Below, piece by piece: positions 1 through 64,000 of a DNA stretch of 64,000 nucleotides; the stretch's first letter is position 1; each line of letters begins with the position of its first letter. This stretch comes from Halanaerobium saccharolyticum. Lineage in GTDB: Bacteria; Bacillota; Halanaerobiia; Halanaerobiales; Halanaerobiaceae. The notes below the pieces were generated by a model that saw only the letters and a list, made by a program, of their open reading frames with translations, had not been told where the DNA came from and did not search any database. Where the stretch lies: positions 124,001 through 188,000 of the forward strand of contig NZ_SNWX01000003.1 in the NCBI RefSeq assembly GCF_004362045.1, in the 5' to 3' direction. Made by a program: the position numbers and the translations under genes.

Positions 1-401
1 GCACCATATTCACCACCACTGATTCCGACTCCCAGATAACGAATTCCTTTCTCCTTAAGATTATTTAATCGTCTATTGGTATCTTCAAAATAAGAATTTC
101 CCCCATCAATAATAATGTCATCTTTTTCTAAATAAGGTAGCAGGCTGTCAATAACCAGGTCAACAGGTTTACCAGCCTGAATCATCAGCATAATTTTGCG
201 GGGCTTTTCAAGAGAAGAGACAAAGTCCTCCAGCTCATAAGCTGCTTTAACTTCCTGATTATCCACTTTGTTATTAATAAAATTTTCGGTTTTACTTGTT
301 GTCCGATTGTAAACGGCAATGGAATGGCTGCGGGCAATATTAAGAGCCAGATTCTGACCCATTACTGAAAGTCCGAACAATCCAATCTCGTATTTTTTCA
401 T
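1..401 (-). CDS. gnd: 6-phosphogluconate dehydrogenase, N-terminal part (runs off the window)
   Basis: Decarboxylating 6-phosphogluconate dehydrogenase makes ribulose 5-phosphate, CO2 and NAD(P)H in the oxidative pentose phosphate pathway. The 133 visible residues start at the ATG whose complement is at 399-401, behind a good AAGGAGGT site. They show the Rossmann motif GLFGLSVMGQNLA (7-19), the NRT turn (32-34) that helps select the cofactor, an IIDGGN strand and, at the window edge, GISGGEYGA, which corresponds to the substrate-binding GxSGGEEGA motif of the long-form enzymes with Y in place of the second E. It lies last in a minus-strand run behind zwf, so glucose 6-phosphate oxidation and this step are probably co-expressed. 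The C-terminal catalytic domain is outside the window, so integrity is unknown. Confidence 0.9.
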   Translation of the reverse strand, partial: MKKYEIGLFGLSVMGQNLALNIARSHSIAVYNRTTSKTENFINNKVDNQEVKAAYELEDFVSSLEKPRKIMLMIQAGKPVDLVIDSLLPYLEKDDIIIDGGNSYFEDTNRRLNNLKEKGIRYLGVGISGGEYG

Positions 402-448
402 TTATAATTACCTCCTTATAGGCATTTCAAAATAAAGATAATTTCAAA

Positions 449-472
449 TCCAGTGACAGTTCCAGTGACAGT
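449..472. repeat. 12-bp tandem direct repeat
   Basis: TCCAGTGACAGT occurs twice head to tail (449-460 and 461-472), directly after the stop codon of the cyclase gene and before gnd. It looks like a small local duplication; no function is evident. Confidence 0.7.
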
Positions 473-1129
473 TTATTTAAATAGCTTCAGTATGGTTTCA
501 ATTTCACCCTGTTCAAATAAATAAGCTCTTCCAGGAAGGCCGTCACTGTCTGCAATTTTTAAAAGTGAAAGCAATAAAACATAATTTCCTGCGGGAACTT
601 CATTTAGTCTCAAACCTTCCAGAATCATGATCGGTTGAGTCAGCAGTTTTTTATGAGTTGGATGCTCAGATTGAGCTCTTTCTATACCATTAGTGTCAAT
701 TCCGACTCCTTTAACACTTTTCGCAATTAGATATTCTGCACCGCTTTCAGCCAGATAAATAAATTTTTCTGGAGTTTCTTCCAGAAAACCGGGAATAGAA
801 TTTTTGGTCTTTAGAATTAAAAAAGAATTTTCTTCTATTTCATATTCTTTTAAGTCAGCAGCTGTAATTTTTTCATCCAGCTCGGTTAAATCAATTAACT
901 GAGCCTGATAAAATGGATTTTCTGCAAAGAATAAGTTTGCACTGTCTCCGTCTTTCAGCATATGGAGTGGTGCATCAACATGGGTTCCAGTGTGGACATT
1001 CATCTGCAGTTCAGACTCGTGGGCATCCCCCTGACTGAAGTCTCTGACTGTAGAGAGACGTGGTCTAATTTCATTTTTTCCTTTATAAACTAACATATCT
1101 TTTTTGATAGTCATTGAAATATCATACAT
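473..1129 (-). CDS. Cyclase-family metal-dependent hydrolase (kynurenine formamidase-like)
   Basis: A 218-residue protein of the cyclase family (PF04199), which includes kynurenine formamidases and other metal-dependent amide or ester hydrolases. The family metal-binding motif HxGTHxDxPxH is present as HTGTHVDAPLH at 46-56 (H46, H50, D52, H56). Length is normal for the family and no signal peptide is seen, so it is cytoplasmic. It sits between zwf and gnd on the same strand, an unusual place, with about 70 bp to each neighbour. The substrate cannot be deduced; kynurenine formamidase is only the best-known relative, and no other kynurenine-pathway gene is nearby. Confidence 0.8.
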   Translation of the reverse strand: MYDISMTIKKDMLVYKGKNEIRPRLSTVRDFSQGDAHESELQMNVHTGTHVDAPLHMLKDGDSANLFFAENPFYQAQLIDLTELDEKITAADLKEYEIEENSFLILKTKNSIPGFLEETPEKFIYLAESGAEYLIAKSVKGVGIDTNGIERAQSEHPTHKKLLTQPIMILEGLRLNEVPAGNYVLLLSLLKIADSDGLPGRAYLFEQGEIETILKLFK

Positions 1130-1201
1130 CTATATTTCCTCCTTTAAAGCTTAAATAGCTTCAGTATAAGATGGTTGTAGTATAATTTGTTTTTCCCTGG
1201 A

Positions 1202-2734
1202 TCACTCCTTATCAAGCCAGCTGCGTCCATCGGCTTCCAGCAGTTTATCCGCTGCTTGAGGACCTTCACTTTGAGCGGGATATTGATGAAGCTTAATATT
1301 TTCTTCTGCACATTTATGCTGAATCTTATCTATAAACTTCCAGGAATAAGAAACTTCTTCCCAGCTGGTAAAGAGCGTTTTATCCCCGTGGATCATATCA
1401 TAAATAAGGCCTTCATAATTCTCGGGTGAGTTAAAATACTGCTGACAGCTCTGACAGAATTCCATTTCGACCGGTATAATCTGATTATTACTTGCTGGTT
1501 TACGGGTGTTAAACCGCAGAGAAACTCCTTCTTCTGGTTGAATATTAATTAATAAGAGATTAGTATCCAAATCTTGCTTTTCCAGATAGGCAGAATGAAA
1601 ATCATCTTTAAATTCAATCGCAATTGCAGCTTCTTTTTTACTTAATCTTTTACCTGATTTTAGATAAATTGGTACATCACGCCAGCGCTGATTATTTAAA
1701 AATAATTTAAGAGCCATAAAGGTTGCAGTTTCTGATTCGGGATCAATTTCTTTTTCTTCTCGATAGGCTTTCAACTTTTCTCCGTCAACGGTATTGGAAT
1801 CATACTGCCCCCGGACAATATGTTTATCAATATTACTTAGATCATTATCAGCTAATTCTTTAAAAACTTCCACTTTTTTATCAGAAATTTCTTCAGCACT
1901 TAAATTTTCCGGTTCTTCCATGGCAATTAAGGATAAAACCTGGAGTATGTGATTCTGGAACATATCTTTAATTACGCCGGTATCATCATAATACTTACCG
2001 CGGTCTTTTACTCCCTCTGATTCATTTAAGTAGATCTGGATATTATCAATATGCTCTTTGTTCCAGAGAGCTCTAAAGATAGGGTTGCTTAATCTGATAA
2101 CCATTATATTCTGGATCATTTCTTTTCCCAGATAATGATCTATTCTAAAGATATTTTTTTCTGAAAAAATATTACTGAGGGTGTTGTTCAATTTCTGTGC
2201 TGAATCAAAATCATGACCAAATGGTTTTTCAATTACCAGTCTGGAATCATGATTTTCAAAACCAACATTTAATAAATTGAATTCCTCCAGTTTTTCAGCA
2301 ATTTCTGCAAAAAATTTAGGTGCAGTTGCCAGATAAAATATCCGGTTACTGATTTCTTCAGTTTCAGATTTTTGAGCCAGTCTTTCCCTCAGTCTTTCAA
2401 AATCATTTTCATCTTTAAAGGACAGCTGAAAATATTCAATGTGTTCTGCCAGGGACTGCCAGATTTGTTTATCTACCTCTTCCTTTTTATTCTGCAGTGT
2501 ATTATAAAAAGCATCTAAATATTCCTGCTCACTATCATAGCGGCGGCCGGTAGCAAAAATTGTATATTGATCCGGCAGTATATTTTTAGCTGCTAGATTA
2601 TAAAAAGCAGGTATAATTTTATTATGTGCCAGATCACCGGTTCCCCCAAATAAGATGAATTGAAAGTTTTCTTCGATATTTTTATCAACGGGACTATTGT
2701 AAAGTTTATCTAATGTTTTATTCAATTGAAACAC
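1202..2734 (-). CDS. zwf: Glucose-6-phosphate 1-dehydrogenase
   Basis: Oxidises glucose 6-phosphate to 6-phosphogluconolactone with NAD(P)+, the entry step of the oxidative pentose phosphate pathway. At 510 residues it has normal length. The N-terminal Rossmann fingerprint GGTGDLA is at 30-36 and the signature RIDHYLGKE at 197-205, with H200 and the lysine of the substrate and catalytic site. An AGGTG-type site precedes the ATG (complement at 2732-2734). It is followed by the cyclase and gnd on the same strand and preceded, 62 bp away, by the LUD-domain gene, which suggests one transcript supplying NADPH and pentose phosphates. A lactonase gene is not seen here. Confidence 0.95.
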   Translation of the reverse strand: MFQLNKTLDKLYNSPVDKNIEENFQFILFGGTGDLAHNKIIPAFYNLAAKNILPDQYTIFATGRRYDSEQEYLDAFYNTLQNKKEEVDKQIWQSLAEHIEYFQLSFKDENDFERLRERLAQKSETEEISNRIFYLATAPKFFAEIAEKLEEFNLLNVGFENHDSRLVIEKPFGHDFDSAQKLNNTLSNIFSEKNIFRIDHYLGKEMIQNIMVIRLSNPIFRALWNKEHIDNIQIYLNESEGVKDRGKYYDDTGVIKDMFQNHILQVLSLIAMEEPENLSAEEISDKKVEVFKELADNDLSNIDKHIVRGQYDSNTVDGEKLKAYREEKEIDPESETATFMALKLFLNNQRWRDVPIYLKSGKRLSKKEAAIAIEFKDDFHSAYLEKQDLDTNLLLINIQPEEGVSLRFNTRKPASNNQIIPVEMEFCQSCQQYFNSPENYEGLIYDMIHGDKTLFTSWEEVSYSWKFIDKIQHKCAEENIKLHQYPAQSEGPQAADKLLEADGRSWLDKE

Positions 2735-2796
2735 CTCCCATAACTACTATAAAGGTAACACAATTACTCTGAGATTACTGTAAATAGATTAACATT

Positions 2797-3432
2797 CTAA
2801 AATCCGAGCTCTTCTGCAACTAAAATAACTTTAATTCTCCCCGTAGAGCGGGAATAACGGGTGATCACAGTCTGGCAGCAGATAGTATCTTCTACTTTGC
2901 AGCTGTGGCAGTAACCGGTCTTAACACAGGGAGTTTTTTGATCAAGTCGGATAGCATTGGCCGGAGCTGCCTGATTACGAACTCTTTTAACAGCACTTTC
3001 CTCGTCAACTGTAACTTTATTCATTCCGGCAACAATGATCACATTTTTTGGCCCATAGATCAATGCGGCCAGGCGGTTACCATTACCGTCTACATTAACC
3101 AATTTGCCCGACTGAGTAACAGCATTGGAGCTCATCAGATAATAGTCAGTACTTAAGGCCTGATGATATATTTCTTTTTTTTCTTCTGAATCTTTTGCAG
3201 CAGCTCTATCCAGAAGCCTGTAACTGCCTGATTTTAATTTATCAAAGATTTCAATCTGCTGCAGAGTTTTTGATCCACCCCAGGAAACTGTAGTATTAGC
3301 TTCAATTAATTCAAGAACTTTTTCACCTGCTGCTTCTGAATTTTCGACAAAATATCCATCAATATTTCTGCCGGCAAAGTTTTTGATTAAATTTTCAGCT
3401 TTAATTTTGTAATAATCTTTTTTTGCATTCAT
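2797..3432 (-). CDS. LUD-domain (LutC/YkgG-like) protein
   Basis: A 211-residue protein of the LUD family (PF02589), related to LutC/YkgG of lactate utilisation complexes. Seen in the sequence: an SWGGSKTL segment in the first third, a central IIVAGMNKV strand typical of the fold, and a Cys-rich stretch near the C-terminus (CVKTGYCHSCKVEDTICC). Such stand-alone LUD proteins are common in anaerobes and are usually of unknown function. There is no LutA or LutB neighbour, so a role in lactate oxidation is not supported here. It is the first gene of the minus-strand run leading into zwf. It is divergent from the motility gene at 3605. Confidence 0.85.
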   Translation of the reverse strand: MNAKKDYYKIKAENLIKNFAGRNIDGYFVENSEAAGEKVLELIEANTTVSWGGSKTLQQIEIFDKLKSGSYRLLDRAAAKDSEEKKEIYHQALSTDYYLMSSNAVTQSGKLVNVDGNGNRLAALIYGPKNVIIVAGMNKVTVDEESAVKRVRNQAAPANAIRLDQKTPCVKTGYCHSCKVEDTICCQTVITRYSRSTGRIKVILVAEELGF

Positions 3433-3604
3433 TAAAATTCTCCTTTCAAATTTAGTCTCTCACTAATACTAATTATACAAAAGGACTATAATTACCTGCT
3501 TTATTTAATTAATTACTCAAAATAGTGGAAAAATAAGCTAAAGTCTGCTATTATTAGAGTATATATTGAGTTTAATTAAGTGAAAATCTCAAGGGAGTGA
3601 TAGA

Positions 3605-3808
3605 ATGAGTAGTGTAAATGTCGCGATGCAGAATCAGATTGCAAGTGTGCAGCAGGCTTTGAGTATTTCCAGTATGAGGCAGGCAATGGGTCAGACTGCC
3701 GGTCAGGTTTCTAAACTTGTGGAAGGAATGGAAGAGACTTCGCAGGCAGTGCAGCAGGCTCGTGTTGCTGGCTCAGGCAGGGGACAAAATGTCAATTTAA
3801 TGGCTTAG
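3605..3808 (+). CDS. Small YjfB-like putative motility protein
   Basis: A 67-residue Gln/Ala/Met-rich, probably helical protein matching the YjfB 'putative motility protein' family (PF14070), whose members in Bacillus belong to the sigma-D motility regulon. There is no signal peptide and no Cys. The start is set by AAGGGAGTG eight bases before the ATG. It stands alone, divergent from the LUD gene and closed by a terminator at 3834-3860. Its molecular role is not known. The location well away from the large flagellar cluster is typical of small late motility genes, but I see no clear sigma-28 promoter upstream. Confidence 0.7.
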   Translation: MSSVNVAMQNQIASVQQALSISSMRQAMGQTAGQVSKLVEGMEETSQAVQQARVAGSGRGQNVNLMA

Positions 3809-3833
3809 TTAGTAATATTTATATTTAATGATT

Positions 3834-3860
3834 AAGGGCCTTTAATTGGGTCCTTTTTTT
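3834..3860 (+). terminator. Intrinsic terminator after the YjfB-like gene
   Basis: AAGGGCC (3834-3840) pairs with GGTCCTT (one G-T pair) across an eight-base loop and is followed by a run of T. It separates the small motility gene from the sugar locus. Confidence 0.8.
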
Positions 3861-3923
3861 ATACATTGTTCGTAATTTTTCTAATTTTGAGATAGAAAGG
3901 TAAAATAATTGAGGTGATAAAAT

Positions 3924-4946
3924 TTGTTCTTTTCCAAAAATAGAATTTTATTTTTTTTAATACTGAGTGTAATTTTTGTGCTGAGCTTAACTATGACTGC
4001 TGCTGCAGAAAACGATCAACAAAAAGCTAAAAGCAGCGAGGAAATAACTATAGCTTATGTGCCCAGATCGCTGGACAATCCGATTTTTCTTGATGCTTTT
4101 GAACATGCTCAGGAAAAGGCTATTGATCTGGGTATTAATATCGAGTGGGTGGCTCCTTTTGCCTATAATGCTGAGGCACAAATAAATATAATTGAAAGTT
4201 TAATTGCCAGAAATGTGGATGGGATGGTAGTTAGTGTTAATAATACTCCAGAATATATAGAGGTAATAAATAAGGCGGTAGAAAAAGGGATAGCTGTTGC
4301 AACTTTTGATGCTGATGCTCCGGACAGTAAGCGACTTTTTCATATAGGAATTGATAATTATGAGGCCGGAAAGGTCACAGCTGAAGGTTTACTTGAGGTT
4401 TTAGAATCCAAAAATATTGATTATAATTCAAAAAATAAGCAGCTTAAGACCATGATCATGACAGGTGTTAGAGGAGCATTAAATTTAGATCGCAGAATTA
4501 ATGGCTTTTTAGATAAGGTTGAAAACACAAATATTGGAGTCCAGGATATTGTTGAAAATCAGGATAGTGTTAATCTCTCAGTAGAATTGCTGGAACAGTA
4601 TCTACAGAAAAATCCTGACATTGACATTATATTTTTTGTAGGTGGCTGGCCTTTTTATGTTCCCGCAGAGGCTTTACCAAATTTTCAGCGCTGGGCAAAA
4701 AATGGTGGTGTGGCAGTAGGAATTGATATTTTTTATGATGCTCTGTTATTACAGGAAAGAGGTTTGCTGCATTATCTGGTCGGTCAGGATATGGCTACTA
4801 TGGGATCTAAAGGACTATCAACATTATATAATTATATAAAATATGGAATTAAGCCAGATGAATATATTGAGACAGGCTTACAGATTGCTAATGAAAAAAA
4901 TTTACAGCGTCTTTTGCAGACTCATCGACCCTGGAGAGTTAAATAA
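3924..4946 (+). CDS. Sugar-binding sensor protein, XylFII-like (periplasmic-binding-protein fold)
   Basis: A 340-residue periplasmic-binding protein of the ribose/xylose type (Peripla_BP_4) with an N-terminal signal peptide (hydrophobic core about 8-25, probable cleavage after TMTAAA). There is no lipobox Cys. The TTG start is 6 bases after GAGGTGAT. It is not next to transporter genes but directly upstream (12 bp) of a LytS/YesM-type kinase and a YesN-type regulator, with a second binding protein, ATPase and permease further on. In Clostridium beijerinckii the same order encodes XylFII-LytS-YesN, where XylFII binds D-xylose outside the membrane and activates the kinase. I infer the same sensor role. 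The exact sugar is not proven by sequence. Confidence 0.8.
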   Translation: MFFSKNRILFFLILSVIFVLSLTMTAAAENDQQKAKSSEEITIAYVPRSLDNPIFLDAFEHAQEKAIDLGINIEWVAPFAYNAEAQINIIESLIARNVDGMVVSVNNTPEYIEVINKAVEKGIAVATFDADAPDSKRLFHIGIDNYEAGKVTAEGLLEVLESKNIDYNSKNKQLKTMIMTGVRGALNLDRRINGFLDKVENTNIGVQDIVENQDSVNLSVELLEQYLQKNPDIDIIFFVGGWPFYVPAEALPNFQRWAKNGGVAVGIDIFYDALLLQERGLLHYLVGQDMATMGSKGLSTLYNYIKYGIKPDEYIETGLQIANEKNLQRLLQTHRPWRVK

Positions 4947-4958
4947 GGTGGGAAGTTA

Positions 4959-6713
4959 ATGTTTAATAATCTTATAAAAAAATTATTTAATAGAATAGAG
5001 ATTCATACGATTAGAACTAAACTTATTATTTCTTTTCTGGTAATTGGTCTGCTGCCAATTTTATTATTTGGTCTGCTTTCTTTTAATATTTATCGGGGTG
5101 CAATTAATGATCGGATCAGTGATTATTCTCAGGAAATGGTAAACAGGATGGAAAGAGATCTGGAAGATTATATTAGTGAGATAGAAAGATTTTTAAGTAG
5201 AGAACAGGATTTTTATATCAATCAGTTTATTAAGCTAACCCAGGCTAATGATTTTCGCAATAATAGAAAGTATGCTTTTAGAATTTGGGAGGACTTCAAT
5301 AATCTAAAGCAGATGAAACCGGGTCTGGAAGATATAGCTATCACTTTTCAGGATGGACGCAGAATCAGCAGCTACGGGACTTTTAACATTGATCTAGAAG
5401 CTTTCAAAGCTAAAATGTATCCCAATTTAAGTGGAGATATATATATTACACCACCATATAAAAGCTACTTTCAGCAGGAAGTTATAACCATTGTAAGCTC
5501 CTATTATCCGGAGATAGCAGAGGAAAATGTTTTGATTTCTGCAGATATTGATCTGGATGTACTGGCAAACCTGACAGATTTCAATCTTGGGAAAAAGAGC
5601 TATTTTTTAATTGCTGATCAAAATGGGGATATTATTTATCACCCGGAAAAGGAGAAGATTGGAGAAAGAAGTCTTTTATATAATGATGGTTTTCCCGATC
5701 GAAAAATTAGCTTGAATGGAGAACAGTATTTATTGACTTCCACTTTTTCTAAATCAACAGGCTGGTATATAATTAGTATGGCTTCTGCTGATGAGGTAGA
5801 AGCAGAACTTAATTATATTACAGAACTTACAATCTATATGACAGGAACTATTCTCTTATTAATTATTTTACTTGCTCTTTATTTGTCCTCTTCTTTGTCC
5901 AGGCCAATCCAGAAGCTGCAGGAATTAACTCATCGTGCTTCCGAAAATGACCTGTCAGTTAAAATTGATATCAGTGGTGATGATGAAATTGCAGAATTAG
6001 GTCAGAGTTTTAATAAAATGATCAGGCGAATAAATAAATTGATGGAGCAGAATGTTAAAGAACAAAAACTTTTAAGACAGCTGGAAATGCAGAGCCTTGA
6101 TAATCAGATTAAACCTCACTTTATTTATAACACTCTTGACTTAATTATTGGTCTTTTAGAAAATAAGGATTTTGACCGGGCAACTCATATGGTTGAAGCA
6201 TTAGGTAAGTTTTTTCGACTCAGCTTAAGCCACGGTAAGGAAATGGTATTAATTAGAAATGAGATTAAACATGTAAAAAATTATCTCTTTATTCAGCAGT
6301 TCAGGCACGGAGAAGAATATGAATATATTATTGATATAGAAGATTTGGAAATAATGGATAAACACATTCCCAAGTTAATACTGCAGCCGATTGTTGAAAA
6401 TTCAATTTATCATGGTCTGCTGCCGACTGAAAAAAAGGGTTTGATCATTGTTAAAGGTTACAGAGAAGATAAGAATATATATTTTAAAATTGTAGATAAT
6501 GGAGCTGGAATCTCAGCTGCAAAAGTTAAAGAAATTAATAAAATTTTGACTGGTGAGCTGGAAACCAATGATCAGCAGAAATACTTTGGCCTGCGCAATG
6601 TGGATCAGCGTTTAAAATTGATGTATGGTGGAAGTTCTGGACTAACAGTTGAAAGTATTAAAGGAGAAAAAACAGTTGTTACTATCAGAATTGATCAGAG
6701 AGGGGGAAGGTAA
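4959..6713 (+). CDS. LytS/YesM-type sensor histidine kinase of the sugar-sensing system
   Basis: A 584-residue membrane kinase. Visible parts in order: a first membrane helix (about 21-45), a large extracytoplasmic sensor region (about 46-275), a second helix (about 280-303), a HAMP linker, the His_kinase (PF06580) motif NQIKPHFIYNTLD with phosphorylatable H387, and a C-terminal HATPase domain with VDNGAGIS and FGLRNV boxes. It follows the XylFII-like gene by 12 bp and is followed within 2 bp by its cognate regulator, so the three are surely co-translated. In the best-studied relatives the extracellular binding protein contacts the sensor domain and the sugar signal is passed to the regulator. 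Confidence 0.9.
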   Translation: MFNNLIKKLFNRIEIHTIRTKLIISFLVIGLLPILLFGLLSFNIYRGAINDRISDYSQEMVNRMERDLEDYISEIERFLSREQDFYINQFIKLTQANDFRNNRKYAFRIWEDFNNLKQMKPGLEDIAITFQDGRRISSYGTFNIDLEAFKAKMYPNLSGDIYITPPYKSYFQQEVITIVSSYYPEIAEENVLISADIDLDVLANLTDFNLGKKSYFLIADQNGDIIYHPEKEKIGERSLLYNDGFPDRKISLNGEQYLLTSTFSKSTGWYIISMASADEVEAELNYITELTIYMTGTILLLIILLALYLSSSLSRPIQKLQELTHRASENDLSVKIDISGDDEIAELGQSFNKMIRRINKLMEQNVKEQKLLRQLEMQSLDNQIKPHFIYNTLDLIIGLLENKDFDRATHMVEALGKFFRLSLSHGKEMVLIRNEIKHVKNYLFIQQFRHGEEYEYIIDIEDLEIMDKHIPKLILQPIVENSIYHGLLPTEKKGLIIVKGYREDKNIYFKIVDNGAGISAAKVKEINKILTGELETNDQQKYFGLRNVDQRLKLMYGGSSGLTVESIKGEKTVVTIRIDQRGGR

Positions 6714-6715
6714 CT

Positions 6716-7864
6716 TTGAGTTTTAATTTACTGCTTGTTGATGATGAAAAGCCAATTCGAGAAAAATTGATTAATAATACAGACTGGGAAAAAGAGGGCT
6801 ATCAAATCTTTGCTGCTGCCAATGGAGAACAGGCTTTAAAAATTATAAAAGAAAAGGGAATAGATATTCTGGTGACTGATATCCAGATGCCCAAATTGAG
6901 TGGGATGAATTTAATAGAAAAAGCCAGAAAAAGTGGTGACCATCTCAAGGTGATTGTAATTTCTGGTTTTGCAGAATTTGAATATGCACAAAAATCAATT
7001 CGCTTTGGGGTCAATGATTATCTATTAAAACCCTTTCGTTCAAAAAAACTGCTGCAGGTTGTTAATAAAGCCAGAGATGAACTGATTAAAGAGAAAAACA
7101 ATGAACAGCGGCTTGCTGTTTTAAGAGGTGAAATATCCAGTTATATTAATCAAAATAAGCTTAATACAATATATAACTGGTTAATAGATGACCAGTTTTT
7201 TCAGCATCAATCTTTAATTATGGATAGGATTGACTTAAATGCAGTTTTAAAAAGAGGTAGTAAAGAAGACATTTTAAACACAGTAAATAAAATTATTGTA
7301 GAATTACAAGGTGTAGATTTAAATAAAGAAAAGTTATATGTTGTTTTAAATAATTTGATTTTAGAAAGTTTTAAAATCATCAAGGATTTAGATTATGAAG
7401 CTGAAGATTTAATGAAAATTATTGATAAAGATAGGATAGAGAAGATCAATCATGATGACTTAAAAGAAATAGGAATCATCCTGAAGGAGTTTTTGCTCAG
7501 ACTACATGATTTAATTTCTTTTAATCCTGGTGATAAAAACGCAGAAATTATTAGTGAGATGAAAGAATATGTAGCTGCAAATTATCAGGATGGAATTACT
7601 TTAAGTGAGATGGCCCGCAAATTTAATTTAAGTGCCGGTCATTTAAGCAATCTCTTCCATGAAGAAAGTGGTGAAAGCTTCAGTGAGTATCTTAATATGA
7701 TTAGATTAAACAAAGCTAAAGAACTTTTGAAAACAACAGATGATAAAATTTATCAGATTGCAGACCAGCTTGGATTTAATGATGCCTATTATTTTAGCTC
7801 CTGGTTTAAAAAACTGGTCGGAGCCTCTCCCACGACTTATAGAGATAATATAAACCTTCTTTAA
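6716..7864 (+). CDS. YesN-type response regulator with AraC DNA-binding domain
   Basis: A 382-residue two-component regulator: receiver domain at the N-terminus with the acidic pocket DDE (9-11) and phosphoacceptor D55 in VTDIQMP, a less conserved middle region, and a C-terminal AraC/XylS double helix-turn-helix (about 280-380) with LSEMARKFNLSAGHLSNLF and the second-helix signature IADQLGFNDAYYFSSWFKK. The TTG start follows AGGGGGAAGG, two bases after the kinase stop. A strong terminator follows at 7911-7946, then the binding-protein/ATPase/permease genes, which are the likely targets; direct repeats in that gap are candidate binding sites. Activation of sugar uptake is inferred from the xylose system of clostridia. 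Confidence 0.9.
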   Translation: MSFNLLLVDDEKPIREKLINNTDWEKEGYQIFAAANGEQALKIIKEKGIDILVTDIQMPKLSGMNLIEKARKSGDHLKVIVISGFAEFEYAQKSIRFGVNDYLLKPFRSKKLLQVVNKARDELIKEKNNEQRLAVLRGEISSYINQNKLNTIYNWLIDDQFFQHQSLIMDRIDLNAVLKRGSKEDILNTVNKIIVELQGVDLNKEKLYVVLNNLILESFKIIKDLDYEAEDLMKIIDKDRIEKINHDDLKEIGIILKEFLLRLHDLISFNPGDKNAEIISEMKEYVAANYQDGITLSEMARKFNLSAGHLSNLFHEESGESFSEYLNMIRLNKAKELLKTTDDKIYQIADQLGFNDAYYFSSWFKKLVGASPTTYRDNINLL

Positions 7865-7910
7865 TTGTTGTTATGGCCTTACTGAAAAATATAATATAAA
7901 GATATCCAGA

Positions 7911-7946
7911 ATCCTCAGCTGAAATTTAAGGCTGGGGATTTTTTTA
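7911..7946 (+). terminator. Intrinsic terminator after the yesN-like gene
   Basis: ATCCTCAGC (7911-7919) pairs with GCTGGGGAT (7931-7939, one G-T pair), followed by a run of seven T. It separates the sensor genes from the transporter operon. Confidence 0.85.
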
Positions 7947-8040
7947 TGATAATCAGTGGAGCAGGACGCGGAGTGAACAACAAGGTAAAAAAGATAACAG
8001 CTTTGAAAAACTTATATAATGGTCTAAATTCATTAATACC

Positions 8041-8147
8041 AAAAATATTCAAGGGTTTAAAAAAATATTCTATGGTTAATCCGCTAATTATTGTATACAA
8101 TCTTAATAGATCAAATAACTCTTTGAGGATTATAAGTAATTATAAGT
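8041..8147 (+). promoter_or_regulatory. Repeat-rich control region upstream of the sugar transporter operon
   Basis: The 324-bp gap 7865-8188 holds no convincing gene. After the terminator it contains a direct repeat AAAAATATTC (8041-8050 and 8061-8070, exactly 20 bp apart), a perfect palindrome TTGTATACAA (8091-8100), and a second direct repeat ATTATAAGT (8129-8137 and 8139-8147, 10 bp apart). Repeats spaced by whole helical turns are what AraC-type activators usually bind, so these are candidate sites for the upstream YesN-type regulator. I cannot assign a clean -35/-10 pair, which would fit an activator-dependent promoter. Confidence 0.4.
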
Positions 8148-8188
8148 TAATAATGGTTCACATTGAGAAAACTATTAGGGGGTTAATT

Positions 8189-9286
8189 ATGAAAAAATTA
8201 AGTATTTTGTTGGTAGTAATTTTATTAGTTTCCTCAATCTCAATGGCGGCTTTTGCACAGGATGGTGGCGGTTGGTTAGACAATCTTCTTGGTAATAATC
8301 AAAAAGAAGATGATGGTCTGGTCAAAGTTGGATTTCTGCTAAAGACAATGCAGGAAGAAAGATATATTAAAGATAGAGATGCTTTTATTGAAAAAGCAGA
8401 AGAATTAGGTGCTGATGAAGTAATTTTTGATTCAGCTAACAATGACGAAAATCTTCAGCTTTCTAAGTTTGAAAATATGTTAACTCAGGGTGCTGATGTA
8501 ATAGTACTCCAGCCTGTAAATACAGGTACAGCAAGCAACATGGTTAAAATGGCACATGAATCTGGTGTTGCTGTAGTAAATTATGATTCATTAATCATGA
8601 ACAGTGCTGTAGATGTATTCTTAACTCAAAATAGTTGGGCTGTTGGTGAACTGCAGGGTCAGGCCATGGTAAAATGGTTTAAAGAAAACCGTGGAGAAGT
8701 AAAAGGTAATGTAGTTTTATTAAGAGGACAGCCTGGTGACTCCAATGCAAATGCATTTTCTCAGGGTGTTTTAGATACTGTTGCAAAATATGAAGGACTA
8801 AACTTAGTAGTAGATCAGAGCCATGAAGGCTGGTCACCAAATCTAGCAATGGCAACAGTTGAAAACGCTCTAACAAAATATGACAATAATATTGATGCTG
8901 TTGTGGCGAATAATAGTGGTATGGCTTCCGGTGCGGTAAGAGCTTTAGAAGCTCAGGGTATGGCAGATAGTGATGAGGTATTTGTTGCCGGTTCTGATGC
9001 TGATTTAATTAATATTAGATATATTGCTCAGGGTAAGCAGACTGTTGAAATCTTTAAAAAGATTAAACCCTTAGCTTATAAAGCTGCAGAAGTAGCAGTT
9101 ACCTTAGCAAAGAACCCAGATAAGCCAATCGACGAAATTGTAAAGATCGACCGTTATGTTGATAATGGTCAGAAGGAAGTTCCAACTGTAATTACAGAAA
9201 TCGTTGTTGTTAATCAGGACAATATTATGGATACTGTAGTTGCTGATGGATTTCACGAAGCAACAGAGATTTTTAAAGAAGAGTAA
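8189..9286 (+). CDS. Sugar ABC transporter substrate-binding protein, XylF-like
   Basis: A 365-residue periplasmic binding protein resembling D-xylose-binding XylF. I take the ATG at 8189 as the start because it follows TAGGGGG by 6-8 bases and is directly followed by a textbook signal peptide (MKKLSILL... cleavage after AFA, residue about 23); the open frame extends 81 codons further upstream without such support. Motifs VKVGFLLK, a QGADVIVLQPVN strand and the hinge segment typical of the ribose/xylose group are visible. There is no lipobox Cys. It is the first gene of an operon with ATPase and permease; the hairpin at 9314-9345 behind it probably lets it be made in excess. Confidence 0.88.
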   Translation: MKKLSILLVVILLVSSISMAAFAQDGGGWLDNLLGNNQKEDDGLVKVGFLLKTMQEERYIKDRDAFIEKAEELGADEVIFDSANNDENLQLSKFENMLTQGADVIVLQPVNTGTASNMVKMAHESGVAVVNYDSLIMNSAVDVFLTQNSWAVGELQGQAMVKWFKENRGEVKGNVVLLRGQPGDSNANAFSQGVLDTVAKYEGLNLVVDQSHEGWSPNLAMATVENALTKYDNNIDAVVANNSGMASGAVRALEAQGMADSDEVFVAGSDADLINIRYIAQGKQTVEIFKKIKPLAYKAAEVAVTLAKNPDKPIDEIVKIDRYVDNGQKEVPTVITEIVVVNQDNIMDTVVADGFHEATEIFKEE

Positions 9287-9313
9287 ATATAAGTCTATAA
9301 GATCAAATAGTAT

Positions 9314-9345
9314 AGCAGTCCCATCCAATTGTGGATGGGACTGCT
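9314..9345 (+). terminator. Strong hairpin between binding protein and ATPase genes (partial terminator or RNA stabiliser)
   Basis: A perfect 13-bp stem, AGCAGTCCCATCC (9314-9326) with GGATGGGACTGCT (9333-9345), and a six-base loop, followed only by TTTGT rather than a long T run. This is the usual arrangement by which binding-protein mRNA is kept in excess over ATPase and permease mRNA. Confidence 0.7.
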
Positions 9346-9376
9346 TTGTAAATAATCAATTCTGGAGGTAAAATAG

Positions 9377-10909
9377 ATGGCTGAAGAAATTCTGGAAATG
9401 AAAAGTATAATTAAAGACTTTCCTGGTGTAAGAGCTCTGGATCATGTAAATTTCACTCTGGAAAAAGGAGAAATTTTAGCTCTGGTTGGAGAAAATGGTG
9501 CCGGTAAATCAACTTTAATGAAAGTTTTAAGTGGTGTCTGGCCCTATCCTACCTATGAAGGGGATATTTATCTTGATGATCAACTTGTTCGTTTTGATAA
9601 CACAAGAGAAGCAGAAGAAGCCGGGATTGGGATTATTCATCAGGAATTAAATTTGCTGCCTGACCTATCTGTTGCTGAAAATATATTTTTAGATCGACAT
9701 CCTTTAAATAAATTTGGTGGAATAAAATGGGAACAGCTGTATGATAATGCTGCAAAAATGCTGTCTCGACTTAACATGAATATTGATCCCAGAATAGAAC
9801 TTGGAGATTTAACAGTTGGGAAACAGCAGATGGTTGAGATTGCAAAAGCACTTTCTTTAGATACCAGAATTTTAGTTTTTGATGAACCTACTTCTGCTCT
9901 TACTGAATCGGAGATTAATGAACTTTTTACTGTAATCAATGAGTTAAGGGCCAGTGGAGTTTCAATAATTTATATTTCTCATAAAATGGAAGAAATTAAG
10001 GAAATAGCAGACTCAGTTGTGGTGTTAAGAGATGGTTCAACAATTGGAGATAAGATTAAGATTGACCAGGTTACCCTAGATGAGATTATAACCAGAATGG
10101 TCGGACGAGATATTAATGATCTTTTTCCAAATCATGATTTTGATAGAGGTGAAAAGACTCTAGAAGTGAAAAATATATCAGTTCCAGATCCATTTAATCC
10201 TGAGAAAAAGCTGGTAGATGATGTTTCCTTTTCAGCTTACAAAGGTGAAATCCTTGGTATATCTGGTTTGATGGGTGCTGGAAGAACTGAGTTAGTTAAT
10301 GCGATTTTTGGAGTTTATGGTAAAAAAAGCGAAGGCGAAGTTTATCTTAATGGTGAAAAGCTGAAGATTAAAGCTCCGGCAGATGCAATTAATAATGGTA
10401 TTGCTCTAGTTACTGAAGATAGAAAAGAATTGGGTCTTCTCCTAGATAAAAATCTGGTAATGAATATGACCCTACCCTCAATTAAAAAATTCAGTTCAAA
10501 GTTAGCGATGGATAATCATGCAGAAAGAGCTGTAACTGAAAAATATGTTAATGAATTAAACATTAAAACTCCTGGTCTGGATGTTTTTGTAGAAAAATTA
10601 AGTGGGGGTAATCAGCAGAAGGTAGTTATTGGTAAATGGTTGATTACTGACTCTGATGTCTTAATTTTAGATGAGCCGACACGGGGGATTGATGTTGGGG
10701 CTAAAACTGAAGTTTATCGATTGATGAATCAGCTGGTTAAACAGGGAGTTACAGTGATTATGATTTCTTCCGAATTACCAGAAATCATGGGCATGAGTGA
10801 TCGAATTGTTGTAATGTCAGAGGGAAAGAAAACCGCTGAATTAGATCGTTCTGAAGCGGATCAGGAAACAATAATGAAATATGCTACTGGTAATAAAGGA
10901 GTTGAATAA
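9377..10909 (+). CDS. Sugar ABC transporter ATP-binding protein, XylG/RbsA-like
   Basis: A 510-residue double ATPase of the monosaccharide importer group. The first nucleotide-binding domain carries Walker A GENGAGKST at 38-46, a degenerate signature in the region LTVGKQQMVEIA, and Walker B LVFDEPTSAL. The second carries a diverged P-loop (GLMGAGRTE), the signature LSGGNQQKV and Walker B LILDEPTRGID. The asymmetric pair is typical of XylG, RbsA and MglA. The start follows TGGAGG. Two bases separate it from the permease gene. With the neighbouring XylF-like protein and permease it forms a complete importer. Xylose is the most likely substrate from gene order, with other pentoses possible. Confidence 0.9.
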   Translation: MAEEILEMKSIIKDFPGVRALDHVNFTLEKGEILALVGENGAGKSTLMKVLSGVWPYPTYEGDIYLDDQLVRFDNTREAEEAGIGIIHQELNLLPDLSVAENIFLDRHPLNKFGGIKWEQLYDNAAKMLSRLNMNIDPRIELGDLTVGKQQMVEIAKALSLDTRILVFDEPTSALTESEINELFTVINELRASGVSIIYISHKMEEIKEIADSVVVLRDGSTIGDKIKIDQVTLDEIITRMVGRDINDLFPNHDFDRGEKTLEVKNISVPDPFNPEKKLVDDVSFSAYKGEILGISGLMGAGRTELVNAIFGVYGKKSEGEVYLNGEKLKIKAPADAINNGIALVTEDRKELGLLLDKNLVMNMTLPSIKKFSSKLAMDNHAERAVTEKYVNELNIKTPGLDVFVEKLSGGNQQKVVIGKWLITDSDVLILDEPTRGIDVGAKTEVYRLMNQLVKQGVTVIMISSELPEIMGMSDRIVVMSEGKKTAELDRSEADQETIMKYATGNKGVE

Positions 10910-10911
10910 AT

Positions 10912-12024
10912 TTGAAGAAATTCATCAAAAATAATGGTACATTTATTGCATTAATTTTTTTAATTATTATTTTAAGTTTTTTATCCCCTTCATTTTTAAG
11001 TTCCAGAAACCTGACTAACCTGGTGCGCCAGGTAACTATTAATGGAATAATTGCTGTTGGGATGACAATGGTAATTCTGCTGGCAGGGATTGATCTTTCG
11101 GTTGGTTCTGTTGTTGGTTTATCGGCAGTAACCGTTACTTTACTGATGCAGGCAGGATTTGGAATGTGGCTTGCAATTTTAATTACTTTAGTCGGAATTG
11201 GTGGAATTATAGGATTTTTTAATGGGTTTATGAGTGCCAAGTTTGATATTCACCCCTTTATTATTACTCTGGGGGTAATGACAATTGCAAGGGGACTAAG
11301 CCTTGTTTTAACCCAGGGAGTGTCAGTTCCGGTAACCAATAGTACATTTGCCAGTATCGGTAGTGGTTATATTGCTAAACTACCTTCTTTGATTATTCTT
11401 GTGGTAGCTCTTGCTTTGGGAATCTGGGCTGTTTTTAAAACCAGTATTGAGATTAAGAATGGAGAAAAAGTTAGGAATAAGGCTAAATTAACAGGTGGAA
11501 TTATTCTTAGTTTAGTTGGATTTGTTTCTGGATTTTTGATTTTCATTGGTTATCAGGGAATTCCAATTCCTGTAGCTATCTTTGTCGTAATTGTAATGAT
11601 TGGAATTTATACTTTACAAAAAACACGTTTTGGTCGTAAATTATATGCTATTGGGGGCAACGAAAAAGTAGCCTGGCTTTCTGGAATTAATATTTTAAAA
11701 TCAAAAACAATGGTTTTTGTAATCACAGGTGTCTTAAGTGCTGCCTCAGGTATTTTATTAGCTTCCCGTTTAAATGGAGCTTCCCCAAATCTTGGTGATG
11801 GCTTTGAGTTAGATGCTATTGCTTCTGTAATCATTGGGGGAACCAGTTTTATGGGTGGTGTAGGTACAATTACTGGTACAGTCATTGGTGCCATTATCAT
11901 TGGAGTTATCAATAATGGAATGAGTCTTTTAGGAATTAATACATTTTATCAGATGATCGTTAAAGGTTTTATTATAATCTTAGCTGTAATGATTGATGTC
12001 TTAAATAGAAGAGAAACTGCATAA
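10912..12024 (+). CDS. Sugar ABC transporter permease, XylH-like
   Basis: A 370-residue integral membrane protein of the BPD_transp_2 family with about ten hydrophobic segments. The conserved loop GIDLSVGSVVGLSA (about 61-74) and the C-terminal AIASVIIGGTSFMGGVGTITGT motif are clear. Compared with RbsC it has a longer central section (about residues 170-250), as in XylH. The TTG start lies two bases after the ATPase stop, showing translational coupling. It closes the transporter operon, which ends at the terminator 12056-12092. Confidence 0.88.
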   Translation: MKKFIKNNGTFIALIFLIIILSFLSPSFLSSRNLTNLVRQVTINGIIAVGMTMVILLAGIDLSVGSVVGLSAVTVTLLMQAGFGMWLAILITLVGIGGIIGFFNGFMSAKFDIHPFIITLGVMTIARGLSLVLTQGVSVPVTNSTFASIGSGYIAKLPSLIILVVALALGIWAVFKTSIEIKNGEKVRNKAKLTGGIILSLVGFVSGFLIFIGYQGIPIPVAIFVVIVMIGIYTLQKTRFGRKLYAIGGNEKVAWLSGINILKSKTMVFVITGVLSAASGILLASRLNGASPNLGDGFELDAIASVIIGGTSFMGGVGTITGTVIGAIIIGVINNGMSLLGINTFYQMIVKGFIIILAVMIDVLNRRETA

Positions 12025-12055
12025 TTTTATATTTCAAAATAACAAATATCACAGG

Positions 12056-12092
12056 GACAGCTGGAGGCTAAATTTTCAGCTGTCTTTTTTTT
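12056..12092 (+). terminator. Intrinsic terminator of the sugar transporter operon
   Basis: GACAGCTGGA (12056-12065) pairs with TTCAGCTGTC (12075-12084, one G-T pair) and is followed by eight T. Confidence 0.9.
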
Positions 12093-12158
12093 CTTTTCAG
12101 ATTGCTTTTTATGTGATAAAATAAGAATGGAGATATTATATCTGGAAAGGTTGTTATA

Positions 12159-13511
12159 ATGAAAAAAAATAGTGCTAATTACAAAGATGCTATGAATTCT
12201 ATAAAAAATAATAATGTTTCAGATGCAGTTGATGAATTAAAATTATGTTTAAAATTTAATTCTAAAAGTGTGTCTGCACTTAATTTGCTGGGACTTGCTT
12301 ATTATTTAAAATGTAGATTTGATAAAGCGGAAAAAACCTGGCGTAAAAGTCTTTCGCTGCAGAGAGATAATAATAAAGCCCGGGACTATCTGGAATTAAT
12401 TACAAAACAGGATTTTAAAGAAATTAGAAAAGAATATAAAGATATTTTATTTAATGATGAAGCAAACCGGAATGAAAAGATACAGTTTTTAAAAAAGTTG
12501 ACAGCAGAATATGATGAATTGATTGAGCCCTATGTTATTCTGGGGCTTTTGTATAAGAAAGATGAAAATTATGAAAAAGCACTGGAATATTTTTATCAGG
12601 CTTATGATCTAGATTCCGGAAACCAGAATATTAAAAATTATATTATGGAGTGTGAAGAAGAGGATAAAAATAGTAATGCCTTTAATTTTAAATCAGAGAC
12701 AAATAAAAAGAGTGCACTAATTGCGGGTGTAATTGCAGTATCTTTATTTGCTGTATTTTTGAATATAAGTGGTTTCAGTCCATTTAAGTGGATTGAGAAG
12801 AATATCCAGGGTTTTGAATTTGCCCGATCTGAGACTGAAAAAAATATGAGACAGCAGGGAGCTTCCTCGAACACAGAGAACAATTCTCTTTCTGCTGATA
12901 AAGAAATACCTGCTTCAGAGTCAGGCTCTGAAAATAAGAGTAATTTTTCAGAAATGAAAGCAGATAACAGTGAGAGTAAAAGTAGGAAACAAAACTCAGG
13001 CAGTCTGGATTTCTTGAATCGTTCTGATTTGCTTCAGTATAAAAATGATAATTCATTAATATCTTTTGATAGCATCCAGGAATTAATAAAAAAAGAAGAG
13101 CAGAAGCAAGAATTGGCAGAAGCCAGCACTTTTTTAGAGGAAGGTACAGAACAGGAGCTATTTAATCTTGGAATGGAATATTTTTCAAATCAAGATTATC
13201 AGAATGCCGCAGATATATTTAACAGTATTTATAACTTAACAGAAACTGATTATTTGAGAAGAGAAAGCCTATTTTTGCTGGCTCGATCTCATGAGAAAAT
13301 GGATAATTATCAGTCAGCTGAACATTTTTATCGAATCTACTTAAATGAATATGATGATACAAATTATTATGATGAAGCTCTGTATAATCTTGGTTTAATG
13401 CTCAATGAAGCAGGAAAAGCGGAAAAAAGCAGGGAAATTTTAAAGAGGTTAAGGAGAGAGAATCCTTATAGTGAGTATAATAATTCACAGGTTTATGAAA
13501 TTTTAAATTAA
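12159..13511 (+). CDS. TPR-repeat protein with a single central membrane segment
   Basis: A 450-residue protein without a recognised family name. The N-terminal half (about 1-165) is cytoplasmic TPR-like (LNLLGLAYYLKCRFDKAEKTWRKSL; VILGLLYKKDENYEKALEYFYQAY). One membrane helix follows (about 186-204). Then comes a Ser/Asn/Glu-rich linker (about 230-300), and a C-terminal set of TPR/YbgF-like repeats (about 325-450). The topology, TPRs on both sides of the inner membrane, suggests a scaffold that links cytoplasmic and periplasmic partners. AAAGGTTG precedes the ATG. It is monocistronic, between two terminators. Cell-envelope or division functions are conceivable but unsupported by context. Confidence 0.65.
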   Translation: MKKNSANYKDAMNSIKNNNVSDAVDELKLCLKFNSKSVSALNLLGLAYYLKCRFDKAEKTWRKSLSLQRDNNKARDYLELITKQDFKEIRKEYKDILFNDEANRNEKIQFLKKLTAEYDELIEPYVILGLLYKKDENYEKALEYFYQAYDLDSGNQNIKNYIMECEEEDKNSNAFNFKSETNKKSALIAGVIAVSLFAVFLNISGFSPFKWIEKNIQGFEFARSETEKNMRQQGASSNTENNSLSADKEIPASESGSENKSNFSEMKADNSESKSRKQNSGSLDFLNRSDLLQYKNDNSLISFDSIQELIKKEEQKQELAEASTFLEEGTEQELFNLGMEYFSNQDYQNAADIFNSIYNLTETDYLRRESLFLLARSHEKMDNYQSAEHFYRIYLNEYDDTNYYDEALYNLGLMLNEAGKAEKSREILKRLRRENPYSEYNNSQVYEILN

Positions 13512-13526
13512 TAATAATTTATTCGC

Positions 13527-13576
13527 CCCTTATATCAAAAATTCAGGACTTTGTTTTTTGATATAAGGGTTTTTTT
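13527..13576. terminator. Bidirectional terminator between convergent genes
   Basis: A perfect 15-bp stem CCCTTATATCAAAAA (13527-13541) with TTTTTGATATAAGGG (13555-13569), followed by seven T on the plus strand. It stops the TPR gene, and its arms allow it to act on the convergent cyclase gene as well. Confidence 0.85.
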
Positions 13577-13579
13577 GGT

Positions 13580-14350
13580 TTATTTTATTATTTTTATTCT
13601 ATAAATTTTAGGCCATAATTTTCCTGTAATTAAGAAATTATCTTTTTCAGGATCATAGGCAATTCCGTTCAGGACATCTATTTCACCAGTATAATCTGTT
13701 TTTAAAATACCACTTAAATTCAGATAAGCGAGGACCTTTCCAGTTTGAGCATTGATTTTAATAATATAATCTGTCTGCCAGATATTTGCATAAATAAAGC
13801 CATTATGGTATTCCAATTCATTGATGTTTTTCATATTTTGATCACCATTTTTAACCTCAATTTTTTTAATTGATTCAAATGTTTCTGGATCTCTAAAGGT
13901 GATAAATTCACTGCCATTACTCATTATTAAATGCTGACCATTATTGGTCAGACCCCAGCCCTGCCCCTGGTAATTAAAGGTTTTAATTAAATTTAAATTA
14001 AGGTCATAAACAAAAGCGGTATTTTTTTTCCAGGTTAATTGATAAATTTTATCATTTAAAATAGTGATACCTTCTCCAAAATATTCTTGATTTAAATTTA
14101 TTTGTTTTAAGACCTGACCACTTTCAATTTTTACTTTTCTTAATGAAGATCTACCATAAAGGCCTGTCCCTTCATAGAGGTAGTTATTGTAAATTTCCAG
14201 GCCCTGAGTAAAGGCCTGGGGATCATGTTGATAACTTTCTAATATTTGATAATTCAGTTTGTTTATTTCTCCTGCCTTAAGAATCGGAGAACTAAATATA
14301 GTAAAAATTAAAATTAAAATAATTGTTATATAATTAAATTTATTTTTCAT
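13580..14350 (-). CDS. Glutaminyl-peptide cyclotransferase (glutamine cyclotransferase family)
   Basis: A 256-residue secreted protein of the glutamine cyclotransferase family (PF05096), which converts N-terminal glutamine to pyroglutamate in the bacterial and plant beta-propeller type. Visible hallmarks: the YQHDPQAFTQGLEI segment, YEGTGLYGRSSLRKV, FGEGITIL, the QLTWK strand, NELEYHNGFIYANIW, and a C-terminal LNGIAYDPEKDNFLITGKLWPKIY. A signal peptide (about 1-26) directs it across the inner membrane. The mature length fits a five-bladed propeller. It is a single gene on the minus strand, convergent with the TPR gene; its substrates are unknown. Confidence 0.88.
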   Translation of the reverse strand: MKNKFNYITIILILIFTIFSSPILKAGEINKLNYQILESYQHDPQAFTQGLEIYNNYLYEGTGLYGRSSLRKVKIESGQVLKQINLNQEYFGEGITILNDKIYQLTWKKNTAFVYDLNLNLIKTFNYQGQGWGLTNNGQHLIMSNGSEFITFRDPETFESIKKIEVKNGDQNMKNINELEYHNGFIYANIWQTDYIIKINAQTGKVLAYLNLSGILKTDYTGEIDVLNGIAYDPEKDNFLITGKLWPKIYRIKIIK

Positions 14351-14500
14351 TATTTTTCACCTCAATATTTTTAAATCCATATATCTGTATATTCGTTATT
14401 AATTAGCTAAAACCTTCTTTAGTCAATGATAATGGGGAGTAAATGGAAGCAAAAGTTTCTTAAGCGCTTTTTATGATGCTTAAAAGGCTGTAATTAGATT

Positions 14501-14526
14501 TAATTAATCAAGACAATCTACGATAA
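14501..14526 (+). promoter_or_regulatory. Possible sigma-28 promoter before the DUF6470-fliW-csrA-fliS genes
   Basis: TAAT (14501-14504), a 14-base spacer and TACGATAA (14519-14526) resemble the flagellar consensus TAAA-N15-GCCGATAA (6 of 8 in the -10). The leader would be only about 18 bases long. sigma-28 is encoded in this window (48182). The match is imperfect and I hold it loosely. Confidence 0.3.
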
Positions 14527-14550
14527 TGATTTATGAGAGGAAGTGACTGG

Positions 14551-14820
14551 ATGCTGCAGAAATTGGAATTAAATATCGACAGCTATCCCTCCCGGAAAGC
14601 CATGGGATTTTATAAGCTATCAGATAGTACTCAAAAATTTGCTAAAAAAGGGATTGAGGCTGCTCAGAAGGCAGCTGCTTTTTATGCCTCGACAGGTGAT
14701 AAGCTGAGTGATTTTAAAAACTATAAAATTGCAGATCTGGGAGCAGAAATAATGTACAGTGAGCAGCGGGAATTAGTTGTAGCATATAAACCGGGACCAA
14801 ATATTGATTTTAAGGCATAA
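14551..14820 (+). CDS. Short DUF6470-like (YviE C-terminal-like) flagellar-locus protein
   Basis: An 89-residue protein just upstream of fliW and csrA. In Bacillus this position is held by YviE (DUF6470), and the C-terminus here, with a VAYKPGPNIDF motif, resembles the end of that family; the N-terminal MLQKLELNIDSYPSR also fits its 'I.S.P....' strands. It is about half the usual length, so this is a short version. I prefer the ATG at 14551 (AGAGG ten bases upstream) over the in-frame ATG at 14533. There is no signal peptide. Function is unknown even in Bacillus. Co-transcription with fliW is likely (36-bp gap). Confidence 0.55.
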   Translation: MLQKLELNIDSYPSRKAMGFYKLSDSTQKFAKKGIEAAQKAAAFYASTGDKLSDFKNYKIADLGAEIMYSEQRELVVAYKPGPNIDFKA

Positions 14821-14856
14821 AAGAAGAGATAACAATATTAATTTGGAGGGATTTAA

Positions 14857-15300
14857 ATGGAAATAATGACCCGTGATTTTGGTAAAATAGAAATCGATAA
14901 ATCAGATATCATTTCTTTTAATTCGGGACTGCCGGGATTTGAAAAACTAGAAGAATTTATTTTATTACCACTGGCAGAGGAATCACCATTTATTATAATG
15001 CAGTCAGTGGAAGATCCGGATATAGCTTTTGTAACAGTGGAGCCGGGAAATTTGATTCAGAATTATGAATTTGAAATTAGTGACAAAACAGAAAAAAAGC
15101 TAAAGATAGAGAGTGTATCAAATTTATTAATTTTAAATATTATCACCATAAAAGATGATTTTAAAAATAGTACCGCTAATCTTTCGGCTCCCATAGTAAT
15201 TAATTTGGAAGAAAAACTTGGCCAGCAGGTAATACTTGATGATCAGCGTTATCAGGTGCGGTATAAAATTTTTGCAGCTGCAGAAGAGGTGGCAGAATAA
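14857..15300 (+). CDS. fliW: Flagellar assembly factor FliW
   Basis: A 147-residue FliW. In Bacillus FliW binds flagellin and, when free, binds CsrA and blocks it, so that flagellin translation follows export. The N-terminal pattern (GLPGFEKLEEFILLPL, QSVEDPDIAFVTVEP) is characteristic. TTGGAGGGA precedes the ATG. Its stop codon overlaps the csrA start (TAATG), matching the conserved fliW-csrA pair and suggesting coupled production of the two partners. Flagellin itself is not in the window. Confidence 0.95.
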   Translation: MEIMTRDFGKIEIDKSDIISFNSGLPGFEKLEEFILLPLAEESPFIIMQSVEDPDIAFVTVEPGNLIQNYEFEISDKTEKKLKIESVSNLLILNIITIKDDFKNSTANLSAPIVINLEEKLGQQVILDDQRYQVRYKIFAAAEEVAE

Positions 15301-15527
15301 TGCTGGTATTGAGCAGAAAATTAAATGAGAAAATAATAATTGATGACCAGATAGAGATAACTGTGGTAGGAATTGAAAATGGAAAGGTCCAGCTGGGTAT
15401 TGAGGCACCAAAAGAGATAGAAATTATGAGAAAAGAACTTTTAGAAGACGTTAAAAAGGAAAATCAAAAAGCAGTAAAAAACAAAAAATTGCTGGATCAA
15501 TTAAATAATATTAAATTTAATCTTTAG
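15300..15527 (+). CDS. csrA: Translational regulator CsrA
   Basis: A 75-residue CsrA, a dimeric RNA-binding protein that blocks ribosome access at GGA-containing hairpins, mainly on flagellin mRNA in Gram-positive bacteria. The MLVLSRKLNEKIIIDDQI start and GIEAPKEIEIMRKEL core (with the RNA-contacting Arg) are diagnostic; the C-terminal extension is longer than in enterobacteria, as usual in FliW-containing species where FliW binds it. It overlaps fliW by one base and is followed by fliS after 54 bp. Confidence 0.96.
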   Translation: MLVLSRKLNEKIIIDDQIEITVVGIENGKVQLGIEAPKEIEIMRKELLEDVKKENQKAVKNKKLLDQLNNIKFNL

Positions 15528-15581
15528 TTTTATTGCTATTTTGAGTAAAAAATTATAAAATATGTTTAGGAGGTTATTATT

Positions 15582-15989
15582 ATGCAGGGAAGAAGTGCTG
15601 ATCAATACAAGCAGATGCAGATCAAAACAGCAAGTCCAGGTAAGCTTTTATTGATGCTTTATCAGGGTGCAGTTAAATTTATGAAATTAGCAAAAAACAA
15701 CATAAAAGAAGGAAAAATAGAAGAAAGCCATAAGAATATAATTAAGGCACAAAATATTATTTTAGAGCTGCAGAGTACATTAAACAAAGAACAGGGTGGA
15801 GAAATTGCTGTCCAGCTGGAAAGTCTCTATGATTTTATTTATAGAGAGCTTATCCAGGCTAATTTAAATAAAAACACCAGACATCTTGATAATGTTATAC
15901 CTCTGGTAGAAGAATTATTTGTTACTTATAAAGAAATTGTAATCACCCAAAATTCTGGGGAACAGAAAAAAGTAAATATTGGTGTTTAA
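15582..15989 (+). CDS. fliS: Flagellin export chaperone FliS
   Basis: A 135-residue helical FliS, which caps the C-terminus of newly made flagellin and delivers it to FlhA. The conserved SPGKLLLMLYQGAVKFMKLA segment (about 19-38) is present. TAGGAGGTT lies eight bases before the ATG. FliD, which usually precedes fliS, is absent here: csrA is directly upstream. The next gene probably encodes a second small chaperone. Confidence 0.93.
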   Translation: MQGRSADQYKQMQIKTASPGKLLLMLYQGAVKFMKLAKNNIKEGKIEESHKNIIKAQNIILELQSTLNKEQGGEIAVQLESLYDFIYRELIQANLNKNTRHLDNVIPLVEELFVTYKEIVITQNSGEQKKVNIGV

Positions 15990-16003
15990 GTGGAGGTTTA
16001 TTT

Positions 16004-16393
16004 ATGAAAGACCTGTTTAAATTATATCAAAATTTAAAGTCCCTTACTAAAGCAGAGTCAGATCTGATTGAAGAGGGGGACTTTGATAATTTAAAAGAGA
16101 AATTAGAAGAGAAAAACAGCCTGATTTCTGAGATTGATAAAATTGAACCAAAAGATTATTTTGCCCATCTTGCTTTTTCTTTATCTAGAGAGGAACTGCA
16201 GAAAAAAAGAGACGCTTTATATCAATTAATGCAGGAAATTAGTAAGCTGCAGTCTCAGAATATGCAGGCTCTGGAGAAGAAAAAGAATGCAAACAAGGAA
16301 AAAATGATTTCCCTGTACAGCAGGGAAAAAAGTATTAAAGGATATCTTAATTCCGATAAATACGAAGCTAAATTTTTTGATGAAAAAAGCTAG
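16004..16393 (+). CDS. FliT/FlgN-like small coiled-coil protein (probable flagellar chaperone)
   Basis: A 129-residue, highly charged, fully helical protein immediately (15 bp) after fliS. The N-terminal pattern (LYQNLKSLTKAESDLIEEGDF) and the repeated Leu/Lys/Glu heptads resemble FliT and FlgN, the chaperones for FliD and for FlgK/FlgL. The position after fliS favours FliT. Sequence similarity in this family is low, so the assignment rests mainly on position and composition. AGTGGAGG precedes the start. Confidence 0.6.
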   Translation: MKDLFKLYQNLKSLTKAESDLIEEGDFDNLKEKLEEKNSLISEIDKIEPKDYFAHLAFSLSREELQKKRDALYQLMQEISKLQSQNMQALEKKKNANKEKMISLYSREKSIKGYLNSDKYEAKFFDEKS

Positions 16394-16429
16394 TAATTTT
16401 AGCAATAATTAAACTTAGGGGGGAAGTTA

Positions 16430-18415
16430 ATGCAGGACAATGGTTATTTAGATATGTTTTTTGATGAAGCAAAGGAATATGTTGAAACCCTGAACAATGG
16501 GATCTTAACCCTCGAAAATAATCCAGGGGATAAAGAAACAATTGATGCAGTTTTTAGAGCGGCTCATTCACTTAAGGGAATGGCTGCAACAATGGGGTTT
16601 CAAAACTTAACAGAACTAACTCATAAAATGGAAAATATGTTAGATAGAGTTAGAGAAGGTAAACTTGAGGTGAACACAGAGTTTATTGATCTTTTATTAC
16701 AGGGGCTGGATAATATCCAGTTTCTGGTCGAAAAGATTAGGGAAAATGAGGGTGCAGAACCTGAAGGCATTAATTTAGAAGGGTTTATCCAGGAACTGGC
16801 TAATTATGGTCAGCAGGCTGCTGATTCTGAAGCCAGTGAGCAAAATAGTTCCGGGGAAACAGCTGATGATTTCAGCTTTAATCTGACTCAGGTAGAAAAG
16901 AAAGAATTGGTGAAAGTAAAAAAGGATAAGGAAAGAATTTATCATTTAAAAGTTGTCTTAGATGAACAGGATTTTCAGAGTGTGAGAGCTTTTATGGTTC
17001 TTAAAAAAATTGAAGAAGTTGCCCAGCTGTTTAAATCTACACCAGCTAAAGATGAAATTGAAGAATCAGAAGCAGCCGTTTCTGAACTAGATGTTTATGC
17101 TCTGAGCTGGCTGCCAGCAGGTGAATTTAAAGAAGAACTGGCAGAGATTTCTGGAGCAGAGATTACAAACTTCACTGAAATCGAATCTCTGGAGATGGAA
17201 AAACAAAATCAGGAAAGTGACAGCAAAAGTCTTCATGCTGAACATAAGGTTAATTCTTTCCAGAGTAGTTCAACTGTTAGAGTTGATATCTCCAAACTGG
17301 ATACTTTAATGAATATGGTAGGAGAATTATTAATCAATAAAACTCGCCTGCAGTCTCTGGATATTCAGAAATCTAAATTTAATGAGATTATTCCTCAGTT
17401 AGATAGAGTGACCATGGAATTACATCACATTGTGATGCAGATTAGAATGGTGCCGGTGGGAGTAATGTTTAGTAGATTTCCGAGAATGATTAGAGATCTT
17501 TCTAATAAAATGAATAAAGAGATTGACTTTGTCATGGAAGGTCAGGAAACCGAACTGGACCGTTCAATTATTGATGAATTATCTGATCCGTTAACTCATC
17601 TTTTGAGAAATGCTATTGATCACGGTATTGAAAAGCCGGAAGAAAGAAAGGCTAAAGGAAAAGATGAAGAAGGACGGATAGAACTTAAAGCTTACCAGAA
17701 GGGTAGTGAAATCATCATTGAAGTTACAGATGATGGTGCTGGTATTGATTCTGATATTATAGGTCGTAAAGCGGTAGAAAAGGGGATAGTTGGAGAAGAA
17801 GAGCTGGATCAATTAGAAAGAAGAGAAATACTTGATTTTGTCTTTCACCCTGGTTTCAGTACAGCTGCTGAAGTTACAGATGTATCCGGACGTGGTGTGG
17901 GAATGGATATAGTCCGCAATGTAGTTAAAAAACTTGATGGTCAGATTAGTATTGATTCTGAACTGGGAAAAGGAAGTACTTTTACTATTTCTCTGCCGCT
18001 GACTCTGGCAATTACTCAGGCTTTAATGATTACAGTTGATGGTGATACATTTGCTATTCCACTAAATGCTGTCAGCGAAACTCTGACAATTAGTCCTGAA
18101 AATATCAAAAAAGTTAGAGGCAAGGATGTAATTGTCTTAAGGGAAAATACTATACCACTTGTTTCTGCTTCTGAAATATTTGGTAATAAGAATCTGGATT
18201 CATTCAAAAAATCTGATTCTGATTTATCAGTTGTAATTTTAAAGAGCGGTGACCGTTATATTGGTTTAATAGTAGAAGAACTGCTGAATCAGCAGGAAAT
18301 TGTTATAAAATCTCTCGGTAATTACCTGCAGGATACTGAATATATCAGTGGTGCTACAATTATCGGTGATGGGGATGTTGCTTTAATTATTGATGTAAGA
18401 GATATTGTTGCATAA
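16430..18415 (+). CDS. cheA: Chemotaxis histidine kinase CheA
   Basis: A 661-residue CheA. Domains in order: Hpt/P1 with phosphoacceptor H46 in AAHSLKGMAATMGF; a less conserved P2 region (about 165-260) expected to bind CheY; P3 dimerisation helices beginning at VRVDISKLDTLMNMVGELL (about 283); the P4 ATPase with HLLRNAIDHGIE, VTDDGAGID and GRGVGMDIV; and a P5 CheW-like domain to the end. It phosphorylates CheY (22819) in response to receptors. AGGGGGGAAG precedes the ATG. It starts a run cheA-mcp-cheW-cheW-cheC-cheD, all the same direction. Confidence 0.96.
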   Translation: MQDNGYLDMFFDEAKEYVETLNNGILTLENNPGDKETIDAVFRAAHSLKGMAATMGFQNLTELTHKMENMLDRVREGKLEVNTEFIDLLLQGLDNIQFLVEKIRENEGAEPEGINLEGFIQELANYGQQAADSEASEQNSSGETADDFSFNLTQVEKKELVKVKKDKERIYHLKVVLDEQDFQSVRAFMVLKKIEEVAQLFKSTPAKDEIEESEAAVSELDVYALSWLPAGEFKEELAEISGAEITNFTEIESLEMEKQNQESDSKSLHAEHKVNSFQSSSTVRVDISKLDTLMNMVGELLINKTRLQSLDIQKSKFNEIIPQLDRVTMELHHIVMQIRMVPVGVMFSRFPRMIRDLSNKMNKEIDFVMEGQETELDRSIIDELSDPLTHLLRNAIDHGIEKPEERKAKGKDEEGRIELKAYQKGSEIIIEVTDDGAGIDSDIIGRKAVEKGIVGEEELDQLERREILDFVFHPGFSTAAEVTDVSGRGVGMDIVRNVVKKLDGQISIDSELGKGSTFTISLPLTLAITQALMITVDGDTFAIPLNAVSETLTISPENIKKVRGKDVIVLRENTIPLVSASEIFGNKNLDSFKKSDSDLSVVILKSGDRYIGLIVEELLNQQEIVIKSLGNYLQDTEYISGATIIGDGDVALIIDVRDIVA

Positions 18416-18445
18416 ATATAAAACTTAAATAGGAGAGATTAAATA

Positions 18446-20437
18446 ATGGACCTCAGCATTGACAAAATAAACTGGCAGAGTATTAGAACCAAATTAGTAA
18501 TTATTATTAGTGTTTTAGTTTTAGCTTTAATTTTACTTTCTTCAGTCTTTACATATTTTCAATCAAGCAGTATCCTGGAAGAAAGTATTTATCAGGCAGC
18601 TTTAGATAAGGTTCAAAATAATGCAAAACAATTGGATATGGTTATAAATCAGAGTGTTAGTTCAGTTAAAAATCTTGACCACACCTGGTTTGACAGCCGT
18701 ACAACTTTAGATACGGAATTAGCAAGACAGCTTTACTTTAATATGGGGAACAACGAACATTTTGCAACAATAGTAGAGGAGCATCCTTATCTGTCTTCAC
18801 TTTTTTTAATTGATTTAAATGGTCAGATGAGTACAACACTATCCTCTGAAGAAATAGATGTCTCTGAAATGGGCTTTTTTAAGCGAGCTTTAGAGAGTAA
18901 AGAAGTTTTCATCAGTGATCCTGTACAGACACCAGGAGCAGAGGAAGAGTCTGTTTTAATAGTTGAACCTTATTATATAGCTGAAAAATTAAATATGATT
19001 TTTGGGGGATCAATTCCTCTTTCCGAATTTAATGAAATGATCGCTTCAATGAATATTAATGGAGAAGGCTCAGGGTTTGTTATTAATCAAAATAATTATG
19101 TGATAGCTCACGAAAATCCTGAGTATCAGGGAAATAAATCACTGCTAAAAGAAGGCGGAGAAGAAATCAAAGCGCTTTTTCAGCAAATGCAGTCAGATGC
19201 CAGTAAAATTGAATTCTATCATTTTCTGGGAGCCGAACGTGGTGTAGCTTTTGCCCCTTTAAAGTCTGCTAATTGGTCGCTTGCGATTCAGGCAAAAAAT
19301 TCAAATGTTATGGCTCCAATTACTTCTATGAGATATATGAGTATTTTAATTGGTCTAATTGCTGTCATAATTGGAATGGTAGTTGCATATTATATTGCCG
19401 GCTATATCGCAAAACCAATTTTGAAATTGAGAGACTCGGCCAATGTTATTGCTGGGGGAGATTTAACAGAAAAGGTAGACATTGAAAATAATGATGAAAT
19501 TGGGGAGCTTGCTGATGCTTTTAATAAGATGGTAGATAATATTAAAAAGCTGGTTGTTAATATTAAGGATTCTGCCGTCAGAACTGATCAAACTGGGGAA
19601 GAATTAAAACATACAGCGGCAGAGACTTCAACATCTATCGATAATGTTGCTGCTTCAGTAGAAGAATTTTCTGCCTCAATTGAAGAGGTTGCAGCATCTG
19701 CAGAAGAATTTGCCTCTTCCAGTACAGAAATTAACGAAAATGTTCAGGGAATTACTAACTATACAGATCAGGTTAATGTACTGGCAGAAAGTGGTCTGGA
19801 GGAAATGCAGAAAACAGAAAGAGAAATGGAAGAAGTAATGGAAGTTTCTGCAAAGTCAATTGATAAGATTAATAATTTAAATGAATCTGCCGGTAAGATA
19901 AATGGTATTGTTAATATGATTTCTTCAATTGCAGAACAGACAAACCTGCTGGCTTTGAATGCGGCTATTGAGGCTGCCAGAGCTGGAGATGCAGGACGTG
20001 GATTTGCAGTAGTGGCAGATGAGATTAGAGAATTAGCAGAAGAAACAAAAGGATCTACTGATGAAATTAAGAGTCTGGTAGATAACCTGCAGGATGAAAT
20101 TGGAGCCACAGTTGGAGTTATTAATAATACAAATGATCAGATCAAAACTGGTGCAAGCTCTGTTTCTGAAACAGGTAAGACCTTTAATAATATTACTGAT
20201 AAAATTAAAGATGTGGTGGCACAGGTTAGAGAAACAGCAGCTTCGGTTAATGAACTTTCTAAAGGAAGCCAGGATATATCCAGGGTTACCGAAGAACAGG
20301 CAGTAAACAGTGATCAGATTTCCGAGTCGGTCCAGAAACAATCTGAATCAATGGAAAATCTGAATCAGGCAGTTGATAGTTTGACTGAAATGACAGTTGA
20401 ATTAAAAGAATTGGTAGGAGAATTCAAAATTTCATAA
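18446..20437 (+). CDS. Methyl-accepting chemotaxis protein
   Basis: A 663-residue transmembrane receptor. N-terminal membrane helix (about 18-40), an extracytoplasmic dCache-like ligand domain (about 41-290), a second helix (about 292-317), HAMP, and a long signalling coiled coil whose hairpin tip carries [34 protein letters not shown]. There is no C-terminal NWETF-type CheR tether. It lies between cheA and cheW, so it is probably a main receptor of this array; the ligand cannot be named from the sequence. Confidence 0.93.
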
Positions 20438-20450
20438 ATGGGGTGTGATT

Positions 20451-20945
20451 ATGGAGACAGCTCAGGAGCGCTTGGATTTAGAAAAAGCTAAAAATCAAAA
20501 TAATAAGAAAAGCGGTCAGGCTCAATATGTAGTTTTTAATATTGGAGAAGAAGAATACGGGATAGAGATAGAGTATACCAGAGAGATTATTAAATCTGCT
20601 CAAATTACTAATGTACCAAATACTGAGGAGCATGTGGTTGGTGTTATTAATTTAAGAGGTATTATTGTTCCGGTAGTTGATCTGCACAGCCGCTTTGAAA
20701 TTGACCAGGATAGTGGAGATTTTGAAGAAGATGAGCAGAGGACTATTACAGTTGAAGTAAATGAAATGCTTTTAGGAATTCAGGTAGATCATATTGAAGG
20801 AATTGTCTGGCTGGAAGAGGATAGTATTACTCCTGCGCCAGATGTGGAGAGTAATTTACGACAGGATTATTTACGCGGCGTTTGTGCCCGGGATGAAGAT
20901 CATCTTTTAATTCTACTTGACTTAGAAAAAACGCTTTTTACTTAA
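20451..20945 (+). CDS. cheW: Chemotaxis coupling protein CheW (first copy)
   Basis: A 164-residue CheW-like adaptor that links receptors to CheA. The segments VVFNIGEEEYGIEIEYTREI, VVGVINLRGIIVPVVDL and VDHIEGIVWLEED are the family hallmarks. I choose the ATG at 20451 because GGGGTG lies just upstream; the GTG at 20445 overlaps that site. A hairpin pair follows it at 20955-21008, before a second cheW. Two adjacent cheW copies may serve different arrays or help build the lattice. Confidence 0.93.
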   Translation: METAQERLDLEKAKNQNNKKSGQAQYVVFNIGEEEYGIEIEYTREIIKSAQITNVPNTEEHVVGVINLRGIIVPVVDLHSRFEIDQDSGDFEEDEQRTITVEVNEMLLGIQVDHIEGIVWLEEDSITPAPDVESNLRQDYLRGVCARDEDHLLILLDLEKTLFT

Positions 20946-20954
20946 TAAATTATT

Positions 20955-21008
20955 AATAACTTTCCCCATTATAAAGTTATTATTTCTTAATAATTTTTAA
21001 TGGGGAAA
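20955..21008 (+). promoter_or_regulatory. Two mutually exclusive hairpins between the cheW copies
   Basis: Stem 1: AATAACTTT (20955-20963) with AAAGTTATT (20973-20981). Stem 2: TTTCCCCATTA (20961-20971) with TAATGGGGAAA (20998-21008). The arms share bases 20961-20963 and the second stem encloses the right arm of the first, so both cannot form together. Stem 2 is followed by ACTGTTTT, a weak T tail. This could be an attenuator or an mRNA processing site setting the ratio of upstream to downstream chemotaxis genes. Confidence 0.5.
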
Positions 21009-21057
21009 ACTGTTTTATAAGATTAATCTAATAAAATTTAAGCTGGAGGTGGTTATT

Positions 21058-21552
21058 TTGCAGATTAAAGAGATCAGCCAGGATAAAAAACAGTATGTTA
21101 TTTTTTATTTAGCAGATAAGAAATTTGGAGTTAACATTAATCAGACAAAAGAAATTTTGTCTAATACTGAGATGACTTTTGTTCCAGACAGCCCTGAGTT
21201 TATCAGTGGAATAATAAACTTGCGGGGATCTGTGGTACCTGTAGTTAACTTAAAACTACGACTTAATATTAAGGGTAATAAAGAAGATAAAGAAGAAAAA
21301 ATCATTATTGTAGAGCTTGATGGTTTGACTGCAGGGATGATGGTAGATGATGTTAAAGAAATTGAGCCTTTAACAAAAGAAAACATTGTTAATTTACCTG
21401 ATTTAGCCAAAAAAGTTGATAGTGACTATATCGAAGGTGTGGGCAGAGCAGATAAAGATGATGAACTGCTTTTGCTGCTTAATCTTAAAAATGTTCTGAG
21501 CAATCATGAGATTGAAGAACTAAAAAATGTTGATGGAGGAATCGACAGCTAA
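21058..21552 (+). CDS. cheW: Chemotaxis coupling protein CheW (second copy)
   Basis: A 164-residue CheW domain protein, clearly diverged from the first copy (VIFYLADKKFGVNINQTKEIL, ISGIINLRGSVVPVVNL, VDDVKEIEPLTKENI). The TTG at 21058 is preferred since GGAGGTGG (21045-21052) is the ribosome site and the GTG at 21049 lies within it. It is followed by cheC. It could couple a separate receptor set or replace the first copy in CheA clusters. CheV is excluded because no receiver domain is attached. Confidence 0.9.
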   Translation: MQIKEISQDKKQYVIFYLADKKFGVNINQTKEILSNTEMTFVPDSPEFISGIINLRGSVVPVVNLKLRLNIKGNKEDKEEKIIIVELDGLTAGMMVDDVKEIEPLTKENIVNLPDLAKKVDSDYIEGVGRADKDDELLLLLNLKNVLSNHEIEELKNVDGGIDS

Positions 21553-21576
21553 ACAATAATATCGGGAGGTATGTTT

Positions 21577-22179
21577 ATGGATTTAGATCAGGGTAAAAAG
21601 GATATTCTAAAAGAAGTGGCGAATATTGGTGCAGGTAATGCAGCTACTGCTTTTTCCGGTATGATTGGACAGGAAATCAATATGACAGTTCCCAAGGTAG
21701 AACTGATTGATATTCAGGATCTACCATCAATTACCGGTGATGAAGAGGAATATATTGCCTGTATTATGATTAATTTTTCTGGAGAAATATCAGGTAAGAT
21801 CTTACTGGTTGTGGATATGGAAAATGTAGAGAGGATGTTAAAGCTAATTTTTTCTACTGACGAATTACCAGAAAAGTCAATGCAGCATTCTGCCCTCAAT
21901 GAGCTGGGAAATATTTTAAGTGGAGCCTATTTAAAAGCAATCAATGATTTTACTGATCTAGATCTAGATCAGAGTGTACCTGCAATGGCTTATGATATGG
22001 CTGGCGCTGTTTTAAGCTCTTCTGTTATTGATTACAGCCAGACAGAAGATTTTATTTTGCTTTTAGAAACAGAGTTTATTGCCGGTGAAGAAAAACTAGA
22101 GTTATTTTATTTCTTTATTCCCGAAAAGGACTCCCTTGATTTTCTATTTGAAAAGCTGGTAGGTGGTAATTTTGCCTAG
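21577..22179 (+). CDS. cheC: CheY-P phosphatase CheC
   Basis: A 200-residue CheC that dephosphorylates CheY-P and binds CheD as part of adaptation. Both active-site helices with the ExxN pattern are present: KEVANIGAGNAATAFSGM near the N-terminus and LNELGNILSGAYLKAI in the middle, as in the CheC rather than the CheX type. ATG 21577 has GGGAGGT six bases upstream; the ATG at 21571 touches that site. The reading frame runs into cheD with an overlap of eight bases, fitting the known CheC-CheD partnership. Confidence 0.93.
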   Translation: MDLDQGKKDILKEVANIGAGNAATAFSGMIGQEINMTVPKVELIDIQDLPSITGDEEEYIACIMINFSGEISGKILLVVDMENVERMLKLIFSTDELPEKSMQHSALNELGNILSGAYLKAINDFTDLDLDQSVPAMAYDMAGAVLSSSVIDYSQTEDFILLLETEFIAGEEKLELFYFFIPEKDSLDFLFEKLVGGNFA

Positions 22180-22666
22180 TTCGGATCAGGTAGCAGAAAA
22201 ATTAGTTGTCAAAATGGCAGACCATGCAGTAGGTGATGAAAATACAGTTCTGGCTACCCTGGGACTTGGATCCTGTATTGGAATTGCTCTTTATGATAAG
22301 TTTTCTAAAGTTGGTGGTCTGGTTCATATTATGCTGCCGGAAAATCCAGGTGGCAAAAAAATTGTAAAATATGCTGATACAGGGATTCCATTTTTGATAG
22401 AAGAATTGGAGAGTCTGGGGGCTCAAAAAAGACGACTCTCAGCTAAAATTGTCGGTGGAGCCGGGATGTTTAAATCTGAAAGTGGAGATTCCGTGATGAA
22501 AATTGGAGCCAGAAATATTGAAGCAGTAAAAGACACATTAAAAAATATTGGCATAAAAATAATTGGCAGTGATGTTGGGAAAGATTATGGTCGTTCAATG
22601 TATTTTTATCTTGATGATGGTCGGGTTGAGGTAAAATCTTTCAGCAGGGACTTGAAAACAATTTAA
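22172..22666 (+). CDS. cheD: Chemoreceptor glutamine deamidase CheD
   Basis: A 164-residue CheD that deamidates receptor glutamines and is regulated by CheC. The catalytic Cys and His lie in LGLGSCIGIALYD and GGLVHIMLP; the later VGGAGMF and IGARN segments complete the family pattern. The TTG start at 22172 follows AGGTGG and overlaps the cheC stop. An open frame reaches a GTG at 22163, but that codon is part of the ribosome site. CheB and CheR are not in the window. Confidence 0.93.
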   Translation: MPSSDQVAEKLVVKMADHAVGDENTVLATLGLGSCIGIALYDKFSKVGGLVHIMLPENPGGKKIVKYADTGIPFLIEELESLGAQKRRLSAKIVGGAGMFKSESGDSVMKIGARNIEAVKDTLKNIGIKIIGSDVGKDYGRSMYFYLDDGRVEVKSFSRDLKTI

Positions 22667-22747
22667 AAATAATATATAGTAATAAAAGGAATAAGTTCAT
22701 AATAAAAGAAAAAAGTTCTATTATTTTTGTAAATGGGCTTTTTACTA

Positions 22748-22776
22748 TTGTAAATAAAAATCATTTCTGTTATTAT
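22748..22776 (+). promoter_or_regulatory. Candidate sigma-A promoter for cheY
   Basis: TTGTAA (22748-22753), a 17-base spacer and TATTAT (22771-22776) about 40 bases before the cheY start. The position fits a separate promoter for cheY after cheD. Confidence 0.55.
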
Positions 22777-22818
22777 AGTAGTTAATAGTGGATATTATTT
22801 AGAGGAGGTAATTTTTAA

Positions 22819-23172
22819 ATGCCTAGGGTGTTAATTGTGGATGATGCAGCATTTATGAGATTAAACTTAAAAAATATATTAAAAGACGATTTTGAAGTAG
22901 CAGGGGAAGCAGAAAATGGAAAAGAAGCGGTGGAATTATATCAGGAATTAAAACCTGATATAGTAACAATGGATATAACAATGCCGGTAATGGATGGTTT
23001 AGAAGCCATAAAGGCCATTCAGGATATTGATCCAGATGCTCAAATTGTAGTCTGTAGTGCTATGGGACAGCAAAAAATTGTAATTCAGGCCATTGAGATG
23101 GGGGCCAAAGATTTTATTGTTAAGCCTTTTAAAAAAGATAGAGTTATGGAATCTTTAAAAAAGCTGTTATAA
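22819..23172 (+). CDS. cheY: Chemotaxis response regulator CheY
   Basis: A 117-residue single receiver domain. Acidic pair DD (8-9), phosphoacceptor D52 in VTMDITMP, conserved Ser (CSAMGQQ) and Lys (VKPFKKD). Phosphorylated by CheA, it binds the switch proteins FliM and FliY encoded downstream. AGAGGAGGT precedes the ATG. In many Clostridia cheY lies between fliY and fliO; here it sits just before the riboswitch-controlled flgB operon. Confidence 0.95.
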   Translation: MPRVLIVDDAAFMRLNLKNILKDDFEVAGEAENGKEAVELYQELKPDIVTMDITMPVMDGLEAIKAIQDIDPDAQIVVCSAMGQQKIVIQAIEMGAKDFIVKPFKKDRVMESLKKLL

Positions 23173-23201
23173 AGAATTTAAATTTGAAAAATCTCTGATT
23201 T

Positions 23202-23250
23202 GTACTATATTTAACATATAGTGCAATAAATATAATATATAGTACAATAT
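23202..23250 (+). repeat. Direct and inverted AT-rich repeats upstream of the flgB riboswitch
   Basis: ATATAGTGCAATA (23216-23228) is repeated as ATATAGTACAATA (23237-23249), 21 bp apart, and GTACTATAT (23202-23210) is an inverted copy of the first half. A TATAAT (23231-23236) lies between the two direct repeats. This looks like an operator around the promoter that feeds the riboswitch, though no good -35 is seen. Confidence 0.45.
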
Positions 23251-23261
23251 TACACAATTGT

Positions 23262-23346
23262 ATTAAATATTAGCAAAATTAGTGAAAGCTAATGACGCAA
23301 AGTTATGGGTCTAAGATATTTTTATTATGACCGCCAGGCTGCACAT
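23262..23346 (+). promoter_or_regulatory. c-di-GMP-I (GEMM-I) riboswitch aptamer upstream of flgB
   Basis: The core matches the GEMM-I consensus: GCAAA (23273-23277), a stem ATTAGT/GCTAAT capped by a GAAA tetraloop (about 23278-23293), the invariant GACGCAAAG (23294-23302), the tetraloop receptor side GGGTCTAA, and the 3' part ATGACCGCCAGGCTGC. The base before CAAA is G, as in c-di-GMP binders rather than the A reported for cGAMP-sensing variants. A terminator (23350-23381) follows directly, then flgB, so the switch probably works by premature termination and controls the whole flagellar operon. Confidence 0.92.
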
Positions 23347-23349
23347 TCG

Positions 23350-23381
23350 AAAATCTATGGTTACAGACTATAGATTTTTTT
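23350..23381 (+). terminator. Expression-platform terminator of the c-di-GMP riboswitch
   Basis: AAAATCTATGGT (23350-23361) pairs with ACTATAGATTTT (23367-23378, one G-T pair) around a five-base loop, with a run of seven T (23375-23381). It lies between aptamer and flgB ribosome site. Whether ligand favours or prevents it cannot be decided by eye. Confidence 0.85.
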
Positions 23382-23403
23382 GAGTTCAAAGGAGGAATAG
23401 AAT

Positions 23404-23790
23404 ATGGATAATTTGGAAGTCATAACCAGAGCGCTTGCTGGTTCTGCCAGACGGGGAGATTTGATTGCTAATAATTTGGCGAATATCAGTACCCCCGGCT
23501 ATAAACGGCAGGATATTAATTTTAAGTCTGCTCTGAAAAAGGAAATGGGCTCAGCTAGCTCTATAAATTTAGAAACTACAAGAAGTGATCATATTCCTTT
23601 CAGTAAACAATATGCTTCTGTTGAGGTCAGTCAGAATAATAGAAACTATAGAAATGACGAAAACAGTGTTGATGTTGAGGTAGAGATGGCTGAATTGGCC
23701 AAAAATACGATCTATTATAATGTGATGTCCAAACGAGCTGCCGGACATTTCTCTATCTTAAATCAGGTTATTCAGCAGGGAGGTAAGTAA
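23404..23790 (+). CDS. flgB: Flagellar proximal rod protein FlgB
   Basis: A 128-residue rod protein, first gene of the large flagellar operon. The N-terminal rod signature is recognisable (RRGDLIANNLANISTPGYKRQDINF) and the C-terminal helix is of the FlgB type (VEMAELAKNTIYYNVMSKR). It forms the cell-proximal rod with FlgC. AAAGGAGGAA precedes the ATG; the c-di-GMP riboswitch and its terminator lie just upstream, so entry into the operon depends on that switch. Two bases separate it from flgC. Confidence 0.95.
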   Translation: MDNLEVITRALAGSARRGDLIANNLANISTPGYKRQDINFKSALKKEMGSASSINLETTRSDHIPFSKQYASVEVSQNNRNYRNDENSVDVEVEMAELAKNTIYYNVMSKRAAGHFSILNQVIQQGGK

Positions 23791-23792
23791 TT

Positions 23793-24221
23793 ATGTTTAA
23801 AGGTATAGATATTAGTGCATCTGGTTTAACAGCCCAGCGTCTGAGGATGGATACAATTTCTTCTAATATTGCTAATGCAGAAACGACAAGAGATGAAGAC
23901 GGTAATACATATCGAAGGAAAGTGCCAATTTTTAAACAGAAACTGGACAGAGAGATGGAAGCAGGATCGGGGAATATCAGTGGTGTTAATTCAGCCGGAG
24001 TCGAAGTTGCGAAAATTGCCGAAGATCAGTCTCCATTTCGTTTAGAATACCGTCCTGACCATCCGGATGCGAATGAAGAGGGTTATGTTGAACTGCCCAA
24101 TGTAAGTGTGATGACAGAAATGGTAAATATGATAGATGCCAGTCGTGCTTATGAAGCAAATATCCAGGCCATTTCTAATTATAAGAGTATGGCAAATAGT
24201 GCTTTAAATATCAGCACTTAA
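23793..24221 (+). CDS. flgC: Flagellar proximal rod protein FlgC
   Basis: A 142-residue rod protein with the N-terminal signature ASGLTAQRLRMDTISSNIANAETTRDEDG and the C-terminal MVNMIDASRAYEANIQAISNYKSM typical of FlgC. It is normal in length and starts two bases after flgB behind GGGAGGTAAG. It is co-assembled with FlgB and FliE on the MS-ring. Confidence 0.96.
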   Translation: MFKGIDISASGLTAQRLRMDTISSNIANAETTRDEDGNTYRRKVPIFKQKLDREMEAGSGNISGVNSAGVEVAKIAEDQSPFRLEYRPDHPDANEEGYVELPNVSVMTEMVNMIDASRAYEANIQAISNYKSMANSALNIST

Positions 24222-24237
24222 TTAAGGAGGAGGAAGT

Positions 24238-24534
24238 ATGGAAATAAACCCAATTAAATTTCAGACTGGATTTGAAAACTTTGCAATTGAAAAAGAAAAT
24301 AAGAACACCAAAACACAGGCTTTTTCCGATTTGTTCAGGGAAAAGCTAAATCAGGTTAATGAACTTCAAAAAGATTCGCAGGCAGTGACAGCCAGTTTTG
24401 CTGTCGGTGAAACAGATAACATACATGATGTTATGATTGCAGCAGAAAAGGCAAAAGTTGCTATTAATTTAACAACTGCTGTGCAGACAAAGGTGATAGA
24501 TGCTTATAATGAAATTATGCGTTTACAGGTATAG
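24238..24534 (+). CDS. fliE: Hook-basal body complex protein FliE
   Basis: A 98-residue FliE, the adaptor between the MS-ring (FliF) and the rod and the first substrate of the export apparatus. The conserved C-terminal part (HDVMIAAEKAKVAINLTTAVQTKVIDAYNEIMRLQV) is clear. TAAGGAGGAGG precedes the ATG. It lies in the classical flgB-flgC-fliE order. Confidence 0.95.
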   Translation: MEINPIKFQTGFENFAIEKENKNTKTQAFSDLFREKLNQVNELQKDSQAVTASFAVGETDNIHDVMIAAEKAKVAINLTTAVQTKVIDAYNEIMRLQV

Positions 24535-24594
24535 GAGCAGATATAGGATTACGGACAATATTGATCAAAGAGTATTTACGGAAGAGGTATAGTG

Positions 24595-26133
24595 ATGGCC
24601 GAAATTTTCGCAAAATACAGAGAAGAACTACAGAATACATGGCAAAAACTAAATAAAGGTGTACAAATTCTAATTATTATTCTCACGCTAATTATGGCTG
24701 GTGTTTTCGGCTATCTTATTTTTAGAGGAGCTTCTAATAATTATCAACCTCTTTTTACCAATTTATCTACAGAGGATACTGCAGCAATTGTAGAACGGTT
24801 GGATGAAAATAATGTTAATTATCAACTTGGAGGTAATGGCAATACAATTTTAGTTCCAGAAAGTGAGATTTATAGACTGAGATTAGATATGGCTTCAGCC
24901 GGTCTTCCGGATCAGGGAGTGGTTGGATTTGAAATTTTTAACAGCAGTGACTTTGGAACAACCGAGTTTGAGAGAAGAGTTAATTATTATCGAGCACTCG
25001 GGGGCGAATTAAGCCGCTCGATTCAATCAATTTCCGGGATAGAATTTGCTAGAGTTCAGATTACTCCGCCTGAAGAAAGTCTTTTTCTGGCAGAGGAAAA
25101 ATCTGCTACTGCTTCAGTAATGGTAAAACTAAATCCTGGCTTTAATATGAGTTCAGAACAGGTTAGTGCTGTCCAAAATTTAGTTGCCAGCGGAGTTCAG
25201 GATTTACCCTTAGATGAGGTTACAATAGTTGATACTAATGGTAATCTTTTATCTAAGCCTTCCAATACCGGAGACAATAACTGGTCTAACCCTCAAAATT
25301 TTGCTCTGCAGCAGAAGTTTGAGACTTCTTTAAAAAACGATTTAACCGCCTTACTAACAAAAGTTGTGGGGCCAAACAATTTTGCTGTTCAGGTTAATGC
25401 AAATCTCAATTTTGATCAGAGACAGGCAGAAAGCAAAACCTATACTCCAGTGGTTGATGACAGCGGTATTGTCCGCAGTCAGGAAGTAAACACGGAAACT
25501 CGGGAGAATGGAGTAACAGGTGGTGCACCTGGGGTAGATGCAAACATTCCCCAATATCAGGGGGCAGATGCTGCAGAAACCAGCAGTTATGAACGCGAAA
25601 ATACAATTACAAATTATGAAATAAACGAAAGAATAGAAAAACATATTTATGCTCCGGGAGAGGTAGAGCGTTTATCTGTGTCGGTAATGATTGATCAGAA
25701 CACTGAGGAAGAAACAGTTGAGCAGATTAGAAATGCTGTGGGAGCGGCAATTGGTTATAATGAAGCAAGAGGCGATGTCTTAAATATTAGTTCCATTGCC
25801 TTTGATGATTCTTTAGAAACTGCGGCTCAGGAAGCAATGCAGGCTCAGCAGGCAGCAGAAAAGCGTCAGATGTATATTTATGGTGGTCTTATCTTATTAG
25901 TATTAATCTTAACTTCTGCTTTAATTATCTACTTATATCGTAAAAAACCTGCAGCAGATAGAGGCGGCAGACTTGATGTAGCGGTGGAAGAAGATGAAGA
26001 AGAAATTGATTTATTTGAACCAGATGCAGACCAGAGAAAAAGAGCTAAACTTAAAAATGAACTAGAGAATGTCATTCATTCTGATCCCGAAAATGCAGCT
26101 AAGTTAATTCGAAGTTGGTTAGTTGATGAATAA
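24595..26133 (+). CDS. fliF: Flagellar MS-ring protein FliF
   Basis: A 512-residue FliF. First membrane helix at about 25-45, the ring-building domains with YQPLFTNLSTEDTAAIVERL and GSRG-like LGGELSRSIQSI segments, second helix at about 430-450, and a cytoplasmic C-terminal tail (RSWLVDE) that binds FliG. The ATG at 24595 is 7 bases after AGAGG; a GTG one codon earlier is also possible. It is the base on which rod, export gate and C-ring are assembled. Confidence 0.95.
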   Translation: MAEIFAKYREELQNTWQKLNKGVQILIIILTLIMAGVFGYLIFRGASNNYQPLFTNLSTEDTAAIVERLDENNVNYQLGGNGNTILVPESEIYRLRLDMASAGLPDQGVVGFEIFNSSDFGTTEFERRVNYYRALGGELSRSIQSISGIEFARVQITPPEESLFLAEEKSATASVMVKLNPGFNMSSEQVSAVQNLVASGVQDLPLDEVTIVDTNGNLLSKPSNTGDNNWSNPQNFALQQKFETSLKNDLTALLTKVVGPNNFAVQVNANLNFDQRQAESKTYTPVVDDSGIVRSQEVNTETRENGVTGGAPGVDANIPQYQGADAAETSSYERENTITNYEINERIEKHIYAPGEVERLSVSVMIDQNTEEETVEQIRNAVGAAIGYNEARGDVLNISSIAFDDSLETAAQEAMQAQQAAEKRQMYIYGGLILLVLILTSALIIYLYRKKPAADRGGRLDVAVEEDEEEIDLFEPDADQRKRAKLKNELENVIHSDPENAAKLIRSWLVDE

Positions 26134-26154
26134 AATGTCGAAGGAGTTTTTGTT

Positions 26155-27159
26155 ATGAGAGATGAGTTGTCAGGTAAAGAAAAAGCAGCCATATTGTTAA
26201 TTTCACTGGGACCTGATGTGTCTTCAGATGTTTTTAAACATTTAGATGATGAAGAAGTAGAGAAATTAACTTTAGAAATTGCAAATCAAAATAAAATTGA
26301 TCCTGAAATGAAAAGAAAGATTCAGGAAGAATTTCTGCAGCTTCAGAAAGCAAATGATTACATTAATTCCGGCGGAATTAATTATGCTAAAAAAATACTG
26401 GAAAAATCTTTTGGTAAAGATAAGACACGCAGCATTATTAATCGTTTAACGGCTACTCTGCAGGTTCGTCCTTTTGATTCAATACGCAAATCAGACCCAA
26501 CCCAACTTCTAAATTTCATTCAGGGAGAACACCCCCAGACAATTGCTCTGATTCTTTCGTATATTGATGCAGCTCAAGCTTCTCAGGTTTTATCCTCACT
26601 TTCACCAGATATCCAGAGTGAAGTAGCTAAAAGAATAGCTGTTATGGATAGAACATCTCCAGAAATTATTAAAGAAGTTGAATCTGTACTGGAAAAGAAA
26701 CTTTCCTCAGTTGCTGCCAATGAATATGCCAGCGCTGGAGGTATTGAATCAATAGTTGATGTTTTAAATCAGGTAGATCGCGGGACAGAAAAAAATATTT
26801 TAGATAAACTGGAAGAAGATGATCCGGAATTAGTTGAGGAAATCAAAAAAAGAATGTTTGTTTTCGAAGATGTTGTACTTTTATCTGATAGAGCAGTACA
26901 GCTTGTACTGCGTCAGGTTGAAACTCATGATCTTGCTTTAGCATTAAAAACTGCCAGTGATGAAGTGGAGAATATTATAACAGGTAATATGTCCCAGCGT
27001 GCTGCAGAAATGCTGTCAGAAGATATGGAGTTTATGGGACCCGTCAGAATTAGAGAGGTAGAAGATGCACAGCAGCGAATTGTTAATGTGATTAGAGAAT
27101 TAGAAGAAAGTGGAGAAATCGTCATTGCCAGAGGTGGGGAGAGTGAAGTAATTGTCTAA
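26155..27159 (+). CDS. fliG: Flagellar motor switch protein FliG
   Basis: A 334-residue FliG linking FliF to the C-ring. The N-terminal LSGKEKAAILLISLG, the EHPQTIALILSYI motif of the middle domain and the C-terminal torque helix region (FVFEDVVLLSDRAVQLVLRQVE) are present. Charged residues in the last region face MotA. It overlaps fliH by eight bases. Confidence 0.96.
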   Translation: MRDELSGKEKAAILLISLGPDVSSDVFKHLDDEEVEKLTLEIANQNKIDPEMKRKIQEEFLQLQKANDYINSGGINYAKKILEKSFGKDKTRSIINRLTATLQVRPFDSIRKSDPTQLLNFIQGEHPQTIALILSYIDAAQASQVLSSLSPDIQSEVAKRIAVMDRTSPEIIKEVESVLEKKLSSVAANEYASAGGIESIVDVLNQVDRGTEKNILDKLEEDDPELVEEIKKRMFVFEDVVLLSDRAVQLVLRQVETHDLALALKTASDEVENIITGNMSQRAAEMLSEDMEFMGPVRIREVEDAQQRIVNVIRELEESGEIVIARGGESEVIV

Positions 27160-27901
27160 AGTTATTAAGGCCTCGAAGGTTACAGGAGAATATATAATAA
27201 ATCAAAATCCTAAAACTCTTTCTTTTAATGACAATAATTCTGAATCTGATTCGGGCACCGGTGGAAATAGAAAAGCAAAAAAACAGCAGCAGGTTATTAG
27301 TCAGGCTGAACAGGAAGCTCAGGAAATTATTGAAAATGCAGAAGCAGAAGCAGAAAAAATAATTGATGCTGCTAAAAAAGAAAAAGAAGAGATCCTGGCT
27401 GAAAAGGATCAAATTTATAATGAGCTTAAATCTAAAGCTGAAGCTGAAGGTTTAGAAAATGCCGAAGCGGAAATAGACCGCTTAAAAGAAGAATTGGCTT
27501 CTCTGATCTCTGGTTTTGAAGAAGAGTTTAGTCGGGAAAAAGATAGAATCAGAACAGAAATTATTGAACTGGCTGTTAAAATTGCCAGTATTGTAATTGA
27601 TGTTAAATTAGAGACCGAACATGAGATGATTAATAATATTATTTCTGACATGTTGAGCAAAATAGATGACAATCACCGGGACATTGTGGTTAGAGTTAAT
27701 CCACAACTGCTTCCCTATATTGAGGAAAATAGATTTTATGAGCATATAAATCAGAAAAACATTGAATTTGTTTCAGATCCTGAACTAAAAAAAGGGGACT
27801 GTGTAGTGGAAACCAGCCTTGGTGGTAAAGAAGGAAGTCTAGTGCACAAACTTGATCAAATTAGAACTGAGTTATTAAAAGAGGTAGAACAGCATGATTA
27901 A
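27152..27901 (+). CDS. fliH: Flagellar export ATPase regulator FliH
   Basis: A 249-residue protein rich in Glu/Lys/Ala coiled coil (about 50-130) followed by the FliH/V-ATPase-E-like C-terminal domain (IIELAVKIASIVIDVKLE, NPQLLPYIEEN, GGCVVETSLG-like end). It binds the ATPase FliI and ties it to the C-ring. The start is a TTG inside the end of fliG, and the gene overlaps fliI by eight bases, so the three are translationally coupled. Confidence 0.88.
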   Translation: MSKVIKASKVTGEYIINQNPKTLSFNDNNSESDSGTGGNRKAKKQQQVISQAEQEAQEIIENAEAEAEKIIDAAKKEKEEILAEKDQIYNELKSKAEAEGLENAEAEIDRLKEELASLISGFEEEFSREKDRIRTEIIELAVKIASIVIDVKLETEHEMINNIISDMLSKIDDNHRDIVVRVNPQLLPYIEENRFYEHINQKNIEFVSDPELKKGDCVVETSLGGKEGSLVHKLDQIRTELLKEVEQHD

Positions 27902-29201
27902 TCTGGATATGTCAAAATTAGAAAATAAGCTTAAGGACATTAATATGACTCGAAATTTTGGCCATATTAATCGTGTAATTGGACTTGTTATTGAGTCAAT
28001 TGGGCCTCAGGCTTCACTCGGAGAACTATGCTTAATCAAAGGTGAACACGAAGATATTAAAGCTGAAGTAGTTGGCTTTGATGATAATAAAGTTTTGATG
28101 ATGCCGATTGGTGAAATGGAAGGGATCAAACCTGGAGCCAGAGTTGTGGCAACTGATCAGAAATTAAAGGTTAAAGTTGGGAGAGAACTGCTGGGTAAAA
28201 TAATTGACGGCAGTGGGAATGTGATTAATGATGATAATCTAAGTGGTTTAAGTGAGGTTCCGGTCAATCGCAAGCCGCCAAATCCCTTAACTCGGGAAAG
28301 AATTAAAGATCCTTTATCTTTAGGGGTTCGCTGTATTGATGGTTTTTTAACCTGTGGTAAAGGTCAGCGCCTGGGTATTTTTGCCGGAAGTGGTGTTGGT
28401 AAGTCAACTTTACTCGGAATGGCCGCCCGGAATACCAATGCTGATATTAATGTAATTGGTCTGGTTGGTGAGCGCGGCCGTGAGGTTAGGGACTTTATAG
28501 AAAAGGATCTTGGTCCAGAAGGTTTAGAACGCTCAATTGTGGTAGTTGCTACCTCAGATCAACCGGCACTGTTAAGGGTTAAAGCAGCGAATATTGCAAC
28601 AGCAATTGCTGAATATTTTAGAGATCAGGGTGAAGATGTACTGCTGATGATGGACTCTGTTACCAGGGTTGCGATGGCTTTAAGAGAAGTTGGACTTGCT
28701 ATTGGCGAACCTCCAGCAACACGAGGTTATCCACCTTCTGTATTTGCTGAACTGCCGAAGTTATTAGAAAGAACTGGAACCAATGATCTGGGTTCAATTA
28801 CTGCCTTATACACTGTATTAGTGGAAGGTGATGATTTTAATGAACCTGTTTCCGACACCGTTCGAGGTATTTTAGATGGACATATTTCTTTATCCAGAGA
28901 GCTTGCAGAATCCAGCCATTATCCTGCTGTTGATGTTCTAAGCAGTGTCAGCAGAATTATGGAAGATATAGTAAGTGAAGAACACGGTCAGGCAGCAGCC
29001 AGACTGCAGAAATTGATTGCAACCTATAATCAATCAGAAGATTTAATAAATATTGGTGCCTATGAGAAGGGCTCCAACCCGGAAGTAGATAAAGCTATTG
29101 ATAAAATTGATGAAATTAATGATTTTTTAACTCAGGGAATTAACGAAGAAACCAATTATGAGGATACTGTTCAGCGCTTAATCAAAATAGCTAATAATTA
29201 G
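27894..29201 (+). CDS. fliI: Flagellum-specific export ATPase FliI
   Basis: A 435-residue F1-beta-like ATPase that unfolds and feeds export substrates. Walker A AGSGVGKST (164-172), Walker B LLMMDSVTR, the EPPATRGYPPSVFA loop and a typical C-terminus are present. It starts inside fliH. Length and motifs are fully normal. Confidence 0.97.
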   Translation: MINLDMSKLENKLKDINMTRNFGHINRVIGLVIESIGPQASLGELCLIKGEHEDIKAEVVGFDDNKVLMMPIGEMEGIKPGARVVATDQKLKVKVGRELLGKIIDGSGNVINDDNLSGLSEVPVNRKPPNPLTRERIKDPLSLGVRCIDGFLTCGKGQRLGIFAGSGVGKSTLLGMAARNTNADINVIGLVGERGREVRDFIEKDLGPEGLERSIVVVATSDQPALLRVKAANIATAIAEYFRDQGEDVLLMMDSVTRVAMALREVGLAIGEPPATRGYPPSVFAELPKLLERTGTNDLGSITALYTVLVEGDDFNEPVSDTVRGILDGHISLSRELAESSHYPAVDVLSSVSRIMEDIVSEEHGQAAARLQKLIATYNQSEDLINIGAYEKGSNPEVDKAIDKIDEINDFLTQGINEETNYEDTVQRLIKIANN

Positions 29202-29226
29202 TCTAAGAAATAAAGGTGGCTGAAAG

Positions 29227-29667
29227 ATGAAGGGATATAAATTTAAGTTTGAAAAAATCTTAAATTTGAGAATCAGACAGGAAGAACAGGAAGAAGACAA
29301 ATATTTATTTTTAAAAAAAGAGTTAAATGATATTAAAAATAAGATTAAGACTATAAAATCAGAAAAAGAAGATGTTTTTGAACATCTGCGGGATCAGGAA
29401 AATGATCTCACTTTAAATATCAGCCTCAGACGATATTTAAAAGAATTAAAAGCTAGAGAAGCGGCTGCCCAGAAGAAGAAGGAAGAAAAAAAAGAAGCAA
29501 TAAAGGAGCAGCTTAAGGTTTTAATGGAAAAGAAAAAGGAACGCAAAACTATGGAAAAATTAAAAGAACAGGAAATCGAAAAATTTGTCAAAGAATTTTT
29601 GGAAGATGAACAAAAAGAACTTGATGAAATAGGCAGACATTATTCTATGGGTGGTCGATTAACTTGA
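29227..29667 (+). CDS. fliJ: Flagellar export chaperone-like protein FliJ
   Basis: A 146-residue coiled-coil protein, nearly all Lys/Glu/Leu heptads, directly after fliI. FliJ is the central stalk of the export ATPase and escorts chaperones. YKFKFEKILNLRIRQEEQEE is the typical start. The primary sequence is of low complexity, so position is the main evidence. Its stop overlaps the next start. Confidence 0.88.
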   Translation: MKGYKFKFEKILNLRIRQEEQEEDKYLFLKKELNDIKNKIKTIKSEKEDVFEHLRDQENDLTLNISLRRYLKELKAREAAAQKKKEEKKEAIKEQLKVLMEKKKERKTMEKLKEQEIEKFVKEFLEDEQKELDEIGRHYSMGGRLT

Positions 29668-30203
29668 TAAAAAAGATTTTATTTTTTTTAGTATTATTTT
29701 TAATATTATTTGTAATGTTATCCTGGTCATTTAATGCACTGGGGATAATCGATATAAAAGCTACAGTAAGTAATCTAGCTAACAGCACACCAGTTGTTCA
29801 AGATTATATAATTACCCGGCAGGAGTTAGATTCTTTAGAGGAAGAAAATGCTTCCCTGAAGAACACTATAAGTAAAAAAGACAGTCAAATAGCAGAACTG
29901 GAAGCTCAAATAGAGAATTTAAAGGAAGAACTTGCTCAACGGGATAAGCTGATTGCAGATTTAGAATCAGATTATGAAGCCCTAAATACGGAGGAGCAGA
30001 ATCGAGAAGCAAGATTGGAAAAAATCGCAAATATCTATCGTCAGATGGAGCCAGAAGCTGCAGCAGCTGTAATTCAAGAATTAGAAAACAATCTGGCTGT
30101 TGAAGTTTTAAGCAGGTTAGATGATGAACAGGCAGCTTCAATTTTAGAGTCTATGCCCCAGCAGCAGGCTGCACAATTTATCAGTCGGCTGGGTTTAGAA
30201 TAA
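29664..30203 (+). CDS. MotE/MgtE-N-like flagellar membrane protein
   Basis: A 179-residue protein: one N-terminal membrane helix (about 4-27), a coiled coil (about 52-115) and a C-terminal helical repeat of the MgtE N-terminal type (IYRQMEPEAAAAVIQEL, VLSRLDDEQAASILESM). Proteins of this layout after fliJ are known as FlbB or MotE-like; MotE in alphaproteobacteria chaperones the periplasmic motor protein MotC. The exact role in Firmicutes is not known. It begins with TTG overlapping the fliJ stop (TTGATAA). Confidence 0.78.
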   Translation: MIKKILFFLVLFLILFVMLSWSFNALGIIDIKATVSNLANSTPVVQDYIITRQELDSLEEENASLKNTISKKDSQIAELEAQIENLKEELAQRDKLIADLESDYEALNTEEQNREARLEKIANIYRQMEPEAAAAVIQELENNLAVEVLSRLDDEQAASILESMPQQQAAQFISRLGLE

Positions 30204-30273
30204 ATAATGGATATATTTCCTTATCCAGGTTTATTAATTTTATGATTAATAATCAAAGAAAGGAGGTGAATAA

Positions 30274-31920
30274 ATGACAGAAGCGTTATTAAATAATATT
30301 CTTCAGGTCAGCAAAAACGATTTTTCGCCGGCTAAGAGAAAGCAAATCCCCGGGAACAGCAGCAGAAGTTTTTCAGAGACGATGCAGGAGATTAATCAGC
30401 GGAATCAAAGCAGTCAAAAGAGTAATCTAGAAAATGATGACTCTGTTAAAGATAAATCTTCTTCACTCAGTGATCAGGAGTTTCTAAGTAAACTAAAAAA
30501 AATCCTTAGTAAAAACAATAAAGAAGTTCCTGCAGAATTACTGGCTCTGCTTCAGGGTGTTAGTTTGAGCAGTCAGCAGAAAGCAATGTTAGAACAGCTG
30601 ATGCTTAATTTGCAAAATAATAATCTGGATGTTTCAGATCTCAAATCATTACTGGCAAAAAATAGTAATGATCAAAACACAGTCAGTGCTGAGGAGACTC
30701 ATCTTTTTAATCAGGATGGGAAGAGCGAAAATCCAGAATCTATGACTCTTAATCCTGGTCGCCTGGAAAAGCTGGCTTCATTATTAGAAACTGGAGACCA
30801 GAAGTTAACTGGAGTAGAGAATTCTAAATTGAAAGCAGAACTTGATCAACTTGCTAAAATGCTGATCAACTCAAATTCTGGCAAGTTTAAAAATCCAGAA
30901 GCTAAGCTTCAGCAGATTTTAGGTACTGAAAATCTGCCAAAAAAGTTAACAGAACTAGCTTCTCTTTTTAAGAAAAGTGATCTTAGTTTAGAAGATTTAA
31001 CTGCAGTTTCTGAGCAGAAGGATTTAAAACTCCCTCTGTTAAGTCAGGCTCTTGCGTCAGAAAATCTAAACTTTAGTGAATTAGGAGAAACTTTCAATCT
31101 GGAAGATAAATCTTCAATTTTGGCAGAGCTTAGTGCTCAGTTAAAAGAAATGCTGGCTGCAGAAAAGAATAAAGTTAGTAATCAGAAGACAGCTGTTAAT
31201 GTTGAGTTTAGTGATACTAATATTTTCACTTTAAACAGTGATTCTACCCTAAATTTCAGTTCAGGTGGAGAATTAGAGAGTAAAAATCAAAATAACTTTT
31301 TTGATTTAAAAAATTCTAATTTTGTGTTTGACTTTGATCCAGAAAATCAGAGTCTGGCTAATAATTTAAATTCAGGAAACATCAGTCTGAATAATACTGC
31401 TAATTTAGCTGAAAATGCTAATTTGAGATCTCAGGTTGTCGAACAGTTTAGAGGTCAATATTCTCCAGAAACAAAAGAGATGCAGATTCAGTTAAAACCG
31501 GAATCACTCGGTAAAATTGATATCAGCCTTGCCTATGATAATCAAAAGTTAACAGGGAAAATGCTGGTTGAGAGTGAGCTTGTTCGAGCTCAACTGGAAA
31601 ACAGCCTCAAAGGGTTAAAGTCAGACCTACTAAAACAGGGAATTAATATCGAGCAGTTTAAAATAGAAGTTGCCAAAAAAGCACCCCAGCAGGTAAGTAA
31701 ACAGGATGAGTTTGCTTTTGATGATCAGGATGCTGCTTTTAGTGATGGAGAAACCGGTCAGAATCAGGAATATGAACAGCGCCAGTTTTTTCAGGGACAG
31801 TACTATGTTCAAAGAAATACTGGCAATTCAAATCTAGATAGTGAAAACATAATTATGAGACAGCAGGAAATAATAAACAGAGCAGCTTTTTCTAACGAAA
31901 ATCTTAATCTGCTTGCATAA
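30274..31920 (+). CDS. fliK: Flagellar hook-length control protein FliK
   Basis: A 548-residue protein with a long Ser/Asn/Gln/Leu-rich, low-complexity N-terminal part (about 1-390) and a C-terminal Flg_hook domain (about 395-470; EMQIQLKPESLGKIDISLAY, LENSLKGLKSDLLKQGI). FliK is secreted as a ruler and then switches export specificity by contacting FlhB. AAAGGAGGTGA, almost a perfect anti-16S match, precedes the ATG, after a small hairpin (30231-30252). Confidence 0.92.
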   Translation: MTEALLNNILQVSKNDFSPAKRKQIPGNSSRSFSETMQEINQRNQSSQKSNLENDDSVKDKSSSLSDQEFLSKLKKILSKNNKEVPAELLALLQGVSLSSQQKAMLEQLMLNLQNNNLDVSDLKSLLAKNSNDQNTVSAEETHLFNQDGKSENPESMTLNPGRLEKLASLLETGDQKLTGVENSKLKAELDQLAKMLINSNSGKFKNPEAKLQQILGTENLPKKLTELASLFKKSDLSLEDLTAVSEQKDLKLPLLSQALASENLNFSELGETFNLEDKSSILAELSAQLKEMLAAEKNKVSNQKTAVNVEFSDTNIFTLNSDSTLNFSSGGELESKNQNNFFDLKNSNFVFDFDPENQSLANNLNSGNISLNNTANLAENANLRSQVVEQFRGQYSPETKEMQIQLKPESLGKIDISLAYDNQKLTGKMLVESELVRAQLENSLKGLKSDLLKQGINIEQFKIEVAKKAPQQVSKQDEFAFDDQDAAFSDGETGQNQEYEQRQFFQGQYYVQRNTGNSNLDSENIIMRQQEIINRAAFSNENLNLLA

Positions 31921-31933
31921 AGGAGGTAATTAA

Positions 31934-32365
31934 ATGCCAGATATTACGGGTGTAGCAGCATCTCAAAACACTCAATATGAACAGGAAACACAGAGAGAGA
32001 GTCTTGAGGGCAATAATGGTTTAGGTCAGGATGCATTTTTTAAGCTCTTAATTACTCAGCTTCAAAATCAGGATCCACTGAACCCTATGAAAGACAGAGA
32101 GTTTATTTCTCAGATGGCAGAATTTAGTTCCCTTGAGAAAACTGAAAAACTCTATTCTTTATTGGAAGACAAATTAAGTTCTAATCGGGTGATTGATAAC
32201 AGTAATTTAATTGGAAGAGAAATTACTGCCAATGTTGAAGGTGTTGAGCTTAAGGGAATTGTGGAAGCGGTTAAATCTTCCAATGATAAAGTATTAGCAG
32301 TACTGGATACAGGATCAGAGATTGAAATCAAGAATATTACTCAGGTTAAGAATGTCGAAGCTTAA
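31934..32365 (+). CDS. flgD: Hook cap/assembly protein FlgD
   Basis: A 143-residue FlgD that scaffolds hook assembly. The N-terminal signature LGQDAFFKLLITQLQNQDPLNPM and the following FISQMAEFSSLEK are diagnostic. It is shorter than the roughly 230-residue enterobacterial form: the Ig-like/FlgD C-terminal insertion is missing and only a small beta part (LIGREITANVEGVELKGIV) remains, as is common in Firmicutes. AAAGGAGGTAA precedes the ATG. Confidence 0.94.
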   Translation: MPDITGVAASQNTQYEQETQRESLEGNNGLGQDAFFKLLITQLQNQDPLNPMKDREFISQMAEFSSLEKTEKLYSLLEDKLSSNRVIDNSNLIGREITANVEGVELKGIVEAVKSSNDKVLAVLDTGSEIEIKNITQVKNVEA

Positions 32366-32385
32366 AGCAAAAAGAGGTGTTAAAT

Positions 32386-32781
32386 ATGGATAATAGATTA
32401 CAGATCAAGCAGCCAATACAGCCTCTTCGTAAAACACAACAGCAGAATAAGCCTGCTCAGGAAAACAAAAAATCTGATTCTCCTTCTTTTAAAGATATAC
32501 TGGGAGAAAAGTTAAATGGAAAAGAAAAATTATCATTTTCCAAACATGCACAGAAAAGAATCGACTCTCGTTCTATTCCGGTTTCTAAAACTGAAATTGA
32601 TAAGCTAAATAGTGGAGTAGAAAAAGCTAGAGACAAAGGTGCAAGAGATTCGCTGGTAATGGTTAATAAGGTGGCTTATATTGTTAGTGTGGAAAACAAC
32701 ACAGTCGTAACAGCTGTAGATGAGGATAGTATGGACGATAATGTATTTACCAATATTGATAGTGCTGTGTTTATGAAATAA
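32386..32781 (+). CDS. Conserved flagellar operon protein (TIGR02530 type)
   Basis: A 131-residue protein found between flgD and flgE in Firmicutes and spirochaetes. The core LSFSKHAQKRIDSRSIPVS and the later LVMVNKVAYIVSVENNTVVTAV are typical. The N-terminal 45 residues are Gln/Lys-rich and probably disordered. I prefer ATG 32386 (AGAGGTG seven bases upstream) to the GTG at 32377 within that site. Function has not been settled; a role in hook assembly is assumed from position. Confidence 0.85.
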   Translation: MDNRLQIKQPIQPLRKTQQQNKPAQENKKSDSPSFKDILGEKLNGKEKLSFSKHAQKRIDSRSIPVSKTEIDKLNSGVEKARDKGARDSLVMVNKVAYIVSVENNTVVTAVDEDSMDDNVFTNIDSAVFMK

Positions 32782-32850
32782 AGATGTTTATCAAGCAATT
32801 AACTAATCATAAAAAGCAGAATAGAAGAAAATAGAGAATATGAGCAAGAC

Positions 32851-32949
32851 TTTAAGCTGAAAAATTATAACATTTAGCTTAAAATCGGATATGAGCTGGA
32901 CCTTTTTCAGGAAGCTCTGTTCTGCTGTCGATAACAGTGGAACTCCGAT
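32851..32949 (+). ncRNA. Structured leader element before flgE (copy A of a repeated RNA-like motif)
   Basis: In the 192-bp gap before flgE: hairpin TTTAAGCT/AGCTTAAA (32851-32858, 32876-32883), then a compact three-way junction. P1 is ATCGGA/TCCGAT (32884-32889, 32944-32949). P2 is GAGCT/AGCTC (32893-32897, 32913-32917) with an internal GGA bulge and CCT/AGG top. P3 is a ten-pair stem, 32919-32928 with 32934-32943 (two G-T pairs). The P2 and P3 sequences recur before flgG (copy B). I do not recognise it as a known RNA family. Confidence 0.55.
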
Positions 32950-32973
32950 AAATACTGAAGGAGGAAAAATTAT

Positions 32974-34599
32974 ATGTTAAGATCGATGTATGCCGGTGTG
33001 TCAGGTTTGAACGCTCACCAGCAGATGATGGATGTAACAGGTAACAATATTTCTAATGTAAATACAATTGGATTTAAAAGCAGCCGTGTTACTTTTAAGG
33101 AAATGTTAAGTCAGACTATTCAGGGTGCTTCTGCACCACAGGATAATCGTGCTGGTACTAACCCACAGCAGGTTGGACTTGGTGTTGGGGTAGGAAGTAT
33201 TGATAGTGATATGTCTTCTGGTAACCTGCAGTCAACTGGAAAAACATCTGATGTTGCAATTCAGGGTGATGGATTCTTTGTCTTGAGAGATGGCAACAAT
33301 CAGGTTTATTCTCGAGCAGGAAACTTAAACTTTGATGAACAGGGTAGATTATATTCTTCCAGTACCGGAATGTTAGTTCAGGGCTGGATGGCAGATGCTA
33401 ATGGTGATTATGGTGATTTTAATGCCCAGACTATTGATGATGTTACTTTAAAGCAGGAAATTAATGCTCAGGAAACTGACAGTGTTAGTTTTGGCAAAAA
33501 TCTGGATGCTGATGCGACAAATACTCTGGATATACTGGAGCAGAATTTAGACTTGAGTGCAGGTGGTAATTCTGATACTCTGGAATTTTCATTAACACCT
33601 GTTGAAGGTCAGCATAATGTCTGGGATTTTACACTTTCAGGTGCAGAAATTACAACAAATATTGCTGGTTCAGGCTCAAATAAAATTTCTGGAACTTTAA
33701 TTACGGATAATGATGGTGAAGTAGTAACTTTTGAAACTAGTAGTGGTACAGACTTAACTTCTGGTTTTAATGTTAATTTAAATGGTTCATCAGTTACGAT
33801 GGATGCATTAGTTGATTCTTCAGGGAGTTCAATTACAAATATCAATGATGGCTTTTTGATTGCTCAAAATGGAGACACAACTAAAAATGCTAATCTTGCT
33901 TTTGATCAAACAGCAGTCAGAAACATTGCTGTTGATGTTTTTGACAGTCAGGGAGCAAAACACACAGTTAACCTTGAGTTAGAAAAAACTGCCAATAATG
34001 AATGGACAATTAATGAAAATGAAGTGGAAATTAACAATAATACGGTTACTAACGTTTTAGGTGGAAGTGACCATGTAATTTCTTTTGATAGTAATGGAAA
34101 TATCGATGGTGGAGAAACTGTAGACTTGACTTTTACTCCTCCAGGACCAGGAACTTCACAGACTGTGGAACTTAATTTCAGTGACATGACTCAATTCGCC
34201 GGTGATATGACCGCTAACTTTACCAATGTTAATGGTTATGCCTCTGGTGCTTTAGAGTCCTTTTCCTTTACTGAAACTGGAGATGTGGTTGGTTCTTACA
34301 GTAATGGTTTAACTCAGACTCTGGCTAAATTAGGATTAGCAAACTTTTCTAACCCTTCTGGTCTGCTGAGGCAGGAAGGAGTTTTCCAGACAACAAGTAA
34401 CTCTGGAGATCCGGAATTAGGTGCTGCGGCTCAAGGTGGTTTTGGTTCCCTGGCTCCAGCAACCCTGGAAATGTCAAATGCTAACCTTTCACAGGAGTTT
34501 ACAAATATGATCACAGCTCAGAGAGGTTTTCAGGCTAACTCAAAGCTGATTACAACCTCAGATGAAATGCTGCAGACATTGGTTAATCTAAAAAGATAA
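32974..34599 (+). CDS. flgE: Flagellar hook protein FlgE
   Basis: A 541-residue hook protein. The N-terminal rod-type signature (GVSGLNAHQQMMDVTGNNISNVNTIGFK), the FlgE/F/G central GDGFFVL segment and the C-terminal NLSQEFTNMITAQRGFQANSKLI confirm it; the long acidic Asn/Thr/Ser-rich middle (about 180-430) forms the surface domains. TGAAGGAGG precedes the ATG, and a structured leader lies upstream. Hook subunits are exported until FliK stops growth. Confidence 0.95.
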   Translation: MLRSMYAGVSGLNAHQQMMDVTGNNISNVNTIGFKSSRVTFKEMLSQTIQGASAPQDNRAGTNPQQVGLGVGVGSIDSDMSSGNLQSTGKTSDVAIQGDGFFVLRDGNNQVYSRAGNLNFDEQGRLYSSSTGMLVQGWMADANGDYGDFNAQTIDDVTLKQEINAQETDSVSFGKNLDADATNTLDILEQNLDLSAGGNSDTLEFSLTPVEGQHNVWDFTLSGAEITTNIAGSGSNKISGTLITDNDGEVVTFETSSGTDLTSGFNVNLNGSSVTMDALVDSSGSSITNINDGFLIAQNGDTTKNANLAFDQTAVRNIAVDVFDSQGAKHTVNLELEKTANNEWTINENEVEINNNTVTNVLGGSDHVISFDSNGNIDGGETVDLTFTPPGPGTSQTVELNFSDMTQFAGDMTANFTNVNGYASGALESFSFTETGDVVGSYSNGLTQTLAKLGLANFSNPSGLLRQEGVFQTTSNSGDPELGAAAQGGFGSLAPATLEMSNANLSQEFTNMITAQRGFQANSKLITTSDEMLQTLVNLKR

Positions 34600-34611
34600 C
34601 TTGATCTAAAT

Positions 34612-34648
34612 TGTCAGGCTGAAGTCTATTTTAGATTTCGGCCTGACA
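34612..34648 (+). promoter_or_regulatory. Stable hairpin between flgE and flbD
   Basis: TGTCAGGCTGAA (34612-34623) pairs with TTCGGCCTGACA (34637-34648, one T-G pair), with a further TCTA/TAGA inside. No T run follows, so it is not a classic terminator; mRNA stabilisation or processing after the highly needed hook message is more likely. Confidence 0.55.
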
Positions 34649-34665
34649 GATAATAAAGGAAGTGT

Positions 34666-34878
34666 ATGATGATTAAATTGACCAGGACAAGTGGAAAAGA
34701 ATTTGTATTAAATGCTGACTTGATAGTAGAGGTGCAGGAAACTCCAGACACCGTCATTACTCTGACTAATGGCAAGAAACTGCTTGTCAAAGATACAGCA
34801 GATGATATAATTAATAAAGTAGTTAATTTTAGACAGGAAATAATGGCTGGAATTTCTAGAACAGGGGAGAGATCTTAA
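34666..34878 (+). CDS. flbD: FlbD/SwrD-type small flagellar protein
   Basis: A 70-residue protein of the FlbD family, always between flgE and motA in Firmicutes. IKLTRTSGKEFVLNADLIVEVQETPDTVITLTNGKK is the typical core. The Bacillus homologue SwrD raises motor power, probably through the stators. The ATG at 34666 or the next codon at 34669 may be used; AAAGGAAGTG is upstream. It abuts motA. Confidence 0.9.
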   Translation: MMIKLTRTSGKEFVLNADLIVEVQETPDTVITLTNGKKLLVKDTADDIINKVVNFRQEIMAGISRTGERS

Positions 34879-35688
34879 ATGGATTTAGCGACAATAGTTG
34901 GATTAGTAGCAGGAGCAATAATATTTTCACTGGTAGCTATACTGGGTGGTAATGTAGTAATCTTTGTTAGTATGCAGTCTGCCCTGGTAGTTCTCGGTGG
35001 TACCCTGGCCGGTGTAATGATCAGTTATACTTTCCAAGATTTAAAAAATATACCCAATCTTTTAAGAGTTTCACTGCAGGATGACAAAATGGAGTCAGAA
35101 CATGTAATCGAAAATTTAGTTAATTTTGCCGAAAAAGCGAGAAGAGAAGGGCTTTTAGCCTTAGAGGATGACGCAGCCGAAATGAATGATGAATTTTTAC
35201 AAAAAGGAATTCAGCTGGTGGTTGATGGTACAGATCCAGAATTAGTTAAAAATATTCTGGAGACCAAACTAACTTTTTTAGCAGAAAGACATGCAAAAGG
35301 TAGAGGTATTTTTGCAACAATGGGTCAGCTGGCACCTGCTTTTGGGATGATCGGTACCCTAATTGGATTGGTTCAGATGTTAAGTCAGCTTGATGATCCA
35401 AATCAGCTTGGTTCAGGGATGGCTGTAGCTTTGATTACCACTTTATATGGTGCACTGCTTGCAAACTGGATATTTATCCCGCTTGCTAAAAACTTAGAAA
35501 CTCAGAGTAATCATGAAATCCACGTTAAAGAAGTTATTATCGAAGGTATTCTATCAATACAGGCCGGTGAAAACCCGAGAATTGTAAGAGAAAAACTACA
35601 TGCTTTCCTCTCAGAAGAAGAAAAAGAGGTAGTAGAAGCCAGAATTAACGAAACCGGAGAGGTGGGTGCTGTAGAAAATGCCTCGTAA
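34879..35688 (+). CDS. motA: Flagellar motor stator protein MotA
   Basis: A 269-residue stator with four membrane helices (about 3-23, 30-50, 150-172, 180-202) and a large cytoplasmic loop carrying charged residues for FliG contact (EKARREGLLALED). The conserved pore prolines lie in the QLAPAFGMIGTLIGL helix. It forms the ion channel with MotB, whose gene overlaps it by 11 bases. The ion cannot be told from the sequence with certainty. Confidence 0.95.
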   Translation: MDLATIVGLVAGAIIFSLVAILGGNVVIFVSMQSALVVLGGTLAGVMISYTFQDLKNIPNLLRVSLQDDKMESEHVIENLVNFAEKARREGLLALEDDAAEMNDEFLQKGIQLVVDGTDPELVKNILETKLTFLAERHAKGRGIFATMGQLAPAFGMIGTLIGLVQMLSQLDDPNQLGSGMAVALITTLYGALLANWIFIPLAKNLETQSNHEIHVKEVIIEGILSIQAGENPRIVREKLHAFLSEEEKEVVEARINETGEVGAVENAS

Positions 35689-36526
35689 AAATAGGAATAA
35701 TAATAGTGGAGGCGATGATGGAGGTGGTTCCCCTGCCTGGATGACCACCTTTGGTGACATGATGACCTTACTCTTAGTGTTTTTTGTACTCCTTTATTCT
35801 TTTTCTTCAATGGATGTAGAAAAATTCCAGGGTTTTATTTCAGCCCTGCAGAGTCAGCTTGGTATTTTAGATAGTGGTAAGACCATTACTGAAAATCCAA
35901 ATATTGATGCAGGAACACTGGGACAGGACTATGCTCAGGCTCCTCAAAATATTCAGCAGATCATGAGAGAATTAAATAATTATATACAAAGAAATAATTT
36001 GAGTGATCGAGTGAATGTTGAAAATAAAAGAAAAGGCCTTGTAATTAGCCTGACCGGAGAAATATTATATCAACAGGGTAGGGCTGAGATAAGAGAACAG
36101 GGAAGAGAAGTTCTGGCTATGATTTCTGATATTCTAAAAGATATTCCCAATGATATTATGATTGAAGGTCATACAGACAATGTGCCGATTAGAACTAATG
36201 AATTTCCTTCTAACTGGGAATTATCAACTGCAAGAGCTGTAAATGTAATTAAATTTTTGATTGAAGAGAGAAACTTTGATCCGGCCCGTCTTTCAGCTGC
36301 TGGCTACTCTGAATATAGACCTGTTGCAGATAATAGCACAGCTGCAGGAAGGGCAGAAAACAGAAGGGTCGAGGTGGTGGTCTTAAATTCCCAGTACACT
36401 CTAAATAGTGGGGCTAATGCAGAAGTGAATAATGCGGCAGATGAAGCAGAAACAAATAATCAAATTAATACTGAAAATGTTGACAGCACTGATAATGCTG
36501 GGGAAGGAGGAAATAGAGATGGCTGA
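35678..36526 (+). CDS. motB: Flagellar motor stator protein MotB
   Basis: A 282-residue protein with a cytoplasmic N-terminus, one membrane helix (about 28-47) containing the ion-binding Asp of the FGDMMTLLLVFFVLLYS segment, and a C-terminal OmpA-like peptidoglycan-binding domain (about 120-255; IEGHTDNVPI, NWELSTARAVNVIKFL). The last 30 residues are an acidic Asn/Glu tail. It overlaps motA and, at its end, the fliL start. Confidence 0.95.
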   Translation: MPRKNRNNNSGGDDGGGSPAWMTTFGDMMTLLLVFFVLLYSFSSMDVEKFQGFISALQSQLGILDSGKTITENPNIDAGTLGQDYAQAPQNIQQIMRELNNYIQRNNLSDRVNVENKRKGLVISLTGEILYQQGRAEIREQGREVLAMISDILKDIPNDIMIEGHTDNVPIRTNEFPSNWELSTARAVNVIKFLIEERNFDPARLSAAGYSEYRPVADNSTAAGRAENRRVEVVVLNSQYTLNSGANAEVNNAADEAETNNQINTENVDSTDNAGEGGNRDG

Positions 36527-36974
36527 AGAAGGACAGATGAACTATAAAATGCTGGCCTTAATTGTAGTATTAGTTATTATTATAACTGGGGTGGCAAGTT
36601 TTACATTTTTTACTTATTTTTCTGTTTCCAGTGATGATAAAAATAACGAAAAGGAAATTACCAGTATAGAAGATATCAGACCAACCTATAATGCTGGAGA
36701 TTATACTGTGAATATTTCCAATAATAATCAAATAAATTTTGTTAGAGCCAGTATTGTTTTTGAACTTGAAAGTACAGAGATGGTAAAAGAACTGGATAAA
36801 CGTTCAGCTCAAATTAGAGACAGAATCATTTCTACCTTAAGAGCACAGAACGAAGAAATTTTAAAAGAACCCGGTGCAAATACAATTAAAAAAATCGTAA
36901 AAGATAAAGTAAATGAAATCTTAATTTCCGGAAAAATTACAAATGTCTGGTTTACAGAACTGGTTGTCCAGTAG
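36519..36974 (+). CDS. fliL: Flagellar basal body-associated protein FliL
   Basis: A 151-residue FliL, which rings the stator and supports torque. One membrane helix (about 11-33) and a periplasmic SPFH-like domain ending in LRAQNEEILKEPGANTIKKIV, VNEILISGKITNVWFTELVVQ. The start at 36519 follows GGAAGGAGGAAA by a few bases and overlaps the motB stop; an open frame extends 29 codons upstream within motB but has no ribosome site. Confidence 0.92.
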   Translation: MAEEGQMNYKMLALIVVLVIIITGVASFTFFTYFSVSSDDKNNEKEITSIEDIRPTYNAGDYTVNISNNNQINFVRASIVFELESTEMVKELDKRSAQIRDRIISTLRAQNEEILKEPGANTIKKIVKDKVNEILISGKITNVWFTELVVQ

Positions 36975-36986
36975 GGAGGATAAAAG

Positions 36987-37994
36987 ATGGCTGATGTACT
37001 AAATCAAAACGAAATAGACTCTCTGCTTTCTGCAATTAGTGATGGTAGTCTTGATGTAGAGGAAGCTAAAGAACAATCAGAAGAAAAAGAGATCAAAGAT
37101 TATGATTTTAGAAGACCTGATAAGCTTTCTAAAGAGCAGATGCGTACTTTACAGATGATCCACGAAAATTTATCTAGATTATTTACGACCACTTTATCCA
37201 CTAAACTTCGCAGTATGGTTAATTTCGAAGTAGCCTCAATTGAACAGCTTTCGTATTCTGAGTTTATTCATTCCTTACCTGAACCAACAATTATTGGTAT
37301 CAGTAATTTAGAACCTCTGGAAGGACAATTTATTTTTGAGATCAATCCCGAAATTGGTTTTGCAGTGATAGACCGACTTTTTGGTGGTTTTGGTAATCCG
37401 ATTGATGATGTTCGTTCATTTACAGATATTGAACAGGTAGTAATTAAAAGAGTTATGAACTGGCTTTTAGAAGGTTTTAGTGAAGCCTGGGAAAATATTT
37501 CAGATTTAAAACCAAAGCTGCTTGAACTAGAATCAAATCCTCAGTTTACCCAGATTGTTCCTGATAGTGATATGACAATTATTATTACTCTTTCAGCGCG
37601 AATTGGTGGTAGTGAAGGGTTGATGAACATCTGCTTACCATATATTATGTTGGAGCCAATTGTAAGTAATTTGAATGCTCAATACTGGTTTTCAAGTACA
37701 AGAGAAAAACAGACTCCAGAACATATAGCAAAATTGCGTAAAAGATTAAATGAGGCTCTGGTTGAAGTTGATGCAGTTTTAGGCAGTACGGAAATCACAG
37801 TCGAAGATTTTCTTTATCTTCAAGCTGGAGATGTAATTCGTCTTGATAAAAAGGTTGAAGAAAATGCTGAACTTAAAATTGGCAGCAGAAGAAAATACGA
37901 AGCAGTTGTAGGTAATAAAAACAAACATAAAGCAGTACAAATAATTGGTGTAGCGGAAAACTTGTTAGAGGAGAGTGAAGACGATGACGAATGA
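36987..37994 (+). CDS. fliM: Flagellar motor switch protein FliM
   Basis: A 335-residue C-ring protein. The N-terminal [13 protein letters not shown] segment is the CheY-P binding peptide; the middle domain is CheC-like and the C-terminal part SpoA-like ([21 protein letters not shown]). GTAGGGAGGAT precedes the ATG. It overlaps fliY by eleven bases, so the two switch subunits are coupled. Confidence 0.96.
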
Positions 37995-39243
37995 TGGTAA
38001 CTTTTTATCACAGGACGAAATAGACGCATTGATGAATGATGAGGATGAAGAATCTGCAGCAGAAAACGAAGCTGCTGATAATGAAGCAGATTTGTTTGAT
38101 TTAAGTTCAGAAGAAATTGATGTTATTGGAGAAGTAAATAATATTGCTATGGGCTCTTCAGCTACAGCGCTCTCCACATTACTTGACGAAAAAGTAGATA
38201 TTACAACTCCGGAGGTTGAAGTTCAAACTTTTAAGCAGTTAATTGAAGAATATGATCGGCCCTGTGTTTTAGTTAAGGTAGAATATGTAGAAGGAATTGA
38301 AGGTTTAAGTTTGCTTGTTATTGATACAGAAGATGCTGCAGTAATTGCAGATTTAATGATGGGTGGAGATGGTCTGGAAGGTATGGACCAGGAAATGCTA
38401 AATGAAATTTCCATTAGTGCTGTTGGAGAAGCCATGAATCAGATGATGGGTGCTGCTTCTACGGCAATGTCTAATATTTTAGATGAACTGGTGAATATTT
38501 CTCCTCCCACAGCAGAATATATTGATCTGGATGATGTGATTGAAGAAGGTAGAGATTGGTTTGATCCGGAAGAAAAAATTGTTGTTACTTCTTTTAAATT
38601 AAAGGTTGGAGATGTAATTGACAGCAGCTTTAAACAGATTTCATCCTATAATTTTGTCAAAAATCTGGCGGAATCACTTTTACATGCAGGTACAGGTTTA
38701 ATGGATAATACGATAGATGAAGCGGAAATTGAGGAAGAAGTAAAAGAGGAAGTTGATACCTCAGTCAAAGAGGAATATCAGGAGGAGACTGCAGCAGGAC
38801 CACAGAAATCTGCGGCTTTAAATACAGCTCAAGCTTCTTCTCGCGAGTCTCAGTCTAGTTCCAGACAGCAGCAGGCACCACAGCAGCGCAGACAGCCTCA
38901 AAATAGAAATATTGAACGCGAGGAAAAAGTTGATGTTCAGTCAGCACAGTTCCCCGAATTTGATGAAGCTTCTACTCAACCGCTGCCAAACAATATGGAA
39001 TTAATTAAAGATGTTCCCCTGGAAGTTACAGTACGCCTGGGTAAAACAGTAATGAAAATCAGGGATATCCTGGATCTGGGAGATGGTTCAATCATCGAAC
39101 TGGATAAACTTGCAGGAGAACCAGTAGATTTACTGGTTAATGGTAAACTGGTAGCTAAGGGAGAGGTTGTTGTTATTGATGAGAACTTTGGTTTTAGAGT
39201 CAAGGATATTATTAGTCCCGCTGAACGCTTATCAAAGATATAG
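37984..39243 (+). CDS. fliY: Flagellar motor switch phosphatase FliY (CheC-FliN fusion)
   Basis: A 419-residue FliY. An N-terminal FliM-like peptide ([13 protein letters not shown]) is followed by an acidic stretch, then two CheC-type active-site helices (about [16 protein letters not shown] and [19 protein letters not shown]), a Gln/Ser/Arg-rich linker (about 255-325) and a C-terminal FliN/SpoA domain ([22 protein letters not shown]). It is both a C-ring part and a CheY-P phosphatase. The ATG at 37984 has GAGGAG nine bases upstream; the GTG three codons earlier is less likely. Confidence 0.95.
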
Positions 39244-39255
39244 GTTGGTGATATA

Positions 39256-39621
39256 ATGAATTACCTCTGGGAAACATTTAAAATAAGCTTTTATCTTGTT
39301 TTAGTAATTGCCTTTATTTTAGCAATTTATTATTTGATAAAAAATAGATTTAATTTAAATAACTCCAGACAGATGGAAATAATTGATACTATGAGACTTG
39401 CCAATGGAGAAACTATTTATCTGGTCAAAGTTTTTGGCGAAATTGTAATGCTCGGCGGCAGCAAAGAAGAGTTGAATTATTTAAAAAGCTGGCCGATAGA
39501 AGAGATTGATCTTGATTTTAAGAAATTAGAAAAAAATACAAATAAATCTGATTTCAAGAAAAAACTTAAAAACATTCTGGCTAAAGATAACAATTCTAAC
39601 AGCAGTGATCAGGATGCTTAA
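39256..39621 (+). CDS. fliO: Flagellar export protein FliO/FliZ
   Basis: A 121-residue protein with one membrane helix (about 10-30) and a cytoplasmic domain of the FliO type (MEIIDTMRLANGETIYLVKVFGEIVMLGGSKEEL). It helps FliP assemble. The position directly before fliP supports the call. GTTGGTGATATA lies before the ATG. Confidence 0.85.
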   Translation: MNYLWETFKISFYLVLVIAFILAIYYLIKNRFNLNNSRQMEIIDTMRLANGETIYLVKVFGEIVMLGGSKEELNYLKSWPIEEIDLDFKKLEKNTNKSDFKKKLKNILAKDNNSNSSDQDA

Positions 39622-40378
39622 GAAATTATTTTTACTGGTCTTAATCGGGTTATTGTTATTTGGTTTAACCTTTTCTGCTTCTGCTCAGGATTTTAATATT
39701 CCTAATATTTCTTTTGAAATTGGAGATGGAACAGCTGAAAATCAGGGTGATGATCTTGTATTATCACTTCAAATTTTACTGCTGTTAACAATTTTATCTT
39801 TAGCTCCAGCAATCATAATTCTCTTTACTTCTTTTACCAGAATCATAATTGTTTTTTCAATTTTAAAAAGAGCTCTGGCTCTAAATAATATGCCTCCCAA
39901 TCAGGTTTTAATCGGAATTGCAATCTTTTTGACCGTTTTTATCATGGCACCGGTCTGGCAGGGAGTCAATCAGGATGCCCTCCAGCCTTATTTAGCGGAA
40001 GAAATATCTTTAGAAGAGGCCTATCAAAACACAGTTGATCCGGTCAGAGAATTTATGTTTAACCAGGTTGATGAGCGTTCTTTAGCTTTATTTACTAATA
40101 TTGCTGAGATTGAGCGACCGGAGACCAGGGCGGATCTTCCCACTTATATTCTGATACCCGCTTTTTTGATCAATGAAATTAAAATTGCCTTTCAGATAGG
40201 ATTTTTATTATATATACCATTTTTAATGATCGATATGATTGTAGCCAGTATTTTAATGTCCATGGGGATGATGATGTTACCACCTGTAATTATCTCATTA
40301 CCATTTAAAATTTTACTATTTGTGCTGGCTGATGGTTGGCACTTATTAATTGGATCACTTGTAGAGACTTTTTCATAA
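39605..40378 (+). CDS. fliP: Flagellar export gate protein FliP
   Basis: A 257-residue FliP with an N-terminal signal-like helix (about 5-25) and further helices; the conserved LAPAIIILFTSFTRIIIVFSILKRAL, NQVLIGIAIFLTVFIMAPV and FQIGFLLYIPFLMIDMIVASILMSMGMMMLPP stretches are unmistakable. It starts inside fliO at GTG 39605 or at ATG 39614; no clear ribosome site distinguishes them, and coupling to fliO translation is likely. Confidence 0.95.
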   Translation: MIRMLKKLFLLVLIGLLLFGLTFSASAQDFNIPNISFEIGDGTAENQGDDLVLSLQILLLLTILSLAPAIIILFTSFTRIIIVFSILKRALALNNMPPNQVLIGIAIFLTVFIMAPVWQGVNQDALQPYLAEEISLEEAYQNTVDPVREFMFNQVDERSLALFTNIAEIERPETRADLPTYILIPAFLINEIKIAFQIGFLLYIPFLMIDMIVASILMSMGMMMLPPVIISLPFKILLFVLADGWHLLIGSLVETFS

Positions 40379-40439
40379 TGAATTTTGGAAATATATAATT
40401 TAAAAGCTGTGAAGTTTACTAATTTAGGAGTTGAAAATA

Positions 40440-40709
40440 ATGGGAGAAGCAGTAATTTTAGATATTGGACGGGGAGCTTTATATACAGTAATAATTGTTG
40501 TGCTGCCAGTTCTGGGAGCAGGATTAGTTACCGGCTTATTAGTTGCTATTTTTCAGGCGACTACTCAAATTCAGGAGCAGACTCTGGCCTTTGTACCCAA
40601 AATATTTGCTGTTTTAGGATCAATTGCTTTTTTTGGTCCCTGGATTATGACAACAGTAGTAGAATTTGTACAGCAGCTTTTTGAGAATATCCCTACCTAT
40701 ATTGGATAA
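40440..40709 (+). CDS. fliQ: Flagellar export gate protein FliQ
   Basis: An 89-residue FliQ with two membrane helices (about 13-39 and 50-75; VVLPVLGAGLVTGLLVAIFQATTQIQEQTL). I place the start at the ATG 40440, nine bases after TTAGGAG, rather than at the TTG 40431 that touches that site; 89 residues is the usual family length. Confidence 0.95.
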   Translation: MGEAVILDIGRGALYTVIIVVLPVLGAGLVTGLLVAIFQATTQIQEQTLAFVPKIFAVLGSIAFFGPWIMTTVVEFVQQLFENIPTYIG

Positions 40710-40723
40710 GGTGTTGATTTAAA

Positions 40724-41509
40724 TTGATTGAGGGATTAATGATTAATGAATATATATACTTATTTTTTCTGATTTTAAGCCGCTATATTGGGATGATGCT
40801 TTTGACCCCTATATTTAGCAGTCAGGTAATTATGTATCAGGCCAAGATTTTAGTAGCTGTTACTTTAGCTGTTTTTACTTTCCCCCTTGTTTATGGGATG
40901 TATCAGCCGGTTTATCCGGAAAACAATCTTCTGGTGATTGTAGAGATTATTAGTGAGGCCAGTATTGGTCTATTTATGGGGCTAACTGTTTTCCTGGTTT
41001 TTGCTGCAGTTCAATTAGGGGGGCAGATAATTGATATGAGGATGGGATTTAGAATTGCCAATGTAGTTGACCCTTTTAGTGGTGTTAATTCTCCTGTTAT
41101 TGGTCAGCTGAAAAATATCTTTGTTACTTTAATTTTTCTGGCTTTAAATGGACATTTGTTATTAGTGAGACATCTCTACGAATCTTTTCAGATTATTCCC
41201 CCCGGACGGGTTAATTTTTCTAATCAAATCTGGCAGTATTTTTTCCGCAGAAGTGCTGATATGTTTGTTTTAGGAGTTAAAATTGCCCTACCTATTGCTG
41301 GTGCAATCTTTTTTATAGATATTATTCTTGCTTTTTTAGCCAGATCAGTTCCCCAGATGAATTTATTTGTGATTGGTCTTCCCATTAAAATAATGGCAGG
41401 TTTAATTTTACTCTTTATTTTAATGCCTGTTTTAAATAGTTACTATTCTGAGATACTGATGAATGTGATTAATGAAATTCCGGCAATGTTTAGATTAATT
41501 GCCCCTTAA
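40724..41509 (+). CDS. fliR: Flagellar export gate protein FliR
   Basis: A 261-residue integral membrane protein with about six helices. The conserved GMMLLTPIFSS, AAVQLGGQIIDMRMGFRIANVVDPFSG and ARSVPQMNLFVIGLPIK motifs define FliR. It forms the export pore with FliP and FliQ. TTG is the start; AAGGTG lies ten bases upstream. flhB follows after 64 bp. Confidence 0.95.
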   Translation: MIEGLMINEYIYLFFLILSRYIGMMLLTPIFSSQVIMYQAKILVAVTLAVFTFPLVYGMYQPVYPENNLLVIVEIISEASIGLFMGLTVFLVFAAVQLGGQIIDMRMGFRIANVVDPFSGVNSPVIGQLKNIFVTLIFLALNGHLLLVRHLYESFQIIPPGRVNFSNQIWQYFFRRSADMFVLGVKIALPIAGAIFFIDIILAFLARSVPQMNLFVIGLPIKIMAGLILLFILMPVLNSYYSEILMNVINEIPAMFRLIAP

Positions 41510-41573
41510 TAAAATTTTATATCTAATATTTTTATAATTTTAAGTTTAATTAGAGAATAAAGGAGTTAAGAGT

Positions 41574-42632
41574 ATGCCTGATGGTGGAACTGGAGAAAAA
41601 ACTGAACAACCCACGTCGAAACGAAAAAGAGAAGCTAAAGAAGAAGGTAATGTAGCTAAAGGAAAAGAAATTGGACAGGCTGTTACTTTACTGGCGAGTT
41701 TTATGTTTCTTTATTTTTTGATGCAGCAGATATTTCTGGGACTTCTGGATCAAATTCAGTATTATTTTAAGAATTTTATTATTGAACCATTTACAATTAA
41801 TATGAGCTTTAATATTTTATATAATGCTTTTTTTTCTGTGGTTGAAACAATTTATCCGATTATGATTGTTACTGCAGCTGCCGGAGTTCTTGTCAATTTT
41901 CTTCAAATTGGAGCACTTTTCACCACCAAACCACTGGTGCCGGATTTAAAAAAAGTTGATCCAATCAAAGGTGCTAAGAATATATTTTCACTTAAAGGTT
42001 TTGTAGAATTACTAAAATCTTTATTTAAACTGGCTGTAATTGCTGTTATTGCTTATAGATTTTTAATGGGTAATCTTGAGATATTCGAAAAGAGTATTCA
42101 TCAGGGTTTAAATGAATCACTGGTGGCAATAGCCGGCTTAATATCCCGGATGGCTTTTGCCATAATTGCTGCCTTAATAGTTCTGGGAATTGCAGATTTA
42201 ATCTATCAGCGCTGGCAGCATAATAAGGATCTAAAAATGTCTAAATATGAAGTTAAACAGGAAAGAAAAGAGATGGAAGGAGATCCAATGATACAGCAGC
42301 AGCGTAAGCAGAGACAGCGCGAGATGAGTATGAACAGGATGATGTCTTCTGTTAAAGATGCGGATGTTGTTATCACTAACCCGACTCATATTGCCGTTGC
42401 TCTAGAATATGATTTAGATGAAATGGAAGCTCCGGTAGTGGTGGCAAAGGGTGAAGATTTTATTGCCCAGAAGATTAAAGAAAAAGCAAGAGAAGCAGAG
42501 GTCAAGATAATCGAAAACAAACCTCTTGCTCGTTCATTGAATAAAATGACTGAAATTGGAGATCAGGTTCCGGTAGAACTTTATCAGGCAGTTGCCGAGA
42601 TACTGGCAAAAATATTTCAAAATAGAAATTAG
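41574..42632 (+). CDS. flhB: Flagellar export specificity switch FlhB
   Basis: A 352-residue FlhB. N-terminal GEKTEQPTSKRKREAKEEGNVAK signature, four membrane helices (to about 215), and a cytoplasmic domain with the self-cleavage site NPTH (N269-P270). Cleavage there changes substrate choice from hook to filament proteins under control of FliK. AAAGGAG precedes the ATG. Confidence 0.97.
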   Translation: MPDGGTGEKTEQPTSKRKREAKEEGNVAKGKEIGQAVTLLASFMFLYFLMQQIFLGLLDQIQYYFKNFIIEPFTINMSFNILYNAFFSVVETIYPIMIVTAAAGVLVNFLQIGALFTTKPLVPDLKKVDPIKGAKNIFSLKGFVELLKSLFKLAVIAVIAYRFLMGNLEIFEKSIHQGLNESLVAIAGLISRMAFAIIAALIVLGIADLIYQRWQHNKDLKMSKYEVKQERKEMEGDPMIQQQRKQRQREMSMNRMMSSVKDADVVITNPTHIAVALEYDLDEMEAPVVVAKGEDFIAQKIKEKAREAEVKIIENKPLARSLNKMTEIGDQVPVELYQAVAEILAKIFQNRN

Positions 42633-42682
42633 CAAGGTTACTGTATTAATTCCAGTTTATTGTTTTAATTTCTCCTGATTGT

Positions 42683-42691
42683 TGATATAAT
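42683..42691 (+). promoter_or_regulatory. Candidate extended -10 promoter before flhA
   Basis: TGATATAAT (42683-42691) is an extended -10 element (TGnTATAAT) in the 113-bp flhB-flhA gap, the longest gap in this part of the cluster. The upstream -35 (TTTTAA at 42663) is poor, as is common with extended -10 sites. It could drive flhA onward independently of the riboswitch. Confidence 0.4.
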
Positions 42692-42745
42692 AGGTATGAC
42701 TTATGTATTTACTTTTGTTTTAAATGATGGAGGTTAATTTTATTA

Positions 42746-44818
42746 GTGGATAATAGTGCAGTTTTTACAAATATAACAAAAAATATGGATGTTGTTTTTG
42801 CTTTAATGGTAGTTGGAATTATAGTAATGTTTATTATTCCACTTCCAACAATCCTTTTAGATATGCTGCTGGCTGCAAATATAACCTTTTCAATGGTTGT
42901 TATTCTGGTGAGTATTTACACAACTGAACCGCTTGATCTTTCAGTTTTCCCTTCGCTTTTGCTATTTGCCACTTTATTCAGGCTGGGACTTAATGTTTCT
43001 ACCACCAGGCTGATTTTAGGTCAGGCATATGCAGGGGAAATCATTTTGAGTTTTGGTGAATTTGTTGTTGGTGGTAACTATGTTGTTGGTTTGATTATCT
43101 TTTTAATCCTGGTAATTATTCAATTTGTGGTAATTACAAAGGGTGCAGAAAGAGTTGCAGAAGTAGCAGCACGTTTTACTCTGGACGCGATGCCCGGTAA
43201 GCAGATGAGTATTGATGCTGACTTAAATGCCGGTATTATTGATGAACATGAAGCTAAAAGAGAACGAGAAAAGATTCGTCAGGAAGCAGATTTTTATGGA
43301 GCAATGGATGGTGCCAGTAAATTTGTTAAAGGTGATGCTATTGCAGGGATTATTATAACCTTTATTAATATTATTGCAGGTCTGGTAATTGGTATGCTGC
43401 AGCAGGGAATGACTTTTGCTCAGGCAGCCGAAACATATATACTCTTAACTGTTGGTGATGGTCTGGTATCTCAGATCCCAGCCCTCTTAATTGCTACAGC
43501 AACAGGTATGGTTGTAACCAGAGCCGCATCTGACAATAATATGGGTAATGAAATGACAGAACAGCTTTTAAAACAGCCGAAAGCACTTTTTATAGCTGCA
43601 TCTGTTTTAACGATACTTGGTTTTGTACCCGGTCTACCAACGATTCCTTTTTTGGTGCTGGCAGTATTTATTGCTACTATGGGTTATTTAATTGTTAGAA
43701 TAGCAGAAGTTGAGACTCCTAAAGAAAAAGCAAAACAGAAAAGACCTGAGTTAAGTCCGGAAGAAAAACAGGAAATGAAAGAGCAGGAAATTAAGCAGTT
43801 AATTAAAGTTGATAAATTAGAGATTGAAGTGGGATATAATTTAATTTCTCTGGTCCTTCCCGAACAGGGGGGAGATTTTTTAGATAGAGTAGCCAATATT
43901 AGAAAACAGATTGCCATGGATTTAGGAATAATTTTACCACCGGTCCGGATTGTAGATAATTTACAGCTGCAGCCAAACACCTATAAAATCAAATTACAGG
44001 GAGTTGAGATCAGCGAATATCAACTTTTTGCTGATAAGTTTCTGGCTATGGATCCCGGTGATACTTTTGAAGATATTGAGGGTATAGAAACTGAAGAGCC
44101 TGCTTTTGGAACTCCCGCTATCTGGATTGAAGCTGAACAGAGGGAGAGAGCTGAAATGGCTAACTACACTGTAGTAGATCCTGGTTCGGTGATGGCAACT
44201 CATTTAACAGAAATCATTAAGTCTCATGCCTTCGAATTACTGGGTAGAGAGGAAGTTAAGAAGTTAGTTGATAATGTTAAAGAAGAGAATCAGGCAGTTG
44301 TAGATGAGTTAATGCCTGACTTAATGAACTTAGGAGAAATTCAAAAAATATTACAGAATTTATTATGGGAGAATATTCCGATCAAAAATTTAGTCTTAAT
44401 TTTAGAAACTCTTGCTGATCATGCAGGTCGAACAAAAGATCAGACAATATTGACGGAATATGTTCGTCAGGGATTATCCAGACAGATCAGCAATCAGTTT
44501 ACCGATGAAGCTAATAACTTAAATGTCTTTACTATAGATCCCCAAAAAGAAGAAAAACTTGCAAATTCCTTAGAACAATCAGATCAGGGGAATTATCTAT
44601 CATTACAGCCAGCTGAAGCTCAAAATCTAATTAATAATATTGTTCAGCAGGCTAAACAGTTATTAGAGCAGGGTAAAGAACCAATTTTATTAACTTCACC
44701 AATGATCAGAAGACCGATTAAAGAGATGGTACACCGTACTTTCTCCGATCTGACAGTACTCTCTTTTAATGAACTGGAATCTGATGTTGAACTACAGGTT
44801 CAGGGGGTTGTTAAGTAA
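42746..44818 (+). CDS. flhA: Flagellar export gate protein FlhA
   Basis: A 690-residue FlhA: eight membrane helices in the first half with the cytoplasmic FHIPEP-type signature (FATLFRLGLNVSTTRLIL; RFTLDAMPGKQMSIDADLNAGII), then a linker and a cytoplasmic domain (about 330-690) that docks chaperone-substrate complexes such as FliS-flagellin. GTG is the start, with GGAGGT 12 bases upstream. It abuts flhF. Confidence 0.97.
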   Translation: MDNSAVFTNITKNMDVVFALMVVGIIVMFIIPLPTILLDMLLAANITFSMVVILVSIYTTEPLDLSVFPSLLLFATLFRLGLNVSTTRLILGQAYAGEIILSFGEFVVGGNYVVGLIIFLILVIIQFVVITKGAERVAEVAARFTLDAMPGKQMSIDADLNAGIIDEHEAKREREKIRQEADFYGAMDGASKFVKGDAIAGIIITFINIIAGLVIGMLQQGMTFAQAAETYILLTVGDGLVSQIPALLIATATGMVVTRAASDNNMGNEMTEQLLKQPKALFIAASVLTILGFVPGLPTIPFLVLAVFIATMGYLIVRIAEVETPKEKAKQKRPELSPEEKQEMKEQEIKQLIKVDKLEIEVGYNLISLVLPEQGGDFLDRVANIRKQIAMDLGIILPPVRIVDNLQLQPNTYKIKLQGVEISEYQLFADKFLAMDPGDTFEDIEGIETEEPAFGTPAIWIEAEQRERAEMANYTVVDPGSVMATHLTEIIKSHAFELLGREEVKKLVDNVKEENQAVVDELMPDLMNLGEIQKILQNLLWENIPIKNLVLILETLADHAGRTKDQTILTEYVRQGLSRQISNQFTDEANNLNVFTIDPQKEEKLANSLEQSDQGNYLSLQPAEAQNLINNIVQQAKQLLEQGKEPILLTSPMIRRPIKEMVHRTFSDLTVLSFNELESDVELQVQGVVK

Positions 44819-46237
44819 ATGAAGGTAAAAAAATATACAGGCGAAACAATGCAGGATGTAATTTTTCAGGTGAAAGCTGATCTGGGGCCAGAAGCTGTTA
44901 TTGTAAACAAGAGAAAGTTTAAAAAAGGAGGGCTTTTTGGTTTTTTTGGCAGAGAAATGTTTGAAGTTGTTGCTGCTTTAGAAGCTAAAAGCGCTGACTC
45001 AATAGCTGAACTCTCAGACAGTAAAGGTGAAGAAGCAGATGATATTGTAGAAATATCAAATTACGGCAGAAATTCTAAAAAAATTGAAAGAACTAAAATT
45101 CAGAAAACAGCGAGTAAGGATCCTGAAAACAAAAATGCTATCAAAGAATTTATTACTGATTTAAAAACTGCTGCCGATTCTGCTGCAGAAAAAAAGAATC
45201 GTAAGGACCAGCTGGATAAAGAAGAGATTAAGGTTGGTTTAAGCGAAAAGTCGAATAAACAGCAGAGTAATCATCATAAAAATAGTCAGCAGTATGAAGA
45301 AAATCAGCAGCAGAATAATAAAAAACAAGATTTTAATAACAGGCAAAAAGTAGAGCCGCAAAAAGTTGAAAATGAAGAGAGTCAATTAACGGCTGCTCAG
45401 AAATTGCAAAATAAATTTCAGAATAAAAGTTCTGGCAGCAGTGATCAGAGCAAAAAGTTAAATAACAGCAATCAATTATATAATTATTTACTGGATCAGG
45501 GTGTAGACAGCAGAAATGTAAATCTATTTTTAAAACAGATGGATTCTCAAATTGATGGTGATGATTCTGATTTTGAAAATCAATTAAAAGAATTTTTAGC
45601 CGTTTATTTTGCAGATAATGGCGAAATAAATCTGACTGCAGACCAAAAAATAATTTCTTTTATTGGCCCCACTGGTGTTGGTAAAACAACAACAATGGCC
45701 AAAATTGCAGCTCATTTTGCAGTTGATAAAAATAAAAAAGTTGGTTTGATTACTGCAGACACTTATAGAATTGCTGCAGTGGAACAGCTGCAGACTTACA
45801 GTAAAATTATCGATATTCCTTTTGCAGTCTGTTACAGCAGTTCCAGGCTGGAAGAAATGATTAGAGGCCAGTTTAGAAATTGTGATTTAATTTTAATTGA
45901 CACACCGGGCAGCAGCTGGAAGGATCAGCTGCAGCTGGGAAGATTAAAAGGATATGTAGATCACAGTTTTGTGGATCAAGTTCATCTTCTGTTGAGTTTA
46001 AACACAAAAAGCAGTGATTTAAGGAGTATTGTTTCTAAATTCTCTGAGCTGGAGCCGGATAGGGTTCTGCTGACCAAACTGGATGAAACCAGCAGTTATG
46101 GGGATATTATTAATATTAAAGAAAATTATAATTTGCCTCTTTCTTATTTGACTTTTGGACAGGATGTTCCCGAAGATCTTGAGGCAGCAACAGCTGACCA
46201 GATTTATAAATATTTATTTGGTGATTTTTATGCGTAG
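44819..46237 (+). CDS. flhF: SRP-type GTPase FlhF, flagellar placement
   Basis: A 472-residue FlhF. N-terminal MKVKKYTGETMQDVIFQVKADLG, a long Lys/Asn/Gln-rich linker (about 95-225), then the NG domain with Walker A GPTGVGKT (283-290), TADTYRIAAVEQL and LIDTPGSS. It sets the number and position of flagella with FlhG. It begins at the base after the flhA stop and overlaps flhG. Confidence 0.95.
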   Translation: MKVKKYTGETMQDVIFQVKADLGPEAVIVNKRKFKKGGLFGFFGREMFEVVAALEAKSADSIAELSDSKGEEADDIVEISNYGRNSKKIERTKIQKTASKDPENKNAIKEFITDLKTAADSAAEKKNRKDQLDKEEIKVGLSEKSNKQQSNHHKNSQQYEENQQQNNKKQDFNNRQKVEPQKVENEESQLTAAQKLQNKFQNKSSGSSDQSKKLNNSNQLYNYLLDQGVDSRNVNLFLKQMDSQIDGDDSDFENQLKEFLAVYFADNGEINLTADQKIISFIGPTGVGKTTTMAKIAAHFAVDKNKKVGLITADTYRIAAVEQLQTYSKIIDIPFAVCYSSSRLEEMIRGQFRNCDLILIDTPGSSWKDQLQLGRLKGYVDHSFVDQVHLLLSLNTKSSDLRSIVSKFSELEPDRVLLTKLDETSSYGDIINIKENYNLPLSYLTFGQDVPEDLEAATADQIYKYLFGDFYA

Positions 46238-47123
46238 TCAGGCGGCAAAGCTTAAAGAAATAATGCAGAAAAAAAGGGAAGAAACTGAAGTCCAGGAATT
46301 TAATACTTCTTCTACCAGAACCATAGCAATTGCAAGTGGAAAGGGTGGGGTTGGTAAGTCAACCTTTACTGTTAATTTTGCCTATAATTTACGCAAGCTG
46401 GACAAAGAAGTGCTGATTATTGATAGTGATATTGGGATGGCAAACCTTGACATAATGCTCGGAGTACAGCCCAATTATGATATGGGACATCTTCTGCGGG
46501 GAGAATGCAGTCTGGAAGATGCAGTGATAGAAGGTCCCGCCGGAATTAAACTTTTAAGTGGTATTACCGGTGATGACAGTTTTATTGATATCCAGAATGA
46601 TGCGATGCAGAAATTAATTGAACTGGGTGATCAGATAGAAAAAAATTATGATTATCTGTTGATTGATCTGGGAGCTGGTGCAGCTAAAAGTATTGTAAAT
46701 ACTATCCTGGCTGCAGAAGAATTGATTTTATTATTGACTACAGAACCGACTTCAGTTATGGATAGTTACAGTCTGATTAAGATTCTGGCAAATCATGAAT
46801 ATCATAAGTCTATTAAACTGGTTATAAACCAGACTGAAGACGAAAAAGATGCACAGAAAACAGCAAATCGAATCATTAAAACTGTAAAAAAATATCTGAA
46901 TTTGGATTTAACTTTAATTGGTAGTATAGCTCATGATCGTAAAATTAGTGCTGCTCTACGAAAACAGAAACCCTATGCAGAAATATTTTCAAATCGAAAA
47001 GCAGCCAGAGATTTTGAAAAAGTAGCCAGAAAAATAAGTGGTGAAGAAAAAGAACAGCAGGCAAAGGGTGTAAAAAGTTATTTTCACAAAATGGTTGGTT
47101 TTTTTAATAAACATGTTAAATAG
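46230..47123 (+). CDS. flhG: MinD-like ATPase FlhG (YlxH)
   Basis: A 297-residue MinD/ParA ATPase with deviant Walker A ASGKGGVGKST (35-45), switch region IDSDIGMANLDIMLGV and a C-terminal amphipathic region. The N-terminal 20 residues carry the Gln/Lys-rich FlhF-activating segment (QAAKLKEIMQKKR). The ATG at 46230 overlaps the flhF stop; an open frame extends 25 codons upstream inside flhF without a ribosome site. Confidence 0.94.
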   Translation: MRSQAAKLKEIMQKKREETEVQEFNTSSTRTIAIASGKGGVGKSTFTVNFAYNLRKLDKEVLIIDSDIGMANLDIMLGVQPNYDMGHLLRGECSLEDAVIEGPAGIKLLSGITGDDSFIDIQNDAMQKLIELGDQIEKNYDYLLIDLGAGAAKSIVNTILAAEELILLLTTEPTSVMDSYSLIKILANHEYHKSIKLVINQTEDEKDAQKTANRIIKTVKKYLNLDLTLIGSIAHDRKISAALRKQKPYAEIFSNRKAARDFEKVARKISGEEKEQQAKGVKSYFHKMVGFFNKHVK

Positions 47124-47140
47124 TTGATGGAGTTGAGAAT

Positions 47141-47782
47141 ATGAAGGAGTTAGAAATAAACCAAAAAGTTGAAGTCGAGGTTTTAACAGGCACCTATCAG
47201 GGAAACTATTTGAGTAAAGTTGCTGATTTTGTGGAAGCAGGAGTTATTATTACCGGTCTTTATCGGGAAGGCTCCCCCCTCCCAATTAGACTTAATCAGC
47301 CAGTTAATGTTTATTATACTACTGATCGGGCGGCCTATAAATTTGAGTCCAAAATTTTAAAAAGAACCAATAAACCGATACCATTACTTTTAATCGAGGG
47401 ATCTGATTCAGTAACTCGAATTCAGCGGCGTGATTATTTCAGACTGGATGTTACCGGGACAGTTGATGTTTATAAAATGATTGAGGATAAAAACTACCCC
47501 AAAAAAGTTGCTGAAGCACGTCTGCTGGATATAAGTGGTGGTGGAATTAAGATTCAGTTGAAAAAGAAATTTGAAAAAGGCGAAGAAATATTAATTAACT
47601 TAAAGAACATCTTAAAACCAAAAGAGTTTATTAAATCAAAGGTAGTGAGAATTGGCAGGGAAAATAATGAGCTCTATAATTATGGAATTGAATTTCTGGA
47701 AATAGAAGAAGAACAGAGAGAAGAGATTATTCAGTGGATTTTTGCCTATCAGCGAAAAAGCAGAAAAAAAGGTTTGAGATAG
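47141..47782 (+). CDS. YcgR-like flagellar brake protein with PilZ domain
   Basis: A 213-residue protein with an N-terminal YcgR/YpfA domain (about 1-92) and a PilZ domain. The c-di-GMP binding motifs are complete: RRDYFR (96-101, RxxxR type) and DISGGG (130-135, DxSxxG). Homologues (YcgR, Bacillus YpfA/DgrA) slow the motor by binding MotA or FliG/FliM when c-di-GMP is high. It is inside the flagellar operon that begins with a c-di-GMP riboswitch, so the second messenger acts at two levels. It abuts the next gene. Confidence 0.92.
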   Translation: MKELEINQKVEVEVLTGTYQGNYLSKVADFVEAGVIITGLYREGSPLPIRLNQPVNVYYTTDRAAYKFESKILKRTNKPIPLLLIEGSDSVTRIQRRDYFRLDVTGTVDVYKMIEDKNYPKKVAEARLLDISGGGIKIQLKKKFEKGEEILINLKNILKPKEFIKSKVVRIGRENNELYNYGIEFLEIEEEQREEIIQWIFAYQRKSRKKGLR

Positions 47783-48157
47783 ATGTTAGCAAATTCGCTT
47801 ATTATAGGGCTAATTACATATACAGCTGCAGTAGTTTATAATTTGCTGGTCCGGAAAAGCCTGGAAACTGTATTTTACTTGGGATTAAGATTTCTTGTCT
47901 ATACAACTTTAATGGCTTTATTTCTTCAATTAAGTTTTTATCTTATTAAAAATTATCATGCTAAAGATAACCCGGAAGCCGAAAACGATTCTGAGGCAGA
48001 AATGACTGATTTAACTGCAGAAGCCGAAGCTAATCCGGAGACAGCTGAGTTCGAAAATCAGGAATTTGAAGAATCTGCAGTTGATAATGAATTTGAAAGT
48101 GAAGGTTTTTCAGCACTTAATACAGAGGATTTTGATTATCAGCAAAACAACAATTAA
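47783..48157 (+). CDS. Unrecognised small membrane protein with acidic tail
   Basis: A 124-residue protein with no family that I recognise. Two hydrophobic helices (about 3-21 and 30-54) enclose a short basic loop (VRKSLE). The rest (about 60-124) is strongly acidic, rich in Glu/Asp/Asn/Ala, and probably disordered. By the positive-inside rule the RKSLE loop would be inside and the acidic tail outside, though the KNYHAKD after helix 2 argues otherwise. It starts at the base after the pilZ stop, so co-expression is certain. Bacillus has the small membrane protein SwrB next to sigD, but I see no real likeness. Confidence 0.65.
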   Translation: MLANSLIIGLITYTAAVVYNLLVRKSLETVFYLGLRFLVYTTLMALFLQLSFYLIKNYHAKDNPEAENDSEAEMTDLTAEAEANPETAEFENQEFEESAVDNEFESEGFSALNTEDFDYQQNNN

Positions 48158-48181
48158 TATTTTTACTAAAGGAAGATTATT

Positions 48182-48928
48182 ATGGCTTTAGATAAATCAC
48201 TGTGGAAAAACTACAAAGTTAATGATAATCAACAGGCCAGAGAAGAGATTATATTAAAACACCTGGGACTGGTAAGATATGCTGTAGGAAGGATAATTAT
48301 TATGCTCCCAGATCATATTGAGGCTGAAGATTTAGAAAGTTATGGGATTATTGGTTTGATTGAGGCTTTAGAAAAATTTGACTATCAAAGAGGAGTTGAA
48401 TTTTCTACTTTTGCCTTACCCAGGATTAAGGGAGAAATTTATGATTATTTAAGGAGTAAAGACTGGCTGCCTGATAATATGCGCCGGGAACTCAAACAGG
48501 TAAAAGAGGAAAGAGAAAATTTTAAAGCAGAAACAGGCAGAGAACCAGGACAATCTGAACTTGCCAAGCGGGCAGGAATCAAAGAAGATAGATTGAATAC
48601 TATAGAAAGACACAGTCAGCTGGCCAACTGGATTTCGCTTTCCCATGAATTTGAAGGTGTTGAATTAATGGAATTAATTGCTGCTGACTTAGATCAGGCG
48701 GTTGATAAGCTGACAGACGAAGAAGCAGTAAGTTTACTGACAAAAAAAATTGATATGCTTTCCGAAAATGAAAAACTGGTTTTAACTTTATATTACTACG
48801 AAGAATTAACTCAGGTCGAAATAGCAGAAGTTATGGAACTGTCAGCTGCAAGGGTCTCTCAGATCCACAGCCAGGCAATCCGGCGCTTAAGGGGAATGTT
48901 AAGTAGATCTAAAGAATATTTTTTCTAA
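48182..48928 (+). CDS. fliA: RNA polymerase sigma-28 factor for late flagellar genes
   Basis: A 248-residue sigma-28 (FliA/SigD/WhiG group). Regions 2 (RYAVGRIIIMLPDHIEAEDLESYGIIGLIEALEKFDYQRGVEFSTFALPRIKGEIYDYLR in outline), 3 and 4 (LTLYYYEELTQVEIAEVMELSAARVSQIHSQAIRRL in outline) are complete. It should read flagellin, MCP and small motility genes elsewhere in the genome. An anti-sigma FlgM was not found here. AAAGGAAG precedes the ATG. Confidence 0.95.
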   Translation: MALDKSLWKNYKVNDNQQAREEIILKHLGLVRYAVGRIIIMLPDHIEAEDLESYGIIGLIEALEKFDYQRGVEFSTFALPRIKGEIYDYLRSKDWLPDNMRRELKQVKEERENFKAETGREPGQSELAKRAGIKEDRLNTIERHSQLANWISLSHEFEGVELMELIAADLDQAVDKLTDEEAVSLLTKKIDMLSENEKLVLTLYYYEELTQVEIAEVMELSAARVSQIHSQAIRRLRGMLSRSKEYFF

Positions 48929-48950
48929 TGAGAGGTAGGTAATCAAAGTG

Positions 48951-50546
48951 ATGGAAGAGCAGGTTGATCGAAAAGACAAAAATTGTCTGCTTAAGTTTAC
49001 TGAAGATGAGGTTTTAATAAAGTTAAGGTTAGAAAATAATCCCGATTTAATGGAAATAGAAGATTTTTTAAAAAAAAATAGCATAATGGAAGCAGATTAT
49101 GATAAAATAAAAGATAAGCTGAATAACCAGGACGAAAACTGGTTTAAAGCAGCTGAAAATATTAATTTACCTTCAGAAGATGATAAAGTAAGTATTGAAA
49201 CTGCAAAAGATGGATTAAAAGTTCTGCTTGATTTTACTCCCGGCCGAGACGGCAGAGAACTTACATATGATGATTTAAAAGAGCTTCTGGCTGAAAAGAA
49301 TATTTGCTATGGGGTAAATGAGAATAAAATAAAGAGGGTCTTAAAAAGACGTCAGCCGGTCAGTAAAGAAGTAATTGCCGAAGGAGAAGCAGCCAGGCCG
49401 GGAGAAGATGGATATTTAGTCTATCATTTTGAAGAAAGGGAAAAGAAAGTTGGTACAATGCGGGAAGATGGCACAATGGATTTCCACTCCAAGAATTTAA
49501 TTAATAATGTTCGTCGGGGTGAAAAAATTGTAACCCTGATTGATCCGACTGAGGGTGAAGCTGGAACAGATGTTTTTGGTGAAGTAATAGAACCACCTAC
49601 CCCAAAAACAGCTAAACTCCCCCGGGCTAAAAATACTGTCAGTAAGGATAATAGCGTTTATGCTGCTAAAGATGGGCAGATAATTAGAGATGGACAGAAA
49701 ATATCAATTGATCCTGTTTACCAGGTCAGAGGTGATGTAGATCTGGAAGAGGGAAATATAGATTTTGTAGGTAGTGTTAAAATCAACGGCAATGTTCGAG
49801 AAGGATTTATAGTTAAAGCTTCCGGGGATATTGAAGTTGGCGGCAATGTTGCTGCTGCAGAAATCGAAAGCGGAGGCAGTGTTCTAATCAAAAAAGGTTT
49901 TTTAGGTAGAAACAAGGGGAAAATTACGGCTAAAGGTGACGTAAATGCCCGTTTTGTAGAAAATGCAGAAATTAAAGCTAATAATGTACGCGTTCATGAG
50001 GCAATAATGCACAGTCATGTAACTGCTAAGGACAGCATTATAGTCAATGGTGGCAAGGGTTTAATTGTTGGCGGCCGGGTAATGGCTCAAAATGTAATCG
50101 AAGCCAATATAATTGGTTCCAGTCTGGCTACAAAAACATATGTAGAAATTGGTCTTGAACCAGAGTTAAGAAAGAATTTTAAAGCTGCAAAAGATGAACT
50201 GGAAACAGTGGAAGATAACCTGGATAAAGTAATTAAGAGTGTTGATTTACTCAGGACCATGAAAGAAAAAGGTATTAAATTACCACCCAATAAAAAAGAA
50301 ATGTTTGCTAAACTAAAGACCACAAAGGATGAGCTGGAAACTAGAAAAGTAGAACTGAAGGAAGAAATTGAAGAGTTAGAAGAACAGCTGACCGCTTCTG
50401 ATGAAGCAGTTATTAAAGTTAATAACTGTATCTTTCCCGGGGTACAGCTTTTGAGCAGTAAAGATAAAATGATTATTCGAAACAAAATATCAAAATGTGC
50501 CTTTACAGAGGTAAATAAAGAATTAAGACAAAAAACTAATGCATAA
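48951..50546 (+). CDS. FapA-type DUF342 protein
   Basis: A 531-residue protein with the FapA/DUF342 central domain (about 90-395): repeated Gly-rich beta-helix turns (EGNIDFVGSVKINGNVREGF, GDIEVGGNVAAAEIESGGSVLIKKGF) followed by an antiparallel coiled coil (about 395-490). DUF342 proteins are often next to sigma-28 in Clostridia; in Vibrio the homologue FapA affects flagellation and glucose signalling. The role in Firmicutes is not established. The ATG at 48951 or the GTG at 48948 may be used; AGAGGTAGGT lies upstream. Confidence 0.85.
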   Translation: MEEQVDRKDKNCLLKFTEDEVLIKLRLENNPDLMEIEDFLKKNSIMEADYDKIKDKLNNQDENWFKAAENINLPSEDDKVSIETAKDGLKVLLDFTPGRDGRELTYDDLKELLAEKNICYGVNENKIKRVLKRRQPVSKEVIAEGEAARPGEDGYLVYHFEEREKKVGTMREDGTMDFHSKNLINNVRRGEKIVTLIDPTEGEAGTDVFGEVIEPPTPKTAKLPRAKNTVSKDNSVYAAKDGQIIRDGQKISIDPVYQVRGDVDLEEGNIDFVGSVKINGNVREGFIVKASGDIEVGGNVAAAEIESGGSVLIKKGFLGRNKGKITAKGDVNARFVENAEIKANNVRVHEAIMHSHVTAKDSIIVNGGKGLIVGGRVMAQNVIEANIIGSSLATKTYVEIGLEPELRKNFKAAKDELETVEDNLDKVIKSVDLLRTMKEKGIKLPPNKKEMFAKLKTTKDELETRKVELKEEIEELEEQLTASDEAVIKVNNCIFPGVQLLSSKDKMIIRNKISKCAFTEVNKELRQKTNA

Positions 50547-50576
50547 AAGCAATCAGAAATAAAAGGAGGTGTTAAA

Positions 50577-51329
50577 ATGATTAGAGGTTTATATACAGCT
50601 GCTTCTTCGATGAATGTTCTGGCGAAAAAGACAAATATTCGCTCCAATAATCTGGCCAATGTTAATACAACGGGATTCAAAAAATCAGAGGGCATAACCC
50701 GCTCATTTCCGGAAATGCTTTTAAGTCGGATTGAAGCCGGTAAACCAGATCAGGAAATTGGAGAATTATCAACCGGAGCCTATCTGGAAAATTCTTTTAA
50801 GGATATGTCTCAGGGAATGCTCAAACAAACTGGAAACAATCTTGATTTTGCAGTTGAAGGAGAAGGTTTTTTTGTAATTGAAACTGAAGCAGGTCAGAGA
50901 TACAGCCGGGATGGTAATTTTACCATTAATGCAGATTCTGAACTTGTAACTCAGAGTGGAAATTATGTCCTGGATACTGCAGGTGAGAGGATTCAATTAA
51001 TTCCGGGTCAGGATTTTAGAGTCAGTACAGATGGCCAGATTACTTTTAATAATGGTCTGCAGGGAGCTCAGATTGATCTGGTTAATTTTCAAGATGAGGC
51101 AGATCTGATCCAGCAAGGTGATAATCTCTATGCAGCTCAGGAAGGAGCAGAACAAATAGAAAGTCAGGCTGCTGTAGTACAGGGATATCTGGAGGGCTCA
51201 AATGTTAAGATTGTAGAAGAAATGGCAAAGATGATCAAGACTACACGTCATTATGAGTCAAATCAAAAGATAATTAGCAGTATTGATGAGTCACTAAATA
51301 AGATAATTAATGAAGTAGGTAAGGCTTAA
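50577..51329 (+). CDS. flgF: Flagellar basal-body rod protein FlgF (FlgG-like)
   Basis: A 250-residue rod protein of the FlgF/FlgG group: N-terminal YTAASSMNVLAKKTNIRSNNLANVNTTGFKK, a VEGEGFFVIETEAGQRYSRDGNF centre and a C-terminal VKIVEEMAKMIKTTRHYESNQKI. I call it FlgF because the following gene is a better FlgG and the order flgF-flgG is usual. AAAGGAGGTG precedes the ATG. Confidence 0.88.
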   Translation: MIRGLYTAASSMNVLAKKTNIRSNNLANVNTTGFKKSEGITRSFPEMLLSRIEAGKPDQEIGELSTGAYLENSFKDMSQGMLKQTGNNLDFAVEGEGFFVIETEAGQRYSRDGNFTINADSELVTQSGNYVLDTAGERIQLIPGQDFRVSTDGQITFNNGLQGAQIDLVNFQDEADLIQQGDNLYAAQEGAEQIESQAAVVQGYLEGSNVKIVEEMAKMIKTTRHYESNQKIISSIDESLNKIINEVGKA

Positions 51330-51341
51330 TAATTTTAAATT

Positions 51342-51395
51342 AAAAGCTGGACCTGTAAAGGGGGCTTTTCTGCTGTTGACTGAGTGATACAGCAG
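51342..51395 (+). ncRNA. Structured leader element before flgG (copy B of the repeated RNA-like motif)
   Basis: P2: AAAAGCT/GGCTTTT (51342-51348, 51363-51369; one T-G pair) with an internal GGA and CCT/AGG (51352-51354, 51359-51361). P3: CTGCTGT/ACAGCAG (51370-51376, 51389-51395). The strings AGCTGGACCT (51345-51354) and TTCTGCTGT (51368-51376) are identical to copy A before flgE (32894-32903, 32920-32928). No clear closing P1 is seen here. A separate hairpin TTTAAATCT/AGATTTAAA (51430-51438, 51444-51452) follows before the flgG ribosome site. Confidence 0.55.
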
Positions 51396-51496
51396 AGTTA
51401 TAATTCAATTTTAAGCATTACTACTTCAATTTAAATCTGATCAAGATTTAAAACTTAGAATGAATAATTTATAAAATTTAAATTGGAGTGATTAAA

Positions 51497-52279
51497 ATGA
51501 TAAGTGCTTTATGGACATCAGCCACAGGAATGAATGCACAACAAACTAATATAAATGTTATTTCAAACAATCTTGCCAACGTAAATACAGGTGGTTTTAA
51601 AAAGTCTAAAATTAATTTTGCTGACTTAATTTATACAACTATGAGAGAACCTGGTACTCCAAATGCTCAGGGAGCAGAAATACCAACAGGAATTGAAATT
51701 GGTCATGGGTCAAAAGTCAACAGCACACAAAAAATATTTACTCAGGGAAATATTAAGAATACAGATAGTCCGCTGGATATGGTAATTGAGGGTGATGGTT
51801 TTTTTAGAATTCAACTTCCAGATGGTAATTTTGCTTATTCTAGAGATGGATCATTTAAACAGGACAGTAATGGAAATATAGTAACCTCAGATGGGTATCA
51901 ATTAGTTCCTCCTATTCAAATTAACCCGGAGGCAACTGAAATTTCTATTACTTCCGATGGTATGGTTAACCTTAAGGTTAATGGGGAAAATCAGCAGGTT
52001 GGACAAATTGAATTGTATCGTTTCTCAAATCCTGCCGGATTATCAAGTGAAGGACGCAATTTATACACAGAAACTGTAGCTTCTGGAGCTGCAATGGCAG
52101 GTATACCTGGGGAAAGTGGTTTTGGTACAATTACTCAGGGATTTTTAGAAATGTCAAATGTTAAAGTCGTTGAAGAAATGGTAAATATGATTGCAGCCCA
52201 GAGAGCTTATGAGACTAATTCTAAATCAATCCAGGCAGCCGATGAGATGCTGCAGACTGCAAATCAGTTAAAGAGATAA
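51497..52279 (+). CDS. flgG: Flagellar distal rod protein FlgG
   Basis: A 260-residue rod protein, the usual FlgG length. N-terminal LWTSATGMNAQQTNINVISNNLANVNTGGFKK, VIEGDGFFRIQLPDG and C-terminal EEMVNMIAAQRAYETNSKSIQAADEMLQTANQL are textbook FlgG. ATG 51497 is preferred: TTGGAGTG lies upstream, and the GTG at 51488 lies in that site. It is the part of the rod that passes through the P and L rings encoded next. Confidence 0.95.
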   Translation: MISALWTSATGMNAQQTNINVISNNLANVNTGGFKKSKINFADLIYTTMREPGTPNAQGAEIPTGIEIGHGSKVNSTQKIFTQGNIKNTDSPLDMVIEGDGFFRIQLPDGNFAYSRDGSFKQDSNGNIVTSDGYQLVPPIQINPEATEISITSDGMVNLKVNGENQQVGQIELYRFSNPAGLSSEGRNLYTETVASGAAMAGIPGESGFGTITQGFLEMSNVKVVEEMVNMIAAQRAYETNSKSIQAADEMLQTANQLKR

Positions 52280-52317
52280 TCAATTATCAATAAAGCAGTA
52301 GTAAGAGGTGTTAAATT

Positions 52318-53289
52318 TTGAAAAAGTTAATTATTATTCTGACAGTTTTAATATTTATAATTACAACTTTTAGTGCTGCTGCTTTCGAGATAAAAATAGA
52401 AGAAGAAGTAGAGGTTAGTGCCTCGGAGATTACTCTGGGACAGATTGCAGAAATTAGGGCTCCAGAACTTTCTGCTGCAGCAGTAGAAGAATTAAAAAAA
52501 ATAAGTTTTAAAGTTTCTCCTAATCCCGGTTATCAAAAAAGATTAAGTCGGGTGCTGGTAGATTTAACTATTCAAAATCTGGGTTATAAAAAGGATCAAT
52601 TTAAGCTGCAGATGCCGGGGATGGTAATTGTCAGCCGCAAAAGCTCTCTGATAACTGAAGCAGAAATTTTTGCTCTGGTTGAGGATTATTTAAAATCTAA
52701 CCTTGATTTTGAAGCTGAACAGTTGATCATTGAAAGTAGATCTTCTCTTAATCAGGTTAAAATTGCAGCTGGAGATTATGAGCTTAAAGTCGCCGAAAAT
52801 CAAAATCTATCACTGCCTAATACAAATTTAAAACTGGAAGTCTGGCAGAATGAAGAAAAAGTTCACAGCTTTTATTATCCAGTTAAAATAAATTTACTGC
52901 TCAAAGTTTTAACTGCAGATAAGAATTTAAATATTAACTCCAGGCTAAGAAAATCAGATTTTGAAGTAAAAAAACAGGTTATTTCTGGTGATCCAGAAGA
53001 GTTGATTAGTGACTGGTCAGAAATAGATATAAATAATGTGCAGCTTTCACGTCCTATAAGAAAAGGTGAGGTGTTAAGGTCCAGTTATTTAAAAATTCCC
53101 TATGCAGTAAAATGGGGACAGAAATTGAGTCTGCAGGTTAGAGTTAATAATATCCATGTTTCTACATTTGTAGAAGCTAAAGAAAGAGGAAAAATTGGTG
53201 AAATTATAACTGTTGAGAATCTTAATAGTGGTTATCAATTTCAGGTTAAGGTGGTTTCGCCAACTGAGGTTAAAATGATCTCTGATTAA
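52318..53289 (+). CDS. flgA: P-ring assembly chaperone FlgA
   Basis: A 323-residue FlgA with a signal peptide (cleavage near AAA, about 22) and a C-terminal SAF domain (about 190-320; INSRLRKSDFEVKKQVISGDPEEL, RPIRKGEVLRSSYL, VRVNNIHVSTFVEAKERGKIGEIITVENL). It helps FlgI assemble in the periplasm. The TTG start follows AGAGGTG. It makes sense only in a diderm cell. It is longer than the E. coli protein (219) through its N-terminal half. Confidence 0.9.
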   Translation: MKKLIIILTVLIFIITTFSAAAFEIKIEEEVEVSASEITLGQIAEIRAPELSAAAVEELKKISFKVSPNPGYQKRLSRVLVDLTIQNLGYKKDQFKLQMPGMVIVSRKSSLITEAEIFALVEDYLKSNLDFEAEQLIIESRSSLNQVKIAAGDYELKVAENQNLSLPNTNLKLEVWQNEEKVHSFYYPVKINLLLKVLTADKNLNINSRLRKSDFEVKKQVISGDPEELISDWSEIDINNVQLSRPIRKGEVLRSSYLKIPYAVKWGQKLSLQVRVNNIHVSTFVEAKERGKIGEIITVENLNSGYQFQVKVVSPTEVKMISD

Positions 53290-53302
53290 GTGAGGTGCAA
53301 AA

Positions 53303-53884
53303 ATGAGTTTAAAGAAATTAAAAATAACAAGTATTATACTATTAATTGTATTTTTAGCTGTTTCTTCTGCAGCTGCTAAATCACTCTGGAGTGATAATTC
53401 TAAAGATTTATATCAGGATTATCCAGATTATGAAATGGGTGATATTATCACTGTGGTTATTGAAGAAGATGCAAGTGCTATTCAGAGTGCTAATTCTGAT
53501 ACCAGTCAGGGCAGCGAATATAATGCTGAAGGTGGTGGATTGTTAGATTTTATTCCATTTCTTGATTTTAGTTACTCTGATTCTGAATCAGCAGATGGAC
53601 AGACTCAGAGAAGTGGGACTCTGGAGGCAGATATTACTACTGAGGTAGTTGAGCTAAGAGATAACGGAAATTTAAAGATTAAGGGAAAAAAAAGAGTCAA
53701 AATAAATGGAGAAATTCAGACTATTATTTTAGAAGGTGTAATCAGACCTCAGGATATAAATTTTGATAATGAGGTTTCTTCAAAAAGAGTGAGTAATGCC
53801 AATATAGAATATGAAGGTAAGGGTGTTGTTGGAGATAAGCAGGATCCAGGAGTTTTAACCAGAGTATTCAATTTTATTTTTTAA
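53303..53884 (+). CDS. flgH: Flagellar L-ring protein FlgH without a lipobox
   Basis: A 193-residue FlgH: SLWSDNSKDLYQDY, GDIITVVIEEDASA, ELRDNGNLKIKGKKRVKINGE, LEGVIRPQDI and a C-terminal GVLTRVFNFIF match the family. In most bacteria FlgH is an outer-membrane lipoprotein; here the signal peptide ends in SSAAAK and the protein has no Cys at all, so lipid anchoring is impossible. The ring must attach to the outer membrane otherwise. AGTGAGGTG lies before the ATG. Confidence 0.93.
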   Translation: MSLKKLKITSIILLIVFLAVSSAAAKSLWSDNSKDLYQDYPDYEMGDIITVVIEEDASAIQSANSDTSQGSEYNAEGGGLLDFIPFLDFSYSDSESADGQTQRSGTLEADITTEVVELRDNGNLKIKGKKRVKINGEIQTIILEGVIRPQDINFDNEVSSKRVSNANIEYEGKGVVGDKQDPGVLTRVFNFIF

Positions 53885-53905
53885 GTATTTGAAAGAAGGG
53901 ATAGT

Positions 53906-55039
53906 TTGTTTATTTTAAAAAAGAGAGATACTTCAATTATTTTTTTAATTATAATAATTTCGGCCTGTATATTGTTCGGTACTGCAGCTGCAGCTAATAA
54001 TCCGGTAGTGGAAATTGGTAATATCACCAGAATCAAAGGACAGCGTGTAAATCAGTTGATTGGCTATGGTATTGTAGTTGGTCTTAATGGGAGTGGAGAC
54101 TCCAATCGAAGTCAGGCTACAGTGCAGAGTGTTGCCAATATGCTGCAGAATTTCGGGGTTAATGTTACTGATAGTCAGGTTGCAAGTCAGAATATAGCTG
54201 CAGTTATGGTGACAGCAGAGCTTCCAGCTGTTGCTCATAATGGTGATCCTCTGGACATTACAGTGAGTTCGATTGGTGACGCGGATAGTTTAATGGGGGG
54301 GACTTTACTTTTGACCCCACTGCAGGCTCCTAATGGAGAAATTTATGCTTCTGCCCAGGGACCAATTTCAGTTGGTGGATATAGTGTTGGAGGTGGTGGT
54401 AATTCTGAACAGATGAACCACCCTACTGTGGGTAAGATTCCAGGAGGAGCTCTGGTTGAAAAGGAAATTAGTTCTACCCTTAATGGAAAAAATCTGACCT
54501 ATGTACTTTCCAATCCTAATTTTGAAACAGCAAGCAAGATTGCAACAACAATCAACAGTAATTTTGGTGATGGTACAGCCCGGGCGACAAATGCTTCTAC
54601 AATCAATATTTCCATGCCTGATAATTTTAATTATGGTATGGTTGATTTTATTGCTGAGGTCAACGGTTTACAAGTAACACCTGCTATTGAAGCCCGAGTA
54701 GTTATTGATGAGAGAACTGGTACTGTAGTTTTCAGTCATAATGTTCGTATTTCAACAGTTGCAGTAGCACATGGTAATTTATCTGTAAGTATTACAACTG
54801 AGGAACAGGTTTCTCAGCCACCTGCATTTAGTGAAGGAGAAACTACAGTGACTGAAGATGTTCAGATTGATGTTGAACAGGGACAGGAAAGTAATATGCT
54901 AATTGTCAGTCAGGAAAATACTATTGAAGACCTTGTAACCGCTTTAAATGCAATTGGAGCCACACCACGAGATATTATTTCGATTATCCAGAAAATTGAT
55001 GCAGCTGGCGCCCTGCATGCAGAACTAGAAATACAATAG
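53906..55039 (+). CDS. flgI: Flagellar P-ring protein FlgI
   Basis: A 377-residue periplasmic ring protein. Signal peptide (about 10-32, ending in AAAANN) and the family core: RIKGQRVNQLIGYGIVVGLNGSGDS, NIAAVMVTAELPAVAHNGDPLDI, IDERTGTVVFSHNVRIS and a C-terminal IGATPRDIISIIQKIDAAGALHAELEI. The TTG start follows GAAGGG. Together with FlgA and FlgH it shows that this flagellum crosses peptidoglycan and an outer membrane. Confidence 0.95.
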   Translation: MFILKKRDTSIIFLIIIISACILFGTAAAANNPVVEIGNITRIKGQRVNQLIGYGIVVGLNGSGDSNRSQATVQSVANMLQNFGVNVTDSQVASQNIAAVMVTAELPAVAHNGDPLDITVSSIGDADSLMGGTLLLTPLQAPNGEIYASAQGPISVGGYSVGGGGNSEQMNHPTVGKIPGGALVEKEISSTLNGKNLTYVLSNPNFETASKIATTINSNFGDGTARATNASTINISMPDNFNYGMVDFIAEVNGLQVTPAIEARVVIDERTGTVVFSHNVRISTVAVAHGNLSVSITTEEQVSQPPAFSEGETTVTEDVQIDVEQGQESNMLIVSQENTIEDLVTALNAIGATPRDIISIIQKIDAAGALHAELEIQ

Positions 55040-55090
55040 CAGCTGTTATCTGCTATAGTCACTACTATTTTCGAAAAAGAAGGTGGTAAA

Positions 55091-55417
55091 ATGATAGAGT
55101 TAAACAATAATTATCATCAGATTGCTCAATATAAATTAAATAATCAGCAGCAAATCCAGGCTCAAAATAAAATAAATTCTTCTAAAAAAAGCGAAGAAAA
55201 ACTGGAAAAAGTTGCTGAGGAGTTCAGTTCAATATTTATTGAAAAGATGTTTTCAGCCATGAAAAAAACCCTCTCAGATGAAAAAATGATTGATGGTGGC
55301 TATGCAGAGGATGTCTTTTCTGATATGCTGTATAGAGAATACAGTCAGATGGCCGGAAAACAGGGAATGCTGACTGAACTTAATCAGGCTCTGGTTGAGC
55401 AGTTAAAAAATTCCTGA
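55091..55417 (+). CDS. flgJ: Rod-binding protein FlgJ (N-terminal domain only)
   Basis: A 108-residue protein equal to the rod-binding N-terminal half of FlgJ (VAEEFSSIFIEKMFSAMKKTL, GGYAEDVFSDMLYREYSQMAGKQGMLTEL). The C-terminal peptidoglycan hydrolase of the enterobacterial protein is missing, as in many groups; a separate enzyme must open the wall. It is the last gene of the flagellar cluster. GAAGGTGG precedes the ATG. Confidence 0.92.
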   Translation: MIELNNNYHQIAQYKLNNQQQIQAQNKINSSKKSEEKLEKVAEEFSSIFIEKMFSAMKKTLSDEKMIDGGYAEDVFSDMLYREYSQMAGKQGMLTELNQALVEQLKNS

Positions 55418-55459
55418 TTTATTATAAACATAGTGTAAAAGTTAGTGTAAAATAATATT

Positions 55460-55488
55460 TTGACAATATAATCTAACTGATGTATAAT
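55460..55488 (+). promoter_or_regulatory. Consensus sigma-A promoter for the trpP-like gene
   Basis: TTGACA (55460-55465), a 17-base spacer and TATAAT (55483-55488). The transcript would start near 55495, leaving a leader of about 76 bases that contains the triplet repeats described next. Confidence 0.9.
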
Positions 55489-55510
55489 GATATACAATTA
55501 GAAAAGCTAA

Positions 55511-55581
55511 TAGAGATTAGCTTAGAAATTAGATGAGACTAGTAAAAACAAAAAGGAGAGATGAGTTGAGATGAGAATTAG
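55511..55581 (+). promoter_or_regulatory. Probable TRAP-binding leader (eleven G/TAG triplets) over the trpP ribosome site
   Basis: Eleven GAG or TAG triplets start at 55513, 55518, 55523, 55530, 55535, 55540, 55558, 55563, 55568, 55573 and 55579. Seven of the ten spacers are two bases, one is three and one four; a longer gap splits the row six plus five. The second group covers the ribosome site (GGAGAG) and the start codon. Bacillus TRAP, an 11-mer, binds eleven such repeats when tryptophan is plentiful and blocks trpP translation. A hairpin AAGCTAAT/ATTAGCTT (55504-55511, 55516-55523) overlaps the first repeats. Confidence 0.65.
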
Positions 55582-56104
55582 TACAAAAGATCTAGCACAG
55601 GCGGCTTTGTTGGTAGCGATAGGATTTATTTTACATGCCTTTTTCCCACCAATTGTAATGGGGATGAAACCTGATTTTGCTTTAGCGATGATGTTTATTT
55701 TATTGATCATTAAACAGGATTTTAAATTAGGTTTTCTTGTAGCAGTATCTACTGGAATTTTTACTGCTCTTACTACAGGTTTTCCTGGAGGACAGGTGGC
55801 AAATATGGTTGATAAACTATTAACTTTTCTGATAGTTTATCCTTTGATTCCAATTATAGTTAAACTGCCATCCAGAAGATTATCTACAGGAATTATAACA
55901 GCATTTGGTACAATGTTAAGTGGAGGAATCTTCCTCGGAACAGCTGCTTTGTTAGTTGGTTTACCCGGACCATTTACTGTTTTATTTTCTACAGTAGTAA
56001 TCCCGGCAGCAGTTGTTAATACCATAACAGCAGTTATAGTCTTTAGTGTAGTTGATTTTGCAATGGATGTGGAAGTAGAAGGTACTGAAAACGAAGCTGT
56101 ATAA
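55571..56104 (+). CDS. trpP: TrpP-like tryptophan transporter
   Basis: A 177-residue integral membrane protein of the tryptophan transporter TrpP family (PF17099), with about five helices. LAQAALLVAIGFILHAFFPPIVMGMKPDFALAMMFI and TALTTGFPGGQVANMVDKLLT in outline are the family's features. It is probably the substrate-binding (S-like) component of tryptophan uptake. It has its own strong promoter, a leader with TRAP-like repeats and a terminator, so it is a separate unit wedged after the flagellar genes. Confidence 0.88.
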   Translation: MRISTKDLAQAALLVAIGFILHAFFPPIVMGMKPDFALAMMFILLIIKQDFKLGFLVAVSTGIFTALTTGFPGGQVANMVDKLLTFLIVYPLIPIIVKLPSRRLSTGIITAFGTMLSGGIFLGTAALLVGLPGPFTVLFSTVVIPAAVVNTITAVIVFSVVDFAMDVEVEGTENEAV

Positions 56105-56118
56105 TTTTGATTTTATTT

Positions 56119-56149
56119 AACCTCTCATTTTTTGGGAGGTTATTTTTTT
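56119..56149 (+). terminator. Intrinsic terminator of trpP
   Basis: AACCTCTC (56119-56126) pairs with GGGAGGTT (56134-56141, two T-G pairs at most), followed by ATTTTTTT. Confidence 0.9.
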
Positions 56150-56178
56150 GTCTTTTTAATGAAATTTTAATCAGATTT

Positions 56179-56238
56179 TAGTTGCATACTCAACTAAAAT
56201 CTGATATTATGTTACCAAGATAGTTGAGTCTGCAACTA
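56179..56238 (+). promoter_or_regulatory. marR promoter with two identical operators
   Basis: TAGTTG-N6-CAACTA occurs at 56179-56196 and again at 56221-56238, centres 42 bp (about four helical turns) apart. A promoter TTGCAT (56182-56187), 17-base spacer, TATTAT (56205-56210) has its -35 inside the first site, and the second lies just downstream of the start point. Such a layout fits autorepression by the MarR-type protein encoded at 56259. Confidence 0.75.
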
Positions 56239-56258
56239 AATTTCAGAGAGGTGAAAGA

Positions 56259-56693
56259 ATGAGAATTGATGCTCCAATTGGAAAATGGATTGCTAAATTG
56301 TATAAAGATCATGATCAATTTGTTGATAATTTGCTGGCGGATTATAATTTAAATCACAGTGAAGGAAATTTACTTGTTTATTTATACAAAGATGGAGATG
56401 GGATTAGTCAAAACAAACTAAAGGAAAATTTAGCAGTAGACAAAGCTACAATTTCGAGGGCCATCTATTCACTAATTGAAAAAGATTATTTAAAGAAAAG
56501 AAAATCTCCAGAAGACGGTAGAGTTAATTTAATTTATTTAAGTGAAAAAGCAGAGGCTGTCAAAGAAGAAATAAATGATATTTATCAGCAGTGGTTTCAA
56601 ATTTTTATTGATAAAATAGGAGAAAAAGAAGCTAAAAGAGTACTTGATAATTTAAAAAAGATGTATCAGATTGTTAAAAATAGAGACAATTAG
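56259..56693 (+). CDS. MarR-family transcriptional regulator
   Basis: A 144-residue winged-helix regulator. The DNA-binding part (about 35-95) includes ISQNKLKENLAVDKATISRAIYSLIEKDYLKKRKSPEDGRVNLIYLS in outline, with the wing DGR motif typical of MarR. AGAGAGGTGA precedes the ATG. Two palindromes in its promoter are the likely binding sites. It is the first gene of an operon with an RND exporter, a LolA-like protein and an outer-membrane protein, which it probably controls in response to a small toxic or lipophilic ligand. Confidence 0.88.
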   Translation: MRIDAPIGKWIAKLYKDHDQFVDNLLADYNLNHSEGNLLVYLYKDGDGISQNKLKENLAVDKATISRAIYSLIEKDYLKKRKSPEDGRVNLIYLSEKAEAVKEEINDIYQQWFQIFIDKIGEKEAKRVLDNLKKMYQIVKNRDN

Positions 56694-56736
56694 TTATCAT
56701 TAATTTCGGGTACTGCAAAAATTGGAGGATAATAAA

Positions 56737-59421
56737 ATGGAAAAGATATTAAAACACAATAAATTAATAATCACTGTAATTTTTTTAATAACCTTATTTT
56801 TTTTATTTCAGCTGCCTGATCTAGAAATAAATAATGATATTGAAGTTTTTCTGCCTGATAATAATCCGGTTAAAATGAGTAATAATCAGTTAAAAGATAT
56901 TTTTGGAGCAAGTGAAGGGCTGGTAACCGCAGTTAAGTTTGATCAGGGATCAATATTTGAAACTAAAAACCTTAAAGTTATTAAAAATTTAACAGCAGAA
57001 ATCGAAAAGCTAAAAAATGTTGAGGAAGTTCGTTCTCTCACTAATGTAGATTATATTGAAGGTACAGCGGAAGGAATGATTGTTGAACCACTGGTTAAAG
57101 ATTTACCCCGGAGTGAAAGTGAAATAATCAATTTAAAAGAAAAAGTTTTAAGTTGGGATCTTTATCAGAACAATCTTTATTCTAAAGATTTTAAGTCAAC
57201 ACAGCTTTTAATAACTCTCAGTAAAAAATTAAGTGCAGATGAAGAAAGCAGAGTGTTTTATCAGGTAAAAAAAATTGTAGATAGTTATCAGGATCAGGGA
57301 GTTGAAACTTATATTTCTGGGTCTACAGCAGTGAATGTCTTAATGGGAGATCATATGATTCAGGATATACGATTTTTGATCCCAATTATAACATTTGTTT
57401 TAATTTTGACCTTATATCTATTTTTTCAAAAAATATTACCTGTCTTATTGGTTATGTTAACAGTAAGTATCAGCACCATCTGGGCTGTTGGGTTAATGGC
57501 CTATCTTGGTATAAATTTGACTCTTGTTTCGACAGTGATCCCGGTTCTTTTACTGGCGGTTGGCAGTGCTTATGGAATTCATATTTTAAGTCACTATTAT
57601 GATGGTCTGGCAGAATTAGATAAGGATTTTACAGCGGAAAAAAATAAAGAAATTATTATTTCCACAATTAATCATCTGGGAAAACCAGTTTTTTTAGCTG
57701 CCCTAACTACTTTTGTTGGTTTTGGTTCTCTTGCTTCCAGCAAGATAGTTCCAATCAAAACTTTTGGTATCTTTACGGCAATTGGTATTATAGCTGCTTT
57801 TTTAATGGCTCTATTTTTAATCCCATCTTTACTGATGCTAAATAGATTATCTAAAAAAAATAATAATTTCAATAAATTGAATCATTTTGAATCATTAATT
57901 TTTAGTCTTCATAATTTTTATAGTAAAAGACGAATTACAATTATTATAACTGCTGTATTAATTGTTATAATTTCTGTTATGGGTTTTAATAAAATAGTTG
58001 TTGATACACCTTTGATTGAAATGTTTAAAGAAAGTAGTGAAATAAGACAGGCAGATAATTTTATTAATAATAATTTTGCTGGCACAAATATTATGAAGGT
58101 TTTAATAGAAGGAGAAGAGAGAGGGAGTCTAAATAATCCGAAAATTTTAACTGAAATGGATAACTTACAGCAAAATTTAGAAAGTGATTTTGTTTCAGTA
58201 GGGAAGGCTACATCTATTAGTGATTATATTAAAAGAATGAACCAGGTGCTGCATTATCCAGCAGCCAATACAAAATCGCAGACCGGAAATAAGGGCAGTA
58301 CAAATGATGATACTGCTGAGGACACTTCATCCTTTTACCAGGGTGACAGCTCCGAAGATAATGAGGATAATAATGAAAAGACAACTTCTTCTTTTTATAA
58401 AAGCTCAGACTCAAGTTCGAAAGCAGGTTCAAGTTTTTATCAGGAAAATGAAGAAGAAAGTCAGAATCAAATTCAAAAACAAATAATTGAAGGGCCTGAT
58501 AAAGAGAAAAAGATTTCTGAATTAAAATTTATAAAACTATTAAGCAGTGCTATTGCAAGAGGGGAGAAGTTAAACTTAACAGCTGCCGAAATGGTTGAAC
58601 TTTTAAAAGTAGAAATGAATTATAATGGGGCAGCATATTATGAAATTCCAAATGATTTAAAAAAATATGGAGCTGAATCAATGGAGGATTTAAGCAATTT
58701 AATTTCCCAATATTTACTTCTTTATTCCGGGAGTGTTGATGATTTAATCAATAATCAGTTGGAACCAGATAAAGCACAGATGCTGGTTCAAATTAAAGAT
58801 CCCAGTAATATAACAGCTTTTAAAATAAAAAAGAAAATAGATAATTACAGCAGCCAGAACTTTCCTGAAGGCTATAAAACAACTGTTTCCGGATATGCAA
58901 CAATGGCTCTGGAAGCAAATAGATTAATTGTAGGCAGTCAGATAAGAAGTATTGCAATTTCCTTTTTGATAGTATTTATTATCGTAGCTTTATCATTTAA
59001 ATCAATTATTGCTGGTATATATGGAATTATACCGCTGGCATTTTCCCTGATTATCAATTTTGGTTTAATGGGTCACTTTGGAATTAAATTAGATGTTGGA
59101 ACAGCAATGGTTGCTTCAATCGCAATCGGGATTGGGGTAGACTATACTATTCATTTTCTGCACAGTTATCATCAAAATAGATTGAAAAATGAGGACTTAC
59201 ATCAGGTAACAAGAGATACTTTAGCTTCTACAGGTAAGGCAATTATCTTTAATGCAATTTCTGTAGCAGCAGGGTTTTTGGTGCTTTTATTTTCGAACTT
59301 TTATCCTCTTGTTTATCTGGGATTATTAGTAGCAGTAACTATGTTTACATCTTCACTTGCTTCAATGACAATTTTACCACTATTATTAAATCTATTTAAA
59401 CCAAAGTTTATTAAAAAATAA
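56737..59421 (+). CDS. RND/MMPL-superfamily exporter with SSFY-repeat insertion
   Basis: An 894-residue exporter of the MMPL/HpnN-like RND group. First helix (about 10-26), extracytoplasmic loop 1 (about 27-200), a block of five helices (about 208-375), a seventh helix (about 400-418), loop 2 (about 420-740), and a second block of five helices to the end; ASIAIGIGVDYTIHFLH is typical. Loop 2 carries a disordered Ser/Asp/Glu/Asn-rich insertion (about 508-590) with SSFY at 531-534, 551-554 and 565-568. The ATG at 56737 follows TTGGAGGAT. It is expected to move lipids or lipophilic compounds; there is no adaptor or TolC gene nearby. Confidence 0.85.
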   Translation: MEKILKHNKLIITVIFLITLFFLFQLPDLEINNDIEVFLPDNNPVKMSNNQLKDIFGASEGLVTAVKFDQGSIFETKNLKVIKNLTAEIEKLKNVEEVRSLTNVDYIEGTAEGMIVEPLVKDLPRSESEIINLKEKVLSWDLYQNNLYSKDFKSTQLLITLSKKLSADEESRVFYQVKKIVDSYQDQGVETYISGSTAVNVLMGDHMIQDIRFLIPIITFVLILTLYLFFQKILPVLLVMLTVSISTIWAVGLMAYLGINLTLVSTVIPVLLLAVGSAYGIHILSHYYDGLAELDKDFTAEKNKEIIISTINHLGKPVFLAALTTFVGFGSLASSKIVPIKTFGIFTAIGIIAAFLMALFLIPSLLMLNRLSKKNNNFNKLNHFESLIFSLHNFYSKRRITIIITAVLIVIISVMGFNKIVVDTPLIEMFKESSEIRQADNFINNNFAGTNIMKVLIEGEERGSLNNPKILTEMDNLQQNLESDFVSVGKATSISDYIKRMNQVLHYPAANTKSQTGNKGSTNDDTAEDTSSFYQGDSSEDNEDNNEKTTSSFYKSSDSSSKAGSSFYQENEEESQNQIQKQIIEGPDKEKKISELKFIKLLSSAIARGEKLNLTAAEMVELLKVEMNYNGAAYYEIPNDLKKYGAESMEDLSNLISQYLLLYSGSVDDLINNQLEPDKAQMLVQIKDPSNITAFKIKKKIDNYSSQNFPEGYKTTVSGYATMALEANRLIVGSQIRSIAISFLIVFIIVALSFKSIIAGIYGIIPLAFSLIINFGLMGHFGIKLDVGTAMVASIAIGIGVDYTIHFLHSYHQNRLKNEDLHQVTRDTLASTGKAIIFNAISVAAGFLVLLFSNFYPLVYLGLLVAVTMFTSSLASMTILPLLLNLFKPKFIKK

Positions 59422-59449
59422 AGTTAAATAATAAGAGGAGGAATTAAAA

Positions 59450-60265
59450 ATGAGAAAAATATTAGATTATCGATACACCTTAGTTTTATTAACTGTTTTG
59501 ATGGTTTTTACAGTTTCATTCTCAGCTACAGCCATTAATGGGCGTGAGGTAATGGAGAGAGTAGAAGATAGAAAGAGTGGAGAAACTCAGCATGCTCTGC
59601 TCGGGATGGATCTCATTGATCAGGAAGGTAATGTCAGAGCAAGAGTTGTAGAAATCTGGTCTCAGGAAAATAAAAATAATTTAAGGGAAAGTGTAATGGT
59701 TTTTCATGAGCCAGCGTCCATTGAAGGGACTCGTTTTTTACAGATAGAAAATAAAAATTCAGATGATGATCAGTGGATCTATTTACCTGATTTAGGAAGA
59801 GTTCGAAGGATTGCTGGGGGTCAGGGTAGTGATTCCTTTATGGGAACAGATTTTACCTATGATGATTTAAAATCTAGAGATATTAATGATTTTAAATATG
59901 AATTGCTGCGGGAAGAAAAATTTAATGGTTACCAGACCTATGTAGTAGAGGCAGTACCAAAAAACCCAGCAGCTGAACAGTATGCAAAAACAATTTCCTG
60001 GGTCACAAAAAAACATTATATTCCAATTAAATTGGAAATGTATGATAAAGAAAGCCAGAAACTGTATAAAGTGATGACAGTTAATAGTGAGATCCAAAAA
60101 ATTGATGGGATCTGGACTGCATTTTCTGCCACAATGGAAAATTTAGAAACAGGTCACAGTACGCGCTTATATATTCAGCAGCGCGGTGGTAATTATCTGC
60201 TGGAATATAATAAGAATATTGATGACAGCAGGTTTACTCAACAGTTCCTTAGAACGGGAAGATAA
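59450..60265 (+). CDS. LolA-like outer-membrane lipoprotein-sorting protein
   Basis: A 271-residue protein of the outer membrane lipoprotein-sorting family (LolA-like fold, PF17131 type). Signal peptide (about 10-28, cleavage near SATA). The typical run IYLPDLGRVRRIAGGQGSDSFMGTDFTYDDL and the later VTKKHYIPIKLEMYDKESQKLYKV are clear. Members accompany RND/MMPL exporters and are thought to carry a lipid or hydrophobic substrate across the periplasm. GAGGAGGAA precedes the ATG; it lies 28 bp behind the exporter. Confidence 0.88.
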   Translation: MRKILDYRYTLVLLTVLMVFTVSFSATAINGREVMERVEDRKSGETQHALLGMDLIDQEGNVRARVVEIWSQENKNNLRESVMVFHEPASIEGTRFLQIENKNSDDDQWIYLPDLGRVRRIAGGQGSDSFMGTDFTYDDLKSRDINDFKYELLREEKFNGYQTYVVEAVPKNPAAEQYAKTISWVTKKHYIPIKLEMYDKESQKLYKVMTVNSEIQKIDGIWTAFSATMENLETGHSTRLYIQQRGGNYLLEYNKNIDDSRFTQQFLRTGR

Positions 60266-60328
60266 ATTTCGGTCTCATCAGTTAAACAAAGAAAGAGATA
60301 AAATACTATCTAATAGGGAAGTGATATA

Positions 60329-61729
60329 ATGTTAAAAAATAAAGCTAAGTTGATTATATTAGCAGCCGCAGTTGTCCTTTTAATTGGCAGTGCTTCTGCT
60401 GCTGCCCAGGGAGGTATGAGTTTTTATGAGAAGCAGGAAGAAACTGAAACAGAAATTAGTGGTGAACTTAATCCCCAGTTTCGAATATTTTCGGAGGGAG
60501 AGATCAATGAAAACTTAGACGGCAATCTTGATATTTCCTATCCCGGTCAGACTCATGCTTTTAAGTCCTTATTGGATTTTCAACCCGGGGCTGTTAAGGA
60601 AATAGAATTTAAAGAACTCTATTATAAGTATTATGGAGCTAAATATAATTTTTTGATTGGTAAAAATATTGTTATCTGGGGTAAAGGAGATCAGCTGCAT
60701 GTTGTTGATAATTTGAATGCAGAAGATCTGAGTGATTTTATAAATCCTGATTACAAAGAGCGACAAATTGGAGAAGAAATGATTAAAATTGATCGTTACT
60801 TCCGGGGAGGAAACGCAAATTTAGAGTTTGTTTATACACCTGATTTTACTCCCAATCGTCTGCCAGAAGATCCAGATAGTCCTTTAGGCAGCTGGATTAT
60901 TAATCCATTTTCCAGACAAATGAGTCTGCCCGAGTTAGAAAGAGCTACTGGTTTAAGTACAACTGAGATTATTAATCAGGTAAAGGAATCTGCAGCAGAT
61001 GAGGAAAACCAATTTGCTCTCCGCTATACTGGCACCCGGGGTGGAACCGATTATGGTTTTAGTTATTATAATGGATATTTACGAGAGCCCAGTTATGATA
61101 AAGCAGCTCTTATGGCAGAATTTAAAGACTTTAAGGCAGGTAGTTCCAGTTTTGACTCTGTTTTAGAAGCTGCTGATCTGCAGTATAATGAAGTTGGTGT
61201 TTTTGGTTTTGAGCTGGCTCGAGTAATTGCTGATATTAACAGCCGGTTTGAACTGGCTTACTACAGAACCGATGATACTGAGGGCAGTGATCCAGCAGTT
61301 AGGAATAACAAAATAGCCTGGGTAATTGGTGGTGATCGCGATCTTCCTATCAGCAACCTTAATTTAAATCTGCAGTTTATAGGAGAGAAAATACTGGATG
61401 ATGATCAGATAGGAAATAATATAGCCTCTATAAATGGAAAGCGAACTAATATTGATCTGCAGTATAATGAAGATGGAGATTATACTACAAATAGAGCTGT
61501 CCTGAAATTAGAAGATAGTTATCAAAACAAAAAGATTATTCCCCAGCTCACCTGGGTTTATAACTTAAGTGAACACGATTATACTCTGGAAGCAGCAGTT
61601 GATTATGAGCTAAAACAGGATTTAGTTCTAACAGTATCTCATAAAATTTTTAGCGGTGATCGAGATACTACTTTTGGTCAATTTGAAGACAATGACTATT
61701 CAGCTTTTACTTTAAGTTATAGTTTTTAA
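60329..61729 (+). CDS. Probable outer-membrane beta-barrel protein (DUF1302-like position)
   Basis: A 466-residue secreted protein with a signal peptide (cleavage about 25-29) and an amphipathic beta-strand pattern with a C-terminal aromatic residue (TLSYSF), the usual end of outer-membrane barrels. Many strands alternate polar and hydrophobic residues (NIVIWGKGDQLHVVDNLN, GFSYYNGYL, RFELAYYRTD). In Proteobacteria the exporter plus LolA-like plus DUF1302 barrel trio is common; I infer the same role here from position. The mature N-terminus carries SFYEKQEE (31-38), echoing the exporter's SSFY repeats. AGGGAAGTGA precedes the ATG. Confidence 0.75.
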   Translation: MLKNKAKLIILAAAVVLLIGSASAAAQGGMSFYEKQEETETEISGELNPQFRIFSEGEINENLDGNLDISYPGQTHAFKSLLDFQPGAVKEIEFKELYYKYYGAKYNFLIGKNIVIWGKGDQLHVVDNLNAEDLSDFINPDYKERQIGEEMIKIDRYFRGGNANLEFVYTPDFTPNRLPEDPDSPLGSWIINPFSRQMSLPELERATGLSTTEIINQVKESAADEENQFALRYTGTRGGTDYGFSYYNGYLREPSYDKAALMAEFKDFKAGSSSFDSVLEAADLQYNEVGVFGFELARVIADINSRFELAYYRTDDTEGSDPAVRNNKIAWVIGGDRDLPISNLNLNLQFIGEKILDDDQIGNNIASINGKRTNIDLQYNEDGDYTTNRAVLKLEDSYQNKKIIPQLTWVYNLSEHDYTLEAAVDYELKQDLVLTVSHKIFSGDRDTTFGQFEDNDYSAFTLSYSF

Positions 61730-61759
61730 CGATGAGGCTTAGCCATTATAAAATATAAG

Positions 61760-61803
61760 GTTAGGCTAAAATTTATCCTTAGGCAGAGGAATTTTAGCCT
61801 AAC
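61760..61803 (+). promoter_or_regulatory. Long hairpin after the outer-membrane protein gene
   Basis: A perfect 13-bp stem GTTAGGCTAAAAT (61760-61772) with ATTTTAGCCTAAC (61791-61803), extended by one T-A pair, with a smaller CCT/AGG stem inside the loop. It has no T run, so it may be an mRNA-end stabiliser or a factor-dependent stop for the exporter operon. Confidence 0.5.
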
Positions 61804-61857
61804 AGGATTTAATCAACAAACATTATTAATAAAGCAATTTTCAAAATTGTAAAGCAG

Positions 61858-61886
61858 TTGACATTTTAGTACTCTCTGGATATAAT
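61858..61886 (+). promoter_or_regulatory. Consensus sigma-A promoter for the ferredoxin gene
   Basis: TTGACA (61858-61863), a 17-base spacer and TATAAT (61881-61886), both perfect matches. The leader before the ATG at 61948 is about 55 bases. Confidence 0.92.
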
Positions 61887-61947
61887 AGTTTTGTGAACTT
61901 TTTACAAATAATTTTTAGGAAGCTGAATAGCAGGAGGTGAACAATAA

Positions 61948-62118
61948 ATGGCTCATGTAATTTCCGATGGTTGTATTATGTGTGGCGCCTGTGCGCCAGA
62001 ATGCCCTGTAGATTGTATCAGTGAAGGAGATACCCAGTATGAAATCGATGCTGATGACTGCATCGATTGTGCAGCTTGTGTATCAGTTTGTCCGGTAGAT
62101 GTTATCAGCCAGGCATAA
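61948..62118 (+). CDS. 2[4Fe-4S] ferredoxin, clostridial type
   Basis: A 56-residue ferredoxin with two CxxCxxCxxxCP motifs: CIMCGACAPECP and CIDCAACVSVCP, each with the distal Cys for the other cluster. The sequence is acidic and of normal length for the clostridial family. It serves as the low-potential electron carrier for pyruvate:ferredoxin oxidoreductase and hydrogenase in anaerobes. AGGAGGTGA lies ahead of the ATG; it has its own perfect promoter and its own terminator and is monocistronic. Confidence 0.95.
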   Translation: MAHVISDGCIMCGACAPECPVDCISEGDTQYEIDADDCIDCAACVSVCPVDVISQA

Positions 62119-62138
62119 GTTTATAAATTTTTGAAAAA

Positions 62139-62165
62139 ACCGGGGTATTTTCTCCGGTCTTTTTC
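62139..62165 (+). terminator. Intrinsic terminator of the ferredoxin gene
   Basis: ACCGGGG (62139-62145) pairs with CTCCGGT (62152-62158, one G-T pair), followed by CTTTTTC. The 189-bp stretch from here to glyA holds no gene; it contains AGAGAAGTATA twice, exactly 20 bp apart (62239-62249, 62259-62269). Confidence 0.85.
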
Positions 62166-62354
62166 ATTTTAAAATGTCAGATTTTTAAATTTTATTCAAA
62201 AAAGAAGCTAGAAATTAAGCAGGATTTAAAGTTATTTTAGAGAAGTATATTTATATTAAGAGAAGTATAATTAATATCAATCAATTAAAGTGTTAACCAT
62301 TATTGTTAATACATAAATAAGTCTTTATCACTAAATTAAGGAGATGAGCTTTGA

Positions 62355-63584
62355 ATGCAGGAACTTAAAAAAATTGATCCGGAAATAGCAGCTATTATTG
62401 CAGAAGAAGAAAAAAGACAGGCTCAAAACATTGAATTAATCGCTTCAGAAAACTTTGTTAGTTCTGCTGTAATGGAGGCAGCTGGTTCAGCCCTGACCAA
62501 CAAATATGCAGAAGGTTATCCTCACAAAAGATATTATGGAGGCTGTGAGGTGGTTGATAAGGCAGAAGAACTGGCCATTAAAAGGGCCAAAGAATTATTT
62601 GGTGCTGAACATGCTAATGTCCAGCCCCATTCTGGTTCCCAGGCAAATCAGGCGGTTTATTTTTCTCAGGTACCCCAGGGAGGAACGATTTTGGCAATGG
62701 ATTTAACTCATGGGGGCCATTTAACTCACGGCAGCCCGGTTAATATGTCAGGTACATATTATAATTTTGTCCATTATGGAGTAACTAAAGAAAAAGAAAT
62801 TATTGACTATGATCAGGTAAGAGCCCTGGCCGAAGAACACCAGCCGGATTTGATTGTTGCTGGAGCCAGTGCCTATCCGAGGGTAATCAACTTTAAAACA
62901 TTTAAAGAAATTGCTGATTCGGTTGGAGCTTTATTTATGGTAGATATGGCCCATATTGCCGGTCTGGTAGCCGCTGATTTACATCCTAATCCTGTTGAAG
63001 CAGCAGATTTTGTGACAACAACAACTCATAAAACATTAAGAGGAACCAGAGGTGGAATGATTCTCTGCAAAGAAAAATATGCCAGAGCTATTGATAAGGC
63101 CATTTTCCCGGGGCTGCAGGGAGGACCACTAATGCATATTATTGCTGCCAAAGCTGTTTCATTTAAAGAAGCTCTAACAGATGAATTTATGGAATATCAG
63201 CAGCAGATTATTGATAATGCTTATACTCTGGCCGAGGCATTAAAAAGTTATGGTATGCGGCTTGTGTCTGGGGGAACGGATAATCATATGATGCTTGTTG
63301 ATTTAAATAATATGGAGATAACTGGGAAGGAAGCAGAGGAAGCTCTAGATAAAGTGGGAATTACAGTTAATAAAAACACAATTCCTTTTGAGACTAAAAG
63401 CCCGTTTGTAACAAGTGGGATTAGAATTGGAACACCAGCTGTTACCACAAGAGGGATGAAAGAAAAAGACATGAAAAAAATTGCTGAGTTTATTTTTGAA
63501 GCCTTAAAGAATCTTGAAAATGAAGCAGCACTTAAAGAAATGAAAAATGAGGTTCATGCTTTTTCTGCTCAGTTTATGGAGTAA
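62355..63584 (+). CDS. glyA: Serine hydroxymethyltransferase
   Basis: A 409-residue PLP enzyme that interconverts serine and glycine and loads tetrahydrofolate with one-carbon units. All hallmarks are present: [50 protein letters not shown] and the PLP-binding lysine K226 in [14 protein letters not shown]. Length is normal. The ATG follows AAGGAGATGA. It is followed by a terminator and then a HAD hydrolase gene. Confidence 0.97.
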
Positions 63585-63611
63585 ATTTTAGATAGGCTAA
63601 TATTTAATTGG

Positions 63612-63637
63612 GCCGGGGGAACCCGGCTATTTTTTTA
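63612..63637 (+). terminator. Intrinsic terminator of glyA
   Basis: GCCGGG (63612-63617) with CCCGGC (63622-63627) and a GGAA loop, followed by TATTTTTTT. Confidence 0.92.
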
Positions 63638-63660
63638 GAATATAAGAAAAAGGTGATATA

Positions 63661-64000
63661 ATGGATGTTAAAATGATTGTCTTTGACCTGGATGGAACTT
63701 TATTGGATGCAGAACATCAGCTGCAGGAAAAAACTATTGAGGCAGTTAAAATGATAAGAGAAAAAGGAATTAGAACCCTGGTAGCAACAGGTAGAATGTA
63801 CTGTTCTGCTAAACCTCATACTGATCAACTGGGGATTGTGGATCCCATAATAACCTATAATGGTGCTCTGGTAGTTGACCCCAAAAATCAAGAGCAGATT
63901 TTTCATGCTCCTATTCCTTTAGAGATTGCTAAAAAAATTACAAAAATGGTAGTTAAGAATGACTATCATCTGCAGCTTTATATTGATGATCAGTTATATG
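63661..64000 (+). CDS. Cof-type HAD-superfamily hydrolase, N-terminal part (runs off the window)
   Basis: The 113 visible residues start with the catalytic DxD motif (D9, D11 in VFDLDGTLL) and continue with VKMIREKGIRTLVATGRMY and DPIITYNGALV, typical of the Cof/YidA sugar-phosphate phosphatase group (HAD type IIB). AAAGGTGATATA precedes the ATG. The cap and C-terminal catalytic motifs lie outside the window, so substrate and integrity are unknown. Confidence 0.9.
   Translation, partial: MDVKMIVFDLDGTLLDAEHQLQEKTIEAVKMIREKGIRTLVATGRMYCSAKPHTDQLGIVDPIITYNGALVVDPKNQEQIFHAPIPLEIAKKITKMVVKNDYHLQLYIDDQLY

Follow-up and report, generated by a model that had tools for sequence, protein, structure and literature searches.

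A predicted TRAP translational operator with a split triplet array at the trpP start of Halanaerobium saccharolyticum

We analysed a 64,000-nt stretch of the Halanaerobium saccharolyticum genome (the window), in which the tryptophan transporter gene trpP occupies positions 55571-56104 of the forward strand, the strand of all features described for this locus. The 177-aa product matches PF17099 over its whole length (E 1.4e-44) and is 99% identical to its counterpart in H. saccharolyticum MSL 17.2; flagellar genes lie upstream of trpP and a MarR-type regulator downstream. A sigma-70 promoter with 12/12 consensus matches (TTGACA-17-TATAAT, 55460-55488) precedes the gene, and both hexamers are discernible in most relatives in an unchanged layout. 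We infer an mRNA 5' end near 55495, which gives a leader of about 76 nt. Within it lie a 5' hairpin predicted by RNA folding (55504-55523), a series of G/TAG triplets and a Shine-Dalgarno sequence, GGAGAG (55555-55560). An intrinsic terminator with a 10-bp stem and a T-tract follows trpP (56118-56142), and an Rfam search of the trpP region and the trpE leaders gave no match to a T-box or any other relevant family. Further downstream, positions 56170-56243 hold a near-perfect inverted repeat, ATCAGATTTTAGTTG-CATACT-CAACTAAAATCTGAT, and then a related AGTTGAGTCTGCAACTAAAT, adjoining the MarR-family gene at 56259; the repeat is likely that regulator's own operator.

Direct reading of 55511-55581 gives eleven G/TAG triplets, six in an upstream group (TAG 55511, TAG 55518, TAG 55523, TAG 55530, GAG 55535 and TAG 55540) and five in a second group (GAG 55558, GAG 55563, GAG 55568, GAG 55573 and TAG 55579) that overlies GGAGAG and the ATG at 55571. 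A preliminary description of this DNA had reported the same count, the same 6+5 division by a 15-base gap and the same cover of ribosome site and start. It had also put seven of the ten spacings at two bases, which holds only if the count begins at an overlapping GAG at 55513; starting from TAG 55511 the spacings are 4, 2, 4, 2, 2, 15, 2, 2, 2 and 3, so that six are exactly two. An AAG at 55553 stands in register 5' of the second group. TRAP translational operators were judged here by about 9-11 copies of G/U(A)AG set 2-3 nt apart that overlap the Shine-Dalgarno sequence, the start codon or both. The leader offers eleven G/TAG triplets plus the one AAG, with a conserved core of 3 + 6, and the stretch 55553-55581 spans both 55555-55560 and the start codon (55571-55573). 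The array is not nearly continuous, being broken by 10 nt (to the AAG) or 15 nt (to the GAG); in our view the gap is a variation, continuity not being a defining requirement of such operators. We consider it highly probable that the trpP leader is a translational operator for TRAP.

Chance alone was assessed on the single leader. The run GAGATGAGTTGAGATGAG (55558-55575) is the sole succession of four triplets at spacing 2 on either strand of the 64-kb window, where 0.11 would be expected. When the leader, itself rich in GAG, was shuffled with its dinucleotides preserved, 0.14% of the shuffles reached its chain score, and 2 of 2412 tiles across the window reached it, tiles over the leader included. 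Because a purine-rich Shine-Dalgarno region favours GAG anyway, this test is suggestive only and lends modest support. The decisive evidence for the predicted site is conservation and co-occurrence with TRAP.

The preliminary description had made its proposal depend on an mtrB (TRAP) homologue in the genome, and one intact TRAP gene, sought as a homologous protein of about 70 aa above the family cut-off, is present (C27:29688-29891; PF02081, E 7e-38, 130 bits against a family cut-off of 21.3 bits), between dnaE and pfkA as judged by eye from the translations of its neighbours. The protein aligns without gaps with solved TRAP chains (residues 3-73 of 1c9s), consistent with a predicted 11-mer ring and tryptophan-activated RNA binding. 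Equivalents of K37, K56 and R58, which we take to be the RNA-contacting basic residues of B. subtilis TRAP, are kept in 40/40, 40/40 and 39/40 homologues, and all three occur in the H. saccharolyticum protein. TRAP was found in 32 of the 38 genomes of the order and was absent from all five genomes of family f7. A phylum sample contained it in 200 of 398 genomes, among them members of other families of the class. The view that this case extends TRAP beyond Bacillus is true, but the extension is modest and, given these numbers, to be expected rather than startling. The mtrB leader in Halanaerobium contains no triplet run. Anti-TRAP (rtpA) is the usual counter-regulator in B. subtilis; unlike there, none was found in the genome or the order with the B. 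subtilis protein as query, and the candidates that appeared, all in frames of 383-400 aa, were rejected as DnaJ-like zinc fingers.

Similar repeats before other trp genes, which the preliminary description had recommended looking for, are present in the trpE leader and at a stand-alone trpB. The trpE operon leader of H. saccharolyticum (G000, C2:142005-142060; L063, about 1476-1530; L078) contains eleven triplets just after its promoter, followed by an intrinsic terminator. This type of leader is kept across the whole order, and in almost every relative that has trpE, 8-15 triplets follow the promoter. Folding these leaders with the triplets held unpaired yields the terminator, whereas the free RNA adopts a competing, anti-terminator structure in G000, G016, G017, G019 and G003 among others; in G012, G015 and G008 the terminator forms in both folds. 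In most species GAGCCCAG interrupts the trpE array, and in several of them the fold of the free RNA pairs this element with the terminator region. Between the terminator and trpE, the H. saccharolyticum leader also has a long inserted foldback, some 200-250 nt in size (L063, about 1600-1850), for which Rfam gave no match; a T-box suspected by eye downstream of the terminator was rejected after the Rfam search. The distance from the start of the TRAP site to trpE is about 460 nt in this genome versus 250-350 nt in most congeners, and the trpE leader of G020 is similarly long.

The second, stand-alone trpB (G000, C28:2268-3473; L065, L097) has G/TAG triplets flanking its start codon, an arrangement kept in eleven family-f1 genomes, and is probably another TRAP target. 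In two genomes, G024 (C5:93783-95388) and G025 (C171:895-2499), mtrB lies directly 5' of trpB with TRAP triplets between them; the triplets there run continuously over the trpB start. In G028 (C6) and G029 (C68), mtrB lies directly 5' of the trp operon, with TRAP triplets before the next gene. Five-triplet runs were also seen within the trp operon of these two genomes, in the interval from trpE to trpB (C6:3544 and C68:21281), and as a duplicated site in G005 (C1:1624707 and 2450793), and are possible further targets. Across the order the five-triplet pattern occurs 56 times versus 19 for its reversal. At the four-triplet level, the H. saccharolyticum genome has six places with spacing two, three of them the trpE leader, trpP and trpB; the others (C1:35720, C30:13510 and C40:10156) looked like chance. 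The genome-wide four-triplet pattern is not enriched (7 versus 9 for the reversed pattern), so the bare count proves nothing.

Since the trpE leader of the same genomes uses a terminator, TRAP might bind the trpP leader and act there through transcription attenuation or mRNA stability, with the hairpin at 55504-55523 as a second contact or as protection of the 5' end. However, no terminator-like site is present between the trpP promoter and the start codon, and the best-conserved block lies on the Shine-Dalgarno sequence and the start codon. We consider such a mode of action very unlikely and prefer translational control by TRAP.

We compared 72 trpP leaders, some from the order and others from named genomes of the wider phylum; in the latter genomes TRAP was sought as well. 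With a triplet-chain score of 3 as the threshold, all 42 leaders from TRAP-positive genomes scored at least 3, versus 1 of 30 from TRAP-negative genomes (Fisher 2.6e-19, not corrected for shared descent), and none of 91 control gene starts in the same loci reached 3 (maximum 2.95). The one exception, L155, is a clear trpP site in a small metagenome assembly in which no TRAP was found; the assembly may be incomplete and mtrB missed. GAG runs stand at the trpP start in Caldibacillus, Fervidibacillus and several uncultured lineages that possess TRAP, and trpP of Clostridium, Romboutsia and Paraclostridium, which lack TRAP, has plain Shine-Dalgarno sites. Three close relatives from the TRAP-less family f7 keep trpP with the GAGs over the ribosome site mutated, reading GGGAGATGAATTTA / ATGAAAAC where TRAP-positive relatives read GGAGAGATGAGTTGAG / ATGAGAAC. 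Because TRAP occurs in other families of the class, its absence from f7 is most simply a loss, accompanied by decay of the GAGs, and this makes a clean natural experiment that ties the site to the regulator. The triplets and their 2-nt spacing, whose conservation in relatives the preliminary description had named as a test, are kept where TRAP is present and degraded or absent where it is not. These comparisons document the TRAP gene, the triplet sites, their conservation and a near-strict co-occurrence of the sites with TRAP. Tandem trpP copies occur in G015, G016, G018 and G020 (L041/L059, L048/L058, L035/L056 and L042/L057), each copy with its own TRAP site; one copy of the pair has a variant N-terminus, AMILRSLTPP or AMILRTLTPP.

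The same comparison weighs on the idea that TRAP does not bind here and that the GAG run merely extends the Shine-Dalgarno sequence and encodes a conserved N-terminus (MR-TKDLAQ). GGAG is part of the ribosome site, ATGAGAACA codes for MRT, and the single-leader shuffle test is only moderately significant. Yet conservation extends to ATGAGTTGAG, which is non-coding and separates the Shine-Dalgarno sequence from the ATG, and to a second, upstream triplet block, and relatives without TRAP have lost the GAGs while retaining the same protein. The run is, moreover, missing from TRAP-less clostridial trpP and present in unrelated TRAP-positive lineages, and the control gene starts show nothing similar. 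We judge this explanation very unlikely, and TRAP binding remains our reading of the run.

Leaders of the Halanaerobium family usually have 3-5 triplets first; an A-rich spacer follows, and then a set of 4-6 triplets that begins in the Shine-Dalgarno region and stays in register until shortly after the start codon. The window gene reads TAG AT GAG AC TAG (55530-55542), the spacer TAAAAACAAA (55543-55552) and AAG GA GAG AT GAG TT GAG AT GAG AAT TAG (55553-55581), as delimited by leader comparison. The spacer measures 10-12 nt in most leaders of the family and 9-16 nt overall. An upstream block of 3-5 G/TAG triplets is present in 15 of 18 family-f1 leaders, most of which have a gap like that of the window gene, and the whole site spans 52-54 nt in 9 of the 18. 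The start-site block is near-invariant among TRAP-positive relatives and lost in TRAP-less ones. Where the protein starts MRIST, which adds a 3' TAG, the upstream triplets tend to be one fewer and the total is kept. Related families have other layouts, with the start-site block alone in most f3 leaders and, in G001 (f2), eight contiguous triplets that end in the Shine-Dalgarno sequence. The split site might form a bipartite clamp, in which the 3-4 upstream triplets, the spacer and the 5-6 start-site triplets make up one turn of the ring and the spacer passes about two subunits unbound. Eleven subunits at a 5-nt pitch need 53 nt, compared with the observed spans of 52-54 nt; we find this reading of the layout attractive but hold it to be less likely than not.

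The preliminary description had noted a hairpin over the first repeats, and RNA folding bears this out. The stem AAGCTAAT-AGAG-ATTAGCTT pairs 55504-55511 with 55516-55523 around the AGAG loop, and the first TAGs (55511, 55518 and 55523) fall inside it or at its edge, in the loop and 3' arm. The hairpin was found in seven species (G000, G012, G014, G015, G016, G017 and G019), with one G-U-compatible change, and is absent from other Halanaerobium in which the start-site triplets are the same. Because only these seven have the hairpin and even among them TAG 55523 is mostly replaced by AAA, the first three TAGs are probably not TRAP contacts. The count of eleven is thus correct as sequence and partly fortuitous as a description of the site, which in its conserved form consists of 3-4 triplets, the A-rich spacer of 10-12 nt and 5-6 further triplets, often 52-54 nt together. 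In B. subtilis, a 5' stem-loop of the trp leader helps TRAP binding, and by analogy the Halanaerobium hairpin may do so too. A mini-ORF of two codons (ATG AGT TGA) starts at 55561, and one could propose that it works with the AAGCTAATAGAGATTAGCTT hairpin as a translational switch of its own, to which TRAP is incidental. Seven species keep the hairpin and the mini-ORF is present in the sequence, but other species with the same start-site triplets lack the hairpin, ATGAGTTGAGATGAG yields the mini-ORF as a by-product, and the co-occurrence with TRAP is left unexplained; we give this proposal almost no weight.

The TRAP-like leader proposed in the preliminary description is supported by the PF17099 identity of trpP, by the TRAP gene and by the co-occurrence of site and regulator. 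In a translational operator of this kind, with tryptophan plentiful, the tryptophan-loaded TRAP ring would bind the G/TAG triplets of the trpP mRNA, which would wrap round its rim and so cover the Shine-Dalgarno sequence and start codon; ribosomes would be blocked and tryptophan uptake would fall. With tryptophan scarce, TRAP would be released and trpP translated. Tryptophan-dependent binding and ribosome exclusion are extrapolated here from B. subtilis. On comparative grounds TRAP very probably also acts on the trpE operon, through attenuation, and on the start of the stand-alone trpB; biosynthesis and uptake would therefore answer to one sensor.

In B. subtilis, TRAP directly blocks ribosome binding at trpP, trpG and ycbK (PMC11255114; PMC4347634), and the trpP (yhaG) operator is attributed there to Yakhnin et al. 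2004 and Sarsero et al. 2000, as cited in these two papers. The Halanaerobium system shares with it the gene family (PF17099), the regulator family (PF02081) and triplets over the Shine-Dalgarno sequence and start codon, and direct ribosome blocking is expected by analogy. It differs in its host, in its two blocks with an A-rich spacer and, in some species, in a hairpin before the upstream block; Bacillus arrays are nearly continuous, whereas this one is split. The H. saccharolyticum trpE leader resembles the B. subtilis trpEDCFBA attenuator in its eleven triplets, intrinsic terminator and alternative free-RNA structure, unlike the trpP leader, a separate target that lacks a terminator. We found no report of TRAP regulation in Halanaerobiales in the open papers that the search covered. 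The kind of site is already known from B. subtilis trpP, and what is new is its host order and its split layout.

These results provide comparative evidence for a predicted complete TRAP regulon, comprising uptake, the biosynthesis operon and an extra trpB, in an outer-membrane lineage, the halanaerobial bacteria. The split layout offers a simple system for studying the use of an interrupted RNA site by a ring-shaped protein. If the clamp exists, it would allow the upstream block to capture TRAP first, with closure over the ribosome site as a second step.

Follow-up and report, generated by a model that had tools for sequence, protein, structure and literature searches.

A lone-aromatic motif shared by an RND exporter and its outer-membrane partner: a candidate docking tag for a LolA-like shuttle

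In lipid and lipoprotein traffic it is an open question how a soluble shuttle recognizes its proper donor in the inner membrane and its proper acceptor in the outer one, and in this article I ask whether that question can be approached through an operon of Halanaerobium saccharolyticum in which an RND exporter and an outer-membrane protein (OMP) carry the same short motif, with the gene for a LolA-like periplasmic protein between them. The operon lies at positions 56259–61729 of the forward strand (as do all features below) of the window, the whole stretch of 64,000 nucleotides that was analysed, and begins with a MarR-family regulator (56259–56693; PF12802 and PF01047 above cut-off) whose place upstream of the RND gene is kept in Halanaerobiales operons. 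The RND/MMPL exporter itself (56722–59421, 899 aa) belongs to the MMPL/RND superfamily PF03176 (173.7 bits in two stretches, cut-off 20.5) and is HAE3-like in that TIGR00921 is its nearest subfamily, its 255.4 bits lying below the cut-off of 351.9; the hopanoid exporter HpnN was ruled out (124.6 against 751.85 for TIGR03480 and 97.7 against 1100 for NF052374). The LolA-like protein (59450–60265), which is the proposed shuttle and has Arg95 and a C-terminal FLRTGR, is a member of PF17131 (LolA_like, 216.8 bits, cut-off 30), and its nearest solved structure is 9tp6 (4e-45), named LolA3 of Porphyromonas gingivalis, while the orthologue in operon L009 matches LolA1_Flavo weakly (E 0.0063, 16 bits against 100). 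LolA proper takes lipoproteins from LolCDE; this operon has a gene for an RND protein and none for LolCDE. The last gene (60329–61729) probably encodes an outer-membrane beta-barrel, judging from its signal peptide, strand-rich sequence and C-terminal Phe; its product had no match in Pfam at E 0.001, DUF1302 included, and none in NCBIfam. A tripartite pump of the AcrAB-TolC type was also ruled out, the places of adaptor protein and TolC-type factor being taken in the operon by the LolA-like protein and a single-chain OMP.

The motif was first pointed out in a first-pass annotation of this DNA, which described three SSFY copies in the second periplasmic loop of the RND protein and an MSFY at the mature N-terminus of the OMP, and all four are there. 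The RND copies (58327–58338, 58387–58398 and 58429–58440) sit in an acidic, Ser-rich insertion (58243–58500) that is predicted to be flexible, is found only in this subfamily and is missing from the RND paralogues of about 760 aa; in the L009 RND orthologue this region has a pLDDT of 20–26, in a model that is poor as a whole. The residue numbers originally given for these copies are correct when counted from an internal ATG (MEKIL...) and lie 5 below the count from the TTG. The MSFY of the OMP (60416–60427) follows directly after the signal peptide in an acidic tail that has counterparts in the orthologues.

In each of the 15 complete Halanaerobiales operons the RND protein has 3–4 copies and the OMP tail has one, and co-occurrence in relatives, on which the original proposal hung, holds for every Halanaerobiales operon where both proteins are readable. 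The 15 loops contain 52 copies of xF[YF], where 5000 shuffles of their residues gave a mean of 2.4 and a maximum of 9; Tyr or Phe follows 52 of the 55 loop Phe residues and Ser precedes 51 of those 52, so recurrence of SSFY in the RND loops is not chance. The spacers separating the copies are poorly conserved, and AGY (46) and TCN (5) codons both serve for the Ser that precedes FY, which places the conservation at the level of the protein. Sequence exchange between the RND and OMP genes was considered and rejected, the Ser codon classes differing from copy to copy.

Covariation of the letters in the two proteins reaches beyond the Halanaerobiales, to the Halobacteroidales, where the RND protein has TSSFGEE repeats and the OMP has SFG or SFE tags, and to the Spirochaetota, where the tags in both proteins read FG, FF, SFSSF or even DDWGDS. 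Further relatives of this Trp lineage were located as well. Spirochaetal pairs, with the RND protein given first, include DDWGDSGDDWGDS and QDDWGSDE, LPFSFFEEE and QELSFFEEG, SDDFGDFGNFEEE and SLGDFGFDDEE, and VDSFFDDED and QDSFFDDSN. An operon's RND protein and OMP have 1.71 aromatic 3-mers in common per pair versus 0.64 for random pairing; none of 2000 pairing shuffles attains the observed 1.71, and the excess is kept at every level of clustering. The letter after F correlates between the two proteins (rho 0.69 for G, 0.63 for F and 0.85 for Y) and does so inside the Spirochaetota too (G 0.67, F 0.71). Presence is likewise both-or-neither: in paralogous operons whose RND protein is without the insertion the OMPs are without such a tail. 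In L166 the motif is present in the RND protein and the OMP has only QFDELEQ. The pairing of the motif between the two proteins, as read from these sequences, is operon-specific.

It might be objected that no interaction need be involved and that the two segments merely reflect a composition bias common to secreted disordered regions, since both are acidic and Ser-rich and the number and spacing of the RND copies vary as slippage products would. This is already contradicted by the pairing tests, in which shuffled OMP tails share 0.51 aromatic 3-mers with their own loop against the 1.71 observed (0 of 1000) and re-pairing within groups, at 1.0, also falls short; moreover, the Ser codons differ among the copies and the tag is missing from other secreted proteins of the genome that was scanned, and I regard the objection as very improbable.

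That scan covered 1.9 Mb, or 83% of the genome, of a relative (G014) rather than H. saccharolyticum itself, and outside this RND protein and this OMP the motif occurs there in just one secreted protein, unrelated to them, as a lone DFF; only one secreted protein besides the pair has a comparable acidic start. Wide occurrence in unrelated secreted proteins, the other outcome that would have spoken against the original proposal, was thus not seen in this portion of G014, and a general tag of secreted proteins is rejected, the other secreted proteins scanned being without the motif. The same result bears on the idea that the RND loop and the OMP tail share a periplasmic binding partner from outside the operon, for instance a chaperone for assembly, a protease or the cell wall. 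Three motif-bearing RND genes (L165, L179 and L182) have no adjacent homologous OMP, so that other partners may exist; however, a general chaperone would mark many clients where essentially two proteins bear the tag, and the letters covary operon by operon even between the duplicates in one spirochaete genome (G461), of which L171 is of the FG type and L172 of the FF type. I consider such a component distinctly unlikely.

The first-pass annotation had proposed that the two proteins dock to a common partner, plausibly the LolA-like protein, and of these two parts docking of the RND loop and the OMP tail to one partner is well supported by co-occurrence, covariation and restriction, whereas the LolA-like identity of that partner is supported indirectly, by operon position, clade-specific residues and two all-or-none lineages. 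Arg95 and a C-terminal end resembling [FY]LxxG[RK] are each found in the LolA-like protein of 45 of 45 motif-bearing operons and of 0 of 25 motif-less ones, a contrast that descent explains for the most part, as both features largely follow the clades. Two cases run counter to descent, and in them all features come or go together: the RND proteins of L191/L192 are nested in the motif-bearing clade (support 0.98) but are without the loop and have beside them a LolA-like protein of the kind seen in motif-less operons, and L189 branches outside that clade yet has loop, tail, Arg95 and C-terminal end. These lineages also weigh against direct contact between the two membrane proteins, in which the RND arm would enter a periplasmic pocket of the OMP otherwise filled by the OMP's own tail, or the reverse; the tag would then serve as a bridge or gate, and the receptor would not be the LolA-like protein. 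Identical letters on both sides would suit two arms competing for a single pocket, a stretch of some 80–100 inserted residues could in principle extend a long way through the periplasm, and OMPs paired with loopless RND proteins are without the tail; but this would leave unexplained why, in both lineages that run counter to descent, the type of LolA-like protein goes with the motif, and I judge direct contact to be unlikely.

Against the LolA-like protein as the receptor stands that it is itself acidic in the Halanaerobiales (net -6 to -32), so that a simple match of opposite charges with an acidic motif is not supported. A bump-and-hole test in the Trp lineage (L183) gave no significant clustering of big-to-small changes in its LolA-like protein (p about 0.2). 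Two natural read-through fusions, one joining the LolA-like protein to the OMP (from the window) and one joining the RND protein to the LolA-like protein (from L009), were modelled with AlphaFold2 from a handful of close homologues; the models have mean pLDDT of 37 and 41 and therefore say nothing on docking, and a Foldseek search with the first served only to name LolA-fold relatives. There is precedent in the LolA-fold proteins RseB/MucB, solved with RseA/MucA (6in9, 6jau and 3m4w). A literature search, with subscription papers outside its reach, found no report of the motif.

Taken as a whole, the best explanation is a tag by which the LolA-like shuttle docks at either membrane, and I think it is rather likely to be right. 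The insertion in loop 2 of the RND protein and the N-terminal tail of the OMP would be two flexible periplasmic arms bearing one short linear motif, a lone aromatic residue (F or W) in acidic surroundings, usually with Ser, Asp or Gly before it and Tyr, Gly or Phe after it, and both would dock at a common site of the LolA-like protein whose gene lies between theirs. With its multiple copies the RND protein would hold the shuttle close to its exit while lipid or other hydrophobic cargo is loaded into the half-barrel cavity, and the identical tag of the OMP would then catch the loaded shuttle, which would unload there; alternatively, transport would run inward and the shuttle be reloaded at the OMP. 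The sequences themselves show that the motif exists, that in the genome scanned it is restricted to these two proteins but for the lone DFF, that both proteins have it or neither does, and that its letters covary operon by operon; the common partner, its LolA-like identity, the cargo and the direction are what I infer. The tag alters in step in both proteins across two bacterial phyla, as would be expected if both catch the same shuttle. An interchangeable, covarying tag on two membrane proteins would make the question of donor and acceptor testable by short peptides, and it would join as one system the poorly known RND–LolA-like–OMP operons found in diderm Firmicutes and in spirochaetes.

Among known systems, LolCDE-LolA-LolB has an inner-membrane machine that passes hydrophobic cargo to a LolA-fold shuttle and on to an outer-membrane acceptor; here an RND protein stands in place of the ABC transporter and a barrel protein in place of LolB, and docking is proposed to occur via a repeated linear motif at both ends. 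RseA-RseB and MucA-MucB likewise have a LolA-fold periplasmic protein, solved there in complex with the periplasmic portion of a protein of the inner membrane, but they serve stress signalling rather than transport, and no OMP bears the peptide a second time. The L182 RND protein (G498), whose loop reads DDFGVFKTF and whose gene is followed by one for a LolA-like protein, is presumably TP0790 of Treponema pallidum. TP0790 has been modelled as an AcrB homologue sharing the MacA-like adaptor TP0965 and TolC-like factors (PMC8407342). If the two are the same, TP0790 resembles the Halanaerobium RND protein in its loop motif and following LolA-like gene, and the operon evidence would favour a LolA-like shuttle over an AcrB-type assembly, which suggests that the AcrB-like assignment be reconsidered. 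By description, a close likeness in gene content is to AmeABCD of Castellaniella defragrans, where the HAE3-affiliated RND protein AmeD, the LolA-superfamily AmeB (DUF1329) and the DUF1302 OMP AmeA are co-expressed and deletion makes the cells less tolerant of monoterpenes and increases their accumulation of Nile Red; unlike the Halanaerobium operon it has an additional protein, AmeC, and the available part of that report mentions no shared motif (PMC6394551). Finally, if the docking hypothesis holds, multivalent lone-Phe motifs (SFG, TSSFGEE) on flexible chains at both ends of a shuttle's route would recall the FG nucleoporins, by analogy only, the proteins being unrelated, the copies far fewer, the spacers strongly acidic and a pore mesh absent. 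It is then conceivable, as a tentative thought on which I would not yet bet, that bacteria have a counterpart in principle of FG-repeat transport, in which a LolA-fold lipid shuttle hops between matched lone-Phe/Trp chains on an RND protein and a barrel, and in which a motif code may keep parallel systems in one cell apart.

The window belongs to a Halanaerobium genome, whose nearest named relatives are Halanaerobium species. Four co-directional genes at 56259-61729 encode a MarR regulator, an RND/MMPL protein of 899 aa (the inner-membrane exporter, hereafter RND), a LolA-like periplasmic protein and, as the fourth, a putative outer-membrane barrel protein (OMP) of 466 aa with a signal peptide, for which no family was matched in Pfam or NCBIfam searches. 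The first-pass annotation had placed a common SFY motif in RND and OMP, and its coordinates and motif letters are right for both, with residue numbers that count from an internal ATG: SSFY occurs three times in an acidic, Ser-rich insertion in the second periplasmic loop of RND, and MSFYEKQEETE directly follows the OMP signal peptide.

Orthologous operons were gathered from the order and class, giving a Halanaerobiales set of 15 with both genes complete, and here xF[YF] occurs 52 times in the RND insertions (2.4 expected by shuffling), with Ser before 51 of the 52 copies, Tyr or Phe after 52 of the 55 Phe, and inter-copy spacers that, unlike the motif copies, have diverged. One [SGD]F[YF] lies just behind the signal peptide of the OMP in every operon of this set, and the co-occurrence in relatives that the first-pass annotation had named as a check of its docking idea is thereby found in 15/15. 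Two genomes of the same family (G005 and G008) are the only ones in this set with an SFF tail and also the only ones whose loops have SSFF alongside SSFY, a match that may reflect a single event. The alternative, that such motifs are widespread among unrelated secreted proteins, does not hold in the 1.91 Mb scanned of the 2.31-Mb, one-contig genome of the relative G014, where SFY is clustered only in the RND of the motif-bearing operon and, as a chance pair, in a frame of 95 aa, and where 2 of 224 heuristically predicted secreted proteins start with the motif in acidic context, namely the operon OMP and an unrelated 662-aa protein. The mature chain of the latter, encoded near G014:C1 1122587, begins ESDFFENVDEN, the only other comparable acidic FF start found.

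Beyond Halanaerobiales the letters change together in both proteins. Genomes of another order of the class, which by inference from taxonomy is Halobacteroidales, carry a series of TSSFGEE-type repeats in the RND insertion and OMP starts such as ESAFDEGNSSSTEESSFSDAGFESSFGENSNSFG and FGGGFGDDFG. One match pointed to a Spirochaetaceae genome, and following this up within the phylum Spirochaetota led to 28 of 296 genomes, where insertion and tail have letters in common operon by operon: DDWGDSGDDWGDS with QDDWGSDE in a Trp lineage (L183), LPFSFFEEEGTEDGLFFFEEE with QELSFFEEG (L162), SDDFGDFGNFEEE with SLGDFGFDDEE (L170), VDSFFDDED with QDSFFDDSN (L172), and LSSFSSFGDDSFSSFGF with ESFGGFDDFSDGFSDGFG (L180). 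Genome G461 has two operons, L171 and L172, one of FG and one of FF type, each internally matched; FG and FF operons also occur together in G607, G615 and G568, and such genomes could reveal whether motif letters insulate both systems.

Pairing was quantified in 47 operons as the 3-mers with F or W common to loop and tail, with re-paired operons as the reference. When clustered at 75% identity of the RND (35 operons), true pairs have 1.71 in common, random pairs 0.64 and pairs redrawn within Halanaerobiales, Halobacteroidales and Spirochaetota 1.0; none of 2000 shuffles reached the true value, the same holding at 60% (20 operons), and shuffling tail residues gave 0.51 (0/1000). The letter after F/W also correlates between loop and tail (rho 0.69 for G, 0.63 for F, 0.85 for Y; in Spirochaetota alone 0.67 for G and 0.71 for F), with kinship handled by clustering and grouping only and the Y value depending on how Halanaerobiales differ from the other groups.

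Paralogous operons in the same genomes have RND proteins of ~760 aa free of the insertion (L003 in the window's own genome), and their OMPs are barrel from the outset, lacking the acidic tail. A loose tail pattern is found in 46/47 motif-bearing operons versus 4/16 others, in which it lies outside acidic tails. As exceptions, the OMP of L166 offers merely QFDELEQ, and L165, L179 and L182 have no adjoining homologous OMP. L182 (G498:C1:852100-860300) is probably from Treponema pallidum Nichols, its RND gene then being TP0790, published as AcrB-like; its loop reads DDFGVFKTF, and a LolA-like gene comes next with no homologous OMP directly downstream. TetR-like regulators stand beside Halobacteroidales and spirochaete operons (L086, L088, L122, L130), versus MarR in Halanaerobiales.

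The LolA-like gene lies between those for RND and OMP in nearly all motif-bearing operons. Comparing 45 LolA-like proteins from these with 25 from motif-less operons, Arg95 is present in all 45 and in 0/25 (there G, A, S, K or V), and a [FY]LxxG[RK]-like C-terminus in 45/45 versus 0/25, a contrast that for the most part follows clades. This end is conserved as [FY]Lx[TN]G[RK], often literally the final residues. L191 and L192 have an RND that groups within the motif-bearing clade with support 0.98 but has lost the insertion, and this is a natural part swap: their LolA-like proteins are of the other type, with neither Arg95 nor the C-terminal feature, and the downstream protein is non-homologous. 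L189 has all four features, the insertion, the tail, Arg95 and the C-terminus, although it falls outside the motif-bearing clade in both trees, a placement that could be due to long branches. Because these four features come and go jointly, the sequences point to the LolA-like protein as receptor of the motif, with few independent events behind this. Compensating cavities in the LolA-like protein of the Trp lineage were tested for, with no significant result. LolA-like charges do not complement the motif in any simple way.

LolA-fold proteins bind acyl chains in their half-barrel. Structures of MucB/RseB solved with MucA/RseA illustrate that this fold can, in addition, bind an inner-membrane protein via the latter's periplasmic portion. 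The multi-copy RND insertion would hold the LolA-like protein, as the putative shuttle, near the pump and the one or few copies in the OMP tail would capture it once loaded, identical tags at both ends allowing a reversible, loading-driven hand-over. Should the shuttle indeed bind the motif, FG nucleoporins would offer a likeness of working principle alone. No report of the paired motif was found in the searchable open literature, and a transport system with a matched, covarying linear motif at both membrane ends would be new; RND–LolA-like–OMP operons are already known as a kind, and the nearest studied system by gene make-up is AmeABCD, for which a role as monoterpene exporter was proposed (PMC6394551).
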